From an uncultured Clostridia bacterium (GTDB taxonomy: Bacteria; Bacillota; Clostridia; Oscillospirales; Oscillospiraceae): DNA of 48,486 nucleotides. The position numbers and the translations under genes are program-made. The stretch lies in NCBI GenBank assembly GCA_946629065.1, contig CAMOXK010000009.1, positions 1 through 48,486 on the forward strand, read 5' to 3'. The notes under the pieces are model-generated. The model was not told the DNA's origin. It saw nothing but the letters and a program-made list of their open reading frames with translations, and made no database searches. Below, piece by piece: positions 1 through 48,486 of this stretch (the first letter of the stretch is position 1; the number at the start of each line of letters is the position of its first letter).

Positions 1-18
1 ATTTCTTAGGAGGAAAAA

Positions 19-1455
19 ATGGAGAAGATCTTTCAGCTGAAAAAGAACGGCACCAACGTTCGCACGGAGATCATCGCAGGCCTGACCACCTTCATGACCA
101 TGGCCTACATCATCGCCCTGAACCCCAACCTGCTCACCAACTTTGCCGTGGGCAGCCCCCTGTGGAACGGCGTGTTCCTCGCCACCTGCATCGCTTCCGC
201 CATCGGTACCATCTGCATGGCCTTCCTGGCCAACAAGCCCTTCTGCATGGCACCCGGCATGGGCCTGAACAGCTTCTTTGCCGTAGTCGTCGCCAACATC
301 GTCTCCCTGGCCGCCCTGCGCGGTGCGGAGATGAGCTACACCGAGGCCTTCCAGACCGCTCTGGTCATCATCTTCATCGAAGGCGTCGTGTTCATCGTCC
401 TGTCCATCTTCAATGTCCGCGAGAAGATCGTGGAAGCCATCCCCCTCGGCGTTCGCCTGGGCATCGGCCCCGCCATCGGCCTGATGCTGATGAACATCGG
501 CCTTGGCTCCAACGTCTCCCTCTACGGCGAGAACGGCGGCCCCTTCTTCGCCATGCGTGACTTCTTCGGCGCCCTGACCGCCTCCTACGCCAAGGAGACC
601 ATGGGTTCCGTGTACCCCCAGATGATCCTGGCCGTCGTCACCATGTTCTTCGGTCTGTTCGTCATCGTCGCCCTCAACAGCAAGAAGGTCAAGGGCTCCG
701 TGCTCTACGGCATGCTGGCCGCCTCCGTGCTGCACTGGGCCGGCCAGGCGATCTTCCTGCACGCCAATCCCTTTGAGAGCCTGAAGACCGCTTCCTTCGT
801 GCCCCCCTTCGCCGACATGGCCGAGACCACCCTCTTCAAGCTGAACTTCGCCGGCATCGCCAACATCGGCTGGTTCACCATCATCACCCTGGTCATCACC
901 TTCTGCATCATCGACATGTTCGATACCATCGGCACCCTGGTGGGCACCGCCTCCCGTGCCAAGATGCTGGACAAGGACGGCAACATGCCTCAGATGAAGG
1001 AAGCCCTCCTGTCCGACGCCATCGGCACCGTGGCCGGCTCCCTCACCGGTACCTCCACCGTTACCACCTTCGTGGAATCCGCCTCCGGCGTGGAAGCCGG
1101 CGGCCGCACCGGTCTGACTGCCCTGACTGCCGGCATCCTGTTCCTGCTGTGCATGTTCATCGCCCCCATCGCCGCCATCATCCCCGCCGCTGCCACCTCC
1201 TCCGCTCTGATTTATGTTGGTATCCTGATGCTCTCCAACCTGAAGCAGATCGACTTTGAGGACATCACCCAGATGCTGCCCGTCGCCGTCATGCTCATCG
1301 GCATGCCCATCTCCGGCTCCATCGGCCACGGCATCGGCCTGGCCCTGATCTGCTTCACCGTCATCAAGCTCGTCACCGGCAAGGCCAAGGACGTTTCCGT
1401 CCTGACCTACGTGCTGAGCCTGATCTTCCTGGTGAAGTTCTTCCTGGCCATCTGA
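19..1455 (+). CDS. NCS2 (AzgA-type) purine permease
   Basis: Predicted inner-membrane permease for adenine, guanine or hypoxanthine, driven by proton symport. The 478-residue protein has the family's usual length and about 12-14 hydrophobic segments. Family motifs are visible: an early NPNLL, GMGLNSFFA near residue 77, a DTIGTLVG stretch near 300, and TGTSTVTTFVESASGVEAGG near 345. These are typical of the COG2252 branch (PbuG/PbuO/AdeP-like) rather than the UraA/XanP branch. ATG at 19 is preceded by TAGGAGG at 7-13 with ideal spacing. The promoter lies left of the window. A strong terminator follows 15 bp after the stop, so the gene ends its transcript. The exact purine cannot be read from sequence. 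Confidence 0.93.
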   Translation: MEKIFQLKKNGTNVRTEIIAGLTTFMTMAYIIALNPNLLTNFAVGSPLWNGVFLATCIASAIGTICMAFLANKPFCMAPGMGLNSFFAVVVANIVSLAALRGAEMSYTEAFQTALVIIFIEGVVFIVLSIFNVREKIVEAIPLGVRLGIGPAIGLMLMNIGLGSNVSLYGENGGPFFAMRDFFGALTASYAKETMGSVYPQMILAVVTMFFGLFVIVALNSKKVKGSVLYGMLAASVLHWAGQAIFLHANPFESLKTASFVPPFADMAETTLFKLNFAGIANIGWFTIITLVITFCIIDMFDTIGTLVGTASRAKMLDKDGNMPQMKEALLSDAIGTVAGSLTGTSTVTTFVESASGVEAGGRTGLTALTAGILFLLCMFIAPIAAIIPAAATSSALIYVGILMLSNLKQIDFEDITQMLPVAVMLIGMPISGSIGHGIGLALICFTVIKLVTGKAKDVSVLTYVLSLIFLVKFFLAI

Positions 1456-1469
1456 TCCAAAAAACACAA

Positions 1470-1505
1470 CAAAAAAAGAAGCTGCTCCGGCAGCTTCTTT
1501 TTTGT
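1470..1505 (+). terminator. Intrinsic terminator of the purine permease gene
   Basis: A GAAGCTGC/GCAGCTTC stem with a TCCG loop, preceded by an A-tract and followed by a run of T. This is a textbook rho-independent terminator starting about 15 bp after the permease stop codon. Confidence 0.92.
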
Positions 1506-2111
1506 TCTCCGCCCCTTGCGCGTCCTTCCCACCTTCGCCGCAGGGGCGGGACGGCCAAGGGGAAAACGATCCCGCGCGTAAGGAGCGATCCCCAGATCGC
1601 TCCGCAGCTTGTCAAAAAAGTCCCTGAACAGGACTTTTTTGACTGCGCTTCCCCGCCGAGCATTTTGGCCGAACACAAAATGCTAATCTCGAAAAGCCTT
1701 GTTTTACAAGGCTTTTCGAGGCGGCGGGTTATTGTATTCGAGGCGGGCCTTGCCCCCTCGAGCTCCCTCGCTGCTCTATGATCTGACATCTCGGCGAGGT
1801 TTTTTGACAGTCTGAGGAGCGATCCCCAGATCGCTCCGCCCGTATGGGCGGAAGACGAACGCATCTGTCTGAAATATGGCGGACGAGCGATGCTCGTCCC
1901 TACGGAGGGAATGAAATGCAGGCAGCCGTAGGGACGGCCCTTGCGGCCGCCCGGCAGCCGCGTCCTTTTTTCATCAAAAATGTTCGGCAAATTCCCAGCC
2001 TGTACGAATTTGCCGAACCTTTTTATTGCATTTCCAATTTACCGCACGGGCGGATGAGATCCGTCCTTACAGCGGGACGGTGCAAGGGTCCTCCAGGCAG
2101 CGGGCACAGGC
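1506..2111. repeat. 606-bp gene-free gap built of inverted repeats
   Basis: No credible gene is seen. A 25-bp direct repeat occurs at 1581-1605 and 1816-1840, each copy a hairpin with arms GGAGCGATC/GATCGCTCC. A perfect 13-bp stem lies at 1611-1643 (arms GTCAAAAAAGTCC and its complement), a 15-bp stem at 1688-1720 (CTCGAAAAGCCTTGT), a small GGACGAGC/GCTCGTCC hairpin near 1882-1900, and a 13-bp stem at 1982-2018 (GTTCGGCAAATTC). The last matches a hairpin at 25670-25706. The gap looks like accumulated palindromic repeat elements between the converging permease and peroxidase genes. Confidence 0.7.
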
Positions 2112-2654
2112 TCAGAGCTGCTTGGCAGTGGCCTCTTCCACCTTCTTCATGCTCTCGGTGGGCTCAAAGCGCTCCACCACTTCGCCGTCCCGGCCCACCA
2201 GGAACTTGGTGAAGTTCCACTTGATGTCGGGATTGTTCTTGTAGTCCTTGTCGATCTTCTTGAGCATGGCGCTCATGGCCAGGGCCATGGGGCCGTGGCC
2301 GAAGCCCTCAAAGCCCTTCTGGCTCTTGAGCCAGGTGTAGAGGGGCAGCTCGTTCTCGCCGTTGACCTCGGACTTCTTCATCTGGGGGAACTGGGTGTTG
2401 TAGCGCAGGGTGCAGAACTCGTGGATCTCCTCATCGGTGCCGGGGGTCTGGCCTGCGAACTGGTTGCAGGGGATGTCCAGGATCTCCAAGCCCTGGTCAT
2501 GGTACTTCTCGTACATCTCCTCCAGCTCCTTGTACTGGGGAGTGAAGCCGCAGCCGGTGGCGGTGTTCACCACCAGAACGACCTTGTCCTTATACTGGTC
2601 CAGAGAAACTTCATTGCCGGTGCGATCCTTGACAGAATAATCATAGAGAGACAT
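2112..2654 (-). CDS. Glutathione peroxidase family (thiol peroxidase) protein
   Basis: Cytoplasmic peroxidase that reduces H2O2 or organic hydroperoxides, in bacteria usually with thioredoxin as reductant. The 180-residue protein has the GPx fold motifs: peroxidatic Cys35 in NTATGCGFTPQY, the PCNQFAGQ segment with Gln69, and the WNF motif (Trp146, Asn147), which complete the catalytic tetrad. The active site is Cys, not selenocysteine. Cys81 in EFCTLRYNTQFP is a candidate resolving cysteine as in thioredoxin-dependent members. There is no signal peptide. ATG at 2654 has AAGGAGG eight bases upstream. It has its own promoter and lies downstream of, and on the same strand as, the amidohydrolase. 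The physiological reductant is inferred. Confidence 0.93.
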   Translation of the reverse strand: MSLYDYSVKDRTGNEVSLDQYKDKVVLVVNTATGCGFTPQYKELEEMYEKYHDQGLEILDIPCNQFAGQTPGTDEEIHEFCTLRYNTQFPQMKKSEVNGENELPLYTWLKSQKGFEGFGHGPMALAMSAMLKKIDKDYKNNPDIKWNFTKFLVGRDGEVVERFEPTESMKKVEEATAKQL

Positions 2655-2677
2655 GAGAAAACCTCCTTAGTGTTTTT

Positions 2678-2715
2678 TACAATTAGTTTGTACTCAATCT
2701 ATCGGAATTTGTCAA
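2678..2715 (-). promoter_or_regulatory. Promoter of the peroxidase gene with overlapping palindrome
   Basis: On the minus strand, TTGACA (2710-2715) and TACAAA (2687-2692) are separated by 17 bp, a good sigma-A promoter. A dyad TACAA-N5-TTGTA (2678-2692) overlaps the -10 element and could be a repressor operator. It does not match the PerR consensus well. Confidence 0.6.
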
Positions 2716-2742
2716 GAAGTTTTTTCAGTTTCTTTGCAAAAA

Positions 2743-4320
2743 TCAGCGCTTCAGCACCACTTCACCGGCGGTGCCGCCCCGGTACTCCCCATCAAAGAGC
2801 ACGGGCTGGCCGTTTACGTACACGTGGCGGATGCCACGGGGGCAGAAATCGGGTTTGCTCTCGTCCACCTGCAGCTCGTCGAAGTTCAGCACGGTGAGAT
2901 CCGCCTTGCAGCCGGGCCGCAGATAGCCCCGCTCCGGGATGCCGTAGCGGTCGGCGGTGGCGCCGGTCATCTTGCGGACGATGGTCTCCATGGGGATGCC
3001 CCAGCGTTTGCCCAGCAGGAAGAACTGGGGGAAGGTCTGGAAGGCGGCGATGTTCTGCAGGCCCTTCTCCTCCACCCAGGCGTCGGTCATGAAGACGGAC
3101 ATCTCGTTCTCCATCAGGCGGCGGACGATCTCATCGTTATAGTATTTGCCCAAATAGATGCTGCCCGCCCGGTGGGAAAGGTCCACCAGCTTCAGATACA
3201 TGTCCAGATTGGAGAGGCCCTCCTCCGCCGCGGCCTGGGGGATGGTCTTGCCCTCGTACTCCGGGTGCTCGTCAGAGATATAGGCCACCACCATATCGTC
3301 CCAGTCGATGCCCAGGACCTTGCGGTACATGAGGATGGTGAGCTGCAGCTTCAGACGGTTCAGCGGCTTTTTCGTCTCCTCCGGGCTGAGCTGGGCGTAC
3401 CACTCCGGGAAGACCACGGTGATCACCGAGGCGCCGTAGTGGAAGGCGTAGTTGTCATAGGCAATGGGATAGCCCTTTGCCTTTTCCCGCTTGAAGGTGG
3501 CAAGCATCTTGTCCAGCAGCTTCCAGCTGCGCTCGCCGGTAAAGATCAGGTGGCTGTACTCCAGCTTGCAGCCGGACTTTTCCATGATCTCCACCGCCTC
3601 GTCCAGGCCCAGCTCCAGGTGGGACTTTTTGGTAAGCAGCGGGTAATCCGCGCTGACGATGGAGCAGGCCCGGGGATGGATGGTGACGATGCCGTCATAT
3701 TTGGCGATCTCCTTGGCGAAGGCCAGGATCTCGTCCATTTTGGCATATCGGTCCGGCTCGTACATGAAGCCGAAGGAGCCGCCGAAAGCGCCGCCCTCCA
3801 TGGCCTCCCGCACGAAGGAGAGCTCCTTTTCGATCTGTTCCGGGGTGAAGGGCGCGGGGTCATAGCCCGCAATGCCCGCCCGGACGGAGCCCTGGCCGAT
3901 GAGGGGCACCAGATTCACATAGAGCCGCCCCGCCGCCCGCTTTTTGAAGTCCGCAAAGCTGCCGGGATGGAGGGTATCGAAGAGGCCGCCGCCCATCTTG
4001 TCCCGATAGGGGGTGTCCGGTTCCGCGCCGAAGGGAGAAAAGCTGCAGTTGCCGGTGATCTGGGTGGTGATGCCCTGCTGGATAAAGGGCTTATAGTACT
4101 TTTCCGCGTCCTCCCGGTCATAGAAAAAGTCGTTGTGGGAGTGGGCGTCGATGAGCCCCGGGCAGATCTGCAGCCCGGTGAGATCCACGATCTCATCCGC
4201 CTCCGCGTCGATGGTGCCTCCCACCTGCAGGATGCGGTCGTCCTCAATGAGAACATCGCCCACTGTGGGCTTTGCGCCGCTGCCGTCATAGATGCAGCCG
4301 TTTTTGAACAGTGTCTTCAT
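2743..4320 (-). CDS. N-acyl-D-amino-acid deacylase-like amidohydrolase
   Basis: Predicted zinc amidohydrolase of the D-aminoacylase group, which removes acyl groups from N-acylated D-amino acids. The 525-residue protein has the metal motif DAHSHND (His60, His62), the group-specific Cys in TGNCSFSPFG (Cys92), a later IHPR histidine, LEYSHL and a late MTDAW aspartate, in the order expected for this TIM barrel. Both ends match the small beta-sandwich of amidohydrolases (N-terminal MKTLFKNGCIYDG, C-terminal GCKADLTVLNFDE). ATG at 4320 has a GAGGGGGAG ribosome site. It has its own promoter just after the terminator of the antiporter operon. Related dihydroorotase or hydantoinase functions are less likely because of the GNC motif. 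The substrate is not proven. Confidence 0.85.
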   Translation of the reverse strand: MKTLFKNGCIYDGSGAKPTVGDVLIEDDRILQVGGTIDAEADEIVDLTGLQICPGLIDAHSHNDFFYDREDAEKYYKPFIQQGITTQITGNCSFSPFGAEPDTPYRDKMGGGLFDTLHPGSFADFKKRAAGRLYVNLVPLIGQGSVRAGIAGYDPAPFTPEQIEKELSFVREAMEGGAFGGSFGFMYEPDRYAKMDEILAFAKEIAKYDGIVTIHPRACSIVSADYPLLTKKSHLELGLDEAVEIMEKSGCKLEYSHLIFTGERSWKLLDKMLATFKREKAKGYPIAYDNYAFHYGASVITVVFPEWYAQLSPEETKKPLNRLKLQLTILMYRKVLGIDWDDMVVAYISDEHPEYEGKTIPQAAAEEGLSNLDMYLKLVDLSHRAGSIYLGKYYNDEIVRRLMENEMSVFMTDAWVEEKGLQNIAAFQTFPQFFLLGKRWGIPMETIVRKMTGATADRYGIPERGYLRPGCKADLTVLNFDELQVDESKPDFCPRGIRHVYVNGQPVLFDGEYRGGTAGEVVLKR

Positions 4321-4356
4321 GCGTGTCTCCCCCTCTTATGTTGGTTTTTCCGTTTC

Positions 4357-4385
4357 ATTTTATCCGCCGGGCCCATCCCCGTCAA
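4357..4385 (-). promoter_or_regulatory. Sigma-A promoter of the amidohydrolase gene
   Basis: Minus-strand TTGACG (4380-4385) and TAAAAT (4357-4362) with a 17-bp spacer, 37 bp before the start codon. The -35 box directly abuts the T-tract of the upstream operon's terminator. Confidence 0.7.
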
Positions 4386-4425
4386 GAAAAAAGCTTCCCT
4401 CCGTATAGGATGGGAAGCTTTCTTT
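4386..4425 (-). terminator. Terminator of the antiporter operon
   Basis: Stem AAAGCTTCCC/GGGAAGCTTT (arms 4390-4399 and 4412-4421) directly after the stop of the last antiporter gene. On the minus strand it is followed by a T-rich run. It separates the operon from the amidohydrolase promoter. Confidence 0.88.
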
Positions 4426-6384
4426 TTACTGCAGGAAGAGGAACACAAGGATGATGACAAGGCCCATGCTGAACATCAGCAGGCTGAAGTTCAAACTGGC
4501 GCCGTAGCCCCGGGTGCCCTCGGGCAGCTGCTCATACACTGTGAAGCGCTCGTTCTCCCTGGGGTGAACATAGCCGTTATGGTTGTTCTGATAGAGCAGC
4601 ACACAGCAGCCCTTGCGGAGCACTTCCAGCAGGGTGCCCACGGTGCGGGCGGCCAGTGTGCCCAGGAAGGGCAGCACCTTCAGCAGCAGCGGGCGGTAGA
4701 GGCCGTCCTCCAGGTTCAGGAAGGCGGGCCAGCGATCCAGATATTCGCCCTTGCGCATCAGCACGGGGCGCACGAAGAGCAGATACACCGCAAGCCCGAT
4801 GCCGATGGAGATGGCCCCGCCCTTGAGATTGCCGAGGGTGAAATAGTCCACATGGGCACTCTCCTCCACATGGAAGAAGGGCTCCGCCAGGGCGGCGATC
4901 CGGTCCATGGAGACATAGACCGTGCAGCCCAGCGCCGGGATCAGCAGGGCGCAGCAAAGCAGCACCGCGCCGGAAACCCGGGTGCACCAGTGGCCGTTCA
5001 TCGAGTCAAATTCCTTCTGCCGCCTGGGATCGGCGTTTTTCTCCACGCAGAGGGCGATGAAGAGCTTGAGCATATAGGCAAGGGTCAGGCCGCCGGAGAC
5101 GAGGAAGATCCACTCCGCCGCCCGATAGGCGCCGAAGGCTCTTCCGCTCTCCTCCAGGATCTCGATATACTCCACGATGCTCTCGTGCAGCAGGGTTTTG
5201 GAGATGTAGCCGCTGCCGCCGGGGATCCCTGCCAGGCCCCAGAGGCCCATGAGCAGGGAGACGATCAGGATGGGCTTGCCCCGGCCGAAGCCCCGGATGC
5301 GGTTGAGCTCCAGCTCGTGCAGGTTCATGAACACCGCGCCGGCTGCCAGGAAGAGGGTGAGCTTGAAGAGAGAGTGGTTCAGCATGTGCAGGGTCAGACC
5401 GTGGACGGCCCCGGCGCTCTCCTCCCCCAGCAGCTCGCTCATGGCAACGCCGGTGAGGATGAAGCCGATCTGGCTCATGGAGGAGCAGGCCAGGGTCCGC
5501 TTCAGGTTGGTGCTGAACACGCCCAGCACCGCGCCGGTGAACATGGTGATCATGGCAAAGGCCAGCATCACATTGCCCCAGGCCGCGTCATGGAGAAAGA
5601 CCTTGGCGGAGAGGACCAGGATGCCGAAGATGCCCGCCTTGGTGATGATGCCGGAGAGCAGGGCCGAGGCGGTGGCGGGGGCCACGGGATGGGCCGCAGG
5701 CAGCCAGGTGTGCAGGGGCCACATGCCGCACTTGGCGCAGAAGCCAAAGGAGGTGAGGGCGCCGGCCACATAGAGCCGGGTCCGGTTTTCATAGCCGGGG
5801 GCCAGCGCCTGCAGGCGGGCAATGTCCACCGTGCCGAACATGTCCTGCAGCATAAAGAGGCCCATCAGGGTGACAAGGCCGCCGATGACGGCGAAGGCCA
5901 GGTAGCTGTCCGCCGCCTTCATGGCGCCGGGGGTCTCCTCGTGGGCAACCAGGGTCCAGGAAGCCACGCTCATGACCTCAAAGCAGACCAGCAGCGTGTA
6001 GAGATCCGCCGCCAGGAACACGCCAAGGGTGGCGCCCTCGGTGATGAGGTAATAGAGGTAGTAGCGGCTCTTGTGCTCGGCATGGGCCAGGTACTCCTGG
6101 CCGAAGACCGCGCTGCCGAACCAGAGGACGGAGCCCATCAGGCAGAGGATCCAGCGCAGGCCGTCCAGGGTGAAGCCCAGGCCCAGGCCGCAGACGCCGG
6201 GAAAGTCAAAGCGGATGGGCGCGGCAAAGCCCAGGGCCGCCAGCAGGATCACCAGAAGCAGCTCGATGGTGGGGACGACCCAGCTGGTGAGGGCGCGGAG
6301 CCTCTTTCCCGCAAACCAGCAGACGAGGCCCCCCAGCACTGGCAGCAGCACCAGCACCGGCAGGAGGATGGAAGAAAGATTCAT
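4426..6384 (-). CDS. NuoL/HyfB-like proton-conducting membrane subunit
   Basis: Antiporter-like subunit of the complex I/Mrp family that moves protons or sodium across the membrane. The 652-residue protein has about 14-16 hydrophobic segments. The key charged residues remain: Glu136 in LLVCFEVMSV and Lys218 in FCAKCGMWPLHTWLP, both needed for ion transfer in this family. It is longer than MrpD but lacks the MrpB-like tail of full MrpA. It resembles hydrogenase-4 component B. It is the last gene of the operon, 16 bp after its neighbour, and a terminator follows. ATG at 6384 has AAAGGGGGA upstream. No Nuo or hydrogenase electron-transfer subunit adjoins it, so a partner complex, if any, is elsewhere. 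Confidence 0.88.
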   Translation of the reverse strand: MNLSSILLPVLVLLPVLGGLVCWFAGKRLRALTSWVVPTIELLLVILLAALGFAAPIRFDFPGVCGLGLGFTLDGLRWILCLMGSVLWFGSAVFGQEYLAHAEHKSRYYLYYLITEGATLGVFLAADLYTLLVCFEVMSVASWTLVAHEETPGAMKAADSYLAFAVIGGLVTLMGLFMLQDMFGTVDIARLQALAPGYENRTRLYVAGALTSFGFCAKCGMWPLHTWLPAAHPVAPATASALLSGIITKAGIFGILVLSAKVFLHDAAWGNVMLAFAMITMFTGAVLGVFSTNLKRTLACSSMSQIGFILTGVAMSELLGEESAGAVHGLTLHMLNHSLFKLTLFLAAGAVFMNLHELELNRIRGFGRGKPILIVSLLMGLWGLAGIPGGSGYISKTLLHESIVEYIEILEESGRAFGAYRAAEWIFLVSGGLTLAYMLKLFIALCVEKNADPRRQKEFDSMNGHWCTRVSGAVLLCCALLIPALGCTVYVSMDRIAALAEPFFHVEESAHVDYFTLGNLKGGAISIGIGLAVYLLFVRPVLMRKGEYLDRWPAFLNLEDGLYRPLLLKVLPFLGTLAARTVGTLLEVLRKGCCVLLYQNNHNGYVHPRENERFTVYEQLPEGTRGYGASLNFSLLMFSMGLVIILVFLFLQ

Positions 6385-6400
6385 GTGTTCTATCCCCCTT

Positions 6401-7903
6401 TCACATCAGTCCCGCGGCGAAGGCGCCGAGGACAGTCTGCAGCAGCGGCATGAAAAGGATCAGCACAAGGCCCAGGGCCATGCAGATCCAGAGGGCGCCG
6501 GACATGCGTTTGCCGGGATCCGTCAGCTCCGACAGAGCGCTGGCGTCAAAGTCCCGGGGCGGGAAGCAGGCCTCCTGCACCGGGCCCAGGAGATACATGC
6601 CGGTGAGGAAGGCGGAGATGGCGAGAGCCGCACAGCCCAGGATGGCCAGAGCGGACCCCTGCCCCACTGCCGCTTCCGCGATAGCCCATTTGGAGGCAAA
6701 GCCGCAGAGAGGCGGCACGCCAATGAGGCCCAGAGAGGCCACTGTGAACACTGTGAAGATGGTGGGCGTCTTTTTGCCGTAGCCCGTGTACTGGAAGACG
6801 TATTCCTGCACGCCCTGGGGAAGCTCCTCCGTCCGGCAGAGCAGAGCGCCTGCGCAGAAGAAGAGGGCGATCTTGAGGGCGCTGTGGGCGATCATGTGGA
6901 GGATCGCCGCGGTGAGGCCAGCCCCGCTGCAGAGGGCCGCGCCCAGCAGCATGTAGCTGAGATTGGACACCGTGGAATAAGCCAGGCGGCGCTTCAGATG
7001 CTGCATGCGCAGGGCCATGGCCGAGCCATAGACGATGGTAAAGGAGGTGATGGCCAGCATCACATTCTGGGCAAAGCTCCCGGCGAGGAAGCTCGCGCCG
7101 TAGCCGAAGTAGAGCAGGCGCAGGATGGCGAAGATGCCCGCGTTCACCACCGCCACCGCGTGCAGCAGGGCCGTGACCGGGGTTGGCGCCACGCCCGCGG
7201 AGGGCAGCCAGCCGTGGAAGGGAAAGACCGCGGCCTTCACGCCAAAGCCGAAGAAGCCCAGCAGAAAACCCGCATAGAGCAGCGTCTCGTGCCCCGCGGC
7301 CAGGCTCCGGTCCAGCCCGCCGCCGCTTTGAAAGGCCAGGCTGCCGTAGCTGGAGAGCACCATCATGCTCACGAAGGCCAGGGCCGCGCCGCTCATGGAA
7401 TAGAGCAGGTATTTGAGACCCGCGGCCTTGGCCACGCCGTCCATCTCGTGCATGACCAGGGGCAGGGTGCAGAGGGTCAGCAGCTCATAGAAGAGATAGA
7501 GGGTGAAGAGATTGGCCGCTAAGGCAATGCCCAGCACCACCCCGTAGGTCATGGTGAAGAAGGCGAAAAAGCGGTTCTGGGCGTGGTCGTGCTGCATGTA
7601 CTCGAAGGCGTAAAGATCCGTCACCGGCCAGAGGACAGCCACAATGGCCACAAACACGGCGCCTAGGCCGTCCAGGCGCAGGGCCAGGGAGAAGTTTTCC
7701 CCGAAGATGGGGGCGATGAGAAACCAGGTCTCCGCCCCGGTGAGACGCCGGAGCACCAGCAGCGCGATGGCAAGCAGCGAGGTAAGCGAGCAGAGGCAGA
7801 GCACATAGACATTGCGGCTGTGGGTTTTGGAAATGGGGCGGATCAAAAGCCCCAGGCCGCCCAGAAGGGGCAGGAGGATCAGAATCGAGATCAGGATATT
7901 CAT
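6401..7903 (-). CDS. MrpD/NuoN-like antiporter subunit (third copy)
   Basis: Second of four consecutive large antiporter subunits counted from the operon's 3' end. The 500-residue integral membrane protein keeps Glu140 (LYLFYELLTL) and Lys223 (GFGVKAAVFPFHGWLP). It differs from the others in the SAGVAPTPVTALLHAVAV stretch, which makes it the most NuoM/NuoN-like of the set. ATG at 7903 has GGGAGGGAG upstream and lies 16 bp after the preceding gene, so it is probably co-transcribed and translated with it. It is expected to add another ion channel to the membrane arm rather than to act alone. Confidence 0.87.
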   Translation of the reverse strand: MNILISILILLPLLGGLGLLIRPISKTHSRNVYVLCLCSLTSLLAIALLVLRRLTGAETWFLIAPIFGENFSLALRLDGLGAVFVAIVAVLWPVTDLYAFEYMQHDHAQNRFFAFFTMTYGVVLGIALAANLFTLYLFYELLTLCTLPLVMHEMDGVAKAAGLKYLLYSMSGAALAFVSMMVLSSYGSLAFQSGGGLDRSLAAGHETLLYAGFLLGFFGFGVKAAVFPFHGWLPSAGVAPTPVTALLHAVAVVNAGIFAILRLLYFGYGASFLAGSFAQNVMLAITSFTIVYGSAMALRMQHLKRRLAYSTVSNLSYMLLGAALCSGAGLTAAILHMIAHSALKIALFFCAGALLCRTEELPQGVQEYVFQYTGYGKKTPTIFTVFTVASLGLIGVPPLCGFASKWAIAEAAVGQGSALAILGCAALAISAFLTGMYLLGPVQEACFPPRDFDASALSELTDPGKRMSGALWICMALGLVLILFMPLLQTVLGAFAAGLM

Positions 7904-7919
7904 TTCACTCTCCCTCCCT

Positions 7920-9338
7920 TCACAGGATCCCGGCGGCGAGGCCGGAGAGCCAGCCCAGCAGCTGCGTGGGGAAGAGCCCCAGCAGCAGCGCAGCGCAGGC
8001 CAGGCCGATCAGCGGAAGCCTGATGCAGAGGCCGCAGCGGATGGGTTCATAGGGGAAATCCTCCCCCGGGAAAAAGCCCTTGCTGACAACGGGAAGCAGA
8101 TAGCCCGCCGTGAGCAGGGCAGATACGAGCAGCACCGCCGCGCCGATCCAGCCCAGCTCCGGGAAGGCTGCGAAGCTCCCCTCCGCCAGATACCACTTGG
8201 ACACAAAGCCCGCAAAGGGCGGGATGCCGATGAGGGAAAGCCCCGTCACCGCAAAGCAGAAGAGGGGCAGGGGCATGGAGCGGCCGATGCCATAGAGCTG
8301 CTCCACCCGGGTCTTGCCGGTCTTGCAGATGAAGGCGCCGGCGCAGAGGAAGAGGCACACCTTGGCTACCGAGTGAAACACCGCCTGGAGGATGGCCCCG
8401 GCAAAGCCCGCTCCGTTCAGGAGGAAGAGACCGAAGAGCACATAACTCACCTGGGAAACGGTGGAGTAGGCCAGGCGCTTTTTCAGCACTTTTTCCTTAT
8501 AGGCCAGCATACTGCCCGTGAACACCGTGGAAAGGGCCAGGACCAGCCCCGCCCATTGGACCCAGGTCCCCCGCAGGGCGTCGGCGCCGTAAAGGTAAAA
8601 GATGGTGCGCAGGATTCCCAGAACGCCGCCCTTGGTGATGACGCCGGAGAGGACCGCCGAGGCGGGTGCAGGAGCCTCCGGGTGGGCGGTGGGCAGCCAG
8701 TCGTGCAAAGGCATCATACCGGCCTTGCCGCCAAAGCCCACGATCATGGCCATGGCAGCCGCCAGCAGCAGCGGGGCAGCTGTTCCCTGCAGCGCACCGC
8801 CGGGAACAAAGGCAGCGCCGCCGGTGGCGGGATAGATCACAAAGAAGCCGAAGAGGGCCAGGGCCGCGCCGAAGAGGGAGTAGCCCAGGTACTTCATGGC
8901 AGCTCTCCGGGAGGCCTCCGTCTGCTCGTGCAGGACCAGCGGGAAGCTGAGAAGCGTCATGGCCTCGTAAAAGAGGTAAAAAGTCAGCAGGTTTCCCGCA
9001 TAGCAGAGGCCCAGCATGGCGCTGAGGGTCAGGAGATAGAAAAGATAGTAGCGCTCCGGCTTTTCGTGAAGATACTCAAAGCCGAAGATCCCCGCCAGAA
9101 GAAACATGGCAGCAAAGAGCACGGAAAAGATTTTTCCCACCGCGTCCAGGCGAAGCAGGATCGGCATGCCCGGCAGGAAGGGCAGGGCGCACTCGCCCCG
9201 GCAGAGAAGGCCCAGCAGCACCAGTGCCAGCTCCACCGCCATCAGGGTGATCAAGCTGCGTTTTTCCGCCTTGCGTTTGGCAAGGAACGCCACCGGCACC
9301 GGCAGCAGAAGGGGCAGCAGCAGATACAATGCAGTCAT
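7920..9338 (-). CDS. MrpD-like antiporter subunit (second copy)
   Basis: The 472-residue polytopic protein has the proton-transport fold: Glu125 in FYLFYEAMTLL, Lys205 in GFGGKAGMMPLHDWLPTAHP and the SAVLSGVITKGG helix. This is the classic MrpD/NuoM/NuoL signature. ATG at 9338 is preceded by AAAGGAGGGG and lies 14 bp from the mrpD stop, so the operon is continuous. Alternative names used for this family are monovalent cation/H+ antiporter subunit D and NADH-quinone oxidoreductase subunit M. Which ion it carries cannot be told from sequence. Confidence 0.88.
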   Translation of the reverse strand: MTALYLLLPLLLPVPVAFLAKRKAEKRSLITLMAVELALVLLGLLCRGECALPFLPGMPILLRLDAVGKIFSVLFAAMFLLAGIFGFEYLHEKPERYYLFYLLTLSAMLGLCYAGNLLTFYLFYEAMTLLSFPLVLHEQTEASRRAAMKYLGYSLFGAALALFGFFVIYPATGGAAFVPGGALQGTAAPLLLAAAMAMIVGFGGKAGMMPLHDWLPTAHPEAPAPASAVLSGVITKGGVLGILRTIFYLYGADALRGTWVQWAGLVLALSTVFTGSMLAYKEKVLKKRLAYSTVSQVSYVLFGLFLLNGAGFAGAILQAVFHSVAKVCLFLCAGAFICKTGKTRVEQLYGIGRSMPLPLFCFAVTGLSLIGIPPFAGFVSKWYLAEGSFAAFPELGWIGAAVLLVSALLTAGYLLPVVSKGFFPGEDFPYEPIRCGLCIRLPLIGLACAALLLGLFPTQLLGWLSGLAAGIL

Positions 9339-9352
9339 CTTCTCCCCTCCTT

Positions 9353-10876
9353 TCAGAGCAGCGCCACGCCCCGTGCAATGAGCTGCACGAAGGGCCTGGC
9401 CAGGCAGCCCAGCAGGACCACCACGATGCTCATACAGAGGACCGCCGTCCGGAAGGACAGGCCGGGATTCTCTTTGTGTTCGTCATAGACTTCGCCCTCG
9501 GGTCCCCGGGGCTCCGGCTCCTTCTTCCAGATCTGCAGGATCACCGGCAGATAGTACCAGGCGTTCAGGAGGCTGGACACCGCGATGGCCGCCAGGGCCG
9601 TGATCATCTGCCACTGGGGGATCTCCTCCGCCAGGGCCGCCTGGCCCAGGACCAGCTTGGTCACGAAGCCCGCCAGCAGGGGCAGACCCACCATGGAGAG
9701 GCCGCCCACTGTGAAGCCCAGGCCCGCCGCCACATTGCGCCAGGCGGCGCCGCGGAGGTAATAGAGCTTCTTCTGGTGGCCGGAGGCGCGGATCAGGCCG
9801 CCGGTGGCAATAAAGAGCAGGGGCTTGGTAAAGGCGTGGGCCACGATCTGGAAGATGGCGGCGGTGATGCCCGCCGGGGTGCAGAGGCCCAGGCCCAGAT
9901 AGATATAGCCCACCTGGGCTACGGAGGAATAGGCGATCATGCGCTTGGCATGGGTCTCCCGCACGGCCCAGACGGAGCCGTAGATCATGGCGCAGGCGCC
10001 CAGCACGAAAAGCACGGAGCCGACGCCCAGAGAGCCGATCTCCTCCGGGGTGAAGACCCGGCACATGATCTTGATGAGCAGGATGATATAGCCCTTCAGC
10101 ACCACGCCGGAGAGCACCGCGGAGGAGGCTGTGGTGGCACTGCCGTGGGCGGTGGGCAGCCAGGTGTGGAAGGGAAAGAGCGCGCTTTTAACAGCGAGGC
10201 CCACGCACATCATGCCCGAGAGCACAGCCAGGGGATAGTGGAGGGAGTCGTTATCAAAAAGCGCCGTCACCGCGGGATAGAGGCTGGGCATCAGGAGATG
10301 TCCGGTGATGGTATAGAGCATGGAGACACCGAAGAGAAAGACGCCGCTGCCAACCAGGCTCATGATGAGATAGCGGATGGTGGCAAGGATGGTCTGGCCG
10401 CAGTCCCGGGCCATGACGATGCTGCAGGCGGCGATGGTGTTGATCTCGATGAACACATAGCCGGTGAACATGTCGTTGGTGTAGCTCAGGGCGAAGAGGG
10501 AGGCCGCCAGCAGATCCATCATGATGTAATAGAGGTTCTGCTTTTCCGGCAGGATGTCCTCCTCCAGATCCTTGCCGCCGCCCATGAGGGAGAAGAGCAT
10601 GACGAGGCAGAATACCGTGCAGAGCATGGACTCCACCGGGCCGGCCCGGAGTTCGTTGCCCCAGGGGGCGGGGAAGGCACCCATGGCATAGGTAAAATTC
10701 ACATTGCGCAGGCTGGTCTCCAGAAAGACCGCGCCGTTCAGCACCGCGGCGCAGAGCAGCATGGCAAGGGTCACGGCCCGGGCCTTTTTTCCGTCCCGCA
10801 CCAGTGTGGTGAGTATGCCGCTCAGCAGGGCCAGAAACACGCAGAAGAAGGGGAAATTCTCATAAAACATCCGCAT
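9353..10876 (-). CDS. mrpD: Mrp-type antiporter subunit D (MbhH-like)
   Basis: Large antiporter subunit placed directly after MrpC, the normal mrpD or mbhH position. The 507-residue protein keeps Glu144 in VFIEINTIAA and Lys230 in AVKSALFPFHTWLPTAHG. The start follows the mrpC stop after three bases (TGA-GCC-ATG). A second ATG two codons later is an alternative start, and the ribosome site is weak, suggesting translational coupling to mrpC. In Mrp complexes this subunit works with the small B, C, E, F and G subunits to exchange Na+ (or K+) for H+. Confidence 0.9.
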   Translation of the reverse strand: MRMFYENFPFFCVFLALLSGILTTLVRDGKKARAVTLAMLLCAAVLNGAVFLETSLRNVNFTYAMGAFPAPWGNELRAGPVESMLCTVFCLVMLFSLMGGGKDLEEDILPEKQNLYYIMMDLLAASLFALSYTNDMFTGYVFIEINTIAACSIVMARDCGQTILATIRYLIMSLVGSGVFLFGVSMLYTITGHLLMPSLYPAVTALFDNDSLHYPLAVLSGMMCVGLAVKSALFPFHTWLPTAHGSATTASSAVLSGVVLKGYIILLIKIMCRVFTPEEIGSLGVGSVLFVLGACAMIYGSVWAVRETHAKRMIAYSSVAQVGYIYLGLGLCTPAGITAAIFQIVAHAFTKPLLFIATGGLIRASGHQKKLYYLRGAAWRNVAAGLGFTVGGLSMVGLPLLAGFVTKLVLGQAALAEEIPQWQMITALAAIAVSSLLNAWYYLPVILQIWKKEPEPRGPEGEVYDEHKENPGLSFRTAVLCMSIVVVLLGCLARPFVQLIARGVALL

Positions 10877-10879
10877 GGC

Positions 10880-11275
10880 TCAGTCCTCGCTTTTCCGCGC
10901 CTGCATCATGATCTCGTCGATGTTCAGCGAGTGATACTTCTTATACAGGCGCTGGGTCAGGGCCAGCCCGAAGGCGGTGAAGGAGACGGACACCACGATG
11001 CCGGTGAGCACCAGTCCCGCGGGCAGGGGGTTGGAGTAGACCTCCACCGTGGCGGGCACCGAGGGATCGGCGATGATGGGGGCGATGCGGCCCTCCACAT
11101 AGCCGGCGCTGGTGAGGAAGAGGAAGATGGCGCTGTCCATAAAGCCCATGGAGACCACCTTTTTGAAGAGGTTGCGATTGAAGAGCATGCCGGCGAGACC
11201 TACTACGAAGAGCAGGACCGAGGCGGTCTCAAAGCGGTTTTCCGCCAGATGCCGCAGGATCTCATTCAGCTCCAT
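10880..11275 (-). CDS. mrpC: Mrp-type antiporter subunit C (MbhG/NuoK-like)
   Basis: The 131-residue protein has three hydrophobic segments and the NuoK/MnhC fold (LFVVGLAGMLFNRNLFKKVV near residue 25, SFTAFGLALTQRLYKKY near the end). The chosen start, MELNEI, is an ATG one base after the upstream stop (TGATATG), with AAGGGGGG about ten bases before it. An upstream in-frame start inside the previous gene is less likely. It sits between mrpB and mrpD as in all Mrp and Mbh operons. Confidence 0.9.
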   Translation of the reverse strand: MELNEILRHLAENRFETASVLLFVVGLAGMLFNRNLFKKVVSMGFMDSAIFLFLTSAGYVEGRIAPIIADPSVPATVEVYSNPLPAGLVLTGIVVSVSFTAFGLALTQRLYKKYHSLNIDEIMMQARKSED

Positions 11276-11276
11276 A

Positions 11277-12197
11277 TCACAGGTCCCCCCTTCCGAAGTA
11301 AGTATAGAAAGCATACATGGTGCAGGCCACTTCCAGGCCCACCGCCACGTTGATGGGCAGGATAATGCCCGCGGATAGGATGCTGCCGGGTGTGCCCAGC
11401 GGGATCAGGTTGGGCAGGCCGTTTGCCCCCACATAGATGGTGTAGCAGATCAGAACGGCGTAGAGGATCAGGGCTCCCACCTTGATGATGTGGTAGACCT
11501 TGTGGTTGAAGAAGCTCTGGACCCGTCTGGCCCCGAAAGCGTTTTCGCAGAGGATCAGGGCGCCGCCCAGGATGCTGCCGCCGGCAAAGCCGCCGCCGGG
11601 GGAAAGATGGCCGTTACAGAGGATATAGAGGCCATAGAGAAAGATCACCGGCATAAGGACCGTGGTGATGTGGCCCAGGATCTGATTGCGCTCCTCCTCA
11701 TCCAGGGCGTCGCTGCGCCGCAGCGCCAGCCGATCCTTTTGGGAGGTGTTCTTCCGGTCCGCCTCCAGCAGCATGATCACCGCCGTGGCACCCAGGAAAA
11801 GGACGCAGCTTTCCCCGTAGGTATCAAAACCGCGATAGACCAGAATGATGTTGGTGACCAGGTTCGTGGCGCCCACTTCCTCCAGGCCCTGCTCGATATA
11901 GCGGCGGGAGGTCTCGTTTTCCGGGGCGTTGTCCGCGTCGCCGAAGCGGGGCAGATAGGCCACGGTGGTGAGCATCAGCAGGGCGAAAATGGCACAGCAG
12001 AGGATGCCGAAGGCGGTGGTAAGGCGGTTCATGGCAGTCCCGCCGGCGCTCCGCAGCAGAGAGGGGCCGTGCTGCACAGGGGCTTCCTCTTCTTTCACAG
12101 GCTCCGGATTTTCCACATGGGCCAGGGGCTCGGGCAGAGCAGGGCTATCCCCCTCCACCCAGCGCTCCAGTTTTTCATACCAAAGGGGTTTTTTCAT
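11277..12197 (-). CDS. mrpB: MbhE-MrpB fusion subunit of the antiporter
   Basis: 306-residue membrane protein with two recognisable parts. Roughly residues 50-140 match the MbhE-type domain (ILVYRGFDTYGESCVLFLG). Roughly residues 170-306 match MnhB/MrpB (HLSPGGGFAGG and following helices). The cytoplasmic N-terminus of about 50 residues is acidic and proline-rich (EPLAHVENPEPVKEEEAP), which is unusual for the family. The ATG at 12197 overlaps the stop of the preceding gene as ATGA, and a longer upstream reading is out of frame with real coding. In archaeal Mbh the two domains are separate genes (mbhE, mbhF); in classic Mrp the first belongs to MrpA. Confidence 0.87.
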   Translation of the reverse strand: MKKPLWYEKLERWVEGDSPALPEPLAHVENPEPVKEEEAPVQHGPSLLRSAGGTAMNRLTTAFGILCCAIFALLMLTTVAYLPRFGDADNAPENETSRRYIEQGLEEVGATNLVTNIILVYRGFDTYGESCVLFLGATAVIMLLEADRKNTSQKDRLALRRSDALDEEERNQILGHITTVLMPVIFLYGLYILCNGHLSPGGGFAGGSILGGALILCENAFGARRVQSFFNHKVYHIIKVGALILYAVLICYTIYVGANGLPNLIPLGTPGSILSAGIILPINVAVGLEVACTMYAFYTYFGRGDL

Positions 12198-12448
12198 TTT
12201 CCGTCCCCCGTTCCGTCCAGATGATGCATGCTGCGCAGAGCCAGCAGGAACAGGATCGTATCGATCCCGACGCCCACGGCGGCCTCTGTGATGGCCAGGT
12301 CCGGCGCCTTCAGCAAGATCCAGATCACGCTGAGCATGGTGCCGAAGGCGGCATAGATGATGATGGTGGGCAGAAGATTTCTCGTAAAGTTTGCCGCCAC
12401 GGCGCATACGATCAGGCCGAGGAGCAGCAGTGTTTCAATGGCAGCCAT
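12194..12448 (-). CDS. MbhD-like DUF4040 antiporter subunit
   Basis: Small 84-residue membrane protein with three helices, carrying the LLKAPDLAITEAAVGVG motif that marks the MbhD/DUF4040 domain. In classic Mrp this segment is fused to the C-terminus of MrpA; here it is a separate gene, as in archaeal Mbh hydrogenases. It begins ATGATG at the mrpG stop. The second ATG (12448) is chosen because GAGGTGG is too close to the first, which would start at 12451. It ends in an ATGA overlap with the mrpB gene, so translation is coupled on both sides. Confidence 0.85.
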   Translation of the reverse strand: MAAIETLLLLGLIVCAVAANFTRNLLPTIIIYAAFGTMLSVIWILLKAPDLAITEAAVGVGIDTILFLLALRSMHHLDGTGDGK

Positions 12449-12756
12449 CATTCCACCTCACAGTGCTTGTCATAATCGGGATTGCTCAGGATCTCCACCT
12501 TGCTGATGCGGTGGGTGGAGACAGGGCTGGTGAGCCACTGGAAGGCCAGGATCAGCAGGATCTTGGCGCTGGCCCAGCCCAGGCCACGAAGCAGGATCAT
12601 CCCCGCGAAGATGAGCAGGGTGCCCAGGGTGTCGATGATGGCGGCGGCATGGATGCGGGTGAGCACATAGTCCATGCGGTAGACGCCGAACATGGCGATA
12701 CAGCAGCAGATGAGCCCCAGGCCGATCAGCACTGCCGCCAGGATCTCCAGGATCAT
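12448..12756 (-). CDS. mrpG: Mrp-type antiporter subunit G (MbhC-like)
   Basis: The 102-residue protein has three hydrophobic segments and the MnhG signature: YRMDYVLTRIHAAAIIDTLG near residue 26 and WLTSPVSTHRI near residue 74. It overlaps mrpF by four bases (ATGA) and touches the following MbhD-like gene. It is a small structural subunit of the antiporter membrane arm. Confidence 0.9.
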   Translation of the reverse strand: MILEILAAVLIGLGLICCCIAMFGVYRMDYVLTRIHAAAIIDTLGTLLIFAGMILLRGLGWASAKILLILAFQWLTSPVSTHRISKVEILSNPDYDKHCEVE

Positions 12757-13079
12757 GCCTCTCCCTCCTTTTCTTCCTCTGTTTTTTCCGCGCTCTCCCG
12801 CAGCTTGCCGAGGACCTGGTTCTGCACGAAGCGGCAGAGCACGATGACCATCAGAAAGGCGAGCAGCGCGAAGACCAGGCCGATATCCAGAATATAGTCC
12901 GCTCCGATGAAGATCGCCAGGATCACGATCATGTTGAGGCCCAGGGAGCCGATCATGTTGGCCGCCACGATCTTATCGGTAAAACGCTTGCCCAGCACCG
13001 CGTAAAGCAGGCTCAGCAGCACCAGCACGCCCAGCACCGAGAGCGCGATGAGCAGGTAGTTTTCCATAAAAGCGCTCAT
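12753..13079 (-). CDS. mrpF: Mrp-type antiporter subunit F (MbhB-like)
   Basis: The 108-residue protein has three predicted membrane helices followed by a charged cytoplasmic tail rich in Glu and Lys. It matches MnhF/MrpF by length, by the central DKIVAANMIGSLGLNMIVIL stretch, and by its place between E and G. Its ATG overlaps the mrpE stop by four bases. It is required for complex assembly in studied Mrp systems. Confidence 0.88.
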   Translation of the reverse strand: MSAFMENYLLIALSVLGVLVLLSLLYAVLGKRFTDKIVAANMIGSLGLNMIVILAIFIGADYILDIGLVFALLAFLMVIVLCRFVQNQVLGKLRESAEKTEEEKEGEA

Positions 13080-13570
13080 ACCCTCTCCTCCTTTTCCTGC
13101 AGCGTCTCCTCCATGGCCATGAGCCTGTGGTTCAGATCGCTCTCCGGGGTACCCTCGGCAAAGTCGCCGTTCAGGGCGTGGACCATCAGGGTGCTGTCAT
13201 AAATGCCCAGGGTGTAGGTTCCCGGGGTGATGGTGATGGAATTGGCCAGGATCGTCTGCAGAAAGCCCCGGTGCAGGTGGCTCTCGAAATGGAAGATCCT
13301 CGGCCGCACCAGGCGGCAGCCCGGGGACAGGATCACCCGGATCGCGGCGAGATTGGCCTTGACGATCTCCACCACTAGGCAACCGCCATAGCAGAGAAGC
13401 TGCCAGCCGATTTTGAGAAGGCGCCTGCTCTTCCGGTCGGACCAGCCGCAGACCTTTATCGCAAAGAGGGTCACCAGGGCGCTCAGCACCAGGCCGAAGC
13501 CCAAAATGTCCCAGCCGAGCCGCCCGTTAAAGAGCAGCCACAGGGCAAAGAAAAACAAAAACATCAGCAT
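13076..13570 (-). CDS. mrpE: Mrp-type antiporter subunit E (MbhA-like)
   Basis: First gene of the ten-gene operon. The 164-residue protein has two N-terminal helices and the MnhE cytosolic part, with LANSITITPGTYTLG near residue 110 and a later MVHALNGDF segment, both typical of the family. The start chosen is the ATG at 13570, because AGGAGG (13578-13583) lies seven bases upstream. A longer reading from 13591 would put this ribosome site inside the gene. A sigma-A promoter lies about 80 bp upstream. It overlaps mrpF by four bases. Confidence 0.9.
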   Translation of the reverse strand: MLMFLFFFALWLLFNGRLGWDILGFGLVLSALVTLFAIKVCGWSDRKSRRLLKIGWQLLCYGGCLVVEIVKANLAAIRVILSPGCRLVRPRIFHFESHLHRGFLQTILANSITITPGTYTLGIYDSTLMVHALNGDFAEGTPESDLNHRLMAMEETLQEKEERV

Positions 13571-13648
13571 ACTTTTTCCTCCTCTTTCCATCTCCGCCCG
13601 CGTACGCCGCCGGCTTTCGGAGATTTTCTGAGAGAATACAATAACCGG

Positions 13649-13677
13649 ATTCTACTGTATGCGCCGGGAAAAGGCAA
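13649..13677 (-). promoter_or_regulatory. Sigma-A promoter of the antiporter operon
   Basis: Minus-strand TTGCCT (13672-13677) and TAGAAT (13649-13654) with a 17-bp spacer, roughly 80 bp before mrpE. No specific operator is recognised. No other good promoter is seen before mrpE. Confidence 0.65.
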
Positions 13678-13747
13678 GGACTATTTTCCCGGTTTGGGGC
13701 GGCTCCGGCCATGGCCCTGCCGTAGGGAGGACGTCGGGAAGGCACAA

Positions 13748-13988
13748 AGATCCCCCCGGCGCCGTTTCGCGCCGGGGGGATCTCAAGCTGTCGACAAAAT
13801 GTCGACAGCTTGAAACGCAAAAATGGGAACTACCGAAAAAGTTCCCATTTTTGCGCGGATTGAACGTGAAGGGGGGCATACCCTCCCCCCTTCACAATCC
13901 CCCCATGCGTGTCCAAGCTTGGCCGCATAGGCGAAGGTTTGTCTGCAGTCTGAGATCCCCCCGGCGCCGTTTCGCGCCGGGGGGATCT
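13748..13988. repeat. Dense hairpin cluster with a duplicated 36-bp palindrome
   Basis: Lies in the gene-free gap between rhaD and the antiporter operon (13571-14018). The same 36-bp hairpin occurs at 13748-13783 and 13953-13988 without a mismatch (arms AGATCCCCCCGGCG/CGCCGGGGGGATCT). Between the copies are a 13-bp stem at 13783-13813 (TCAAGCTGTCGAC), a 15-bp stem at 13816-13855 (CGCAAAAATGGGAAC) and an 11-bp stem at 13866-13895 (GTGAAGGGGGG). The right-hand copy is 30 bp after the rhaD stop and may stop or stabilise that transcript, although it lacks a T-tract. Confidence 0.75.
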
Positions 13989-14018
13989 TTGTGCTGTATC
14001 AAATTGTGGGCGTTCGTC

Positions 14019-14831
14019 TCAGTCCAGGTAGCCCTCACGGCCCTTGACGGAGAAGCGCTCCTCCAGCTGATGCATCATGTCGTCGGTGATGGTGTTCACG
14101 CGAGGCAGGTGGGCGATCTTCATGTAGATCTCGGCTGCCTTCTCGGCGGTCTCGATGAGGCCGAAGGTCTCGTCCAGGTCCTTGCCGGCGCCGTAGATGC
14201 CGTGGAGGCTCCAGACCACCAGGCGGGCGGTGAGCATCTTCTCGGCGGTGGCTTCACCGATCTCGTTGGTGCCGCAGAGCATCCAGGGCAGCACGTTCAC
14301 GCCGTCGGGGAAGACCACGATGCACTCGGTGCACATCTGCCACAGGGTGCGGGTGAACTCCCGCTCGTCCAGGGTGTGGACATAGGTCATGGCCAGGAGG
14401 TTTGCGGGATGGCAGTGCATGACGACCCGGTTCATGGGATCCACCTTCAGGCGGGCCACATGGCTCATCATGTGGGCGGGGAACTCGCTGGTGAACTTGC
14501 CGCCGTCACTGTAGCCCCAGAGAAGTTCGGCCGTCTCGCCGCCGTCGGTGAGGCGGACCAGGCCCAGGTTCACGTCGGGGGCGTACTGGACGTTCTTGAA
14601 GTACTTGCCGGTGCCGGTGACCAGGAAGTACTTGCCTTCCAGCTCAGGAGCGGAGAAGCCGGTGGGGATCTTACGCAGGACCTTGTCGGTGTCCAGGTAT
14701 TCCTTCACTTCCGCCTCGTCCAGCAGCAGGGAAATGTTGCCGCCGTTGCGCTCGTCCCAGCCGTGGTTGTACATATTCGTGGTGGTGCGGATCATCTCCA
14801 CCATAAAGGGAGCGGTAAGAATGTCTTTCAT
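14019..14831 (-). CDS. rhaD: Rhamnulose-1-phosphate aldolase
   Basis: Class II zinc aldolase that splits L-rhamnulose-1-phosphate into DHAP and L-lactaldehyde in the cytoplasm. The 270-residue protein aligns by eye along its whole length with E. coli RhaD (about 274 residues): GWDERNGGN near residue 24, VTGTGKYFKNVQ near 71, zinc ligands His139 and His141 (MHCHPANLLA) and His210 (SLHGIYGAG), and catalytic Glu116 (TSEFPAH). ATG at 14831 is chosen because AAAGGAG lies seven bases upstream; an earlier in-frame TTG would overlap this site. It is last in the rha operon, after an intercistronic gap holding repeat elements. Confidence 0.95.
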   Translation of the reverse strand: MKDILTAPFMVEMIRTTTNMYNHGWDERNGGNISLLLDEAEVKEYLDTDKVLRKIPTGFSAPELEGKYFLVTGTGKYFKNVQYAPDVNLGLVRLTDGGETAELLWGYSDGGKFTSEFPAHMMSHVARLKVDPMNRVVMHCHPANLLAMTYVHTLDEREFTRTLWQMCTECIVVFPDGVNVLPWMLCGTNEIGEATAEKMLTARLVVWSLHGIYGAGKDLDETFGLIETAEKAAEIYMKIAHLPRVNTITDDMMHQLEERFSVKGREGYLD

Positions 14832-14852
14832 GTTCAATCTCCTTTCATCTTT

Positions 14853-14969
14853 GGCTCCCCTGACTAAGGGGAGCTGTCAACCGCCGTCTCACGGAAGGCG
14901 GTTGACTGAGGGGTACTCCAATAGAACGGATTGCCACACCAGTGTACGCACTGGTTCGCAATGACCGTC
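14853..14969. repeat. Two intergenic palindromic elements between rhaD and its upstream gene
   Basis: Positions 14853-14919 hold a two-hairpin element: GGCTCCCC...GGGGAGC, then TGTCAACCGCC...GGCGGTTGACTGAGGGG. It has the same architecture as three elements at 16415-16632. Directly after it, 14921-14969 carries a different unit centred on CCAGTGTACGCACTGG. Both resemble abundant intergenic repeats I associate with Oscillospiraceae genomes. They fill nearly all of the gap between the isomerase stop and the rhaD start. Confidence 0.65.
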
Positions 14970-14971
14970 TT

Positions 14972-16393
14972 TTATCTCGTAATCACGTCCACGGGGACGT
15001 TGAAGATCTTGGCCACCTTCAGGATGGTGTCGATCCAGCGGCCGGATGCGGCGGCCATATGGTGGGTGGGACCGGCCTCGCTCCAGCGGTTGCAGAAGTC
15101 CCGGGCGCCGCAGGTGAAGCGGGTGCGCATGTTGGTGTCGCCAAAGGTGAAGATGGGGCCGGGCTCATTCACGCCCTCGGCCACCACGAACTTGAAGTGG
15201 CCGTCCCGGTCCTGGGTGATGCCCAGATAGGTGACGGGGCCCTCGGCGGGATAGAACTGGGTCAGGTAGCCGCCGCCGGTCTTGCCGTGGAAGACGGGGA
15301 CGATCTTCATGGTGGGCTTCTTGGCCTTGGAGATGTCCGCGTCGCCGGAGCCGGAGTGGCCGATGATGCAGATGTCCTCGGGGAAGTCGATGGAGTACAT
15401 TTCGCTGAGCTGGCCCATGCCGGAGATGGTCTTGAGAATACTCATGGCCATGGCGACCTTGATGTCGCCCTCCACGGCGCAGGCGGTGCCCTGCTTGATG
15501 AGCATGGAGAAGGCGGGGATCAGCATGGAGTCCAGCTTGCCGGCCACGCCCTGGGCAAAGCCGTCATAGTGGCTGGCAACGAAGCCCAGCTTCTCGTCCT
15601 TGACCCACTGCTCGAAGGCCACCACGTACTTGGCCATGTCCCAGACCTTCTCGATGGTGCCGCCGCCCTCGATGTCGAAGGTATCCAGAATGTCCTGGGC
15701 CTTCCGGCGGATAGCGTCCTCGTCGGTGATGTTATCGGCAATGGCCCACATCTTTTCCCAGTCAAACTGCTTGGTGTAGAGCCACATGCGGTGATAGAGG
15801 TTGGTCTCGTCGATGTAGAGGTCCATCATGCCGGGATAGGGGCGGCCGATCTGGGCCAGGTTGGTGTCCCGGAATCTGCGGCGGACCTGGGCGGCGCGGC
15901 ACCAGTCGGCGATCTCGGCGTCCACCTCGGGGTCTCCGCCTTCCACCACACCGGTGATCACCGCGTGGCGCTTGCCGGCCCGCTCCAGGTCGGCCACCAT
16001 CTCGCCCACGGCGCCGCAGGCGTAGAGCTCGCCCAGCCAGGTGGCGGTGTCGGTATTGGCATAGTCGGGGGCTTTCTTCTTCTGCAGGTTCACCAGCACC
16101 ACGGGCACATCCAGATCCCGCACGGCGGGCAGCATGTTGTAGGAGGTGGCGTAGGTCAGCAGCTGCAGGATCACCAGATCCACGTCGGCGGCGCGGAACT
16201 TGTCGCCGGCCTCCATGGCCTTCTCCTTGGTGGTGACAAGGCCGCCGTCAATGAGCTCGACGGACTCGGGGATGCGCTTCTTGAAATCCGCGTACTGGGC
16301 CTCGAATTCGGGGACCAGGCTGGGGAACTGGGGCAGATAGGCGCCCAGCGCGATGGAGAATACGCCGATGCGTGCTTTGGTGTTGACTAACAT
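14972..16393 (-). CDS. L-fucose/L-arabinose isomerase-fold sugar isomerase, probably for rhamnose
   Basis: 473-residue protein of the AraA/FucI structural superfamily: an N-terminal Rossmann-like part (DVDLVILQLLTYATSYNMLP near residue 70), a middle segment with acidic metal-ligand candidates Glu308 and Asp310 (AVEGDIKVAMAM), then HSGSGDAD and HGKTGGG. It is not recognisably RhaA, which is a different TIM barrel of about 420 residues. Because it sits between the kinase and aldolase genes of a rhamnose pathway lacking rhaA, it probably converts L-rhamnose to L-rhamnulose; this is inference from context. ATG at 16393 has AAAGGAG upstream. A longer reading starts inside repeat elements and is rejected. 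Confidence 0.75.
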   Translation of the reverse strand: MLVNTKARIGVFSIALGAYLPQFPSLVPEFEAQYADFKKRIPESVELIDGGLVTTKEKAMEAGDKFRAADVDLVILQLLTYATSYNMLPAVRDLDVPVVLVNLQKKKAPDYANTDTATWLGELYACGAVGEMVADLERAGKRHAVITGVVEGGDPEVDAEIADWCRAAQVRRRFRDTNLAQIGRPYPGMMDLYIDETNLYHRMWLYTKQFDWEKMWAIADNITDEDAIRRKAQDILDTFDIEGGGTIEKVWDMAKYVVAFEQWVKDEKLGFVASHYDGFAQGVAGKLDSMLIPAFSMLIKQGTACAVEGDIKVAMAMSILKTISGMGQLSEMYSIDFPEDICIIGHSGSGDADISKAKKPTMKIVPVFHGKTGGGYLTQFYPAEGPVTYLGITQDRDGHFKFVVAEGVNEPGPIFTFGDTNMRTRFTCGARDFCNRWSEAGPTHHMAAASGRWIDTILKVAKIFNVPVDVITR

Positions 16394-16414
16394 TTCCAAT
16401 CTCCTTTCTACGTT

Positions 16415-16632
16415 GGCCCCCTTGCCTAAAGGGGGCTGTCGGCAAAGCCGACTGGGGGATATTCCTTTCCTTATAGGCTCCCTCTTTGAGGGAGCTGTCA
16501 TGGCGCGTCTCACGCAAGCGACATGACTGAGGGAGCTGCTGGATCCCTGCCCATGCGGTGGATCGGGCAAACTCCTTCCGTCATCCGGCTTGCGGGGGAC
16601 GCCGGATGCCACCTCCCTCAGCGAGGGAGGCG
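16415..16632. repeat. Three tandem two-hairpin repeat elements
   Basis: Elements at 16415-16465 (GGCCCCCTT...), 16476-16542 (GGCTCCCTC...) and, in opposite orientation, 16571-16632 (read on the minus strand as CGCCTCCCTCGCTGAGGGAG...). Each has a terminal hairpin of the GGCTCCC/GGGAGC type, a second GC-rich hairpin bounded by TGTC and GACTGAGG-like sequence, and a tail repeating part of the first arm. The element at 14853-14919 is a fourth copy. The rhaB stop codon lies inside the third element. Confidence 0.7.
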
Positions 16633-17892
16633 CATTTGAATTCTCAGATTTCCGATGGCCGTGGCCTCGATGGGAAGGGCAATGACCTTCTTGCCGCTGG
16701 CCTTTTCCGTGAGGGCATTGAGGAAGCCGTTCTTTGCGCCGCCGCCCACGATGTAGATGCTGTCATAGTGTTTGCCGGTGTTGTGCTGCAGCTCCTGGAT
16801 GGCGTTCATGTAAGAGAGGGCCAGGCTCCGGTAGGCGCAGCGGAAATAATCGCCCACAGACTGGGGCTGCATGCTGAGGGCCTTGTCAAAGGCGGCCTTC
16901 ATGCTCTCGGGAGCCAGGAAGATGGAGGCGTTGGCGTCCACCGTCTCCTCAAAGCGGCTCGCTTCCGCTTCCGCCACGATCTCGCCGAAGGGCTTGCCAG
17001 GGCAGAGCTCGTCCCGCAGGCGGTTTACAAGCCACATGCCCATGATGTTCTTCTGATAGCGGTTGTAGCCCACGCCGCCCTCGTTGGACCAGTTGGCAAG
17101 CTCGGAAGCCTCGTTGGTGATGGGCCTGGGGGTCTTCACACCCAGCAGGCTCCAGGTGCCGGAAGAGATGTAGGGTGCGTCCTCTTCCATGCCGATGCCC
17201 TCCACGGCGGAGCCGGTGTCATGGGTGGCGCAGAGGACGACCTGGATGCCTTCATATTCGCCGATGACGGTGCCGGGCTGCTGCAGCTTGTGGAAGAGAT
17301 GCCGGGGCAGGTCCAGCGCCTCCAGGATGGCCGGGTCAAACTCCCCGGTCTCGGCGGAGACCATGCCGCCGGTGGTGGCGTTGGTGTACTCGTGGGACTT
17401 CACGCCGCAGAGCTTGTACATCAGATACTCCGGGATCATGAGAAAGTCCGTGACTCCCTCCAGCCGACCCGCCAGCTTATCCGCATAGAGCTGATAGACG
17501 GTGTTGAAGGGCTGGAACTGGATGCCGGTGTGCCGGTAGAGCCGGGTAAAGCTGATCTTTTCATGGACCTGGGGGATCACCGCCTCGGTGCGGCTGTCCC
17601 GATAGGCGTAGCAGGGGCGCACTTCCTCGTCGCCCTTGAGCAGCACATAGTCCACACCCCAGGTGTCAACAGAGAGGCTTTCGATTTTGCCGAAGCGCTC
17701 CCGCGCCTTTTCGATGCCCGCCTTCACGTGGAAGACCAGGGCGTCAATGTCCCAGGTCAGGTGTCCGTCCTTTTCGGTGACGCCGTTGGGGAAACGATAG
17801 ACCTCCTCGGTCTGCAGCTTGCCTTCTGCCTGCCAGCCCACGATGTGCCGGCCGGAGGAGGCGCCGATGTCGATTGCAAGATAGCAGCTCAC
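16618..17892 (-). CDS. rhaB: Rhamnulokinase, C-terminus apparently truncated
   Basis: FGGY-family kinase that phosphorylates L-rhamnulose to L-rhamnulose-1-phosphate. Motifs: DIGASSGR at residues 7-14, SVDTWGVDYVLL near 70, CATHDTGSAVEG, SGTWSLLGVKT and a late GGGAKNGFLNALT. The start is taken as GTG at 17892, since AAAGGGGG lies six bases upstream; an ATG at 17916 would place that site within the gene. The product is 424 residues, against about 480-490 for known RhaB. Reading stops just after the EATAIGN motif, where the sequence runs into a palindromic repeat that encodes the last residues and the stop. The missing piece is the C-terminal helical end, so activity is uncertain. Confidence 0.88.
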   Translation of the reverse strand: MSCYLAIDIGASSGRHIVGWQAEGKLQTEEVYRFPNGVTEKDGHLTWDIDALVFHVKAGIEKARERFGKIESLSVDTWGVDYVLLKGDEEVRPCYAYRDSRTEAVIPQVHEKISFTRLYRHTGIQFQPFNTVYQLYADKLAGRLEGVTDFLMIPEYLMYKLCGVKSHEYTNATTGGMVSAETGEFDPAILEALDLPRHLFHKLQQPGTVIGEYEGIQVVLCATHDTGSAVEGIGMEEDAPYISSGTWSLLGVKTPRPITNEASELANWSNEGGVGYNRYQKNIMGMWLVNRLRDELCPGKPFGEIVAEAEASRFEETVDANASIFLAPESMKAAFDKALSMQPQSVGDYFRCAYRSLALSYMNAIQELQHNTGKHYDSIYIVGGGAKNGFLNALTEKASGKKVIALPIEATAIGNLRIQMRLPR

Positions 17893-17893
17893 A

Positions 17894-17945
17894 AAAATCC
17901 CCCTTTCCTTCTGCATTCTACTATACAGGAGAAAAGGGGGATTTT
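17894..17945 (-). promoter_or_regulatory. Hairpin enclosing the rhaB ribosome binding site
   Basis: A 20-bp stem (arms 17894-17913 and 17926-17945, one mismatch and one G-U pair in the transcript) with a 12-base loop. It ends two bases before the rhaB GTG. The downstream arm contains GGAAAGGGGG, the rhaB ribosome site, so the folded form should block translation. It could also act as an attenuator after the araC-type gene, since five T follow the G-run. The loop region reads TATAGT/TAGAAT on the minus strand, a possible -10 without a convincing -35. Confidence 0.65.
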
Positions 17946-17975
17946 GCAGGTCGTGACTTTTCCAAAAAACTGTCC

Positions 17976-18926
17976 TTATTTGCAATCCCTGTATTTTTTT
18001 GGAGACTGGCCGAAGTGTCCGGCGAAAAGCCGGTGGAAATAGCTGAGATTTTCATAGCCCACGGCGTTTGCGATCTCCTCCACCTTCTTATCGGTGTTGC
18101 GCAGGAGCCAGGCCGCCTGACTCAGGCGTTTTTCCTGCAGGAGCTCGGTGTAATTCTTTCCGGTCTTCTGCCGGATCAGGCGGGAAATAGAGGGCAGCTC
18201 GTAATGAAGCGCTTCCGCGATCTCGGTTAGGCTCCCGTCCCGGTAATGCTCCTCGATATAGCGCAGCACGGAGACCACGGCGTTTTGCTCCTGGGTCTCG
18301 AATTGCAGGGCATCGGTGTGGTTCATCAGCTGGGCAAAGAGAAGCCCCATGGTCATCTGCAGGATGGAACGGCGATTGGGCGTGTCCTCCATGATGGTGT
18401 AGAGCAGGTTTTCGATCAGGTTCTGGATGGGCAGGATCTCCGAAACGTGAAAGAGCAGATAGCCCGCCTCGTTTTTTCCGGTGAGGCAGCTGACGATGAA
18501 GCTGCGCAGGGGCGTCTCCTCCTCCCCCAGAAAGGGCAGGGTGCCGGAGAAAAAGGCCGGGCGCACGATAATGTTCACCGCGAGATCCCGCTCCCCCGCG
18601 GGCTCGATAGACTGCCGGGCATTCTGCCCCAGCATCAGAAGCTCCCCCTGCCGCAGGGTGAGGGGCTTGCCGTTTACCATGTGGTGGGTCTCCCCCGCGC
18701 ACATGTATACCATCTCCACGAAGTCGTGGCTGTGTTCCGGGAAGGCGATGAAGCGGGTGTGGGGCCGGATAGCGATGAGCTTGCCCCGTTCCAGCAGCTT
18801 CTCCCCGCTGATCACGTCCCGGCTGCCGTCCATGTAAAGGCTGCGGTCGATGCTCCTGCGGCCTCTCAGGATTTCCCGTTCCTCCTCCGTGATCCCGGAG
18901 AGCCTGTCCTGTATGATGGGATCCAT
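17976..18926 (-). CDS. AraC-family transcriptional regulator of the rhamnose operon
   Basis: 316-residue regulator. The N-terminal half has a cupin-like sensor region (HTRFIAFPEHSHDFVEMVYM near residue 57, then TLRQGELLMLGQNA). The C-terminal 100 residues hold two helix-turn-helix units (SLTEIAEALHYELPSISRLI and KKVEEIANAVGYENLSYFHR) and end in the usual FGQSPKKYR. It lies between the Fe-ADH gene (13 bp) and rhaB (83 bp) on the same strand, so it is likely the local rhamnose-responsive activator, similar in role to RhaR/RhaS. The ligand is inferred from neighbours only. Confidence 0.85.
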   Translation of the reverse strand: MDPIIQDRLSGITEEEREILRGRRSIDRSLYMDGSRDVISGEKLLERGKLIAIRPHTRFIAFPEHSHDFVEMVYMCAGETHHMVNGKPLTLRQGELLMLGQNARQSIEPAGERDLAVNIIVRPAFFSGTLPFLGEEETPLRSFIVSCLTGKNEAGYLLFHVSEILPIQNLIENLLYTIMEDTPNRRSILQMTMGLLFAQLMNHTDALQFETQEQNAVVSVLRYIEEHYRDGSLTEIAEALHYELPSISRLIRQKTGKNYTELLQEKRLSQAAWLLRNTDKKVEEIANAVGYENLSYFHRLFAGHFGQSPKKYRDCK

Positions 18927-18939
18927 ACGCTCCCCCCCT

Positions 18940-20037
18940 TTACAGCAGCAGCTTTTTCAGCATGGCAAGGATCTGGTTCTGATTCTGATCGCCTATGGTG
19001 TTGCGGACAGAGCCGTTATTCTCCCATCGGGGCAGGGCAGCCAACAGCTCCTCCTCCGTGGCCCGGGCCGTCAGCGGCGGCAGGCAGCGCTCCAGCAGGG
19101 TCCGAAGCTCCTCCTCCGTGACGCCGCAAGCAGTGAAAAAGTCCTGCGCAAGCTCCGGCGCGGTGCTGTCCATGTGGTTCAGAAGGTCTCCCATCAGGTA
19201 AGCACAGGCAAACCCGTGGGGAATTTGATAGCGTTCCGTGAGATAATAACCGACATTGTGGGGAAATACCGTTCCTGTGCGATTGATGGCGAGGCCGCCC
19301 AGGATGGAGGCCTCATAGAGTGCTTCCCGCTGGGGAAGGGAGAGCTCTTCTCCCTCTGTCGCAGCAGTCAGGGCCGGGAAGGCCAGCCGCACGCCCTGGG
19401 CCGCAAAGAGTCGGGAAAGCCCATCCGCCTTGCGGCTGAAGGCGCTCTCCACGCAGTGGGCCACCGCGTCGATGCCGGTGGAGAGGGTGACGCCCCGCGG
19501 CAGAGACAGGGTATAGCGAGCATCGCCCAGGGCCAGGGCCGCATACAGCCGGGGATCGTGGATGCTGTGCTTCCTGCCGGAAGAGTCCGTCAGCACGGAG
19601 ACGGAGGTGACTTCGCTCCCCGTTCCCGCGGTGGTGCCCACCAGCACGATGGGCAGAGGCGCATTCTGCCAGCGGGCGGAATAGAACTCCCCTTCCCCCA
19701 TGTCCGGATTTGCGGCAAAGACCGCCGCGGCCTTGGCTGCGTCCAGGGCGGAGCCGCCGCCAATGCCGATCACGAATTCCGCTCCAAAGGCAGCGGCCTC
19801 TCGCCCGCCTGCCTGACAGTCGGAGAGGGCGGGGTTCGGGGTGATTCCGTCAAAGAGCGTGAAAGCGATCCTCTGCTGCTCCAGGGTATTCTCCACATCC
19901 TGGAGGGCCCCGGAGCGGCGGGCGCCGCTGCCGGACGTCACGATCAGGCAGCACCTGCCCAGGGCGGCAAGTCTGGACGCGTTCTTTTGCACACAATTTG
20001 CGCCGGTGACAAGGCGGCTCGGCATATAAAACTCCAT
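18940..20037 (-). CDS. Iron-containing alcohol dehydrogenase, probable lactaldehyde reductase
   Basis: Group III NAD(P)-dependent dehydrogenase of 365 residues. The nucleotide loop GIGGGSALD is at 91-99, TTAGTGSEVT at 135-144, and the metal ligands are Asp190, His194, His260 and His274 (DAVAH, FPHNVG, IPHGF). RhaD makes L-lactaldehyde, so as first gene of the rha operon this enzyme probably reduces it to 1,2-propanediol, as FucO does; this is inference. ATG at 20037 is chosen with GGGGAG eight bases upstream; an earlier ATG at 20079 overlaps the promoter. A Fur-box-like palindrome overlaps the promoter, fitting an iron-dependent enzyme. Confidence 0.85.
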   Translation of the reverse strand: MEFYMPSRLVTGANCVQKNASRLAALGRCCLIVTSGSGARRSGALQDVENTLEQQRIAFTLFDGITPNPALSDCQAGGREAAAFGAEFVIGIGGGSALDAAKAAAVFAANPDMGEGEFYSARWQNAPLPIVLVGTTAGTGSEVTSVSVLTDSSGRKHSIHDPRLYAALALGDARYTLSLPRGVTLSTGIDAVAHCVESAFSRKADGLSRLFAAQGVRLAFPALTAATEGEELSLPQREALYEASILGGLAINRTGTVFPHNVGYYLTERYQIPHGFACAYLMGDLLNHMDSTAPELAQDFFTACGVTEEELRTLLERCLPPLTARATEEELLAALPRWENNGSVRNTIGDQNQNQILAMLKKLLL

Positions 20038-20054
20038 AACATCAACTCCCCGAC

Positions 20055-20096
20055 CATTATGATAATCATTATAAAACAAAAACTGTCTTCCCGCAA
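20055..20096 (-). promoter_or_regulatory. Promoter of the rhamnose operon with a Fur-box-like palindrome
   Basis: Minus-strand TTGCGG (20091-20096) and TATAAT (20068-20073) with a 17-bp spacer. The 19-mer at 20055-20073 matches 16 of 19 bases of the classical Fur box GATAATGATAATCATTATC and covers the -10 box and probable start site. The -35 box lies in the loop of the preceding terminator, so the two signals are interleaved. Confidence 0.6.
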
Positions 20097-20113
20097 GAGA
20101 AGACAGTTTTTGT
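20076..20113 (-). terminator. Terminator of the pentose operon
   Basis: A 15-bp stem, ACAAAAACTGTCTTC with its complement (arms 20076-20090 and 20099-20113), six bases after the araD stop. On the minus strand it ends in TTTTTGTTTT. A clear rho-independent terminator. Confidence 0.9.
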
Positions 20114-20118
20114 ATTGT

Positions 20119-20814
20119 TCAGTTCTGGCCGTAGTAGGCGTTTTTGCCGTGCTTGCGGAGATAGTGCTTGTTCTGCAGCTCCTGAGGCGCGGGCCGCACC
20201 TGGGGGTTGATGAGCTCGCAGCGGTAGGCCATCTTGGCCACCTCTTCCAGCACCACCGCGTTGTGCACCGCCTCGAAGGCGTCCTTGCCCCAGGCGAAGG
20301 GGCCGTGGTTCTTGCACAGGCAGCCGGGCACCGCCTTCGGGTCCTTTTCCAGGCGGGCAAATTCCGACACGATGAGAAGACCCGTGTTGCGCTCGTAGGC
20401 GTCCTCGATCTCCTCTTTGGTCAGGCAGCGGAGGCAGGGGATGTCGCCGTAGAAATAATCCGCATGGGTGGTGCCGTAGCAGGGGATGTCCCGCCCGGCC
20501 TGGGCCCAGGAGGTAGCATAGCTGGAGTGGGTGTGGACGATGCCGCCCAGGTCCGGGAAGGTCTTGTACAGCTCCACGTGGGTGGCGGTGTCGCTGGAGG
20601 GCTTCCACTTGCCCTCCACCACCTTGCCGTCCAGGTCCACAACCACCATATCCTCGGTGCTCATGCCGTCGTAGCTCACGCCCGAGGGCTTGATGACCAC
20701 AAGGCCGCTCTCCCGGTCGATGCCGGAGACGTTGCCCCAGGTAAAGGTCACAAGGCCGTACTGCGGCAGGAGAAGGTTTGCCTCACAGACCTGTTTTTTC
20801 AGTTCTTCCAGCAT
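20119..20814 (-). CDS. araD: L-ribulose-5-phosphate 4-epimerase
   Basis: Class II aldolase-fold epimerase that turns L-ribulose-5-phosphate into D-xylulose-5-phosphate. It has exactly 231 residues, the length of E. coli AraD. Motifs: TWGNVSGID at 25-33, zinc ligands His94 and His96 ([11 protein letters not shown]), Asp119 in [11 protein letters not shown], and His170 in KNHGPFAWG. The ATG at 20814 overlaps the kinase stop by one base (TGATG), with GGAGGTG just upstream, so the two are translationally coupled. A terminator follows directly. Confidence 0.94.
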
Positions 20815-22367
20815 CAGAGCACCTCCGTTGCGCACTGTTCCATGGGCAGGGCCTTCCGGTAGCGGGCGAGGAAGGTCGCAAAGCCCGCGATATCCGCGGG
20901 ATCGGCCATGAGAGTGCTGGCCTCGGTGCCGGCAAAGACCTTGTTGTCCAGGTAGTCCGCCAGGCTTTCGCCCTCGTCCTTCCAGAGCATGTAGGCGCAG
21001 AGCAGGGCCATGCCGTAGGGGCCGCCCTCCCCTGCCGTTTCCATGACGGAGACGGGAGCACCCACCGCCGCGGAGAGCATCCGCTGGCCCACGCCAGGGG
21101 TCTTGAAGAAGCCGCCGTGGCCATAGAGCTTGTCGATGGGAACCTGCTCGGTCTGAGTCAGGATATCGAGGCCGATCTTCAGCGTGGCCAGGGCTGAGAG
21201 CAGATGGGTCCGCATGAAGTTTGCCAGGGTGAATCTGGCATTGGGCATCCGGCCGAAGAGGGGCCGGCCCTCATCCAGGTCGGTGACGCCCTCGCCGGAG
21301 AAGTAGTTGAAGCTCATGAGGCCGCCGCAGTCGGCGTCCCCCTCCAGGGCCTTGCGGAAAAGTCTGGTGAAGAGCTCGCCCTTGTTCACAGGCAGGCCCA
21401 TCAGCTCGGAATACTCCGCGAAGAGATTGACCCAGGCGTTGATATCTGAGGTGCAGTTGTTGCAGTGGACCATGGCCACCGGCGCCCCGGCGGGGGTGGT
21501 GACCATGTCGATCTCCCGGTGAACGCCCAGGGGCTTCTCCGTGACGATCATGGCAAAGTCCGAGGTGCCCGCGCTGACGTTGCCGGTGCGGGGACGGACG
21601 GAATTGGTGGCCGCCATGCCGGTGCCCGCGTCGCCCTCGCAGGGAGCCACGGGGATGCCGGGGAGCAGGGTGCCGGTGGGATCCAGAAAGCGGGCGCCGC
21701 TCTCGGTGAGGCTGCCGCCGTTCTCCCCTGCCGTCAGGACTCTGGGCAGGATCGCTCTCAGCTCGATGCCGGTGAGGACCTTGAACTTCTGCAGCATGCT
21801 CTCGTCATAGTCAAGCTTTTCGCTGTCGATGGGGAACATACCGCTGGCCTCGCCCACGCCCATGACCTTCTCGCCGGTGAGCTGCCAGTGGATGTAGCCT
21901 GCGAGAGTGGTGAGGAAGGCGATGTCCTTCACATGCTCTTCCCCGTTGAGGATGGCCTGATACAGATGGGCGATGCTCCAGCGCTGGGGGATGTTGAAGC
22001 CGAAGAGGGCCGTCAGCTCCTCCGCGGCGGGGCCGGTGATGGTGTTGCGCCAGGTGCGGAATTCCGCCAGCTGCTTTCCGTCCCTGTCAAAGGGCAGATA
22101 GCCGTGCATCATGGCGGAGACGCCGATGGCGCCCACGTTGCTGAGCTCCACACCGTATTTTGCCTTCACATCGGCTTTCAGACTGGCAAAGCAGGCCTGC
22201 AGGCCGCTGTGGATAGCCTCCATGGAGTAGGTCCAGACGCCGTTTACCAGTTGGTTTTCCCACTCGTGATCGCCCTGGGCGATGGGGAGATGCCGCTCGT
22301 CGATGAGAACGGCCTTGATGCGGGTCGAGCCCAGCTCGATGCCCAGTACGGTTTTCTTCAGATCCAT
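20814..22367 (-). CDS. FGGY-family carbohydrate kinase, probable L-ribulokinase
   Basis: The 517-residue protein has the FGGY architecture: [14 protein letters not shown] near residue 9, [16 protein letters not shown] near 103, [17 protein letters not shown] near 241, GNVSAGTSD near 264 and a late [10 protein letters not shown]. Coupling to araD and an isomerase gene makes L-ribulose the most likely substrate. The sequence does not look like classical AraB, so the assignment rests on context. ATG at 22367 has GGGAG upstream. The 57-bp gap before it holds a GC-rich hairpin. Confidence 0.82.
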
Positions 22368-22389
22368 TTGATTACTCCCATTTTAAAAT

Positions 22390-22413
22390 GCTGCGGCCCG
22401 GAGGGGCCGCAGC
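22390..22413. promoter_or_regulatory. Intercistronic hairpin between isomerase and kinase genes
   Basis: Ten-bp stem GCTGCGGCCC/GGGCCGCAGC with a GGAG loop. It lies 11 bp after the isomerase stop and has no strong T-tract, so it may set relative expression or mRNA stability rather than end transcription. Confidence 0.5.
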
Positions 22414-22424
22414 GGAATGTTTTC

Positions 22425-23900
22425 TCAACCCCAGGGGTTCTCGGTGGGATAGGGCAGGCTCTTGGGCTGGTTATAGCCGATGTCCTGCACGCCCAGGAAC
22501 TTGAAGACCTCGAAGAGGGCCTTGCCGTGATGGCCGAAGGCCACAGCGCCGTGGTGGGGGAAGCGCTTCTGGATCAGCACATGGCGATAGAAGCGGCCCA
22601 TCTCATGGATGGCGAAGACGCCGATGCCGCCGAAGGAGGTGGTGGCCACGGGCAGGACCTCGCCCTCGGCGATGTAGGAGCGGAGCTTGCCTTCGCTGTC
22701 GCACTGGAGGCGGAAGAAGGTGATCTCACCGGGGGCGATGTCGCCCTCCAGGGTGCCGCGGGTGAAGTCGGGATCGGAACCGGCGGGCTCCAGCAGACGG
22801 TGCTGGATGAGCTGGTACTTCACGGCCCGGTCGGCGCACATCTTGCAGCTGGGGGTGTTGCCGCAGTGGAAGCCCATGAAGGTATCGGTGAGGGTGTAAT
22901 CGAACTTACCCTTGATCTGCTCTTCCCACATCTTGGCGGGAACGGAGTTGTTGATGTCCAGGATGGTCACCGCGTCACCGGAGACGCAGGCGCCGATGTA
23001 CTCGGAGAGGGCGCCGTAGATGTCCACTTCGCAGCTCACGGGGATACCCCGGGCGGCCAGACGGGAGTTCACAAAGCAGGGCTCAAAGCCGAACTGCTCC
23101 GGGAAGGCGGGCCAGCACTTGTCCGCAAAGGCCACATACTTGCGGGCGCCCTTGTGCTCCTCGGCCCAGTCCAGCAGGGTCAGCTCAAACTGCGCCATGC
23201 GCTCCAGCAGGTCGGGGAAGTACTTGCCCTCGCCCATCTCCTTGGCCATGTCCTCGCAGACGGCGGGGATGCGGGCGTCGCCCTTGTGGGCCTTGTAGGA
23301 AACCAGCAGGTCCAGCTCGCTGTTCTCCTCGATCTCCACGCCCAGCTCGTACAGGCCCTTGATGGGGGCATTGCAGGCAAAGAAGTCCTGGGGACGGGGA
23401 CCGAAGGTGATGATCTTCAGGTTCTGCACACCGATGACGGCACGGGCGATGGGATAAAACTCCTTGATCATCCGGCCGATGTCCTGGGCGGTGCCCACGG
23501 GATACTCGGGGATGTAGCCCTTGAGATGGCGCATGCCCAGGTTGTAGGAGCAGTTGAGCATGCCGCAGTAAGCGTCGCCGCGGCCGTTGATCAGGTCGCC
23601 GTCGCCCTCGGCGGCAGCCACGAACATGCAGGGGCCGTCAAAGTACTTGGCGATCAGGGTCTCGGGGGTCTCGGGGCCGAAGTTGCCCAGGAACACCACC
23701 AGGGCGTTGCAGCCGGCGGCCTTCACGTCCTCCACGGCCTTGAGCATGTCTTTCTCATTTTCCACGGTGACGGGGCACTCATAGATATTGCCGTTGCAGG
23801 TGCTGACGATGGCCTCTCTGCGGGCAACGGACAGGCCGATGGGGAAACAGTCGCGGGAAACGGCAACGATGCCGAGCTTGACTTCGGGAATGTTCTGCAT
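22425..23900 (-). CDS. L-fucose isomerase-fold sugar isomerase, probably for L-arabinose
   Basis: 491-residue protein of the FucI/AraA superfamily. An N-terminal domain reads KLGIVAVSRDCFPIGLSVAR, and candidate metal ligands are Glu291 and Asp293 (SCEVDIYGALSEY), Asp315 (ILDINNS) and His in MGFHCGNTP. It lies between xylulokinase and ribulokinase-like genes with araD last, so conversion of L-arabinose to L-ribulose is the best guess; FucI-like activity on other aldoses is possible. The reading to GIGVFAIHEMGRFYRHV and YPTENPWG appears intact. ATG at 23900 has AGAGGAGG upstream and is 18 bp from xylB. Confidence 0.78.
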   Translation of the reverse strand: MQNIPEVKLGIVAVSRDCFPIGLSVARREAIVSTCNGNIYECPVTVENEKDMLKAVEDVKAAGCNALVVFLGNFGPETPETLIAKYFDGPCMFVAAAEGDGDLINGRGDAYCGMLNCSYNLGMRHLKGYIPEYPVGTAQDIGRMIKEFYPIARAVIGVQNLKIITFGPRPQDFFACNAPIKGLYELGVEIEENSELDLLVSYKAHKGDARIPAVCEDMAKEMGEGKYFPDLLERMAQFELTLLDWAEEHKGARKYVAFADKCWPAFPEQFGFEPCFVNSRLAARGIPVSCEVDIYGALSEYIGACVSGDAVTILDINNSVPAKMWEEQIKGKFDYTLTDTFMGFHCGNTPSCKMCADRAVKYQLIQHRLLEPAGSDPDFTRGTLEGDIAPGEITFFRLQCDSEGKLRSYIAEGEVLPVATTSFGGIGVFAIHEMGRFYRHVLIQKRFPHHGAVAFGHHGKALFEVFKFLGVQDIGYNQPKSLPYPTENPWG

Positions 23901-23918
23901 TGTATGTTCCTCCTCTTT

Positions 23919-25397
23919 TTATTTCAGTTTCGGAAAAATGGATTTCAGCGTGGGATAAAGGAGCCGGAATTTCCGGTACTGCTCCTCATAGCGCGCGGCA
24001 AGCTCCTTTTCGGGCTCCACCGTGTCGGTGACGCGGACCAGGGCCTCGGCGCAGGCCTGCACTGTGGGATAGACGCCGCAGCCCACCATGGCCAGCATGG
24101 CTCCGCCGTAGCCCGGGCCCTCCTCGGTCTGGGGGATGTCCAGGGGCAGGTCCAGCACGTTTGCCAGAATCCTGCGCCACAGGGGACTTCTGGCCCCGCC
24201 GCCGCAGAGCTTGGAGCGCTCCGGCGTGACGCCGAGGCTCTTTGCCACTTCCAGACTGTCCCGGATGGCGAAGGCCACACCCTCCAGCACCGCCTGGACC
24301 AGGTCGGCGCGGGAGCTGTCCATGCTCATGCCAAGGAAGCAGGCTCTGGCGTCGGTGTCGTTGATGGGGCTGCGCTCGCCCATCAGATAGGGCAGGAAGA
24401 AGACCCGGTTGCGCCCCAGCTTATCAGGAGTTATGTCAACCTGTTCTCCGGCGTAGTCCGTGGTTTTCAGGATCTCCTCGCAGAGCCACTTGTTGCAGCT
24501 GGCGGCGGAGAGCATGCAGCCCATCAGGTGCCAGCCGCCGTCCGCGTGGGCGAAGGCGTGCAGGGCGTTGTTGGGGTCCACGCCGAAGCGTTTCGAGGAG
24601 ATGAAGAGGGTGCCGGAGGTGCCCAGGGAGATGTTGCAGCCCCCTTCGCCCACCACGCCGGTGCCCACGGCAGCGGCGGCATTGTCCCCGGCGCCGGCCA
24701 CCACCACGCAGTCCCGCGGCAGGCCGAGGGCTCCGGAGACGAAGCCCTGGATGGTCCCGATGACCTGGAAGCTCTCGAAGAGGCGGGGCATCTGGTCTTC
24801 CCGCAGGGAGCAGATCTCCAGCATTTCCTTCGACCAGCACTTGTGCTCCACGTCCAGCAGCAGCATGCCGCTGGCGTCGGAATAGTCGCAGGCGTGGACG
24901 CCGGTGAGGCGGTAGTTGATGTAGTCCTTGGGGAGCATGATCTTCGCGATGCGCTTGAAGTTCTCCGGCTCGTGCTTCTGCATCCAGAGGAGCTTCGGCG
25001 CGGTGAAGCCCGCGAAGGCGATGTTCCCCGTGAGAGCGGAGAGCTTTTCCTTGCCGATGACGGTGTTGAGATACTCCGTCTCCTCGGCGGTGCGCCCGTC
25101 GTTCCAGAGGATGGCGGGGCGGATCACCGCGTCCTTCTCATCCAGGGCCACCAGGCCGTGCATCTGGCCGCCCACACCGATACCCCGGATCTGGGACTTG
25201 TCCGTGTGCTCGGTAAGCTGCAGGATGCCGTGCTGGACGGCCTTCCACCAGTCTGCCGGGTTCTGCTCGGACCAACCGGGCTGGGGGAAAGAAAGGGGAT
25301 AGTCTTTTGTAACGCTGTTCAGGATCTTGCCGGTCTCGTCCACCAGCAGCAGTTTTACCGCCGATGTACCCAGATCGACGCCGATAAAGAGGCTCAT
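23919..25397 (-). CDS. xylB: Xylulokinase
   Basis: FGGY kinase that phosphorylates D-xylulose to D-xylulose-5-phosphate. The 492-residue protein matches XylB in length and motifs: GVDLGTSAVKLLLVD near residue 5, PGWSEQNPADWW near 42, GIGVGGQMHGLVALD near 75, ILWNDGRT near 100 and a late LCGGGARSPLWRRILANV. The start at 25397 is chosen because ATGGAGGTGACC just before it is a ribosome site; the ATG at 25412 overlaps that site. First gene of the pentose operon with a strong promoter. No xylose isomerase gene (xylA) is in the window. Confidence 0.93.
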   Translation of the reverse strand: MSLFIGVDLGTSAVKLLLVDETGKILNSVTKDYPLSFPQPGWSEQNPADWWKAVQHGILQLTEHTDKSQIRGIGVGGQMHGLVALDEKDAVIRPAILWNDGRTAEETEYLNTVIGKEKLSALTGNIAFAGFTAPKLLWMQKHEPENFKRIAKIMLPKDYINYRLTGVHACDYSDASGMLLLDVEHKCWSKEMLEICSLREDQMPRLFESFQVIGTIQGFVSGALGLPRDCVVVAGAGDNAAAAVGTGVVGEGGCNISLGTSGTLFISSKRFGVDPNNALHAFAHADGGWHLMGCMLSAASCNKWLCEEILKTTDYAGEQVDITPDKLGRNRVFFLPYLMGERSPINDTDARACFLGMSMDSSRADLVQAVLEGVAFAIRDSLEVAKSLGVTPERSKLCGGGARSPLWRRILANVLDLPLDIPQTEEGPGYGGAMLAMVGCGVYPTVQACAEALVRVTDTVEPEKELAARYEEQYRKFRLLYPTLKSIFPKLK

Positions 25398-25426
25398 GCC
25401 GGTCACCTCCATGTTAATTTGATTTT

Positions 25427-25455
25427 ATTATACTTTCCGTTCCACAGAAACTCAA
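25427..25455 (-). promoter_or_regulatory. Sigma-A promoter of the pentose operon
   Basis: Minus-strand TTGAGT (25450-25455) and a perfect TATAAT (25427-25432) with a 17-bp spacer, about 30 bp before the xylB start. Confidence 0.78.
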
Positions 25456-25818
25456 TGACTTTTCGCGCCTTTTTATTAGACAATCTTGACCTTTGCCGCG
25501 ACTTCGGCAGCTTGCACATTTTCTTGCGCCCCCTTTTGTGCGAAACAGCAAAAGTCCTTGACCGCACAAGGGTGTGCTGCAAAACACGAAGGAGCGCGCA
25601 AGCCCCAGGTCATAACGTAGGGGAGGGCCTTGTGCCCTCCCGGCGGAACCTGGCTATATTGTGGGAAAAGGTTCGGCGAATTCGTACAAGCTGCGAATTC
25701 GCCGAACCTTTTCTTGCATCCAGGCTTCCTGCTGCCGGGAGGGACCCCTATCGGCCTTCGGCCACTTCCCCCGGAGGGGGAAGCAAGCCTCCCCTGCGGT
25801 GCTGACCGGGCTATGCGT
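25456..25818. repeat. Gene-free gap with palindromic repeats
   Basis: No convincing gene. It contains a GGGAGGGC/GCCCTCCC hairpin at 25621-25641, a 19-bp perfect stem at 25666-25712 (arms AAAAGGTTCGGCGAATTCG and its complement) and a CTTCCCCC/GGGGGAAG hairpin near 25755-25773. The 37-bp core at 25670-25706 matches 1982-2018 in inverted orientation at 33 of 37 positions, so this is a dispersed repeat family. Confidence 0.65.
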
Positions 25819-26745
25819 TTATTTTGCAGCGAGCCCTTCAAGCAGTTCCAGGCTTTGCTCTCTTGTGTAAAAACGCTCCAGGGAGTGGAGGTTATGGCGC
25901 AGGGTCTCGTCCACGGGGTGGCTCTGGCGGCTGTACTCCTCCGGGGTCATGCCGCTCTGTTTTTTGAAGGCGGCGGAAAAATAGCGGTAGTCCGAAAAGC
26001 CGGATTCCTCGCAGATATCCAGCATCCGCATGCCCCCGCCCGCCATGAGCTTGCAGGCGCTGTGAAAGCGAACAGCGTTCACATAGTCCTGAAAGGTCTG
26101 GTTCAGGGAGGCTTTCAGGAAGCGGGAGAGATAGCTTACCGAGCAGCCCTCGGCCTCGGCAAAATCCGCAAGGCGGATCTTCTGGGTGTAGTTTTCGTCC
26201 ACGAAGCGGATGAAACGGGTAAGGCGGGCGTTGCGTTTGTTGATGTTGGACTGCTCCTCCACGCTCATGCTGTGGCAGGGCAGCAGCGAAAGGATCTCCC
26301 GAAAGAGCAGGGCTCCCTCTCCCGCGCACTGCAGTTCAAAGAAGGGTGGCCGCTCCAGATAGCAGCGCAGGATCTCCGTCAGCGTTCGGCGGATACGCCG
26401 GCAGCGCTCCTCCCCGCAGGCGCCGTTCAGAGCATAGCTCTCGGTGGTGATGCGGCCAAAGCCCGGATAGACCTTTTCGAAAATCTGGGGCGAGAGCTGA
26501 AAGCACAGGAAGGTGGCGCTCTCCCCCACGCAGCGGAATTCATGGAGCCTGCCCGGAGAAAAGAGGAACAGGTCCCCCTCCTCCGCCACGGCCCCCTCCG
26601 GTCCCAATTGGACCGCGAGCCGTCCTCGGGTGATCCAGATCAGCTCCCACTCCTGATGGAAATGGGGCGTGCGATAGTCCACGGTGTCGAAAAAAATGCT
26701 GATCCCGTCGATCTGCCGGTGCCGTATGATCTCCAGTTCTTCCAT
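25819..26745 (-). CDS. AraC-family transcriptional regulator
   Basis: 308-residue regulator. A cupin-type sensor occupies the first 120 residues (HFHQEWELIWITRGRLAVQL near 27, then EEGDLFLFSPGRLHEF). The C-terminal part has two helix-turn-helix units (IRLADFAEAEGCSVSYLSRF and RMLDICEESGFSDYRYFSAA) and the usual KKQSGMTPEEYS. A further 30 residues follow the DNA-binding domain. ATG at 26745 has AAAGGGGGGAG upstream; a much longer reading runs through the neighbouring terminator and is rejected. It lies between the glycoside hydrolase operon and the pentose operon, so either could be its target. Confidence 0.87.
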   Translation of the reverse strand: MEELEIIRHRQIDGISIFFDTVDYRTPHFHQEWELIWITRGRLAVQLGPEGAVAEEGDLFLFSPGRLHEFRCVGESATFLCFQLSPQIFEKVYPGFGRITTESYALNGACGEERCRRIRRTLTEILRCYLERPPFFELQCAGEGALLFREILSLLPCHSMSVEEQSNINKRNARLTRFIRFVDENYTQKIRLADFAEAEGCSVSYLSRFLKASLNQTFQDYVNAVRFHSACKLMAGGGMRMLDICEESGFSDYRYFSAAFKKQSGMTPEEYSRQSHPVDETLRHNLHSLERFYTREQSLELLEGLAAK

Positions 26746-26766
26746 GCTTCTCCCCCCCTTTGCTGC

Positions 26767-26795
26767 ATTGTAGCAGTTTCGAGGGAAAATGGGAA
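26767..26795 (-). promoter_or_regulatory. Possible promoter of the AraC regulator gene
   Basis: Minus-strand TTCCCA (26790-26795) and TACAAT (26767-26772), 17-bp spacer, about 20 bp before the start codon. The -10 lies within a small dyad CTGC-N6-GCAG that could serve in autoregulation. Confidence 0.45.
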
Positions 26796-26810
26796 GCCCT
26801 CGGCTATGCC

Positions 26811-26857
26811 AAAAAGCATCCGTTTCCCGGAAATGCGCCGGGACACGGATGCTTTTC
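26811..26857 (-). terminator. Terminator of the glycoside hydrolase operon
   Basis: Outer stem AAAAGCATCCGT/ACGGATGCTTTT and inner stem TCCCGG/CCGGGA around a short loop; on the minus strand it ends in TTTTT. It lies about 65 bp after the GH1 stop codon and before the AraC promoter. Confidence 0.88.
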
Positions 26858-26923
26858 GTTGTTATTCGTAGGTGAAGAACTGCCCGTGCATCACCGCGGG
26901 CTTTTCCGCTTCTGTTGTCCCCG

Positions 26924-28210
26924 TCAGACCGCGTTGCAGCTGCCCAGGAAAGCAAGGCTCTCCTTGGGATGGCGCTCCAGCGTGCTGCGGTCCACGGCGA
27001 TAAGGCCAAAGGTCATGGCAAAGCCCTTTTGCCACTCGAAGTTGTCCATCAGGCTCCAGTAGCAGTAGCCCTTGACGGGGATGCCGTCAGCAAGGCAGTT
27101 TTCCACGCCCTGCAGGGCCCTGCGGATGAACTCCACCCGGCGGCTGTCGTCCGAAACGGCCACGCCGTTTTCCGTCACGATCAAATCACCCTTGAAATCC
27201 TCGTGCACCTTGCGGAGAACATGCTCCAGCGCTTCGGGATAAAACTCATAGTCCATCTGGGTCAGCTCCGCACCCTCGGGGCAGGGCAGCTGCCCCTGGG
27301 GGCCGTATTGGGTCCGGGTGTAGTTCTGCACGCCCAGAAAATCGTCGTCCTTGATATAGGGCAGATAGTGCCGGAATTCCTCGTCCCAGGCCTCTTCCGC
27401 AAAGCGCTCGCCGCCGGGCAGCGCCTGCAGATCGTGCATGGAGAGGGTGATGCCCACCCGGATGTTCGGGTACAAGGCCTTGATGGCCGCTTTCGCCGCC
27501 TGGTGGGCGCGGAAGACGAGCTTGTCTCCCTCTGGGGTGCGGGAAGAGACGAAGATCTGGGGCTGGGGCGTACCGAAGACCTGGGCGTTCTCCATGGCGG
27601 CAAACTTCATGTTCTCCATCATCTTCTCGAAGTTCATGCCCACCTGCACGGTGCCCTCGGCGCTCTTGGCCTTTTGTGCCGCCTGCTGCGCCATAAGCCG
27701 GAAGCGCTTGGAGATGGCAGCCAGCTGCAGGCCCATATTGGCCTCGTTGATGGTGCAGATATAGTTGAGTTCGCTGCCCAGCTTTTCGGTAACATATGTC
27801 GCATAGCGGCGGAAATCCTCTACGGTGCTCTCGGCCTCCCAGCCGCCCTTGCGAATGAGCCAGAGGGGGCTGGTGAAGTGCAGCAGGGTCACGATGGGTT
27901 CCACACCCTTTTCCTTGCAGCAGGCAATGACCTTGCGGTAATGCTCGATCTCGCCCTCGTCAAACTTGCCCTCCTCCGGCTCGATGCGGGCCCACTCGAT
28001 GGAGAAGCGGTAGGCGTTCAGCCCCGCCTCTGCCAACAATCGGATATCCTCCTCATAGCGGTTATAGTGGTCACAGGCCAGGCCGCTGGGTTCGGCAAAG
28101 CTTGTATGGGGCAGCTGCTCCTGAGCCCAGTAATCGCTGTGGATGTTGTTGCCCTCCACCTGATGGGCCGCGGTGGCAGCGCCGATGAAAAATCCCTTGG
28201 GAAATGCCAT
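26924..28210 (-). CDS. GH1 beta-glucosidase/6-phospho-beta-glucosidase family enzyme
   Basis: 428-residue retaining glycoside hydrolase of family 1, without signal peptide, so cytoplasmic. The general acid/base is Glu156 in CTINEAN (Asn-Glu-Ala rather than the common Asn-Glu-Pro). The nucleophile is Glu347 in IVTENG. The start PKGFFIGAATAAHQVEG and the late GYCYWSLMDNFEWQKGF are family hallmarks. The length is slightly short for the family, and a phospho-sugar binding loop is not obvious, so unphosphorylated beta-glucosides are favoured. ATG at 28210 has GAGGAGGAG upstream. Last gene of the operon before the terminator. Confidence 0.92.
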   Translation of the reverse strand: MAFPKGFFIGAATAAHQVEGNNIHSDYWAQEQLPHTSFAEPSGLACDHYNRYEEDIRLLAEAGLNAYRFSIEWARIEPEEGKFDEGEIEHYRKVIACCKEKGVEPIVTLLHFTSPLWLIRKGGWEAESTVEDFRRYATYVTEKLGSELNYICTINEANMGLQLAAISKRFRLMAQQAAQKAKSAEGTVQVGMNFEKMMENMKFAAMENAQVFGTPQPQIFVSSRTPEGDKLVFRAHQAAKAAIKALYPNIRVGITLSMHDLQALPGGERFAEEAWDEEFRHYLPYIKDDDFLGVQNYTRTQYGPQGQLPCPEGAELTQMDYEFYPEALEHVLRKVHEDFKGDLIVTENGVAVSDDSRRVEFIRRALQGVENCLADGIPVKGYCYWSLMDNFEWQKGFAMTFGLIAVDRSTLERHPKESLAFLGSCNAV

Positions 28211-28223
28211 TTCTCTCTCCTCC

Positions 28224-30026
28224 TCAGTTCAGCTTGACGCAGCTGCCTTCCGTGATGCCGTTTTCGTTGAAGGCGTCCACCCGGACGAAGTAGCTTCTGC
28301 CCTTCACCAGGGCGCCCACCCGGGTCTCGCCGGGGGCAAAGACCATGTAGCTGTGATAGAGCTTCTCCGGGCTGCTGCCAAAGAGGATGTTATAGCCCAG
28401 GGTGTTCTCCTGGGGCGCGATGTCCACCAGCATGTCCAGGTCGCCCTGGCGCCTTGCGGTGAAGGACGGCGCCGCGGGCTTTTCGCCATCGCCCAGGCCG
28501 AAGACCCGCAGGCCGGAAACACAGGGATTCTGCTCATAGGGGACCGCCATATTGCCGAGGCGCAGGAAACGGGCCGCGAAGCCCTCCTCCCGAACGATGA
28601 GATCGTGGCTCAGGTCGGTTTCGGCATGGGACTTGTCCTCGATGACAAACCAGGCCTCCCCGTCCAGGGAGCCCTCCAGCTTCCATTGGGTCACGTGCTC
28701 GGCTTCCTCAATATAGCGGGCCTGGGAGCCGGGGCGGATCTCACCGGGGCAGGGGATGTCCAGCTTGTCGTCGGCAAAGTTCACCTGCACGGCGTGGACG
28801 GTAAAGGCCTTGCCCAGGTCCAGGCAGAGCCATTCCTCCCGGCTGTTGGAGGCGGCGCGCCACCAGGTCTGCACGTTCTCCTCCGCTGCCTTTTCCGGCT
28901 CATGCCCGGGGACGAAGGAGGAGGCGGAGACCGCCTTGCCCACGCTCAGCAGCATCCAGGCGGGGTCACGCCAGGGGTCCTGACGGAAGCCGGAGAGGCT
29001 CATGGGCCAGTCGCCGTAGCGCTGGTTGCAGTAGAGCTCCCCGTCCGCGTCAAAGCCTGCGGGGAAGAGGCCCACCCGGCGCTCAAAGTCGTGGTTCACG
29101 GAGATGCGCATGGTGGCGGTGTGCCACCAGTTGCCCTGCTCGTCCTGCATGGTGGAGCCGTGGCCCGCACCGGGCAGGAAGCCGCCGGGCTTGTAGGAAT
29201 AGGGGCTGTTTTCCGCAAGGCGGAAGGGCCCCAGGGGGCTTTCGCCCACATAGACGCCGTCGGAATAGCAGTTGAACTGGGTGCCGGGGGCCGCGTACTG
29301 CAGGTAGTATTTGCCGCAGTGCTTGTCCATCCAGGCGCCCTCGATGTAAGGCTTGTTGGAGAACATGCCCCGGATCAGGGGCTTCACCGCCTCGGGCACC
29401 ATGCTCTCGGGGATGCCCTGAGCCTCATGGAAGGCCTTGTACTTGGCGTCGATCTCCGCTTCGCTGGCGGGGAGCAGGCTGTTATTCTCGCCGAAGCGCT
29501 CATAGCCGATCTCGCAGGGGTGCCCCTCCACCAGAGCCTTGGGCTCGGTCTTAGGCAGCATGGTATCCGGATCCAGCTCCACGCCGTAAATGGGGGTGAT
29601 GTTGGAGCAGCCCCAGTAGAAGTATACCCGGCCGTCGTCGTCCCGGAAGAGGTTGGGGTCCCAGTAGGGGAAGGTCCCCTCGATCTTCTCATAGGGTCCG
29701 TTCAGGATGTCTTTGGTGCGCCAGCGGTCGCAGTTGTGGTCCCGGTTGGAGGCGCAGAAATACACCCAGTCCCCCAGCACCCGCACGTCGGGAGCGTAGT
29801 CATAGAGGGGCAGGGAGTCCGGAAGTCTATGGTTCTCCCAGTTCACCAGATCGTCGGAGACCCAGACGCCCAGAGTCATGGAGGCGAAGATATAGTAGCG
29901 GCCCTGGAAACAGATCATGGAGGGGTCCGCCGCCTCCCGGCAGATCTGCAGCCTGCCGTGCTGCCGCGGGTCGGCGTTGAACTGATAACGGTAGTTGACC
30001 TTCAGCGGATTACAGTAGTATTGCAT
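28224..30026 (-). CDS. GH43-like glycoside hydrolase with C-terminal binding and Fn3-like domains
   Basis: 600-residue protein. The N-terminal five-bladed propeller matches family 43, with Asp34 (AADPSMICFQGRYYIF), Asp123 (YWDPNLFRDD) and Glu229 (PYIEGAWM) as the catalytic trio. After about residue 350 comes a discoidin/carbohydrate-binding-like stretch (AASNSREEWLCLDLGKAFTV and FAARFLRLGNM), then a fibronectin-III-like end from about residue 510. Likely beta-xylosidase or alpha-L-arabinofuranosidase; which one cannot be read. No signal peptide. ATG at 30026 has GGGGAGGT upstream and lies 17 bp inside the end of the GH78 gene. Confidence 0.88.
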   Translation of the reverse strand: MQYYCNPLKVNYRYQFNADPRQHGRLQICREAADPSMICFQGRYYIFASMTLGVWVSDDLVNWENHRLPDSLPLYDYAPDVRVLGDWVYFCASNRDHNCDRWRTKDILNGPYEKIEGTFPYWDPNLFRDDDGRVYFYWGCSNITPIYGVELDPDTMLPKTEPKALVEGHPCEIGYERFGENNSLLPASEAEIDAKYKAFHEAQGIPESMVPEAVKPLIRGMFSNKPYIEGAWMDKHCGKYYLQYAAPGTQFNCYSDGVYVGESPLGPFRLAENSPYSYKPGGFLPGAGHGSTMQDEQGNWWHTATMRISVNHDFERRVGLFPAGFDADGELYCNQRYGDWPMSLSGFRQDPWRDPAWMLLSVGKAVSASSFVPGHEPEKAAEENVQTWWRAASNSREEWLCLDLGKAFTVHAVQVNFADDKLDIPCPGEIRPGSQARYIEEAEHVTQWKLEGSLDGEAWFVIEDKSHAETDLSHDLIVREEGFAARFLRLGNMAVPYEQNPCVSGLRVFGLGDGEKPAAPSFTARRQGDLDMLVDIAPQENTLGYNILFGSSPEKLYHSYMVFAPGETRVGALVKGRSYFVRVDAFNENGITEGSCVKLN

Positions 30027-32271
30027 CGTGTACCTCCCCTGCCTGTGCGGCATATTGTTTTCCGTTGGGCAATGTTATGGTCGCGGGGATCGGAAGGCTG
30101 AAATCAAAGCAGAGCTTTCCGTCCCGGTATTCCCAGGCGCTCTTGATAAGGCCCACAGGCGAATGCCACTCGGCTCTGGCATAGCCCAGGGCGGGGTCCG
30201 GCGTGGGGCGGATCGTGAGCTTCCCGGCTTCCAGCCGGATGCCGCAGACGCCGGAAAAGAGCCAGCCGGAGATGGCGCCGTAGGAATAGTGGTTCAGCGA
30301 ATCGTGGACCGTTCCGTCCGCGCGGACGCCGTCCCAGGTCTCCCAGATGGTGGTGGCGCCTTTTTTCACGGCGTAGAGCCAGCCGGGGCATTCCTCCTGC
30401 AGCAGGAGCCTGTAGGCCGTGTCGGTGTGGCCGTTTTCCGCCAGCACCCGGCAGAGGTCCGGGGTGGAGAGGAAGCCCGTATTCAGGTGATAGCCGTTTT
30501 TCACCACGAGCTCGTTCAGCGCGTCCGCCGCGGCCTGCACCTCGTCCCCGTCCAGGAGACCGAAGGCGATGGGCCGGACGTATTCGCACTGCCGGTCGGA
30601 TTTGATTTTCCCGTTTTTCAGGCAGCTGTGGCGGTAGGCCAGCTTTGCGTTCTCCGCGATCTCACGGAAGCGCGTTTCGTCCTCCGGCTTTCCCAGGATC
30701 CCGGCGATCCGGCTCAGCAGGGAGGCGGATCGGAAGTAATAGGCCGTTGCCACCTCGGGAGCGCCGAACATCATGGTCTTTTTCATGGCGTCGGTGTTGT
30801 CCACGTCGGGCTGGCACCACTCGCCGAAGTGGAAGCCCTGGTCCACCAGGTACTTGTGATAAGGGTTCAGCAGATTATGAGGCCGGGTCTTCTGGGCCCG
30901 CTTTTCGCAGTAGTCCAGCCAGCGGCACATCATGTCATAGTTTTCTTCCAGGATCTCCCTGTTACCGTAGGCCTGATAGAGGGCCCAGGGCACCAGCACG
31001 CAGGCGTCGCCCCAGCCGGCGGAGCCCTGCAGCATGTTGGAGATCATGCCGCCGGCGTCGTTTTTGGGGGCAATGTTGCGCACCAGGCCGTCCTCGCCCT
31101 GGGCCAGGCGGCACTCCCCCAGCCACTTGCGCAGCACGGGGTAGCAGTCCATCAGGTACACGGCGGTGGGGGTGAAGGCACCGGCGTCACCGGTCCAGCC
31201 CGCCCGCTCCCGGGTGGGACAGTCGGTGGGGATGTCACAGAAGTTGGAGCGCATGCTCCAGAGGCTGTTGTGGAAGAGCTGATTCACGTCCGCATTGCCG
31301 CAGGTGAAAAAGCCCACCTGGGGCATCTGGGAATAGACGGCAACGGCGGTAAACTGCGCGTCCGTCAGGTCGACGTCCGTCTCGACTTTTGCATAGCGGA
31401 AGCCGAAGATCGTGAAGCTGGGCTTCCATACGTTTTCCCCGTCCTTGCAGATATAGTCCAGCCGCTGGGGGATGCCGCCGTTTTTGTTCCGGTCGCCCGG
31501 GTCAAAGTTTTTCTGGGTGAAATTTCCGTTTTCGTCCAGGGTCTCCCCGTGCCAGAGCGTGATCTTCTGCCCGGCCTTCGCCGTCACGTGCAGCTCGGTG
31601 TAGCCAGCCAGATTCTGGCCAAAGTCGATCACCGTCTCCCCGTTGGGGGCGGTAAACAGCTTTCCGGGAAAGCGCTCCTGCTCCAGAACAGGCACGCTCT
31701 CGGTGGGAAACAGGTTCGTGTAGCCGAAATGCCGGGCTGTGACGCCGTGCCAGGCCTGGATCTGTTCCCGGCGTGCGTCGTATTCCTCGCCCTTTTCCAG
31801 ATCGTTCAGGCGGGTGGGTCCCTCCTGGCTGGCCTGCCAGCTCTCGTCGCTGCAGAGGACGGGCCTTCCATCCAGCTCCAGTTGGCAGAGGAGCGCCAGG
31901 TCCTCGCCGAAGAGGCAGCTCAGGCCGTCGATGCCGTTGTTGCCACGGTACCAGCCGTCCCCCAGGGTGACGGTCAGTTCGTTCTCTCCCCGGCGGAGCA
32001 GCTCGCTCACGTCATAGGCCTGCACGGTGAGGCGCTTGTTGTAGTCCCCCACGCCGGGGGCCAGCACAAAGTCCCCCACCCGCCGGCCGTTGAGCCTTGC
32101 CTCATAGAGGCCATGGCAGGTGATGTACAGAACGGCGTTTTCCGTCTCCTCCAGAGGAAAGCTCCGGCGCAGCACGGAAGCGGGCTGGCGCTCTGCCTTC
32201 TCGTGGGGAAGCTCCGGGTCGATCCATTTGGCCTGCCAGCAGGCAGGCATTTTCTCTCGAATCAGGCTCAT
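30010..32271 (-). CDS. GH78 alpha-L-rhamnosidase
   Basis: 753-residue enzyme that releases L-rhamnose from glycosides or oligosaccharides. It has the family 78 order: N-terminal beta-sandwich parts (CHGLYEARLNGRRVGDFVLAP near 52, LGDGWYRGNNG near 103), then an (alpha/alpha)6 barrel with DCPTRERAGWTGDAGAF at 350-366 carrying Asp350, Glu355 and Asp362, and a late TTIWETWDG, likely with the general base. No signal peptide, so it acts inside the cell on imported substrate and could feed the rha operon. The start at 32271 follows the previous stop as TGATATG. Its 3' end overlaps the GH43 gene. Confidence 0.93.
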   Translation of the reverse strand: MSLIREKMPACWQAKWIDPELPHEKAERQPASVLRRSFPLEETENAVLYITCHGLYEARLNGRRVGDFVLAPGVGDYNKRLTVQAYDVSELLRRGENELTVTLGDGWYRGNNGIDGLSCLFGEDLALLCQLELDGRPVLCSDESWQASQEGPTRLNDLEKGEEYDARREQIQAWHGVTARHFGYTNLFPTESVPVLEQERFPGKLFTAPNGETVIDFGQNLAGYTELHVTAKAGQKITLWHGETLDENGNFTQKNFDPGDRNKNGGIPQRLDYICKDGENVWKPSFTIFGFRYAKVETDVDLTDAQFTAVAVYSQMPQVGFFTCGNADVNQLFHNSLWSMRSNFCDIPTDCPTRERAGWTGDAGAFTPTAVYLMDCYPVLRKWLGECRLAQGEDGLVRNIAPKNDAGGMISNMLQGSAGWGDACVLVPWALYQAYGNREILEENYDMMCRWLDYCEKRAQKTRPHNLLNPYHKYLVDQGFHFGEWCQPDVDNTDAMKKTMMFGAPEVATAYYFRSASLLSRIAGILGKPEDETRFREIAENAKLAYRHSCLKNGKIKSDRQCEYVRPIAFGLLDGDEVQAAADALNELVVKNGYHLNTGFLSTPDLCRVLAENGHTDTAYRLLLQEECPGWLYAVKKGATTIWETWDGVRADGTVHDSLNHYSYGAISGWLFSGVCGIRLEAGKLTIRPTPDPALGYARAEWHSPVGLIKSAWEYRDGKLCFDFSLPIPATITLPNGKQYAAQAGEVHDAILL

Positions 32272-32272
32272 A

Positions 32273-33118
32273 TCAGATATTCTCCTTCAGCCATTTGGCG
32301 CTGCGCTCCAGGCTCTTCACCGGGTCCCTGTCGATCCAGTTTTTGTGGCTTTCCAGTACGACGGCTTCGATGCCGTTTTCCAAAGCGATCTCTTTGAGCC
32401 CCTGCAGGTCCATGTTCCCGGTGCCAAGCTCCATGCTGTCCGCTTTCAGGATGGGCGTCATGGCGCTCCCCTTCTGGCGGCTGCCCCGGTCGGTGACGTG
32501 CCAGAGCTTCATCCGGCTGCCCAGACGCCGCATCCAGGCTTTCGCATCGGCGCCGCCGTCGGTGAACCAGTAGCTGTCAAACTCGAAGTTTACATAACTT
32601 GGATCCGTGTCCCCGATCAGGATCTCGTAGGCCCGCAGCCCGGGCTTCACCTGCAGCAGTTCCACATTGTGGTTATGGTAGAGAAGTTTAACTCCCTGCT
32701 GTCTGAGGCTCTCCCCCGCCTTGTTCAGGCGCTGTGCAAGTTCCCTTACGGTTCCTTCGTCGGAGTAGTCAAAGCGGTACATGCCGGTGATGACCACCTT
32801 GTCCGTGCCGAAGCTTTTGGCCTCCTCTGCCACCGCGTCTCCATCCCGCTCCAGGGAGCCCAGGTCCGCGTGCAGGCTCGCCACCTCCAGGCCGCTTTCC
32901 TGCAGCAGGCCCTGCCAGTCCAGGCTGCCGCCCTTTCCGGTGGGCATGCCCGCGGCCCGGGTCATGAGCCGGACCATCAGGGAGGAGGGATGGATCATGA
33001 AGCGATTGAGTTCAAGGCCGTCGTAACCGGCGGCCTTGATTCTGTGTAAAGTTTCCCGGGCCTGTGACTCGCTTCCGGTCACCGTGCCCAGCATGATCTG
33101 TTGTACTGCTTTTTTCAT
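32273..33118 (-). CDS. Sugar phosphate isomerase/epimerase-like TIM barrel protein
   Basis: 281-residue member of the xylose-isomerase-like TIM barrel superfamily (AP_endonuc_2). Candidate metal-site strands: AAGYDGLELNRF near residue 29, LYHNHNVELL near 146, YVNFEFDSYWF near 174, KLWHVTDRGS near 204, and VVLESHKNW near the end. The family includes inosose dehydratases, ketose 3-epimerases and 3-keto-glycoside-processing enzymes. The exact reaction is unknown, but the operon suggests sugar handling. It starts 4 bp after the SGNH gene; the ribosome site is weak (GGTGAG), implying coupling. Confidence 0.83.
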   Translation of the reverse strand: MKKAVQQIMLGTVTGSESQARETLHRIKAAGYDGLELNRFMIHPSSLMVRLMTRAAGMPTGKGGSLDWQGLLQESGLEVASLHADLGSLERDGDAVAEEAKSFGTDKVVITGMYRFDYSDEGTVRELAQRLNKAGESLRQQGVKLLYHNHNVELLQVKPGLRAYEILIGDTDPSYVNFEFDSYWFTDGGADAKAWMRRLGSRMKLWHVTDRGSRQKGSAMTPILKADSMELGTGNMDLQGLKEIALENGIEAVVLESHKNWIDRDPVKSLERSAKWLKENI

Positions 33119-33122
33119 CTTC

Positions 33123-33932
33123 TCACCCGATGCTGTTCAGATACTCCATGAGCTGCGTTTCCATCTCCGGACACCACCACTCGCGGTAGCCCGCCTTGGT
33201 GGGGTGGATGCTGTCGTTCATATACAGCGCGCGATCCGCATCCGAAATCGCGTTGAACTCCTCGCTCGTCCACAGATCGAGAACGCCGATGCCCCATTTG
33301 TCCTGCAGCTCCTTGAGCCGCTGGACCATGGCGTCGTACTCCGTGCTGTCATACCGGGCGTTGGTATAGAACACCACCGGGCAATCCCAGGTCTCCCTGG
33401 CATAGGCGATGATGTACTCCATAGCCCCGGTGACGGTGGAGGTGTCGAATGCGTCCTTGTCCGTCCCCTGCCCGATCTCGCCCAGGGGCAGCTTCTTGGT
33501 GGCGTCATTGGTAGACAGCTGGCACACCGCCAGGGAGTAGGGCACGGCGGGATCCACATTTTTCAGCAGCCGCTGCACATAGGAACTGCTGCCGTTATCC
33601 ACCAGGGTAGTGCCGCTGACGGCCTCCTTGGTGATCTCGCAGCCCAGCCGGGCGGCAAAGTATTCCGGGATCCCTTCCCGCAGAGAAGCCGCGCCATAGG
33701 TAACGGAGGAGCCGAGGAACAATACCTTCTTCCCCTCCAGGGGGTTTCCGGGCAGGCGCTCCACCGCGTCCATGCCATAAGTCTGCGCGTTTCCGGGGAG
33801 CTTCCCCATGCGAATGTCCCCCAGGCCCTTAAACGGGCCCCAGCTGAAGCGGTAGCCGATAAACAGATTCTGCAGCAGCAAAAATACCAGGATGATCGCA
33901 ACGATCCACACAGTCTTTTTCCTTTTCATCAT
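33123..33932 (-). CDS. Membrane-anchored SGNH/GDSL hydrolase
   Basis: 269-residue esterase-type protein. A lysine/arginine start followed by a hydrophobic run (VWIVAIILVFLLLQNLFIGY, residues 8-27) forms a signal anchor, so the enzyme should face outward. SGNH blocks are visible: VLFLGSSVTYGAA (Ser), STNDATK (Asn block) and DSIHPTKAGY (Asp and His). A possible role is deacetylation of glycans before uptake; this is inference. Two adjacent ATG codons (33932 and 33929) are equally plausible starts. It is the only gene of this operon with an export signal. Confidence 0.85.
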   Translation of the reverse strand: MMKRKKTVWIVAIILVFLLLQNLFIGYRFSWGPFKGLGDIRMGKLPGNAQTYGMDAVERLPGNPLEGKKVLFLGSSVTYGAASLREGIPEYFAARLGCEITKEAVSGTTLVDNGSSSYVQRLLKNVDPAVPYSLAVCQLSTNDATKKLPLGEIGQGTDKDAFDTSTVTGAMEYIIAYARETWDCPVVFYTNARYDSTEYDAMVQRLKELQDKWGIGVLDLWTSEEFNAISDADRALYMNDSIHPTKAGYREWWCPEMETQLMEYLNSIG

Positions 33933-33950
33933 GACAGCCTCTTGTTTGTT

Positions 33951-36137
33951 TTATTTCTTGATCCCCTGCAGCACGCGGTTGAGCTGCTTGATGCTCTGTT
34001 CGTCCGCGCCGCCCTGCTTGAGAAGGCTCAGCATGGTCATGCGGCCCATCATCCGCTGCAGCGCGGGATTGTCCTTCACCGCGTCTGCCACGTCGCCCCG
34101 TTCGGAGGCGCCCTTGGCCATCATGGCGTCCACGATGGCGCCGGCCTGGGGATGCTGGCGGATCTCGCCCAGGGTGTCCTGGACAGAGAAGCAAGTGGGA
34201 TCAATGTCGTCGGCGTCGAACCAGTTGGTGACGGAGGCGGCGGCCTTGTTGAAGATATAGCTCTCCTCCGGCTGGTCGACCCGGCGGATGCACATGCTGT
34301 CGCTGCAGCCCGCGGCCTCGGCCCGGATGAGATGCTCGCCCAGCAGAGGGATGCGGAAGCGGAAGACGGTCTCGCCGCTCTGCTTTCCCATGAGGGTGCC
34401 GTCCACATAGAGGCTGACCTCGCTTTGATTGGAGTAAACCTTGATCTCGGTCTCCTCCTCGCAGCGGTTGACATAACGTTTTCCGCACAGGTGGACAAAA
34501 GGCTCTTTTTTGTTCCAGGCGGCCTTGTAGAGATAGAAGGCGTCCTTGCGGAGAGAGCGGTCAAAGGTCACGAGCCCCTTCTGGTTCTCGCCGTGCTTGC
34601 CGCCCTCGTCCCGCCCGTCGGCGGCAAAGTCGAAGAGGTTCCACACATGGGTGGCCCAGAGGTAGGGCCGGGCCTGGATCATCTTGAGCATGTGCTCGTG
34701 ATAGAGGGCCTGGTACTCCTCGGTATAGTCGCCCTTCTCGGGATGGCTGCTGTGGAAGGCGGGGTTGGCGTCGGCGCCGTACTCACTGAAGCCGATGACC
34801 CGGTCGGGGTACTTGGCGTGGTATTCGTCAAAGAACTCGTCGGTCTGCTCCAGCTCTCCCAGATACCAGCCAAAATACAGGTTATAGCTGTTGATGTCGG
34901 GGATCTCCAGGATCGGGCTCTCGATCTCCAGCATGAAGACATCCGCCATGGTGGTCAGGCGCGTCGGATCCATGCGGTGGCAGAGCTCGTTGAGGGCCCG
35001 GTGGTTCTCCAGCAGCTCCTCGTTCACGGCGCTGGCGGCGGTGATTTCGTTGGAGAGGCCCCATACCGCGATGCAGGGGTGGTTATAGCACTGGGTGATG
35101 AGCTCCCGCATCTGGTCCAGCGTGTTCTGCCGTCCGTCGTGCATGTGCATGGTGATATAGGGGATCTCGGCCCAGACCACGATGCCGTTTTCATCGCAGA
35201 GGTCGTAGAATTCCTGGGCGTGCTGGTAGTGGGCCAGCCGCAGGGTGTTGGCCCCCAGCTCCCGGATGATGGCCATATCGGCCTTGTGGTCCTCGTAAGA
35301 GAGGGCGTTGCCCTTCCCTTTCAGGTCCTGGTGGCGGCTCACGCCCCGGAGGGGGTAGCTGCGGCCGTTGAGGAAGAAGCCCTTTTCCGGGTCGCAGCGG
35401 AAGACACGGCAGCCGAAGCGGGTGGAAACGGCGTCTCCGGAGGGGAGCCGTGCCTCGGCAGTGTAGAGGAAGGGGTCCTCCACGCCGTCCCAGAGGTGCA
35501 CGTTCTCGATGAGGAAGGTCGCTTCCCTCTCCACGGTTTTGGTCTCGCCGTTTACAGTTATGTCAACCTTTTTCCCGTTGTGCCAGGTCTCCACCGTGAC
35601 GGCGGCGCACTTCTTTTCCAGGTCCACCACCGGGGTCACCTTGATGCCCGGGGTGCCATCCTTGAGCAGTTCGAAGTGCTCTTCCGGCACGGCGATCAGG
35701 TTCACGCTCCGATAGAGCCCGCCGTAGAAGGTGAAGTCCGCCTTCTGGGGATACACAGTGGTATTATCCTCGTTATTGACGGAAATGGCAAGGACATTTT
35801 TCTCCCCCAGCTTTCCGGTGAGCTCCACCCGGAAGGTGGAATAGCCGCCCCGGTGGCAGCAGAGCTGCTCGCCGTTGAGATAGACCTCGGCGGTCATGGC
35901 CGCGCCGTTGATTTCAAGAAACAGGCGCTCGCCCGCGGTCTCCTCCGCCGTCAGCTCGCGCACATACCAGCATGTACCGCGGTGATAGTCGTTGCCGCCG
36001 TCCTGGCCGTCGATGGCGTTCCAGGTGTGGGGAAGGGTGACGGCCTCGCCCCGGGCGGCGTATTCCATGGCTTGCGCCGCGGGGATGGCGGCTTTCAGAA
36101 ACCGCCATCCCTGGTTGATGTTTGTGACTTTACGCAT
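33951..36137 (-). CDS. GH2 beta-galactosidase/beta-glucuronidase family enzyme
   Basis: 728-residue retaining glycoside hydrolase with the family 2 order: sugar-binding domain (LPHTWNAIDGQDGGNDYHRG near 35), immunoglobulin-like domain, TIM barrel and C-terminal beta domain. The acid/base is Glu364 in VWGLSNEI and the nucleophile Glu452 in IGFSEYGAD. The last 100 residues, after a Big-like domain, form a charged helical tail that is extra to the core. No signal peptide. Possible activities are beta-galactosidase, beta-glucuronidase or alpha-arabinopyranosidase. ATG at 36137 has AAAGGA upstream. Second gene of the operon. Confidence 0.9.
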   Translation of the reverse strand: MRKVTNINQGWRFLKAAIPAAQAMEYAARGEAVTLPHTWNAIDGQDGGNDYHRGTCWYVRELTAEETAGERLFLEINGAAMTAEVYLNGEQLCCHRGGYSTFRVELTGKLGEKNVLAISVNNEDNTTVYPQKADFTFYGGLYRSVNLIAVPEEHFELLKDGTPGIKVTPVVDLEKKCAAVTVETWHNGKKVDITVNGETKTVEREATFLIENVHLWDGVEDPFLYTAEARLPSGDAVSTRFGCRVFRCDPEKGFFLNGRSYPLRGVSRHQDLKGKGNALSYEDHKADMAIIRELGANTLRLAHYQHAQEFYDLCDENGIVVWAEIPYITMHMHDGRQNTLDQMRELITQCYNHPCIAVWGLSNEITAASAVNEELLENHRALNELCHRMDPTRLTTMADVFMLEIESPILEIPDINSYNLYFGWYLGELEQTDEFFDEYHAKYPDRVIGFSEYGADANPAFHSSHPEKGDYTEEYQALYHEHMLKMIQARPYLWATHVWNLFDFAADGRDEGGKHGENQKGLVTFDRSLRKDAFYLYKAAWNKKEPFVHLCGKRYVNRCEEETEIKVYSNQSEVSLYVDGTLMGKQSGETVFRFRIPLLGEHLIRAEAAGCSDSMCIRRVDQPEESYIFNKAAASVTNWFDADDIDPTCFSVQDTLGEIRQHPQAGAIVDAMMAKGASERGDVADAVKDNPALQRMMGRMTMLSLLKQGGADEQSIKQLNRVLQGIKK

Positions 36138-36157
36138 TGATCTGTAGTCCTTTCGGA

Positions 36158-37645
36158 TTATTCGGCAGCGAGTTCAGCCTTGGCAGCCGCCTTTTTGTCT
36201 GCGATACGCTTCTGGACCTCTACCATCTCAGCCTTGCCCAGGTTGCACTTGCGCATGGCAAGCAGGGTGCAGATAAAGCCCAGGACCGCCAGGCCGTAGC
36301 GCAGGAACATGGTCATCCAGAACACGCCGGAGGTCGCCTCGTCCGTGGGCTGAGGCATGGTGGTGGTGTAGCCGATCAGGGCCACGCAGCCGGTGGCGAT
36401 GGCGGCAGAGAAGGAGGAGACGATCTTATCCACCAGGCTGTAGGTGCCGGAGACCACGGCGGGGATGTACTTGCCGCCCCGGTCCAGCTCATAGTCGATG
36501 AGGTCGGCCATAAAGCCGGTGTTGGCGGTGGTGACGCCCATGGCAAAGCCGTTCACCGCAAAGGTCAGAACGATGAAGAGGATCTTGAAGATCAGGGAGC
36601 TGGAGATCGCGGTGGTGCCCACGGTGAAGCGGGTCACAATAAAGAAGGCGATCATGGCGATGTTGGCATAGATGCTGTAGCGGGTCCAGGCCACGATGGA
36701 CTCCTTGTTGCCGTGCTTGCCGGCGTAACGGGCGCCCAGGATGGCAAAGATGATGGAGGGGAACATGCCGATCATGCTGAGGGTGGTGGCAAGGCCCATG
36801 TTGCCGATGAGGATGCCGTTGAGCATGGTGCTCACGATGGAGGCGGAGGAGGCCTGCTGGGCGATCTTGTCGGAGGAGGCGGAGATGATGTAGCTCTGCA
36901 GGGGCTTGTTGTTCTTCAGCACATCCCACATATCCTTGAATTTCAGCCGTTCCCGCTTGCCGATGCCCTTGAAGTTTTCGGGCTTGTCATAGGCGGAGAT
37001 GCCGATGCACACCAGCACCACGCCCACGAAGGAAAGGGCGATGCAGACCCAGGTGACCACGTTCAGGAATTCCTGGTTGAAGCTGCCGCCGAAGGCGGGC
37101 ATAAGCTTGGTGTAGACCACGATGTTCAGGGCCATGGGGGTGATGTAGTTCAGGGCCGTCTGCCATACGCCCACGGTGGGGCGCTGCTTGGGGTCGTTGG
37201 TGAGCAGGGCGGGCAGGGTCTGGGCGGTCATGTTCACGATGGTGTAGCCGATGACATAGAGCATGTAGCAGGCCAGGAACACCGGGATGCCGTGGCCCTT
37301 GCTGGAGAAGACGTTGAACATCAGCAGCACGCCGGCACTCTGGATCGCCCAGCCCAGGATCATCAGGGGGCGAACCTTGCCGAAGGGAGTGTTGACCCGG
37401 TCATACAGGAAGGCCAGCAGCGGGTCGGTGATGGCGTCAAAAATGCGGGTGAAGGTCAGCAGGCCGCCCACCACCAGGGTGGCGATGCCGTAGCCGATGC
37501 TGGCGGAGTAGCTGGCCAGACCGATCAGGAAGTACATGGCCATGCCGTTGAAGGCATTGAAAGCCACCAGGATGATCTGCCACAGTTTTGCACGGCGATA
37601 ATCCACGCCGTCGATCTCGCTCTGGGTCAATTTTTCCTTTGCCAT
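36158..37645 (-). CDS. GPH-family glycoside:cation symporter
   Basis: 495-residue MelB-like transporter with 12 predicted membrane helices. Typical features are LTFTRIFDAITDPLLAFLYD near residue 62 (the Asp-rich cation and sugar site), NTPFGKVRPLMILGW, and a central cytoplasmic loop. It probably imports glycosides with Na+ or H+ for the intracellular hydrolases encoded after it. ATG at 37645 with AGAGGA upstream is chosen over a longer reading from 37699. First gene of the seven-gene operon, divergent from an AraC regulator. Confidence 0.92.
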   Translation of the reverse strand: MAKEKLTQSEIDGVDYRRAKLWQIILVAFNAFNGMAMYFLIGLASYSASIGYGIATLVVGGLLTFTRIFDAITDPLLAFLYDRVNTPFGKVRPLMILGWAIQSAGVLLMFNVFSSKGHGIPVFLACYMLYVIGYTIVNMTAQTLPALLTNDPKQRPTVGVWQTALNYITPMALNIVVYTKLMPAFGGSFNQEFLNVVTWVCIALSFVGVVLVCIGISAYDKPENFKGIGKRERLKFKDMWDVLKNNKPLQSYIISASSDKIAQQASSASIVSTMLNGILIGNMGLATTLSMIGMFPSIIFAILGARYAGKHGNKESIVAWTRYSIYANIAMIAFFIVTRFTVGTTAISSSLIFKILFIVLTFAVNGFAMGVTTANTGFMADLIDYELDRGGKYIPAVVSGTYSLVDKIVSSFSAAIATGCVALIGYTTTMPQPTDEATSGVFWMTMFLRYGLAVLGFICTLLAMRKCNLGKAEMVEVQKRIADKKAAAKAELAAE

Positions 37646-37697
37646 AGCTTTTTCCTCTTTTCTCAGTTTTTGGGGCTTTCCCCCTGTTTCTGCGTCC

Positions 37698-37726
37698 ATT
37701 GTAATGAAAAGTGAGAAACCCGTAAA
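37698..37726 (-). promoter_or_regulatory. Promoter of the symporter/glycoside hydrolase operon
   Basis: Minus-strand TTTACG (37721-37726) and TACAAT (37698-37703) with a 17-bp spacer. The weak -35 fits an activator-dependent promoter. GTTTCT half-sites face each other just upstream of this and of the divergent promoter, possible AraC-protein sites. Confidence 0.55.
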
Positions 37727-37766
37727 CTCAAAAAGTCGGATAAATTACAAAAATTCAGGGAGTTTC

Positions 37767-37795
37767 TTGTCGCCGCCAAAGAACCGTGATAGAAT
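37767..37795 (+). promoter_or_regulatory. Promoter of the divergent AraC regulator gene
   Basis: TTGTCG (37767-37772) and TAGAAT (37790-37795) with a 17-bp spacer, 20 bp before the start codon. An inverted AAACTC/GAGTTT pair brackets the region between the two divergent promoters. Confidence 0.6.
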
Positions 37796-37815
37796 ACGAA
37801 AAAGGGGGTGCTCAG

Positions 37816-39054
37816 ATGGACCAACAGATGACCCGTGGGGAGCAAAACCTGCTTTTGCTGCAGTCCCTGATCTCCCGGGATGAGAAGCTGTACGTCTGGT
37901 GCTATGACGCCGAGGGGCAGTTTGTGGCCTCCTCCTGTCCGGAGGAAGAACGTGAGGTTCTGGAACAGGCCTTTGTGATCCTGGGCGGCAGGGAAAAGCT
38001 GCTGCAGTACGCCGGGGAAAAGGACAACACCAGTCCCCGGATCATCGGCTCGGCCATCGGGATGCAGTGGGCGCTGAGCTATGAGTCCGAGCGCAGCCGA
38101 AGGCTGATTTTTGTGATCGGCCCGGTGTTCTACACCGCACCCACCGAGCGGCAGCTGCGCCCGGCCCTGCGCCCCTATACCCACAGCCGGGAAAACGCCG
38201 CCTGGTCGGTGGAGCTGTTCCGCCATCTTCCGGAGCTTCCGGTGATGTCCTACGCCATTTTCACCCGCTATGTGCTCCTGGTGCACAACACCCTCACCGG
38301 CCAGCAGCTGGGTCTGGACGCGCTGGTCGACGGAGACCCGGGGCATGGGCAGGGCCCGGCGGGACCGGTTTTGCAGCGGGATCGGAACAAGATCTATCTC
38401 GCGGAGCGGGCCATGCTGCAGATGGTGCGCAACGGAGACATCAACTACCAGGGCATCTTTCAAAATGTTGTCAGCGGCAGTCCCGGCGTGCCCATCCAGG
38501 GGCAGGATCCCCTGCGCCAGGTGAAAACCAGCATCATCGTCTTTACCTCCCTGGTATGCCGGGCCGCCATGGAGGGCGGGCTCAGCCCGGAGATCGCCTA
38601 TCCCCTGGGGGATTCCTACATTCAGTCGGTGGAGGACTGCCGGGATTCCGGGGAGCTCTCCGCCCTGGCCCACACCATGTACCACGATTTTATCTACCGG
38701 GTCCACCACCTGCGGGTGAATCCCAACTACTCCCACGCCATCCAGAAATGCTGCGACTATATCGAGCTGAGTCTGGATCGGAAGATCCGTACCGAGGATC
38801 TGGCCGCCCTGGTGGGCTACACCGAGTATTATCTCACCGAGAAATTCAAGAAGGAGACCGGCCAGTCCCTCAGCAGCTATATCCGCTATGCCAAGGTGGA
38901 GCGGGCCAAGGTGCTGCTGGAATCCACGGAGCTGAGCATCCGGGAGATTGCCGAGCAGCTGGCCTTCAACACCGTGAACTACTTCATCCAAAGCTTCCGG
39001 GACACCACGGGCTACTCCCCCGCCCAGTACCGCAAGCGCTTCGGCGCAGGCTAA
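37816..39054 (+). CDS. AraC-family regulator of the glycoside hydrolase locus
   Basis: 412-residue regulator. The first 290 residues form a sensor with no family I can name; it begins with LYVWCYDAEGQFVASSCPEE and contains SYAIFTRYVLLVHNTLTG. The C-terminal 100 residues are a clear AraC DNA-binding domain (RTEDLAALVGYTEYYLTEKF and SIREIAEQLAFNTVNYFIQS, ending TGYSPAQYRKRF). ATG at 37816 has AAAGGGGGTG upstream. It is transcribed away from the symporter operon across 170 bp, the standard layout of a dedicated activator. A hairpin follows the stop. Confidence 0.9.
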   Translation: MDQQMTRGEQNLLLLQSLISRDEKLYVWCYDAEGQFVASSCPEEEREVLEQAFVILGGREKLLQYAGEKDNTSPRIIGSAIGMQWALSYESERSRRLIFVIGPVFYTAPTERQLRPALRPYTHSRENAAWSVELFRHLPELPVMSYAIFTRYVLLVHNTLTGQQLGLDALVDGDPGHGQGPAGPVLQRDRNKIYLAERAMLQMVRNGDINYQGIFQNVVSGSPGVPIQGQDPLRQVKTSIIVFTSLVCRAAMEGGLSPEIAYPLGDSYIQSVEDCRDSGELSALAHTMYHDFIYRVHHLRVNPNYSHAIQKCCDYIELSLDRKIRTEDLAALVGYTEYYLTEKFKKETGQSLSSYIRYAKVERAKVLLESTELSIREIAEQLAFNTVNYFIQSFRDTTGYSPAQYRKRFGAG

Positions 39055-39061
39055 ACAAAGA

Positions 39062-39103
39062 AAACGCACAAAGGAGATGCCGACGCGGCACCTTTGTGCG
39101 TTT
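39062..39103 (+). terminator. Probable terminator of the AraC regulator gene
   Basis: Stem AAACGCACAAAGG/CCTTTGTGCGTTT with an inner TGCCG/CGGCA stem, 8 bp after the stop codon. The T-tract is short (TTT then CC), so it may be a weak terminator. Confidence 0.65.
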
Positions 39104-39121
39104 CCGTTATGCGCTTTGTGC

Positions 39122-39287
39122 TAAGTAAACGCTGATTAAATCGTCTGCGGCGCCTCCCGGAAAACATGTGCTCTGATTTCGTCACTTTTTCTTGCAATAC
39201 ACAAAGTATTCCTGCGAAAAAGTGCCATCATCAGAACGCATATTTTCTCGGGATTCGCTCTTGCCGATTTAATCATCGTTTACCTAA
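39122..39287. mobile_element. MITE-like element A, copy 1
   Basis: 166-bp element with terminal inverted repeats of about 22 bp (TAAGTAAACGCTGATTAAATCG at the left; the right end read inward is TTAGGTAAACGATGATTAAATCG). Its interior folds into a long imperfect hairpin centred near ATACACAAAGTAT. The reverse complement recurs at 47093-47258 with three mismatches that I can count. It encodes no protein of its own. Its right end supplies the stop codon of the hxlR-type gene. Confidence 0.82.
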
Positions 39288-39664
39288 ATGGCGCAGATCC
39301 CGTCTTCTACAGGTGCCAAGGCGTCTGATCTTTCTCTTTCCATCTGTGCCTTATAGTCGCTGCCCCAGCTTTCCATAGCCTTGATGATGGGGCGCATGGA
39401 TTCGCCAAGCTCCGTCAGCGAGTATTCCACCCGGGGTGGGACCTCCGGATAAGCGGTGCGGAGGACGATCCCGTCGGCCTCCATGGAGCGCAGCGCCTCG
39501 GTCAGGGCCTTCTGGCTGATGCCCTCGATGCTCTTTTGCAGCTCGTTGAAGCGCCAGGAGCGCTCCAGGAGATTGCGCATGATGAGCAGCTTCCATTTGC
39601 TCCCGATCAGCGAAACGGTGGTGGCTACCGGGCATTCCGGCAGGATCTCTTCCTTTGTTCTCAT
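39284..39664 (-). CDS. HxlR-family transcriptional regulator
   Basis: 126-residue winged-helix protein. The HxlR core is clear: CPVATTVSLIGSKWKLLIMR at 11-30, then RFNELQKSIEGISQKALTEA, the wing RTAYPEVPPRVEYSLTELG and YSLTELGESMRPIIKAM. Cys11 sits where thiol-sensing members such as YodB and HypR carry their redox cysteine. The start at 39664 has GGAGG upstream; longer readings are artefacts. The stop codon TAG overlaps the end of MITE A copy 1, so the natural C-terminus may have been altered by the insertion. It is divergent from the sirtuin gene and likely regulates it. Confidence 0.9.
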   Translation of the reverse strand: MRTKEEILPECPVATTVSLIGSKWKLLIMRNLLERSWRFNELQKSIEGISQKALTEALRSMEADGIVLRTAYPEVPPRVEYSLTELGESMRPIIKAMESWGSDYKAQMERERSDALAPVEDGICAI

Positions 39665-39706
39665 GGGACGCGCCTCCAATACTTTCAAATTGAATGTTAC
39701 ACGCAA

Positions 39707-39735
39707 ATCATACTGCAATGCAGGTGCGGGCACAA
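39707..39735 (-). promoter_or_regulatory. Promoter of the HxlR regulator gene
   Basis: Minus-strand TTGTGC (39730-39735) and TATGAT (39707-39712), 17-bp spacer, 43 bp before the start codon. It is back-to-back with the sirtuin promoter. Confidence 0.55.
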
Positions 39736-39776
39736 GTGCTTTTTCAAAAAATCGACAGTTACAAAAAGGTGCGTAC

Positions 39777-39805
39777 TTGCCTCGCCGGTCGATCCCCTTT
39801 ATACT
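39777..39805 (+). promoter_or_regulatory. Promoter of the sirtuin/DUF1848 operon
   Basis: TTGCCT (39777-39782) and TATACT (39800-39805), 17-bp spacer, 31 bp before the start codon. Just upstream, GTTAC and GTAC half-sites about 10 bp apart (39758-39776) could hold the HxlR-type dimer; no proven consensus is matched. Confidence 0.65.
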
Positions 39806-39835
39806 GAACGCAGCAAACCCAAGGAGGCACAAACC

Positions 39836-40795
39836 ATGTTCAACAGAAACACAAAGAAGAAAACGCGCTTTTCGGATTTCCTGTCCGGGGAATACGCGCG
39901 GGACTATATCAATCAAGACACGCCCTATCCCGAGCAGATCGAACGGGCGGCAAAGCTCATCCGTCAGGCGGACTATGTCCTGATCGGAGCCGGAGCCGGG
40001 ATGAGCACGGCGGCCGGCGCGGAATATGGCGAAAAATTCTTTGAAGAAAACTTCGCCGAGTTTCAGCAGGTCTACGGCAAAGGGCCCTACATGCAGGACA
40101 TGTACTCCGCCGGCTTCTATCCCTTCCCCGATCAGGAGAGCAAGTGGGGCCTCTGGTCGCACCTGGCGCTGCTGGCTGGGGCGGATTTGGACGTGACGCC
40201 GCTGCATAAAACGCTGCTGAACGCGCTCGCGGGCAAGAAGCTCTTCCTCTTGAGCACCAACGCCGACCATCAGTTTGAAAAGGCCGGGCTGCCGGCAGAG
40301 CAGATCTTCCAGACGCAGGGCAGCTATCATCTCATCCAGTGCAAGCGCGGCTGTCACCCCAGGACCTACAACGCGGTGGAGCTTTTCCGGCAGATGGAAC
40401 GGGCGCGGCAAAACGGCAAGATCCCCGGTGAACTGGTTCCCAGGTGCCCGGTCTGCGGCGGCGATATGGCCATGAATCTGCGGGTGGATAACTTCTTTGT
40501 CGAGGACGAGAACTGGCACGCCGCCGAGGAGCGCTTCAGCCGCTTCCTCTCCGCGTGTATTGACGGGAAAACCGTCCTGCTGGAACTGGGCGTGGGCTTC
40601 AACACCCCCACGATCATCCGCTTCCCTTTTGAAAAGCTGACACGGGAGCATGAGAATCTGAATCTGGTGCGCCTGAGCCGCAGCAAAGCCATGGTCCCGG
40701 CCAGTCTTGGGGAGCGCGCCGTGGGCATCAACGCCGACATGGCCCAGAGCATCCGGGACATTGCCGCAAAGCTCAAGGAGGCAGACAAGGCATGA
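39836..40795 (+). CDS. Class M sirtuin (SirTM-like Sir2 protein)
   Basis: 319-residue NAD-dependent Sir2-fold protein. The NAD loop is GAGAGMSTAAG (51-61). The N142 and D144 pair (STNADHQFEKAG) and Gln161 (QTQGSYHLIQC), in place of the usual catalytic His, match the SirTM subclass, whose studied members are ADP-ribosyltransferases acting on lipoylated carrier proteins. A zinc site is formed by Cys169, Cys173, Cys204 and Cys207 (CKRGC, CPVC). Studied SirTM genes adjoin a macrodomain, GcvH-L and LplA2; none is here, and the partner is DUF1848. ATG at 39836 has AAGGAGG upstream. The stop overlaps the next gene by four bases. Confidence 0.9.
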   Translation: MFNRNTKKKTRFSDFLSGEYARDYINQDTPYPEQIERAAKLIRQADYVLIGAGAGMSTAAGAEYGEKFFEENFAEFQQVYGKGPYMQDMYSAGFYPFPDQESKWGLWSHLALLAGADLDVTPLHKTLLNALAGKKLFLLSTNADHQFEKAGLPAEQIFQTQGSYHLIQCKRGCHPRTYNAVELFRQMERARQNGKIPGELVPRCPVCGGDMAMNLRVDNFFVEDENWHAAEERFSRFLSACIDGKTVLLELGVGFNTPTIIRFPFEKLTREHENLNLVRLSRSKAMVPASLGERAVGINADMAQSIRDIAAKLKEADKA

Positions 40796-41724
40796 TCCTT
40801 CAAACCGGGATGCGCACGGACATCCCCGCCTTTTACTCCCGCTGGTTTCTCAAACGCCTGCTGGAGGGCTATGTTCTGGTGCGCAATCCCTATGATCCCC
40901 AGTCCGTGACCCGCTATCGGCTGGACCCGGCGGTGGTGGATCTGATCGGCTTTTGCAGCAAAAACCCGGCTCCCATGCTGCCCCATCTGGATGCGCTGCG
41001 GGACTACGGCCAATACTGGTTTGTGACCATCACCCCCTACGGGCGGGACCTTGAGCTCCATGTGCCGGATAAGGAACAGGTGATGGAGAGCTTCAAGCGC
41101 CTCTCGGACCGGGTCGGCCCGAACGCCATGGGCTGGCGCTATGACCCCATCCTGGTCAATGAACAGTACCCGGTGGAGCGGCACCTCCGGGATTTCGAGC
41201 ACATGGCCAGGACCCTATCCGGCTATACGGAAAGCTGCGTCATCTCCTTTCTCGACCTGTATGAGAAGGTGAAGCGCAACTTCCCCGAGGCCCGGGAGGT
41301 CAGGCGGGAGGACCGCATTGCCCTGGGCAAGGCCTTTGCTCAGATCGGGCAGAGCTATGGAATGACCATCCGCGCCTGCGCCGAGGGGACGGAGCTGGCC
41401 CCCTACGGGGTAAACTGCGAGGGCTGCATGACGGTGGAGATCTATGAAAAAGCCCTGAGCTGCAGTTTGAAAGTGCCCAGACGGAAAAACCAGCGGGGCG
41501 GGCAGTGCGCCTGCCTGCTGGGTACGGACATCGGCGCCTATGACAGCTGCGGTCACCTCTGCCGCTACTGCTACGCCAACAGCGACGCAGATCTTGTGCG
41601 GCGCAATCTCCTCTGCCACGACCCGGACTCCCCCTTCCTGCTGGGCGGTCCCCTGCCGGGGGACAAGATCCATGAGGCCCGGCAGGAGAGCTGGCGGGAC
41701 GATCAGCTCCGATTGGAATTATAA
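40792..41724 (+). CDS. DUF1848 protein with C-terminal CX3CX2C cluster
   Basis: 310-residue cytoplasmic protein. It starts with MRTDIPAFYSRWFLKRL, then a TIM-barrel-like body (WFVTITPYGRDLE near 76, MGWRYDPILVN near 113). The C-terminal part is rich in Cys: Cys239, Cys241, then Cys253, Cys257 and Cys260 in DSCGHLCRYCYANSD. CX3CX2C is the spacing of radical-SAM iron-sulfur clusters, but here it is at the C-terminal end. These features fit DUF1848, whose function is unknown to me. The start overlaps the sirtuin stop (ATGA), so they are co-translated. A MITE begins at its stop codon. Confidence 0.85.
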   Translation: MILQTGMRTDIPAFYSRWFLKRLLEGYVLVRNPYDPQSVTRYRLDPAVVDLIGFCSKNPAPMLPHLDALRDYGQYWFVTITPYGRDLELHVPDKEQVMESFKRLSDRVGPNAMGWRYDPILVNEQYPVERHLRDFEHMARTLSGYTESCVISFLDLYEKVKRNFPEAREVRREDRIALGKAFAQIGQSYGMTIRACAEGTELAPYGVNCEGCMTVEIYEKALSCSLKVPRRKNQRGGQCACLLGTDIGAYDSCGHLCRYCYANSDADLVRRNLLCHDPDSPFLLGGPLPGDKIHEARQESWRDDQLRLEL

Positions 41725-41888
41725 TACTACTTTCAAATAGAAATCTTTAAAGTCTTGTGGCCAGAATTGTGCCATACTTCGTTGAAGCCCTTGAACATAT
41801 ATCTCCATTATGCTCTGCGGCCTTCGCCTCGTCTGGCGCAATTGAAGTCTCGCAATCCTTTTTAAAGCTTCTTATTTGAAAGTAGTAT
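41724..41888. mobile_element. MITE-like element B, copy 1
   Basis: 165-bp element with terminal inverted repeats ATACTACTTTCAAATA and complement, extending imperfectly to about 28 bp. A second copy at 45070-45233 has the same orientation and differs only around one short site (AATTGAAGTCTC against AATTCTGTCTC). No coding capacity. It begins at the last base of the DUF1848 stop codon and ends at the first base of the terminator stem, so it sits exactly between gene and terminator. Confidence 0.85.
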
Positions 41889-41931
41889 AAAAAGCAGGTT
41901 CTGCCCCTTGCTGGGACAGGACCTGCTTTTT
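41889..41931. terminator. Bidirectional terminator
   Basis: Stem AAAAAGCAGGT-CTG with CAG-ACCTGCTTTTT (arms 41889-41903 and 41917-41931) with T-runs on both strands. It serves the sirtuin/DUF1848 operon from the left, now 165 bp away because of MITE B, and the cupin operon from the right. Confidence 0.88.
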
Positions 41932-41941
41932 CATTTTTTCT

Positions 41942-42391
41942 TTACCGGTAGGCGCTGCCGTTATAGCGTTCCTCCGTCACCACGGAGAAGTGGAAGATGG
42001 GCCGGTCCACCCGCAGGATGCGGATGGCGTGAGGCAGCTCCGGCGGCAGGAAGATCAGGCTGGAGCGGGTGATGGTATGCTCCTCCCCGTCCAGCTCCAC
42101 CCGGATCTCGCCATGCAGCTCGTGGGGGTCTTCCGGATCGGAACCGAAAAAGCCGATGATCTCCGCCGCGGCGTGCCGGTGCTGGGCGAAGATAGGGTCC
42201 TTCTCCGGGACCTTGCAGTACCAGGAGACGTTCATCTGAAAGGCTCCTGGCACCAGATCCCCGTCGATCCAGAGGACCCGCTTGGCAAAGCGCCGGTAGA
42301 TCTCCCGAAAATCCGGGGACATGGGCGGCTCATACTGGAGATCTGAAAGAATCAGATGCTCATATTTTGCGGCAGCTTTCTTTTCTTCCAT
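41942..42391 (-). CDS. Cupin-like protein of unknown function
   Basis: 149-residue soluble protein. A single cupin-type barrel is suggested by QHRHAAAEIIGFFGSDPEDP (two His and a Glu as metal ligands) and IFLPPELPHAIRI (second motif with Pro-His). The N-terminal 60 residues are specific to this protein type (PMSPDFREIYRRFAKRVLW). Last gene of an operon with a flavoprotein and a DUF3237 protein, 7 bp after the latter. It could bind or isomerise the same small aromatic or enone compound; this is inference. The ribosome site is weak. Confidence 0.72.
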   Translation of the reverse strand: MEEKKAAAKYEHLILSDLQYEPPMSPDFREIYRRFAKRVLWIDGDLVPGAFQMNVSWYCKVPEKDPIFAQHRHAAAEIIGFFGSDPEDPHELHGEIRVELDGEEHTITRSSLIFLPPELPHAIRILRVDRPIFHFSVVTEERYNGSAYR

Positions 42392-42398
42392 CTGCGTT

Positions 42399-42842
42399 TC
42401 ACCGTTCCGATTCGGTCTCGTAAAAGCGGATGTGCAGACCTTCCTCGTCCCGGATCCCCTCCCCGATAAAGCAGTTTCGGTGAAGCAGAGGCGCCAGGGC
42501 TTCGGAGTCCGTCAAGAAGCCGGGGACGGAGTGCCAGGGTTTGGGCCTGGCCCCGTCGGTGAACCAGCCCTCGTTCTGCACAAAGATCTGGCAGGGAGTT
42601 CCGGTGTGGTCTGTCCCGGTCAGCATATAGCGGGCGGACATGTGGCGCACCTGGGCGGCGTTGGTGATCTGGGTATCCACGGCGCCGGGTTCGATAAGGC
42701 CCTGAAAGAGGGGCCCCGTCGCCGTGCCGGAAAAGGGGATCATGCGCACCCGGCAGCTCTCCCCCTCCAGTTCCACGGTCTTCTCCGGGTCAGTTTGGAT
42801 CAGCAGCTCCAGGATGGGGGTCGTTTCCGATGCTTCCTTCAT
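42399..42842 (-). CDS. DUF3237 family protein
   Basis: 147-residue protein with the DUF3237 pattern: GPLFQGLIEPGAVDTQ near residue 43, ARYMLTGTDHTGTPCQIFVQ near 70, and WHSVPGFLTDSEALAPL later. The family forms a small beta-barrel found near oxidoreductases and degradative enzymes; its function is not settled. It starts 3 bp after the flavoprotein stop without a clear ribosome site, so it is probably translated by coupling. Confidence 0.75.
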   Translation of the reverse strand: MKEASETTPILELLIQTDPEKTVELEGESCRVRMIPFSGTATGPLFQGLIEPGAVDTQITNAAQVRHMSARYMLTGTDHTGTPCQIFVQNEGWFTDGARPKPWHSVPGFLTDSEALAPLLHRNCFIGEGIRDEEGLHIRFYETESER

Positions 42843-42845
42843 TTC

Positions 42846-44789
42846 TCAAATATCCAGGGCGGCGTGGTGGCCCTGATAGGTGGCCTTGGTGATGGTGCCG
42901 ACGGCGTTGGCGTCGCCGATCACGCGTACCCAGGGCGCGCAGTCATAGAGCTCCTGGGCTACGTTCCAGCGGGGACGCTGTCCCAGCGCGCAGATGATCG
43001 TCGTGCCGGGGACCAGGACCTTTTCGCCCTCCTTGGTCTGGCACCAGATGCCCTCGGCTGTGACTTCCAGACCCTTGTAGCCGGTGTGCACGGTGACGAG
43101 CTTGTTGAGCTTCTCCAGCAGCAGCGGGCGCTGCCGGATGACGGAGTCCAGCGCCACGTCGTCGCGCATCTCGACGAGATGCACAGTTTTTCCTTCCATG
43201 CCCATGTGGATGGCGCACTCCACGCCGGAGATGCCGCCGCCGAAGACCACCACAGAGTCCGTGATGGGCTTTTCGTGCTTGTACTGGTCGTTGACCAGGA
43301 TCACGTTCTCGCCGTCCAGACCGGGGATGGGCGGGCGCAGCGGGGAGGAACCGGCGGCAATGATGATGGCGTCGGCGTGATAGGCCTCGGCAAATTCCTT
43401 GGTGACCTCCTGCCCGGTGACGATCTTCGCTCCGGCCTTCTCGGCCAGGCGCTTGTAGGTCTCGCCCAGCATGAACATCTCCTGCTTGAAGGGCAGCACT
43501 TCCTCGCTCTTGAGGATGCCGCCCACCCGGTCTTCCTTCTCGCAGAGCAGCACGTCATGGCCGCGTCTGGCTGCCGTATAAGCCGCGTAGAGGCCGCCGG
43601 GGCCGCCGCCCACCACGAGGACGCGCTTCTTCACGGGTGCCGGGGTGATCTCCATGCCCTCGTCCTCGCGGCCGATGATCGGGTTGATGGCGCATCTTCT
43701 GGTGCCGGTGGCAGCGCGCTCGGACATGCAGACGAAGCAGCGCATGCAGTGGACGATCTCATCGTCCCGGTTCTCCATGACCTTCTGGGGCAGGAAGGGA
43801 TCGGCCAGCAGCTGGCGGCCCATCTCCACGATGTCCGCTTTGCCGCTTGCGATGATCTCCTCCATCTGCGCGGGATCAGAAAGGCCGCCGATGGTGGCCA
43901 CGGGGATAGAGACGTGCTTCTTGATCTCCGCCGCGAGATACACGTTGCGGCCGTGCTCCTCAAACATGGAGGGGTGGGTGATGCCGAAGGTGCGCTGGTA
44001 GGTGCCCGCGGTCACGTGCAGCAGGTCCACATAGGGCTCGAGGATCTTGGCGATCTTGATGCCCTCGTCCAGATCATAACCCTCGGGGACAAACTCCGCG
44101 CCGGAGAGACGGAACTCGATTGGGAAGCCAGGGCCGACCGCGGCGCGGACAGATTTCAGAATCTCGATGGCGAGACGGCAGCGGTTCTCGGTGGAGCCGC
44201 CGTATTCGTCGGTGCGGTGGTTGAACATGGGGGACAGGAACTGGTTGATGAGCCAGCCGTGGCCGCCGTGGACCATCAGCATCTCAAAGCCCGCCCGCTT
44301 GCAGAGGCCCGCCACATGGCCGTAGGCCGCCACGATCTCGGCGATCATCTCCTTGCTCATGGCCTTGTAGGGCACGCCGTCAGCTCTCACGCCGTCGTCG
44401 GCGCTCCACTGGTTCAGGCCGTGCTGCTTGTTTTTGTCGGTCATGTACGTACCGGCGAACATGCCGGAGTGAGAAAGCTCCGCGCTGGGGATGGCGCCGT
44501 GGCGGCGGATGGCGTCGGCGGCGTAGGTGGCCTTGGGCAGAGAGTTCAAAATGCTCTCGTCCAGACGGTAGGCGTGGCTTCCGTCGCTGGGGTGCACCAT
44601 CAGCTCGCTGATCGTGACCGCCGCGCAGCCGCCCTTGGCGCGGTACTCGTAAAAGGCCTGGGACTTGGGGCCGATGCAGCCGTCCAGCTCGATGTCCGTG
44701 CCGCCCATGGGGGTGGAGAACATGCGGTTGCGATACCAGACGTTGCCGATGCGGATGGGCTTGCAAAGATTGGGGTACTTGCGTTCCAT
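42846..44789 (-). CDS. Old Yellow Enzyme-type FMN/Fe-S/FAD oxidoreductase
   Basis: 647-residue enoate-reductase-like protein (2,4-dienoyl-CoA reductase/BaiCD group). An N-terminal FMN TIM barrel (residues 1-340: VHGGHGWLINQFLSPMFNHR, HTHPS-type segment near 280, GRQLLADP) is followed by Cys residues of a 4Fe-4S cluster (CMRCFVC...CAINP) and a C-terminal pyridine nucleotide/FAD domain (VLVVGGGPGGLYAA near 410, VVVFGGGISGVECA near 520). It reduces alpha,beta-unsaturated carbonyls; gut relatives act on bile acids, flavonoids or enoates. ATG at 44789 has AAAGGAG. The substrate is unknown. It follows a Cys-rich mini-protein by 13 bp. Confidence 0.9.
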   Translation of the reverse strand: MERKYPNLCKPIRIGNVWYRNRMFSTPMGGTDIELDGCIGPKSQAFYEYRAKGGCAAVTISELMVHPSDGSHAYRLDESILNSLPKATYAADAIRRHGAIPSAELSHSGMFAGTYMTDKNKQHGLNQWSADDGVRADGVPYKAMSKEMIAEIVAAYGHVAGLCKRAGFEMLMVHGGHGWLINQFLSPMFNHRTDEYGGSTENRCRLAIEILKSVRAAVGPGFPIEFRLSGAEFVPEGYDLDEGIKIAKILEPYVDLLHVTAGTYQRTFGITHPSMFEEHGRNVYLAAEIKKHVSIPVATIGGLSDPAQMEEIIASGKADIVEMGRQLLADPFLPQKVMENRDDEIVHCMRCFVCMSERAATGTRRCAINPIIGREDEGMEITPAPVKKRVLVVGGGPGGLYAAYTAARRGHDVLLCEKEDRVGGILKSEEVLPFKQEMFMLGETYKRLAEKAGAKIVTGQEVTKEFAEAYHADAIIIAAGSSPLRPPIPGLDGENVILVNDQYKHEKPITDSVVVFGGGISGVECAIHMGMEGKTVHLVEMRDDVALDSVIRQRPLLLEKLNKLVTVHTGYKGLEVTAEGIWCQTKEGEKVLVPGTTIICALGQRPRWNVAQELYDCAPWVRVIGDANAVGTITKATYQGHHAALDI

Positions 44790-44802
44790 GGCGTTTTCTC
44801 CT

Positions 44803-45009
44803 TTATTCTTCGTTGATCTTTCGGTTTTCCCGGATATCCCGCAGCAGGGACCTGTAGCTTCTTTCATGCCAGGCCTCCCCTTCTTTGGTGAAGAAGCAGG
44901 CCGGGACCCCGGGCGTTTGGAAGCGGTGGTTTGCCACGCAGGCGGCGCAGTTGCCGTGCCGGGGACAGTTTCGTGTGCAGGGGCAGCTTGCTTTTATTGT
45001 ATCATCCAT
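44803..45009 (-). CDS. Small Cys-rich protein
   Basis: 68-residue protein with six Cys in the first half (ASCPCTRNCPRHGNCAACVA, then a later Cys in PACFF), likely binding zinc or an iron-sulfur cluster. I recognise the CPC...CPRHGNCxxC layout as a small conserved Firmicute domain of unknown role. ATG at 45009 has AAGGAGAGG upstream. First gene of the flavoprotein operon; a terminator hairpin and MITE B copy 2 lie just upstream, leaving little room for a promoter. Confidence 0.72.
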   Translation of the reverse strand: MDDTIKASCPCTRNCPRHGNCAACVANHRFQTPGVPACFFTKEGEAWHERSYRSLLRDIRENRKINEE

Positions 45010-45028
45010 AGGGCCTCTCCTTCAAGAG

Positions 45029-45062
45029 AAAAATCCCCGCCTCGGGAGAAGCGGGGATTTTT
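45029..45062. terminator. Terminator of the esterase gene
   Basis: Stem AAAAATCCCCGC/GCGGGGATTTTT with T-runs on both strands. It would normally follow the esterase stop but is now separated from it by MITE B copy 2. It ends 20 bp before the Cys-rich gene. Confidence 0.83.
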
Positions 45063-45069
45063 TCAGTTT

Positions 45070-45233
45070 ATACTACTTTCAAATAGAAATCTTTAAAGTC
45101 TTGTGGCCAGAATTGTGCCATACTTCGTTGAAGCCCTTGAACATATATCTCCATTATGCTCTGCGGCCTTCGCCTCGTCTGGCGCAATTCTGTCTCGCAA
45201 TCCTTTTTAAAGCTTCTTATTTGAAAGTAGTAT
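45070..45233. mobile_element. MITE-like element B, copy 2
   Basis: 164-bp near-identical copy of the element at 41724-41888, same orientation, with the same ATACTACTTTCAAATA ends. Its right end overlaps the first base (+ strand) of the esterase stop codon, and its left end lies 7 bp from the terminator stem. As in copy 1, it separates a gene from its terminator. Confidence 0.85.
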
Positions 45234-46954
45234 TACGCCTCTTTGCCCATATAGAGGAGCTTCCCGTCCTCGTTTTTCGAGAACTTGCTGAGGAACTCGT
45301 CATAGGCGATCCAGCTCTCCCGGGGGTAGTTGGCATGGGTCATGCCGGAAACTCTGCCCACGGTGAGCATGGGGACGCGGTTCTGGTTCAGGAACACGAA
45401 GTAGCTGATCTCGCCGCAGGTATACTGCAGGGGCTCCTCGTCCAGGCCATAGAGCTTGATGAGGTTGCGGAGATAGGCGGCGATGGGGGCGGTGACGCCA
45501 AAGGCCATCTCGCCGTGCTCCCGGTCAGCCACCAGCCAGTCCCGATCGCCGAAGAGGAAGAGATAGGGCACCTGGGGCTCCATCTTCTCCGGCAGGACCA
45601 GGTCGTGGTCCGGGTCCACCAGGGCGGACCAGGGGGACACAGCCGCAAAGACCTGGGGCGCTTTTTCGGCCAGGGCGGAGGTCATCATGCCGCCGCTGGA
45701 CTGGCCAGTGGCGTAGACGCGGCTCTCGTCGATGGCATAGCGGGCCTTCACGTCCTCCACGACCTTCAGCAGGAAGCTCACATCGTCGATGCGCTTGCCC
45801 TCGTATTCGCCGTTCCACAGGAGGGTGTTGCGCACGCCGCCGGGCCGCTGCTGGTAGACCCCGGCCTCCGGGAAGACGGCGATGAAGTTCCGCTCCTCCG
45901 CCACCCGGCTCATGCCGGAGAGGGAGAGGAAGGAATCCGCCGTGCCGCCCCGGCCGTGCATGCAGAGCACCAGGGGCGCCTTCCTGCCGCTTGCGCGGAC
46001 GGAGGCGGGCACATACTCATACCACAGGCGGGTGAAGCCCTCGTGCTCCATGGTATGCATCTCGAAGCCGTAGGCCTCCGGATCGATGCGGTTGCGCAGC
46101 ATCTTGTGGCCGTAGCCCCGGTGGCGGCAGGCCTTGGAGAGGAAGCCCCACACCGCGTCGGCCAGCTCCCGGCTCATTTCACCGGCAAAGCCGTTGGTGA
46201 CACGGACCTGAGAGATCTTCTCTTCATTGAGCTGGCTGGACTTGCAGACGGTGGAGGGGAAATAGATCTCATCGGCAAAGGCGTTGGAGAAGCGCTCGGC
46301 CTCGGTGTCGTTCTGCTTTTTCCAGTAGGCGCAGACCGCGGCGTTGTCGCCGGTATTCTCCTGCCAGCCCATCCACACCGGGACCTGGACCTTGGCGGCG
46401 TTGATGGAGAGCTCGGTCTTGCCGGTGCTCTCGCTGCCGTGGAGGACCTCGGCGTTCAGCAGGGCCTTGTCGTTCAGCTCGCCGAAGCTGGCGAGGCCGG
46501 ACCACTCGCTGCTCATTTTCATGACGGCCTGCTGGGCAATGACCGCGCCCTCGCCCAGGCCCAGGGCGTAGATGTTGTCCTGCATGGTCACATAGGCCTG
46601 GCGGGACTGGATCTGCATATAGACCTTGTTCATGTAGTCGGCGTCCGCGCCGCTCAGATCCCAGGCGCCGTTTTCCGGGATCAGCACGTGCAGGAACAGG
46701 TCGTGGTCCTCGGCGAAGGAGAGCAGGCAGCTCTCCTCCAGCCAGGTAAGGACGGATTCGGAAGCGGGGGGCGCCACCACCAGGCAGGGCTGGTTATAGT
46801 GGAGACCCGGCTTCAGGTAGGTATAGAAGCTCCGCGCACCGCTGTCCAGCTTGACCGTTTCTTCGAACAGCCCGGAAAGGAAGCACTGCTTCGCGTCGGC
46901 GCGGTTGACTTCAAAAACGCTCATGTCTTGGGGAAAACGCTTCACTTCAAGCAT
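45233..46954 (-). CDS. Two-domain alpha/beta-hydrolase esterase (PHB depolymerase/feruloyl esterase-like)
   Basis: 573-residue protein without signal peptide. The C-terminal half is an active-looking esterase: oxyanion segment LVLCMHGRGGTADSF near 328, nucleophile Ser419 in ATGQSSGGMM, Asp470 or Asp472 in LFGDRDW and His540 in GMTHANYP. The N-terminal 250 residues look like a second, degenerate alpha/beta-hydrolase domain: PCLVVAPPASESV and ALGLGEGAVIAQ, where the nucleophile elbow lacks Ser. Possible substrates are feruloyl or acetyl esters. ATG at 46954 has GGAGG. A TATAAT (minus strand, 46979-46984) lies upstream without a good -35. Confidence 0.82.
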   Translation of the reverse strand: MLEVKRFPQDMSVFEVNRADAKQCFLSGLFEETVKLDSGARSFYTYLKPGLHYNQPCLVVAPPASESVLTWLEESCLLSFAEDHDLFLHVLIPENGAWDLSGADADYMNKVYMQIQSRQAYVTMQDNIYALGLGEGAVIAQQAVMKMSSEWSGLASFGELNDKALLNAEVLHGSESTGKTELSINAAKVQVPVWMGWQENTGDNAAVCAYWKKQNDTEAERFSNAFADEIYFPSTVCKSSQLNEEKISQVRVTNGFAGEMSRELADAVWGFLSKACRHRGYGHKMLRNRIDPEAYGFEMHTMEHEGFTRLWYEYVPASVRASGRKAPLVLCMHGRGGTADSFLSLSGMSRVAEERNFIAVFPEAGVYQQRPGGVRNTLLWNGEYEGKRIDDVSFLLKVVEDVKARYAIDESRVYATGQSSGGMMTSALAEKAPQVFAAVSPWSALVDPDHDLVLPEKMEPQVPYLFLFGDRDWLVADREHGEMAFGVTAPIAAYLRNLIKLYGLDEEPLQYTCGEISYFVFLNQNRVPMLTVGRVSGMTHANYPRESWIAYDEFLSKFSKNEDGKLLYMGKEA

Positions 46955-46987
46955 GGTATTTCCTCCGATCCGATAATGATTATATGC

Positions 46988-47056
46988 TGGCGAAAAGCCC
47001 AGCAGCTTTTCGCCACGTCGCTTTGCGACGCGGCAAAACAGCACAGCTGTTTTGCC
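46988..47056. repeat. Three adjacent hairpins upstream of the esterase gene
   Basis: Stems at 46988-47015 (TGGCGAAAAGC and complement, 11 bp), 47016-47030 (CGTCGC/GCGACG) and 47032-47056 (GGCAAAACAGC and complement, 11 bp), packed end to end. They lie in the esterase leader or the tail of the upstream transcript. Confidence 0.65.
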
Positions 47057-47092
47057 ATATATTCATTGCAATGAGCATCAGGCGAATGATTC

Positions 47093-47258
47093 TTAGGTAA
47101 ACGATGATTAAATCGGCAAGAGCGAATCCCGAGAAAATATGCGTTCTGATGATGGTACTTTTTCGCAGGAATACTTTGTGTATTGCAAGAAAAAGTGACG
47201 AAATCAGAGCACATATTTTCCGGGAGGCGCCGCAGACGATTTGATCAGCGTTTACTTA
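47093..47258. mobile_element. MITE-like element A, copy 2
   Basis: Reverse complement of the element at 39122-39287, three mismatches in 166 bp. Here the inverted ends extend outward: GCGAATGAT at 47082-47090 and its complement at 47261-47269 flank the element, so the full element may be nearer 190 bp. It lies between the esterase and SLC13 permease genes. Confidence 0.82.
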
Positions 47259-47266
47259 GCATCATT

Positions 47267-47321
47267 CGCTGCCAAACTTCTCGTTTGGCAGCGAAATCAA
47301 TCGAATCCTCGATTGATTTCG
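47267..47321. repeat. Two abutting hairpins after the SLC13 permease gene
   Basis: Stems CGCTGCCAAAC (arms 47267-47277 and 47283-47293) and CGAAATCAATCGA (arms 47292-47304 and 47309-47321). They share a base pair of sequence at the joint. They lie just after the permease stop and probably act in 3'-end formation; no clear T-tract is seen. Confidence 0.6.
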
Positions 47322-47338
47322 CCATCTGATGGTCATTA

Positions 47339-48486
47339 TCAGGGGTACATGGGGAACACGGTCATGATCCAGAACACGGAGATGACGCAGAGGATGGCCG
47401 CCGGCAGCAGAGACTGCTTGATCAGGCTCTTCACATCGTAGCCGCCCATGCTCATGCACATGGGGACGGCGGGGGTGGCCATGGGGGTCATGAAGGAGCT
47501 GAGGCAGGCGGACTGCACCAGGATCATGATGCCGATGGGGTTGGCGCCCAGGGACTTGCAGGCCAGGATGGCGATGGGGATGAAGACGATCATGACGGTG
47601 CGGTTCATCATCACCTGGGTGAGCAGGAAGGGCACGATGAAGAAGACAAAGCCGATGAGGTAACGGTTGCCCAGCTTGTTGGCAAAGCTGGCCAGGAAGG
47701 CGCCCACGACTTCGCCGGCGCCGGTCTCGGTGAGGGCGCCGCCCATGGCGAAGGAGCCAACCAGCAGGAAGGCCATCGGCCAGTTCACGGAGGCAACCGC
47801 TTCTTTCTCGGTGAGGACGCCGAAGAGGACCATGGCCACAGCGCCGGTGACGCAGATGACCCAGGTGTCGATGCCGATCTTGCGCTGGAGGATCAGGGCG
47901 ATGGTGGTGAGGATGAAGATGATGTAGCCGGCTCTCTCTTTGAAGGGAGACAAGGCCTCGCGGTTGTCCTGACGGGTCTGGACTTCCTTGACGGCGACAA
48001 CGGGCTGGTCGGGAGCAAACTTGGAGGCGAAGAAGATGCAGTAGATGATGACGCCGATGAGCATGGGCAGGCGGGCCTTCATCGGATCGGTAAGGCCGAC
48101 CACATATTCGGTGTACTCATTGGCCTGCAGGTAGCCGTTCAGCTCGGCAAACTGGGTGGCGCCGGCGCCGAGAGGCAGGGCGGAGACAGTGGCGATGCTG
48201 ACGATGGCCATGGGGAAGAGGGCCTTGGAGGGGCTGATGCCCAGCTCTTCGCAGCTGGCGATCATCAGAGGGGCCATGATGCCGAAGACGATGACGGAGC
48301 TCTGGATGAACTGGGACAGCAGAGCCGCGATGAGGACGTAGCCCAGCATCACGCGGGTCAGGGAGCCCTTGGCGATCTTGTTGACGCTGGCAGCACAGTT
48401 TTTCACGAATTGCGTGCGGTTGAAGCCCGCAGCCACGATGAACATGGCCACGATCATGATGCCGTTGGCATTGCCGAAGTAGGCGG
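47339..48486 (-). CDS. SLC13/ArsB-superfamily permease, N-terminus outside the window
   Basis: At least 381 residues of a polytopic ion transporter; the frame stays open to the right edge (ends AYFGNANGIM before the first internal Met), so the start is missing. Two repeat-like motifs are visible: SALPLGAGATQFAELNGY near the N-terminal part and SFMTPMATPAVPMCMSMGGY near the C-terminus, typical of the SLC13/DASS and CitMHS-type anion or dicarboxylate transporters, each with re-entrant loops. A substrate such as a dicarboxylate, citrate or sulfate cannot be chosen. Its stop is followed by hairpins and MITE A copy 2. Confidence 0.82.
   Translation of the reverse strand, partial: AYFGNANGIMIVAMFIVAAGFNRTQFVKNCAASVNKIAKGSLTRVMLGYVLIAALLSQFIQSSVIVFGIMAPLMIASCEELGISPSKALFPMAIVSIATVSALPLGAGATQFAELNGYLQANEYTEYVVGLTDPMKARLPMLIGVIIYCIFFASKFAPDQPVVAVKEVQTRQDNREALSPFKERAGYIIFILTTIALILQRKIGIDTWVICVTGAVAMVLFGVLTEKEAVASVNWPMAFLLVGSFAMGGALTETGAGEVVGAFLASFANKLGNRYLIGFVFFIVPFLLTQVMMNRTVMIVFIPIAILACKSLGANPIGIMILVQSACLSSFMTPMATPAVPMCMSMGGYDVKSLIKQSLLPAAILCVISVFWIMTVFPMYP

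Follow-up and report, generated by a model that had tools for sequence, protein, structure and literature searches.

An operon variant of a class M sirtuin and DUF1848, a circularly permuted relative of radical-SAM domains

Described SirTM operons and the layout of the locus

In the extended SirTM operon known from Lactobacillales and Staphylococcaceae, LplA2 and SirTM are sequential enzymes, the former lipoylating GcvH-L before the latter acts (PMC4518038, PMC11490716). The passages of PMC11490716 on targets give lipoylated GcvH-L as the sole known target of SirTM and those of other SirTM/Zn-Macro systems as unknown. They also report that MorMacro, the macrodomain of the minimal SirTM/Zn-Macro operon of Methanobrevibacter oralis, does not demodify GcvH-L.

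The locus described here lies in a 48,486-nucleotide stretch of DNA from an uncultured Clostridia bacterium with kin among the rumen Clostridia, the whole of which is called the window below. With the minimal operon, as portrayed in those passages of PMC11490716, it shares a class M sirtuin, a cognate-type Zn-macrodomain in the genome and, likewise, no GcvH-L or LplA2 recognised beside SirTM. It differs in having DUF1848 as a third gene, an unlinked macrodomain and a divergent HxlR gene with a conserved box. The class M sirtuin and the companion redox enzymes of relatives recall the extended operon as outlined in PMC4518038, whereas the window holds a three-gene module without GcvH-L and LplA2, in which DUF1848 stands in the place of the client or the modifier.

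The module consists of a gene for an HxlR-family transcription regulator (39284..39664, minus strand, 126 aa), a divergently oriented SirTM gene (39836..40795, plus strand, 319 aa) and a DUF1848 gene (40792..41724, plus strand, 310 aa) that overlaps the SirTM gene by an ATGA. These three genes and their ATGA coupling had been named in a preliminary description of this DNA, and both the identities and the coupling proved to be real.

The sirtuin and its unlinked Zn-macrodomain

According to the structural passages of PMC4518038, the catalytic His of sirtuins is replaced by Gln137 in SpySirTM, activity requires Asn118 and Arg192, nicotinamide is contacted by Asp120, and the adenine ribose is bound by Asn258, which is highly conserved and is not called class-defining there. 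In the window protein, Q161 aligns with Gln137 and is invariant in 22/22 rows, as are N142 and R216 at the positions of Asn118 and Arg192; the position of Asp120 (D144) holds Asp in 19 of the 22 rows and Glu in three. The class M motif GVGx[NT]TP is present as GVGFNTP (252-258), and four Cys of a predicted zinc site stand at 169, 173, 204 and 207. The Asn258 position carries Ser in the window SirTM, L009, L018 and L021, and retains Asn in L019, L026 and others (loci, genomes and contigs are given by their L, G and C numbers). Sequence, motifs and predicted fold together thus place the protein in class M, as the preliminary description had claimed, and make it a predicted ADP-ribosyltransferase. 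An ordinary deacetylase was ruled out: the sirtuin goes with SirTM and not with deacylases, a grouping judged without a deacetylase tree, so that the objection raised beforehand, that it might group with ordinary deacetylases, falls away.

The own genome carries a Zn-macrodomain gene (L052) on contig C18, unlinked to SirTM. The encoded protein is closest to MorMacro of the minimal operon (8rsi, E 9.4e-79), and a predicted Zn-binding loop with Dx3H, GCFRPGHNCIDNVIH, appears by eye to replace the Gly-rich loop. The earlier statement that there is no macrodomain therefore holds for the window, where none lies beside SirTM, and fails for the organism, in which absence is ruled out by the C18 gene, and for its relatives: in G109 (= L019), of the same genus, SirTM, DUF1848 and the macrodomain form a single operon, likewise in L022. 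Zn-macrodomains are the usual SirTM partner: at least 33 of the 51 SirTM genomes of the family sample have one no more than 2 kb away. Given the Zn-macrodomain in the same genome and the G109 operon, the module can be classed with the known minimal SirTM/Zn-Macro operons, the type without GcvH-L and LplA2, as a variant of them. GcvH was beside SirTM in 0/51 SirTM genomes, and no LplA2 was recognised there from gene calls and Pfam matches of the sampled neighbours. A GcvH match at E < 1e-15 was present in just 10/51 of these genomes, so most seem to need another client.

DUF1848 and the HxlR regulator

The DUF1848 protein matches PF08902 over its full length (positions 1-262 of 262; E 2.8e-98, 329 bits). 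In native order, Pfam Radical_SAM gave no match, DUF1848 alone being reported at E up to 0.01. After circular permutation, it matched a profile of spore-photoproduct-lyase (SPL)-type, COG1533-like radical-SAM domains at 97.0% (E 1.1e-10), with the CxxxCxxC motif and the barrel aligned over 212 columns; the native-order control gave 90.1% over 23 columns and the reversed one 0.3%. DUF1848 also aligned with radical-SAM structures over the part that follows their cluster loop (VIA-align). DUF1848 is thus related, through circular permutation, to SPL-type radical-SAM domains, and an uncharacterised family, with no mention in the literature searched, gains a fold that the Pfam radical-SAM model does not report for the window protein. 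Unlike in its SPL-type relatives, the cluster motif is C-terminal (Cys 253, 257 and 260) and is joined by four extra cysteines (196, 212, 239 and 241); all seven are invariant in 74/74 rows. DUF1848 may bind an Fe-S cluster and SAM. No paper on SirTM together with 'radical SAM' was found in the literature searched.

The regulator matches PF01638 (E 9.4e-32, 109 bits against a cut-off of 20.8) and NCBIfam redox_TF_RrpB at E 2.7e-33, yet under that model's cut-off. Redox sensing through an N-terminal Cys is a feature of some HxlR members. The window protein has one such residue, Cys11, in agreement with the preliminary claim of a divergent HxlR with an N-terminal Cys. Among 30 HxlR genes on the opposite strand and no more than 1.5 kb from SirTM, 28 have a Cys at the equivalent position and two show a gap; of the same-strand copies, 4/5 have it (profile hits). 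Cys11 may thus serve as a redox or stress sensor.

A putative HxlR operator, TTACAAAAAGGTGCGTACTTG (39759..39779, plus strand), lies 5' of a TATACT -10-like hexamer of the SirTM gene. It has one match in the window and 0 in 100 shuffles, and an identical or similar box precedes SirTM in many near relatives; HxlR probably binds the box. A scan of SirTM loci gave scores of at least 20 at 21/78 (14/30 with HxlR near, 7/48 without), compared with 1/78 in the best of 20 shuffles, but is partly circular, because most of the 27 boxes used to train the matrix came from the same loci (that of L003 out of register). The scan missed the window and L009, for which the called sirtuin frames were too long. 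No box was found around the own macrodomain in 9 kb of C18, with 0 matches at up to three and none at up to five mismatches. The box found no support as a feature common to linked DUF1848 genes: where 200 or more upstream bases were available, a score of at least 10 occurred in 1/26 rows of the DUF1848 clade described below and 0/68 outside it. Those linked copies that lie within an operon would need no box of their own.

Linkage of SirTM with DUF1848 and its possible meaning

The samples surveyed are draws from larger groups. DUF1848 adjoins SirTM in 3/51 SirTM genomes of the family sample; in the class sample, where at most six candidates per genome were scored, it is linked in 5/70 SirTM genomes plus one remnant, with a macrodomain between in three of the five. 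The order SirTM-DUF1848 was found in the window, L003, L009, L010, L011 and L018, Macro-SirTM-DUF1848 in L040 and L156 (its macrodomain in two frames), DUF1848-Macro-SirTM in L157, L158 and L159, and DUF1848-SirTM in L086. The recurrence extends to distant Clostridia. The preliminary description had named rarity of the pairing among relatives as grounds for calling it accidental; the pairing is indeed uncommon, yet it recurs in several orders.

A 100-row DUF1848 tree was built with fragments and L236 (internal stop) excluded, L040 added from the sirtuin scan and two rows from some genomes. All 8/8 linked survey-tree rows fell into one 30-row clade (SH-aLRT 97), and the linkage label requires at least six changes (gains or losses) on the DUF1848 and SirTM trees alike. 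A SirTM-like gene occurs in the genome for 21/29 survey rows of the clade compared with 14/70 outside (Fisher 1.3e-6, relatedness ignored), G391, G514, G350 and G163 with weak sirtuin hits being scored as SirTM-less; for 8/30 clade rows the genome gave no SirTM match that was counted. That the adjacency recurs in several gene orders and falls within a single DUF1848 clade indicates that the link is more than accident, as the preliminary description had supposed.

From these computed findings we infer, tentatively and at less than an even chance, that the locus represents a reversible ADP-ribosylation pair under HxlR control, with DUF1848, a permuted radical-SAM-like Fe-S protein, as its client. 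Under oxidative or electrophile stress, HxlR with its sensor-type Cys would leave the conserved operator and permit SirTM-DUF1848 transcription, the ATGA overlap ensuring that both proteins are made together. SirTM would use NAD+ to ADP-ribosylate DUF1848, turning it off or shielding its exposed cluster, and the Zn-macrodomain, adjacent in relatives and on another contig here, would strip the ADP-ribose once the stress is over. DUF1848 would then fill the client place held by lipoylated GcvH-L in staphylococci and streptococci. A switch of similar logic, ADP-ribosylation of the Fe-S protein of nitrogenase, is operated by DraT/DraG, enzymes of families other than SirTM/Zn-Macro; the proposed reversible modification of DUF1848 would be analogous. 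The operon variant thus names a candidate client for SirTM/Zn-Macro systems. It is more doubtful that SirTM and the Zn-macrodomain form a switch on a permuted radical-SAM enzyme, which would place such an enzyme under ADP-ribosylation control and make it the first SirTM client besides lipoylated GcvH-L. As DUF1848 is only an occasional partner, it cannot be a general SirTM client.

A close rival, next in probability, is that DUF1848 acts independently in the response to redox stress or damage, as an enzyme of the same HxlR-controlled operon that shares regulation alone with a SirTM whose target is different. We compared 66 SirTM loci with the required 1.4 kb on each side (L084, L127 and L028 excluded as duplicates or incomplete; L156-L159, chosen for nearby DUF1848, and L096, with its macrodomain elsewhere, included). 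HxlR is near 24, a PNPOx-type gene with or without a ferredoxin domain near 20 and a nitroreductase-ferredoxin gene near five; radical-SAM/SPASM or ADH genes occur at SirTM loci L157, L020, L025 and L027. With other redox genes (nitroreductase-ferredoxin, PNPOx-type, ADH) repeatedly found close to SirTM, the linkage with DUF1848 may reflect membership of one regulon. The family matches 92 of 391 class-sample genomes (89 exceeding the Pfam cut-off), and as 64 of the 92 are without any SirTM-like match, DUF1848 has a role of its own. More than shared regulation is suggested, however, by the 4-base overlaps of the ATGA type in the window, seven near relatives (L003, L009, L010, L011, L018, L019 and L022) and L156, by the confinement of linkage to one DUF1848 clade and by genome-level co-occurrence even where the genes are unlinked. 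Improbable, in our estimate, is a role for DUF1848 in substrate preparation, with a radical-SAM-type modification placed on another protein that SirTM then ADP-ribosylates. Its radical-SAM relationship would suit this, as would the parallel with the modifying enzyme that precedes SirTM in the extended operon as presented in PMC4518038 and PMC11490716, and in some relatives a small conserved gene (135-140 aa), directly or closely 3' of SirTM in L008, L014 and L016 and farther away in L011, could encode a carrier; this gene is not in the window, and a non-systematic look recognised no carrier or peptide gene beside the pair.

The own genome has one GcvH match (contig C114, E 1.3e-37) along with its Zn-macrodomain, but it is very unlikely that lipoylated GcvH is the SirTM target here, as it is in staphylococci, the partners being unlinked and DUF1848 irrelevant: no GcvH match was found in G109 (95% completeness), which has the complete operon, and the nearest solved relative of the own Zn-macrodomain, MorMacro, leaves GcvH-L modified in the account of PMC11490716. 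Still less credible are accidental neighbours. A minority of genomes place DUF1848 close to SirTM, but of the 28 class genomes that possess both, five carry them side by side or separated by just the macrodomain, where chance would give about 0.05 (a hand estimate for some 2,500 genes and a distance of up to two genes), and the repeated label changes on two trees together with the clade restriction largely rule accident out. Least probable of all is that DUF1848 reverses the modification in the macrodomain's stead. The preliminary description had offered this role, and the window indeed has no macrodomain beside DUF1848; the proposal lost its support with the Zn-macrodomain elsewhere in the genome, the relatives' operon that joins it to DUF1848, and the profile relationship of DUF1848 to radical-SAM proteins.

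Right behind the DUF1848 stop lies a MITE-like repeat (41719..41893) with terminal inverted repeats, whose 33-nt arms match at 85%. It occupies the position where G109 carries the Zn-macrodomain gene. Among the 40 of 54 candidates that were scored, at least 32 near-full copies with 92-100% identity, this one included, were counted in the own genome.

Gene content and the separated macrodomain

The locus comprises an HxlR-type regulator (39284-39664, reverse strand, 126 aa; Pfam HxlR, E 9.4e-32), a sirtuin (39836-40795, forward strand, 319 aa) and a DUF1848 protein (40792-41724, forward strand, 310 aa; Pfam DUF1848, E 2.8e-98 over the whole profile). The preliminary description of this trio held for the genes and for the ATGA in which the sirtuin gene ends and the DUF1848 gene begins, but not for a fusion, as the two proteins are separate. 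Pfam (E up to 0.01) assigned no family to the sirtuin, and NCBIfam gave a weak deacylase match (21 bits against a cut-off of 243). Of 30 HxlR genes lying near a class M sirtuin (SirTM) gene and on the strand opposite to it, 28 encode an N-terminal Cys.

The macrodomain reported as missing is indeed absent from the window, but not from the organism. Three macrodomain matches were obtained from its genome (2.37 Mb, 203 contigs, 67% complete). The macrodomain on contig C18 is of the Zn-macrodomain type (best PDB match MorMacro 8rsi, E 9.4e-79; loop GCFRPGHNCIDNVIH) and adjoins a gene matched by a flavin-reductase profile. The relative G109, which belongs to the same genus, carries SirTM, DUF1848 and Zn-Macro in a single operon, and locus L022 has the same gene order. 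Given these operons and the Zn-macrodomain in the same genome, the window locus is a variant of the minimal SirTM/Zn-Macro operon described in a 2024 paper (PMC11490716), and differs from it in that the macrodomain lies on C18 instead of beside SirTM.

Immediately 3' of the DUF1848 stop, where G109 has its macrodomain gene, the window carries a MITE-like element of ~170 bp with terminal inverted repeats (41719-41893, and again at 45070-45233); as a guess, this repeat may have caused the separation. It folds into a long hairpin (z -5.4) and is present in at least 32 near-full copies of 92-100% identity in the 2.37 Mb draft (40 of 54 candidates scored). Matches begin at base 1 of contigs C2, C32, C75 and C108, and contigs therefore break in its copies. 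A different, 169-nt repeat, with ends resembling terminal inverted repeats, occurs as two inverted copies (39119-39287 and 47093-47261; 98% alike), one abutting the HxlR 3' end. Downstream of DUF1848, the reverse strand (41942-44867) encodes an OYE-type/FAD oxidoreductase (673 aa), a DUF3237 protein and a cupin-like protein. According to PMC4518038, an OYE accompanies extended SirTM operons, whereas the OYE-type gene here sits in a different gene group.

Recurrence of DUF1848 with SirTM

Of 150 genomes sampled from the family, 51 gave SirTM-like matches at an E-value of 1e-15 or lower, 20 matched DUF1848 and 11 matched both. A macrodomain lay within 2 kb of SirTM in at least 33 of the 51 SirTM genomes, and DUF1848 adjoined it in three (G000, G109, G141). 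The class sample (391 genomes) gave 92 DUF1848 and 70 SirTM-like matches, with both in 28 genomes where 16.5 would be expected (Fisher 5e-4, not corrected for relatedness). In five of these 28 the genes are side by side (G000, G291) or have only a macrodomain between them (G252, G508, G276); weak remnants of both flank a macrodomain in G275. At 66 SirTM loci flanked by 1.4 kb on either side, four of them chosen because of DUF1848, the neighbours were macrodomain (49), HxlR (24), PNPOx-type (20) and DUF1848 (12).

The orders found were SirTM-DUF1848-Macro, Macro-SirTM-DUF1848, DUF1848-Macro-SirTM and DUF1848-SirTM, and the DUF1848 and SirTM trees each require at least six changes, gains or losses, to account for the linkage label. 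All eight linked rows fall within one 30-row clade of the 100-row DUF1848 tree (SH-aLRT 97), first seen in a tree that included rows found via SirTM. SirTM is present in the genome for 21 of 29 survey rows of this clade and for 14 of 70 outside it (Fisher 1.3e-6; related rows not independent). DUF1848 is therefore a facultative but recurrent SirTM partner, and the pairing is uncommon as adjacency. Decayed DUF1848, macrodomain and SirTM frames also stand in a row (L176, L177) at the end of IMG/VR contig 3300010163_002063, filed as viral, which holds the only DUF1848 from a pattern scan of IMG/VR.

Possible relation between SirTM and DUF1848

We tentatively put forward, as possible, a scheme in which SirTM would ADP-ribosylate DUF1848, an Fe-S, radical-SAM-like client, the Zn-macrodomain would reverse this, and HxlR would control the pair. 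The four-base overlap, the recurrent linkage of one DUF1848 clade to SirTM and its tendency to share genomes with it, the redox company and the GcvH scarcity fit a client; GcvH matches (E below 1e-15) occurred in 10 of the 51 SirTM genomes, all drafts, and in none beside SirTM. The preliminary description also allowed DUF1848 to be the reversal enzyme, an unlikely role given the Zn-macrodomain in the same genome and in the G109 operon. The main rival, only slightly less likely than the scheme above, is that the two genes share a regulon and are not related as enzyme and substrate. In the open-licence literature searched, DUF1848 was not found in any paper, those joining radical SAM to circular permutation included, SirTM and radical SAM shared no paper, and HxlR was absent from the sirtuin/macrodomain papers among the matches listed.

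A box, TTACAAAAAGGTGCGTACTTG, lies in the HxlR-sirtuin gap (39759-39779; single match in the window, none in 100 shuffles). Many near relatives carry this box or a similar one ahead of SirTM, with a TATACT- or TATAAT-like hexamer after it. G413 has SirTM and DUF1848 on separate contigs and the box on each: with one mismatch ~2.7 kb upstream of SirTM (L280), and with two upstream of a radical-SAM/nitroreductase/DUF1848 gene set (L166). The box was found neither near the C18 macrodomain of the window's own genome nor upstream of most DUF1848 genes of the linked clade.

Related loci

Divergent SirTM-like genes form tandem pairs at L272, L274 and L276, one member with QGD and the other with EGK or EGT at the place of the SirTM catalytic Gln; judging by these residues, they are perhaps active/inactive pairs. 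A short conserved gene (135-140 aa) lies downstream of SirTM (L008:2053-2466, L011:3441-3854, L014:6632-7054, L016:1800-2207) and clusters with radical-SAM/SPASM proteins yet lacks the CxxxCxxC motif; its L008 copy had no Pfam match. Paenibacillus illinoisensis (L050:2664-3949) has an open frame that covers just the C-terminal portion of a SirTM and, behind it, an SPL-type radical-SAM gene of native order, next to which lies an HxlR gene. An unpermuted relative occupies the position of DUF1848. At L157, L166, L020, L025 and L027, genes for HxlR, radical-SAM/SPASM proteins, zinc alcohol dehydrogenase and nitroreductase partly recur with SirTM or DUF1848, a pattern suggestive of another type of extended SirTM operon.
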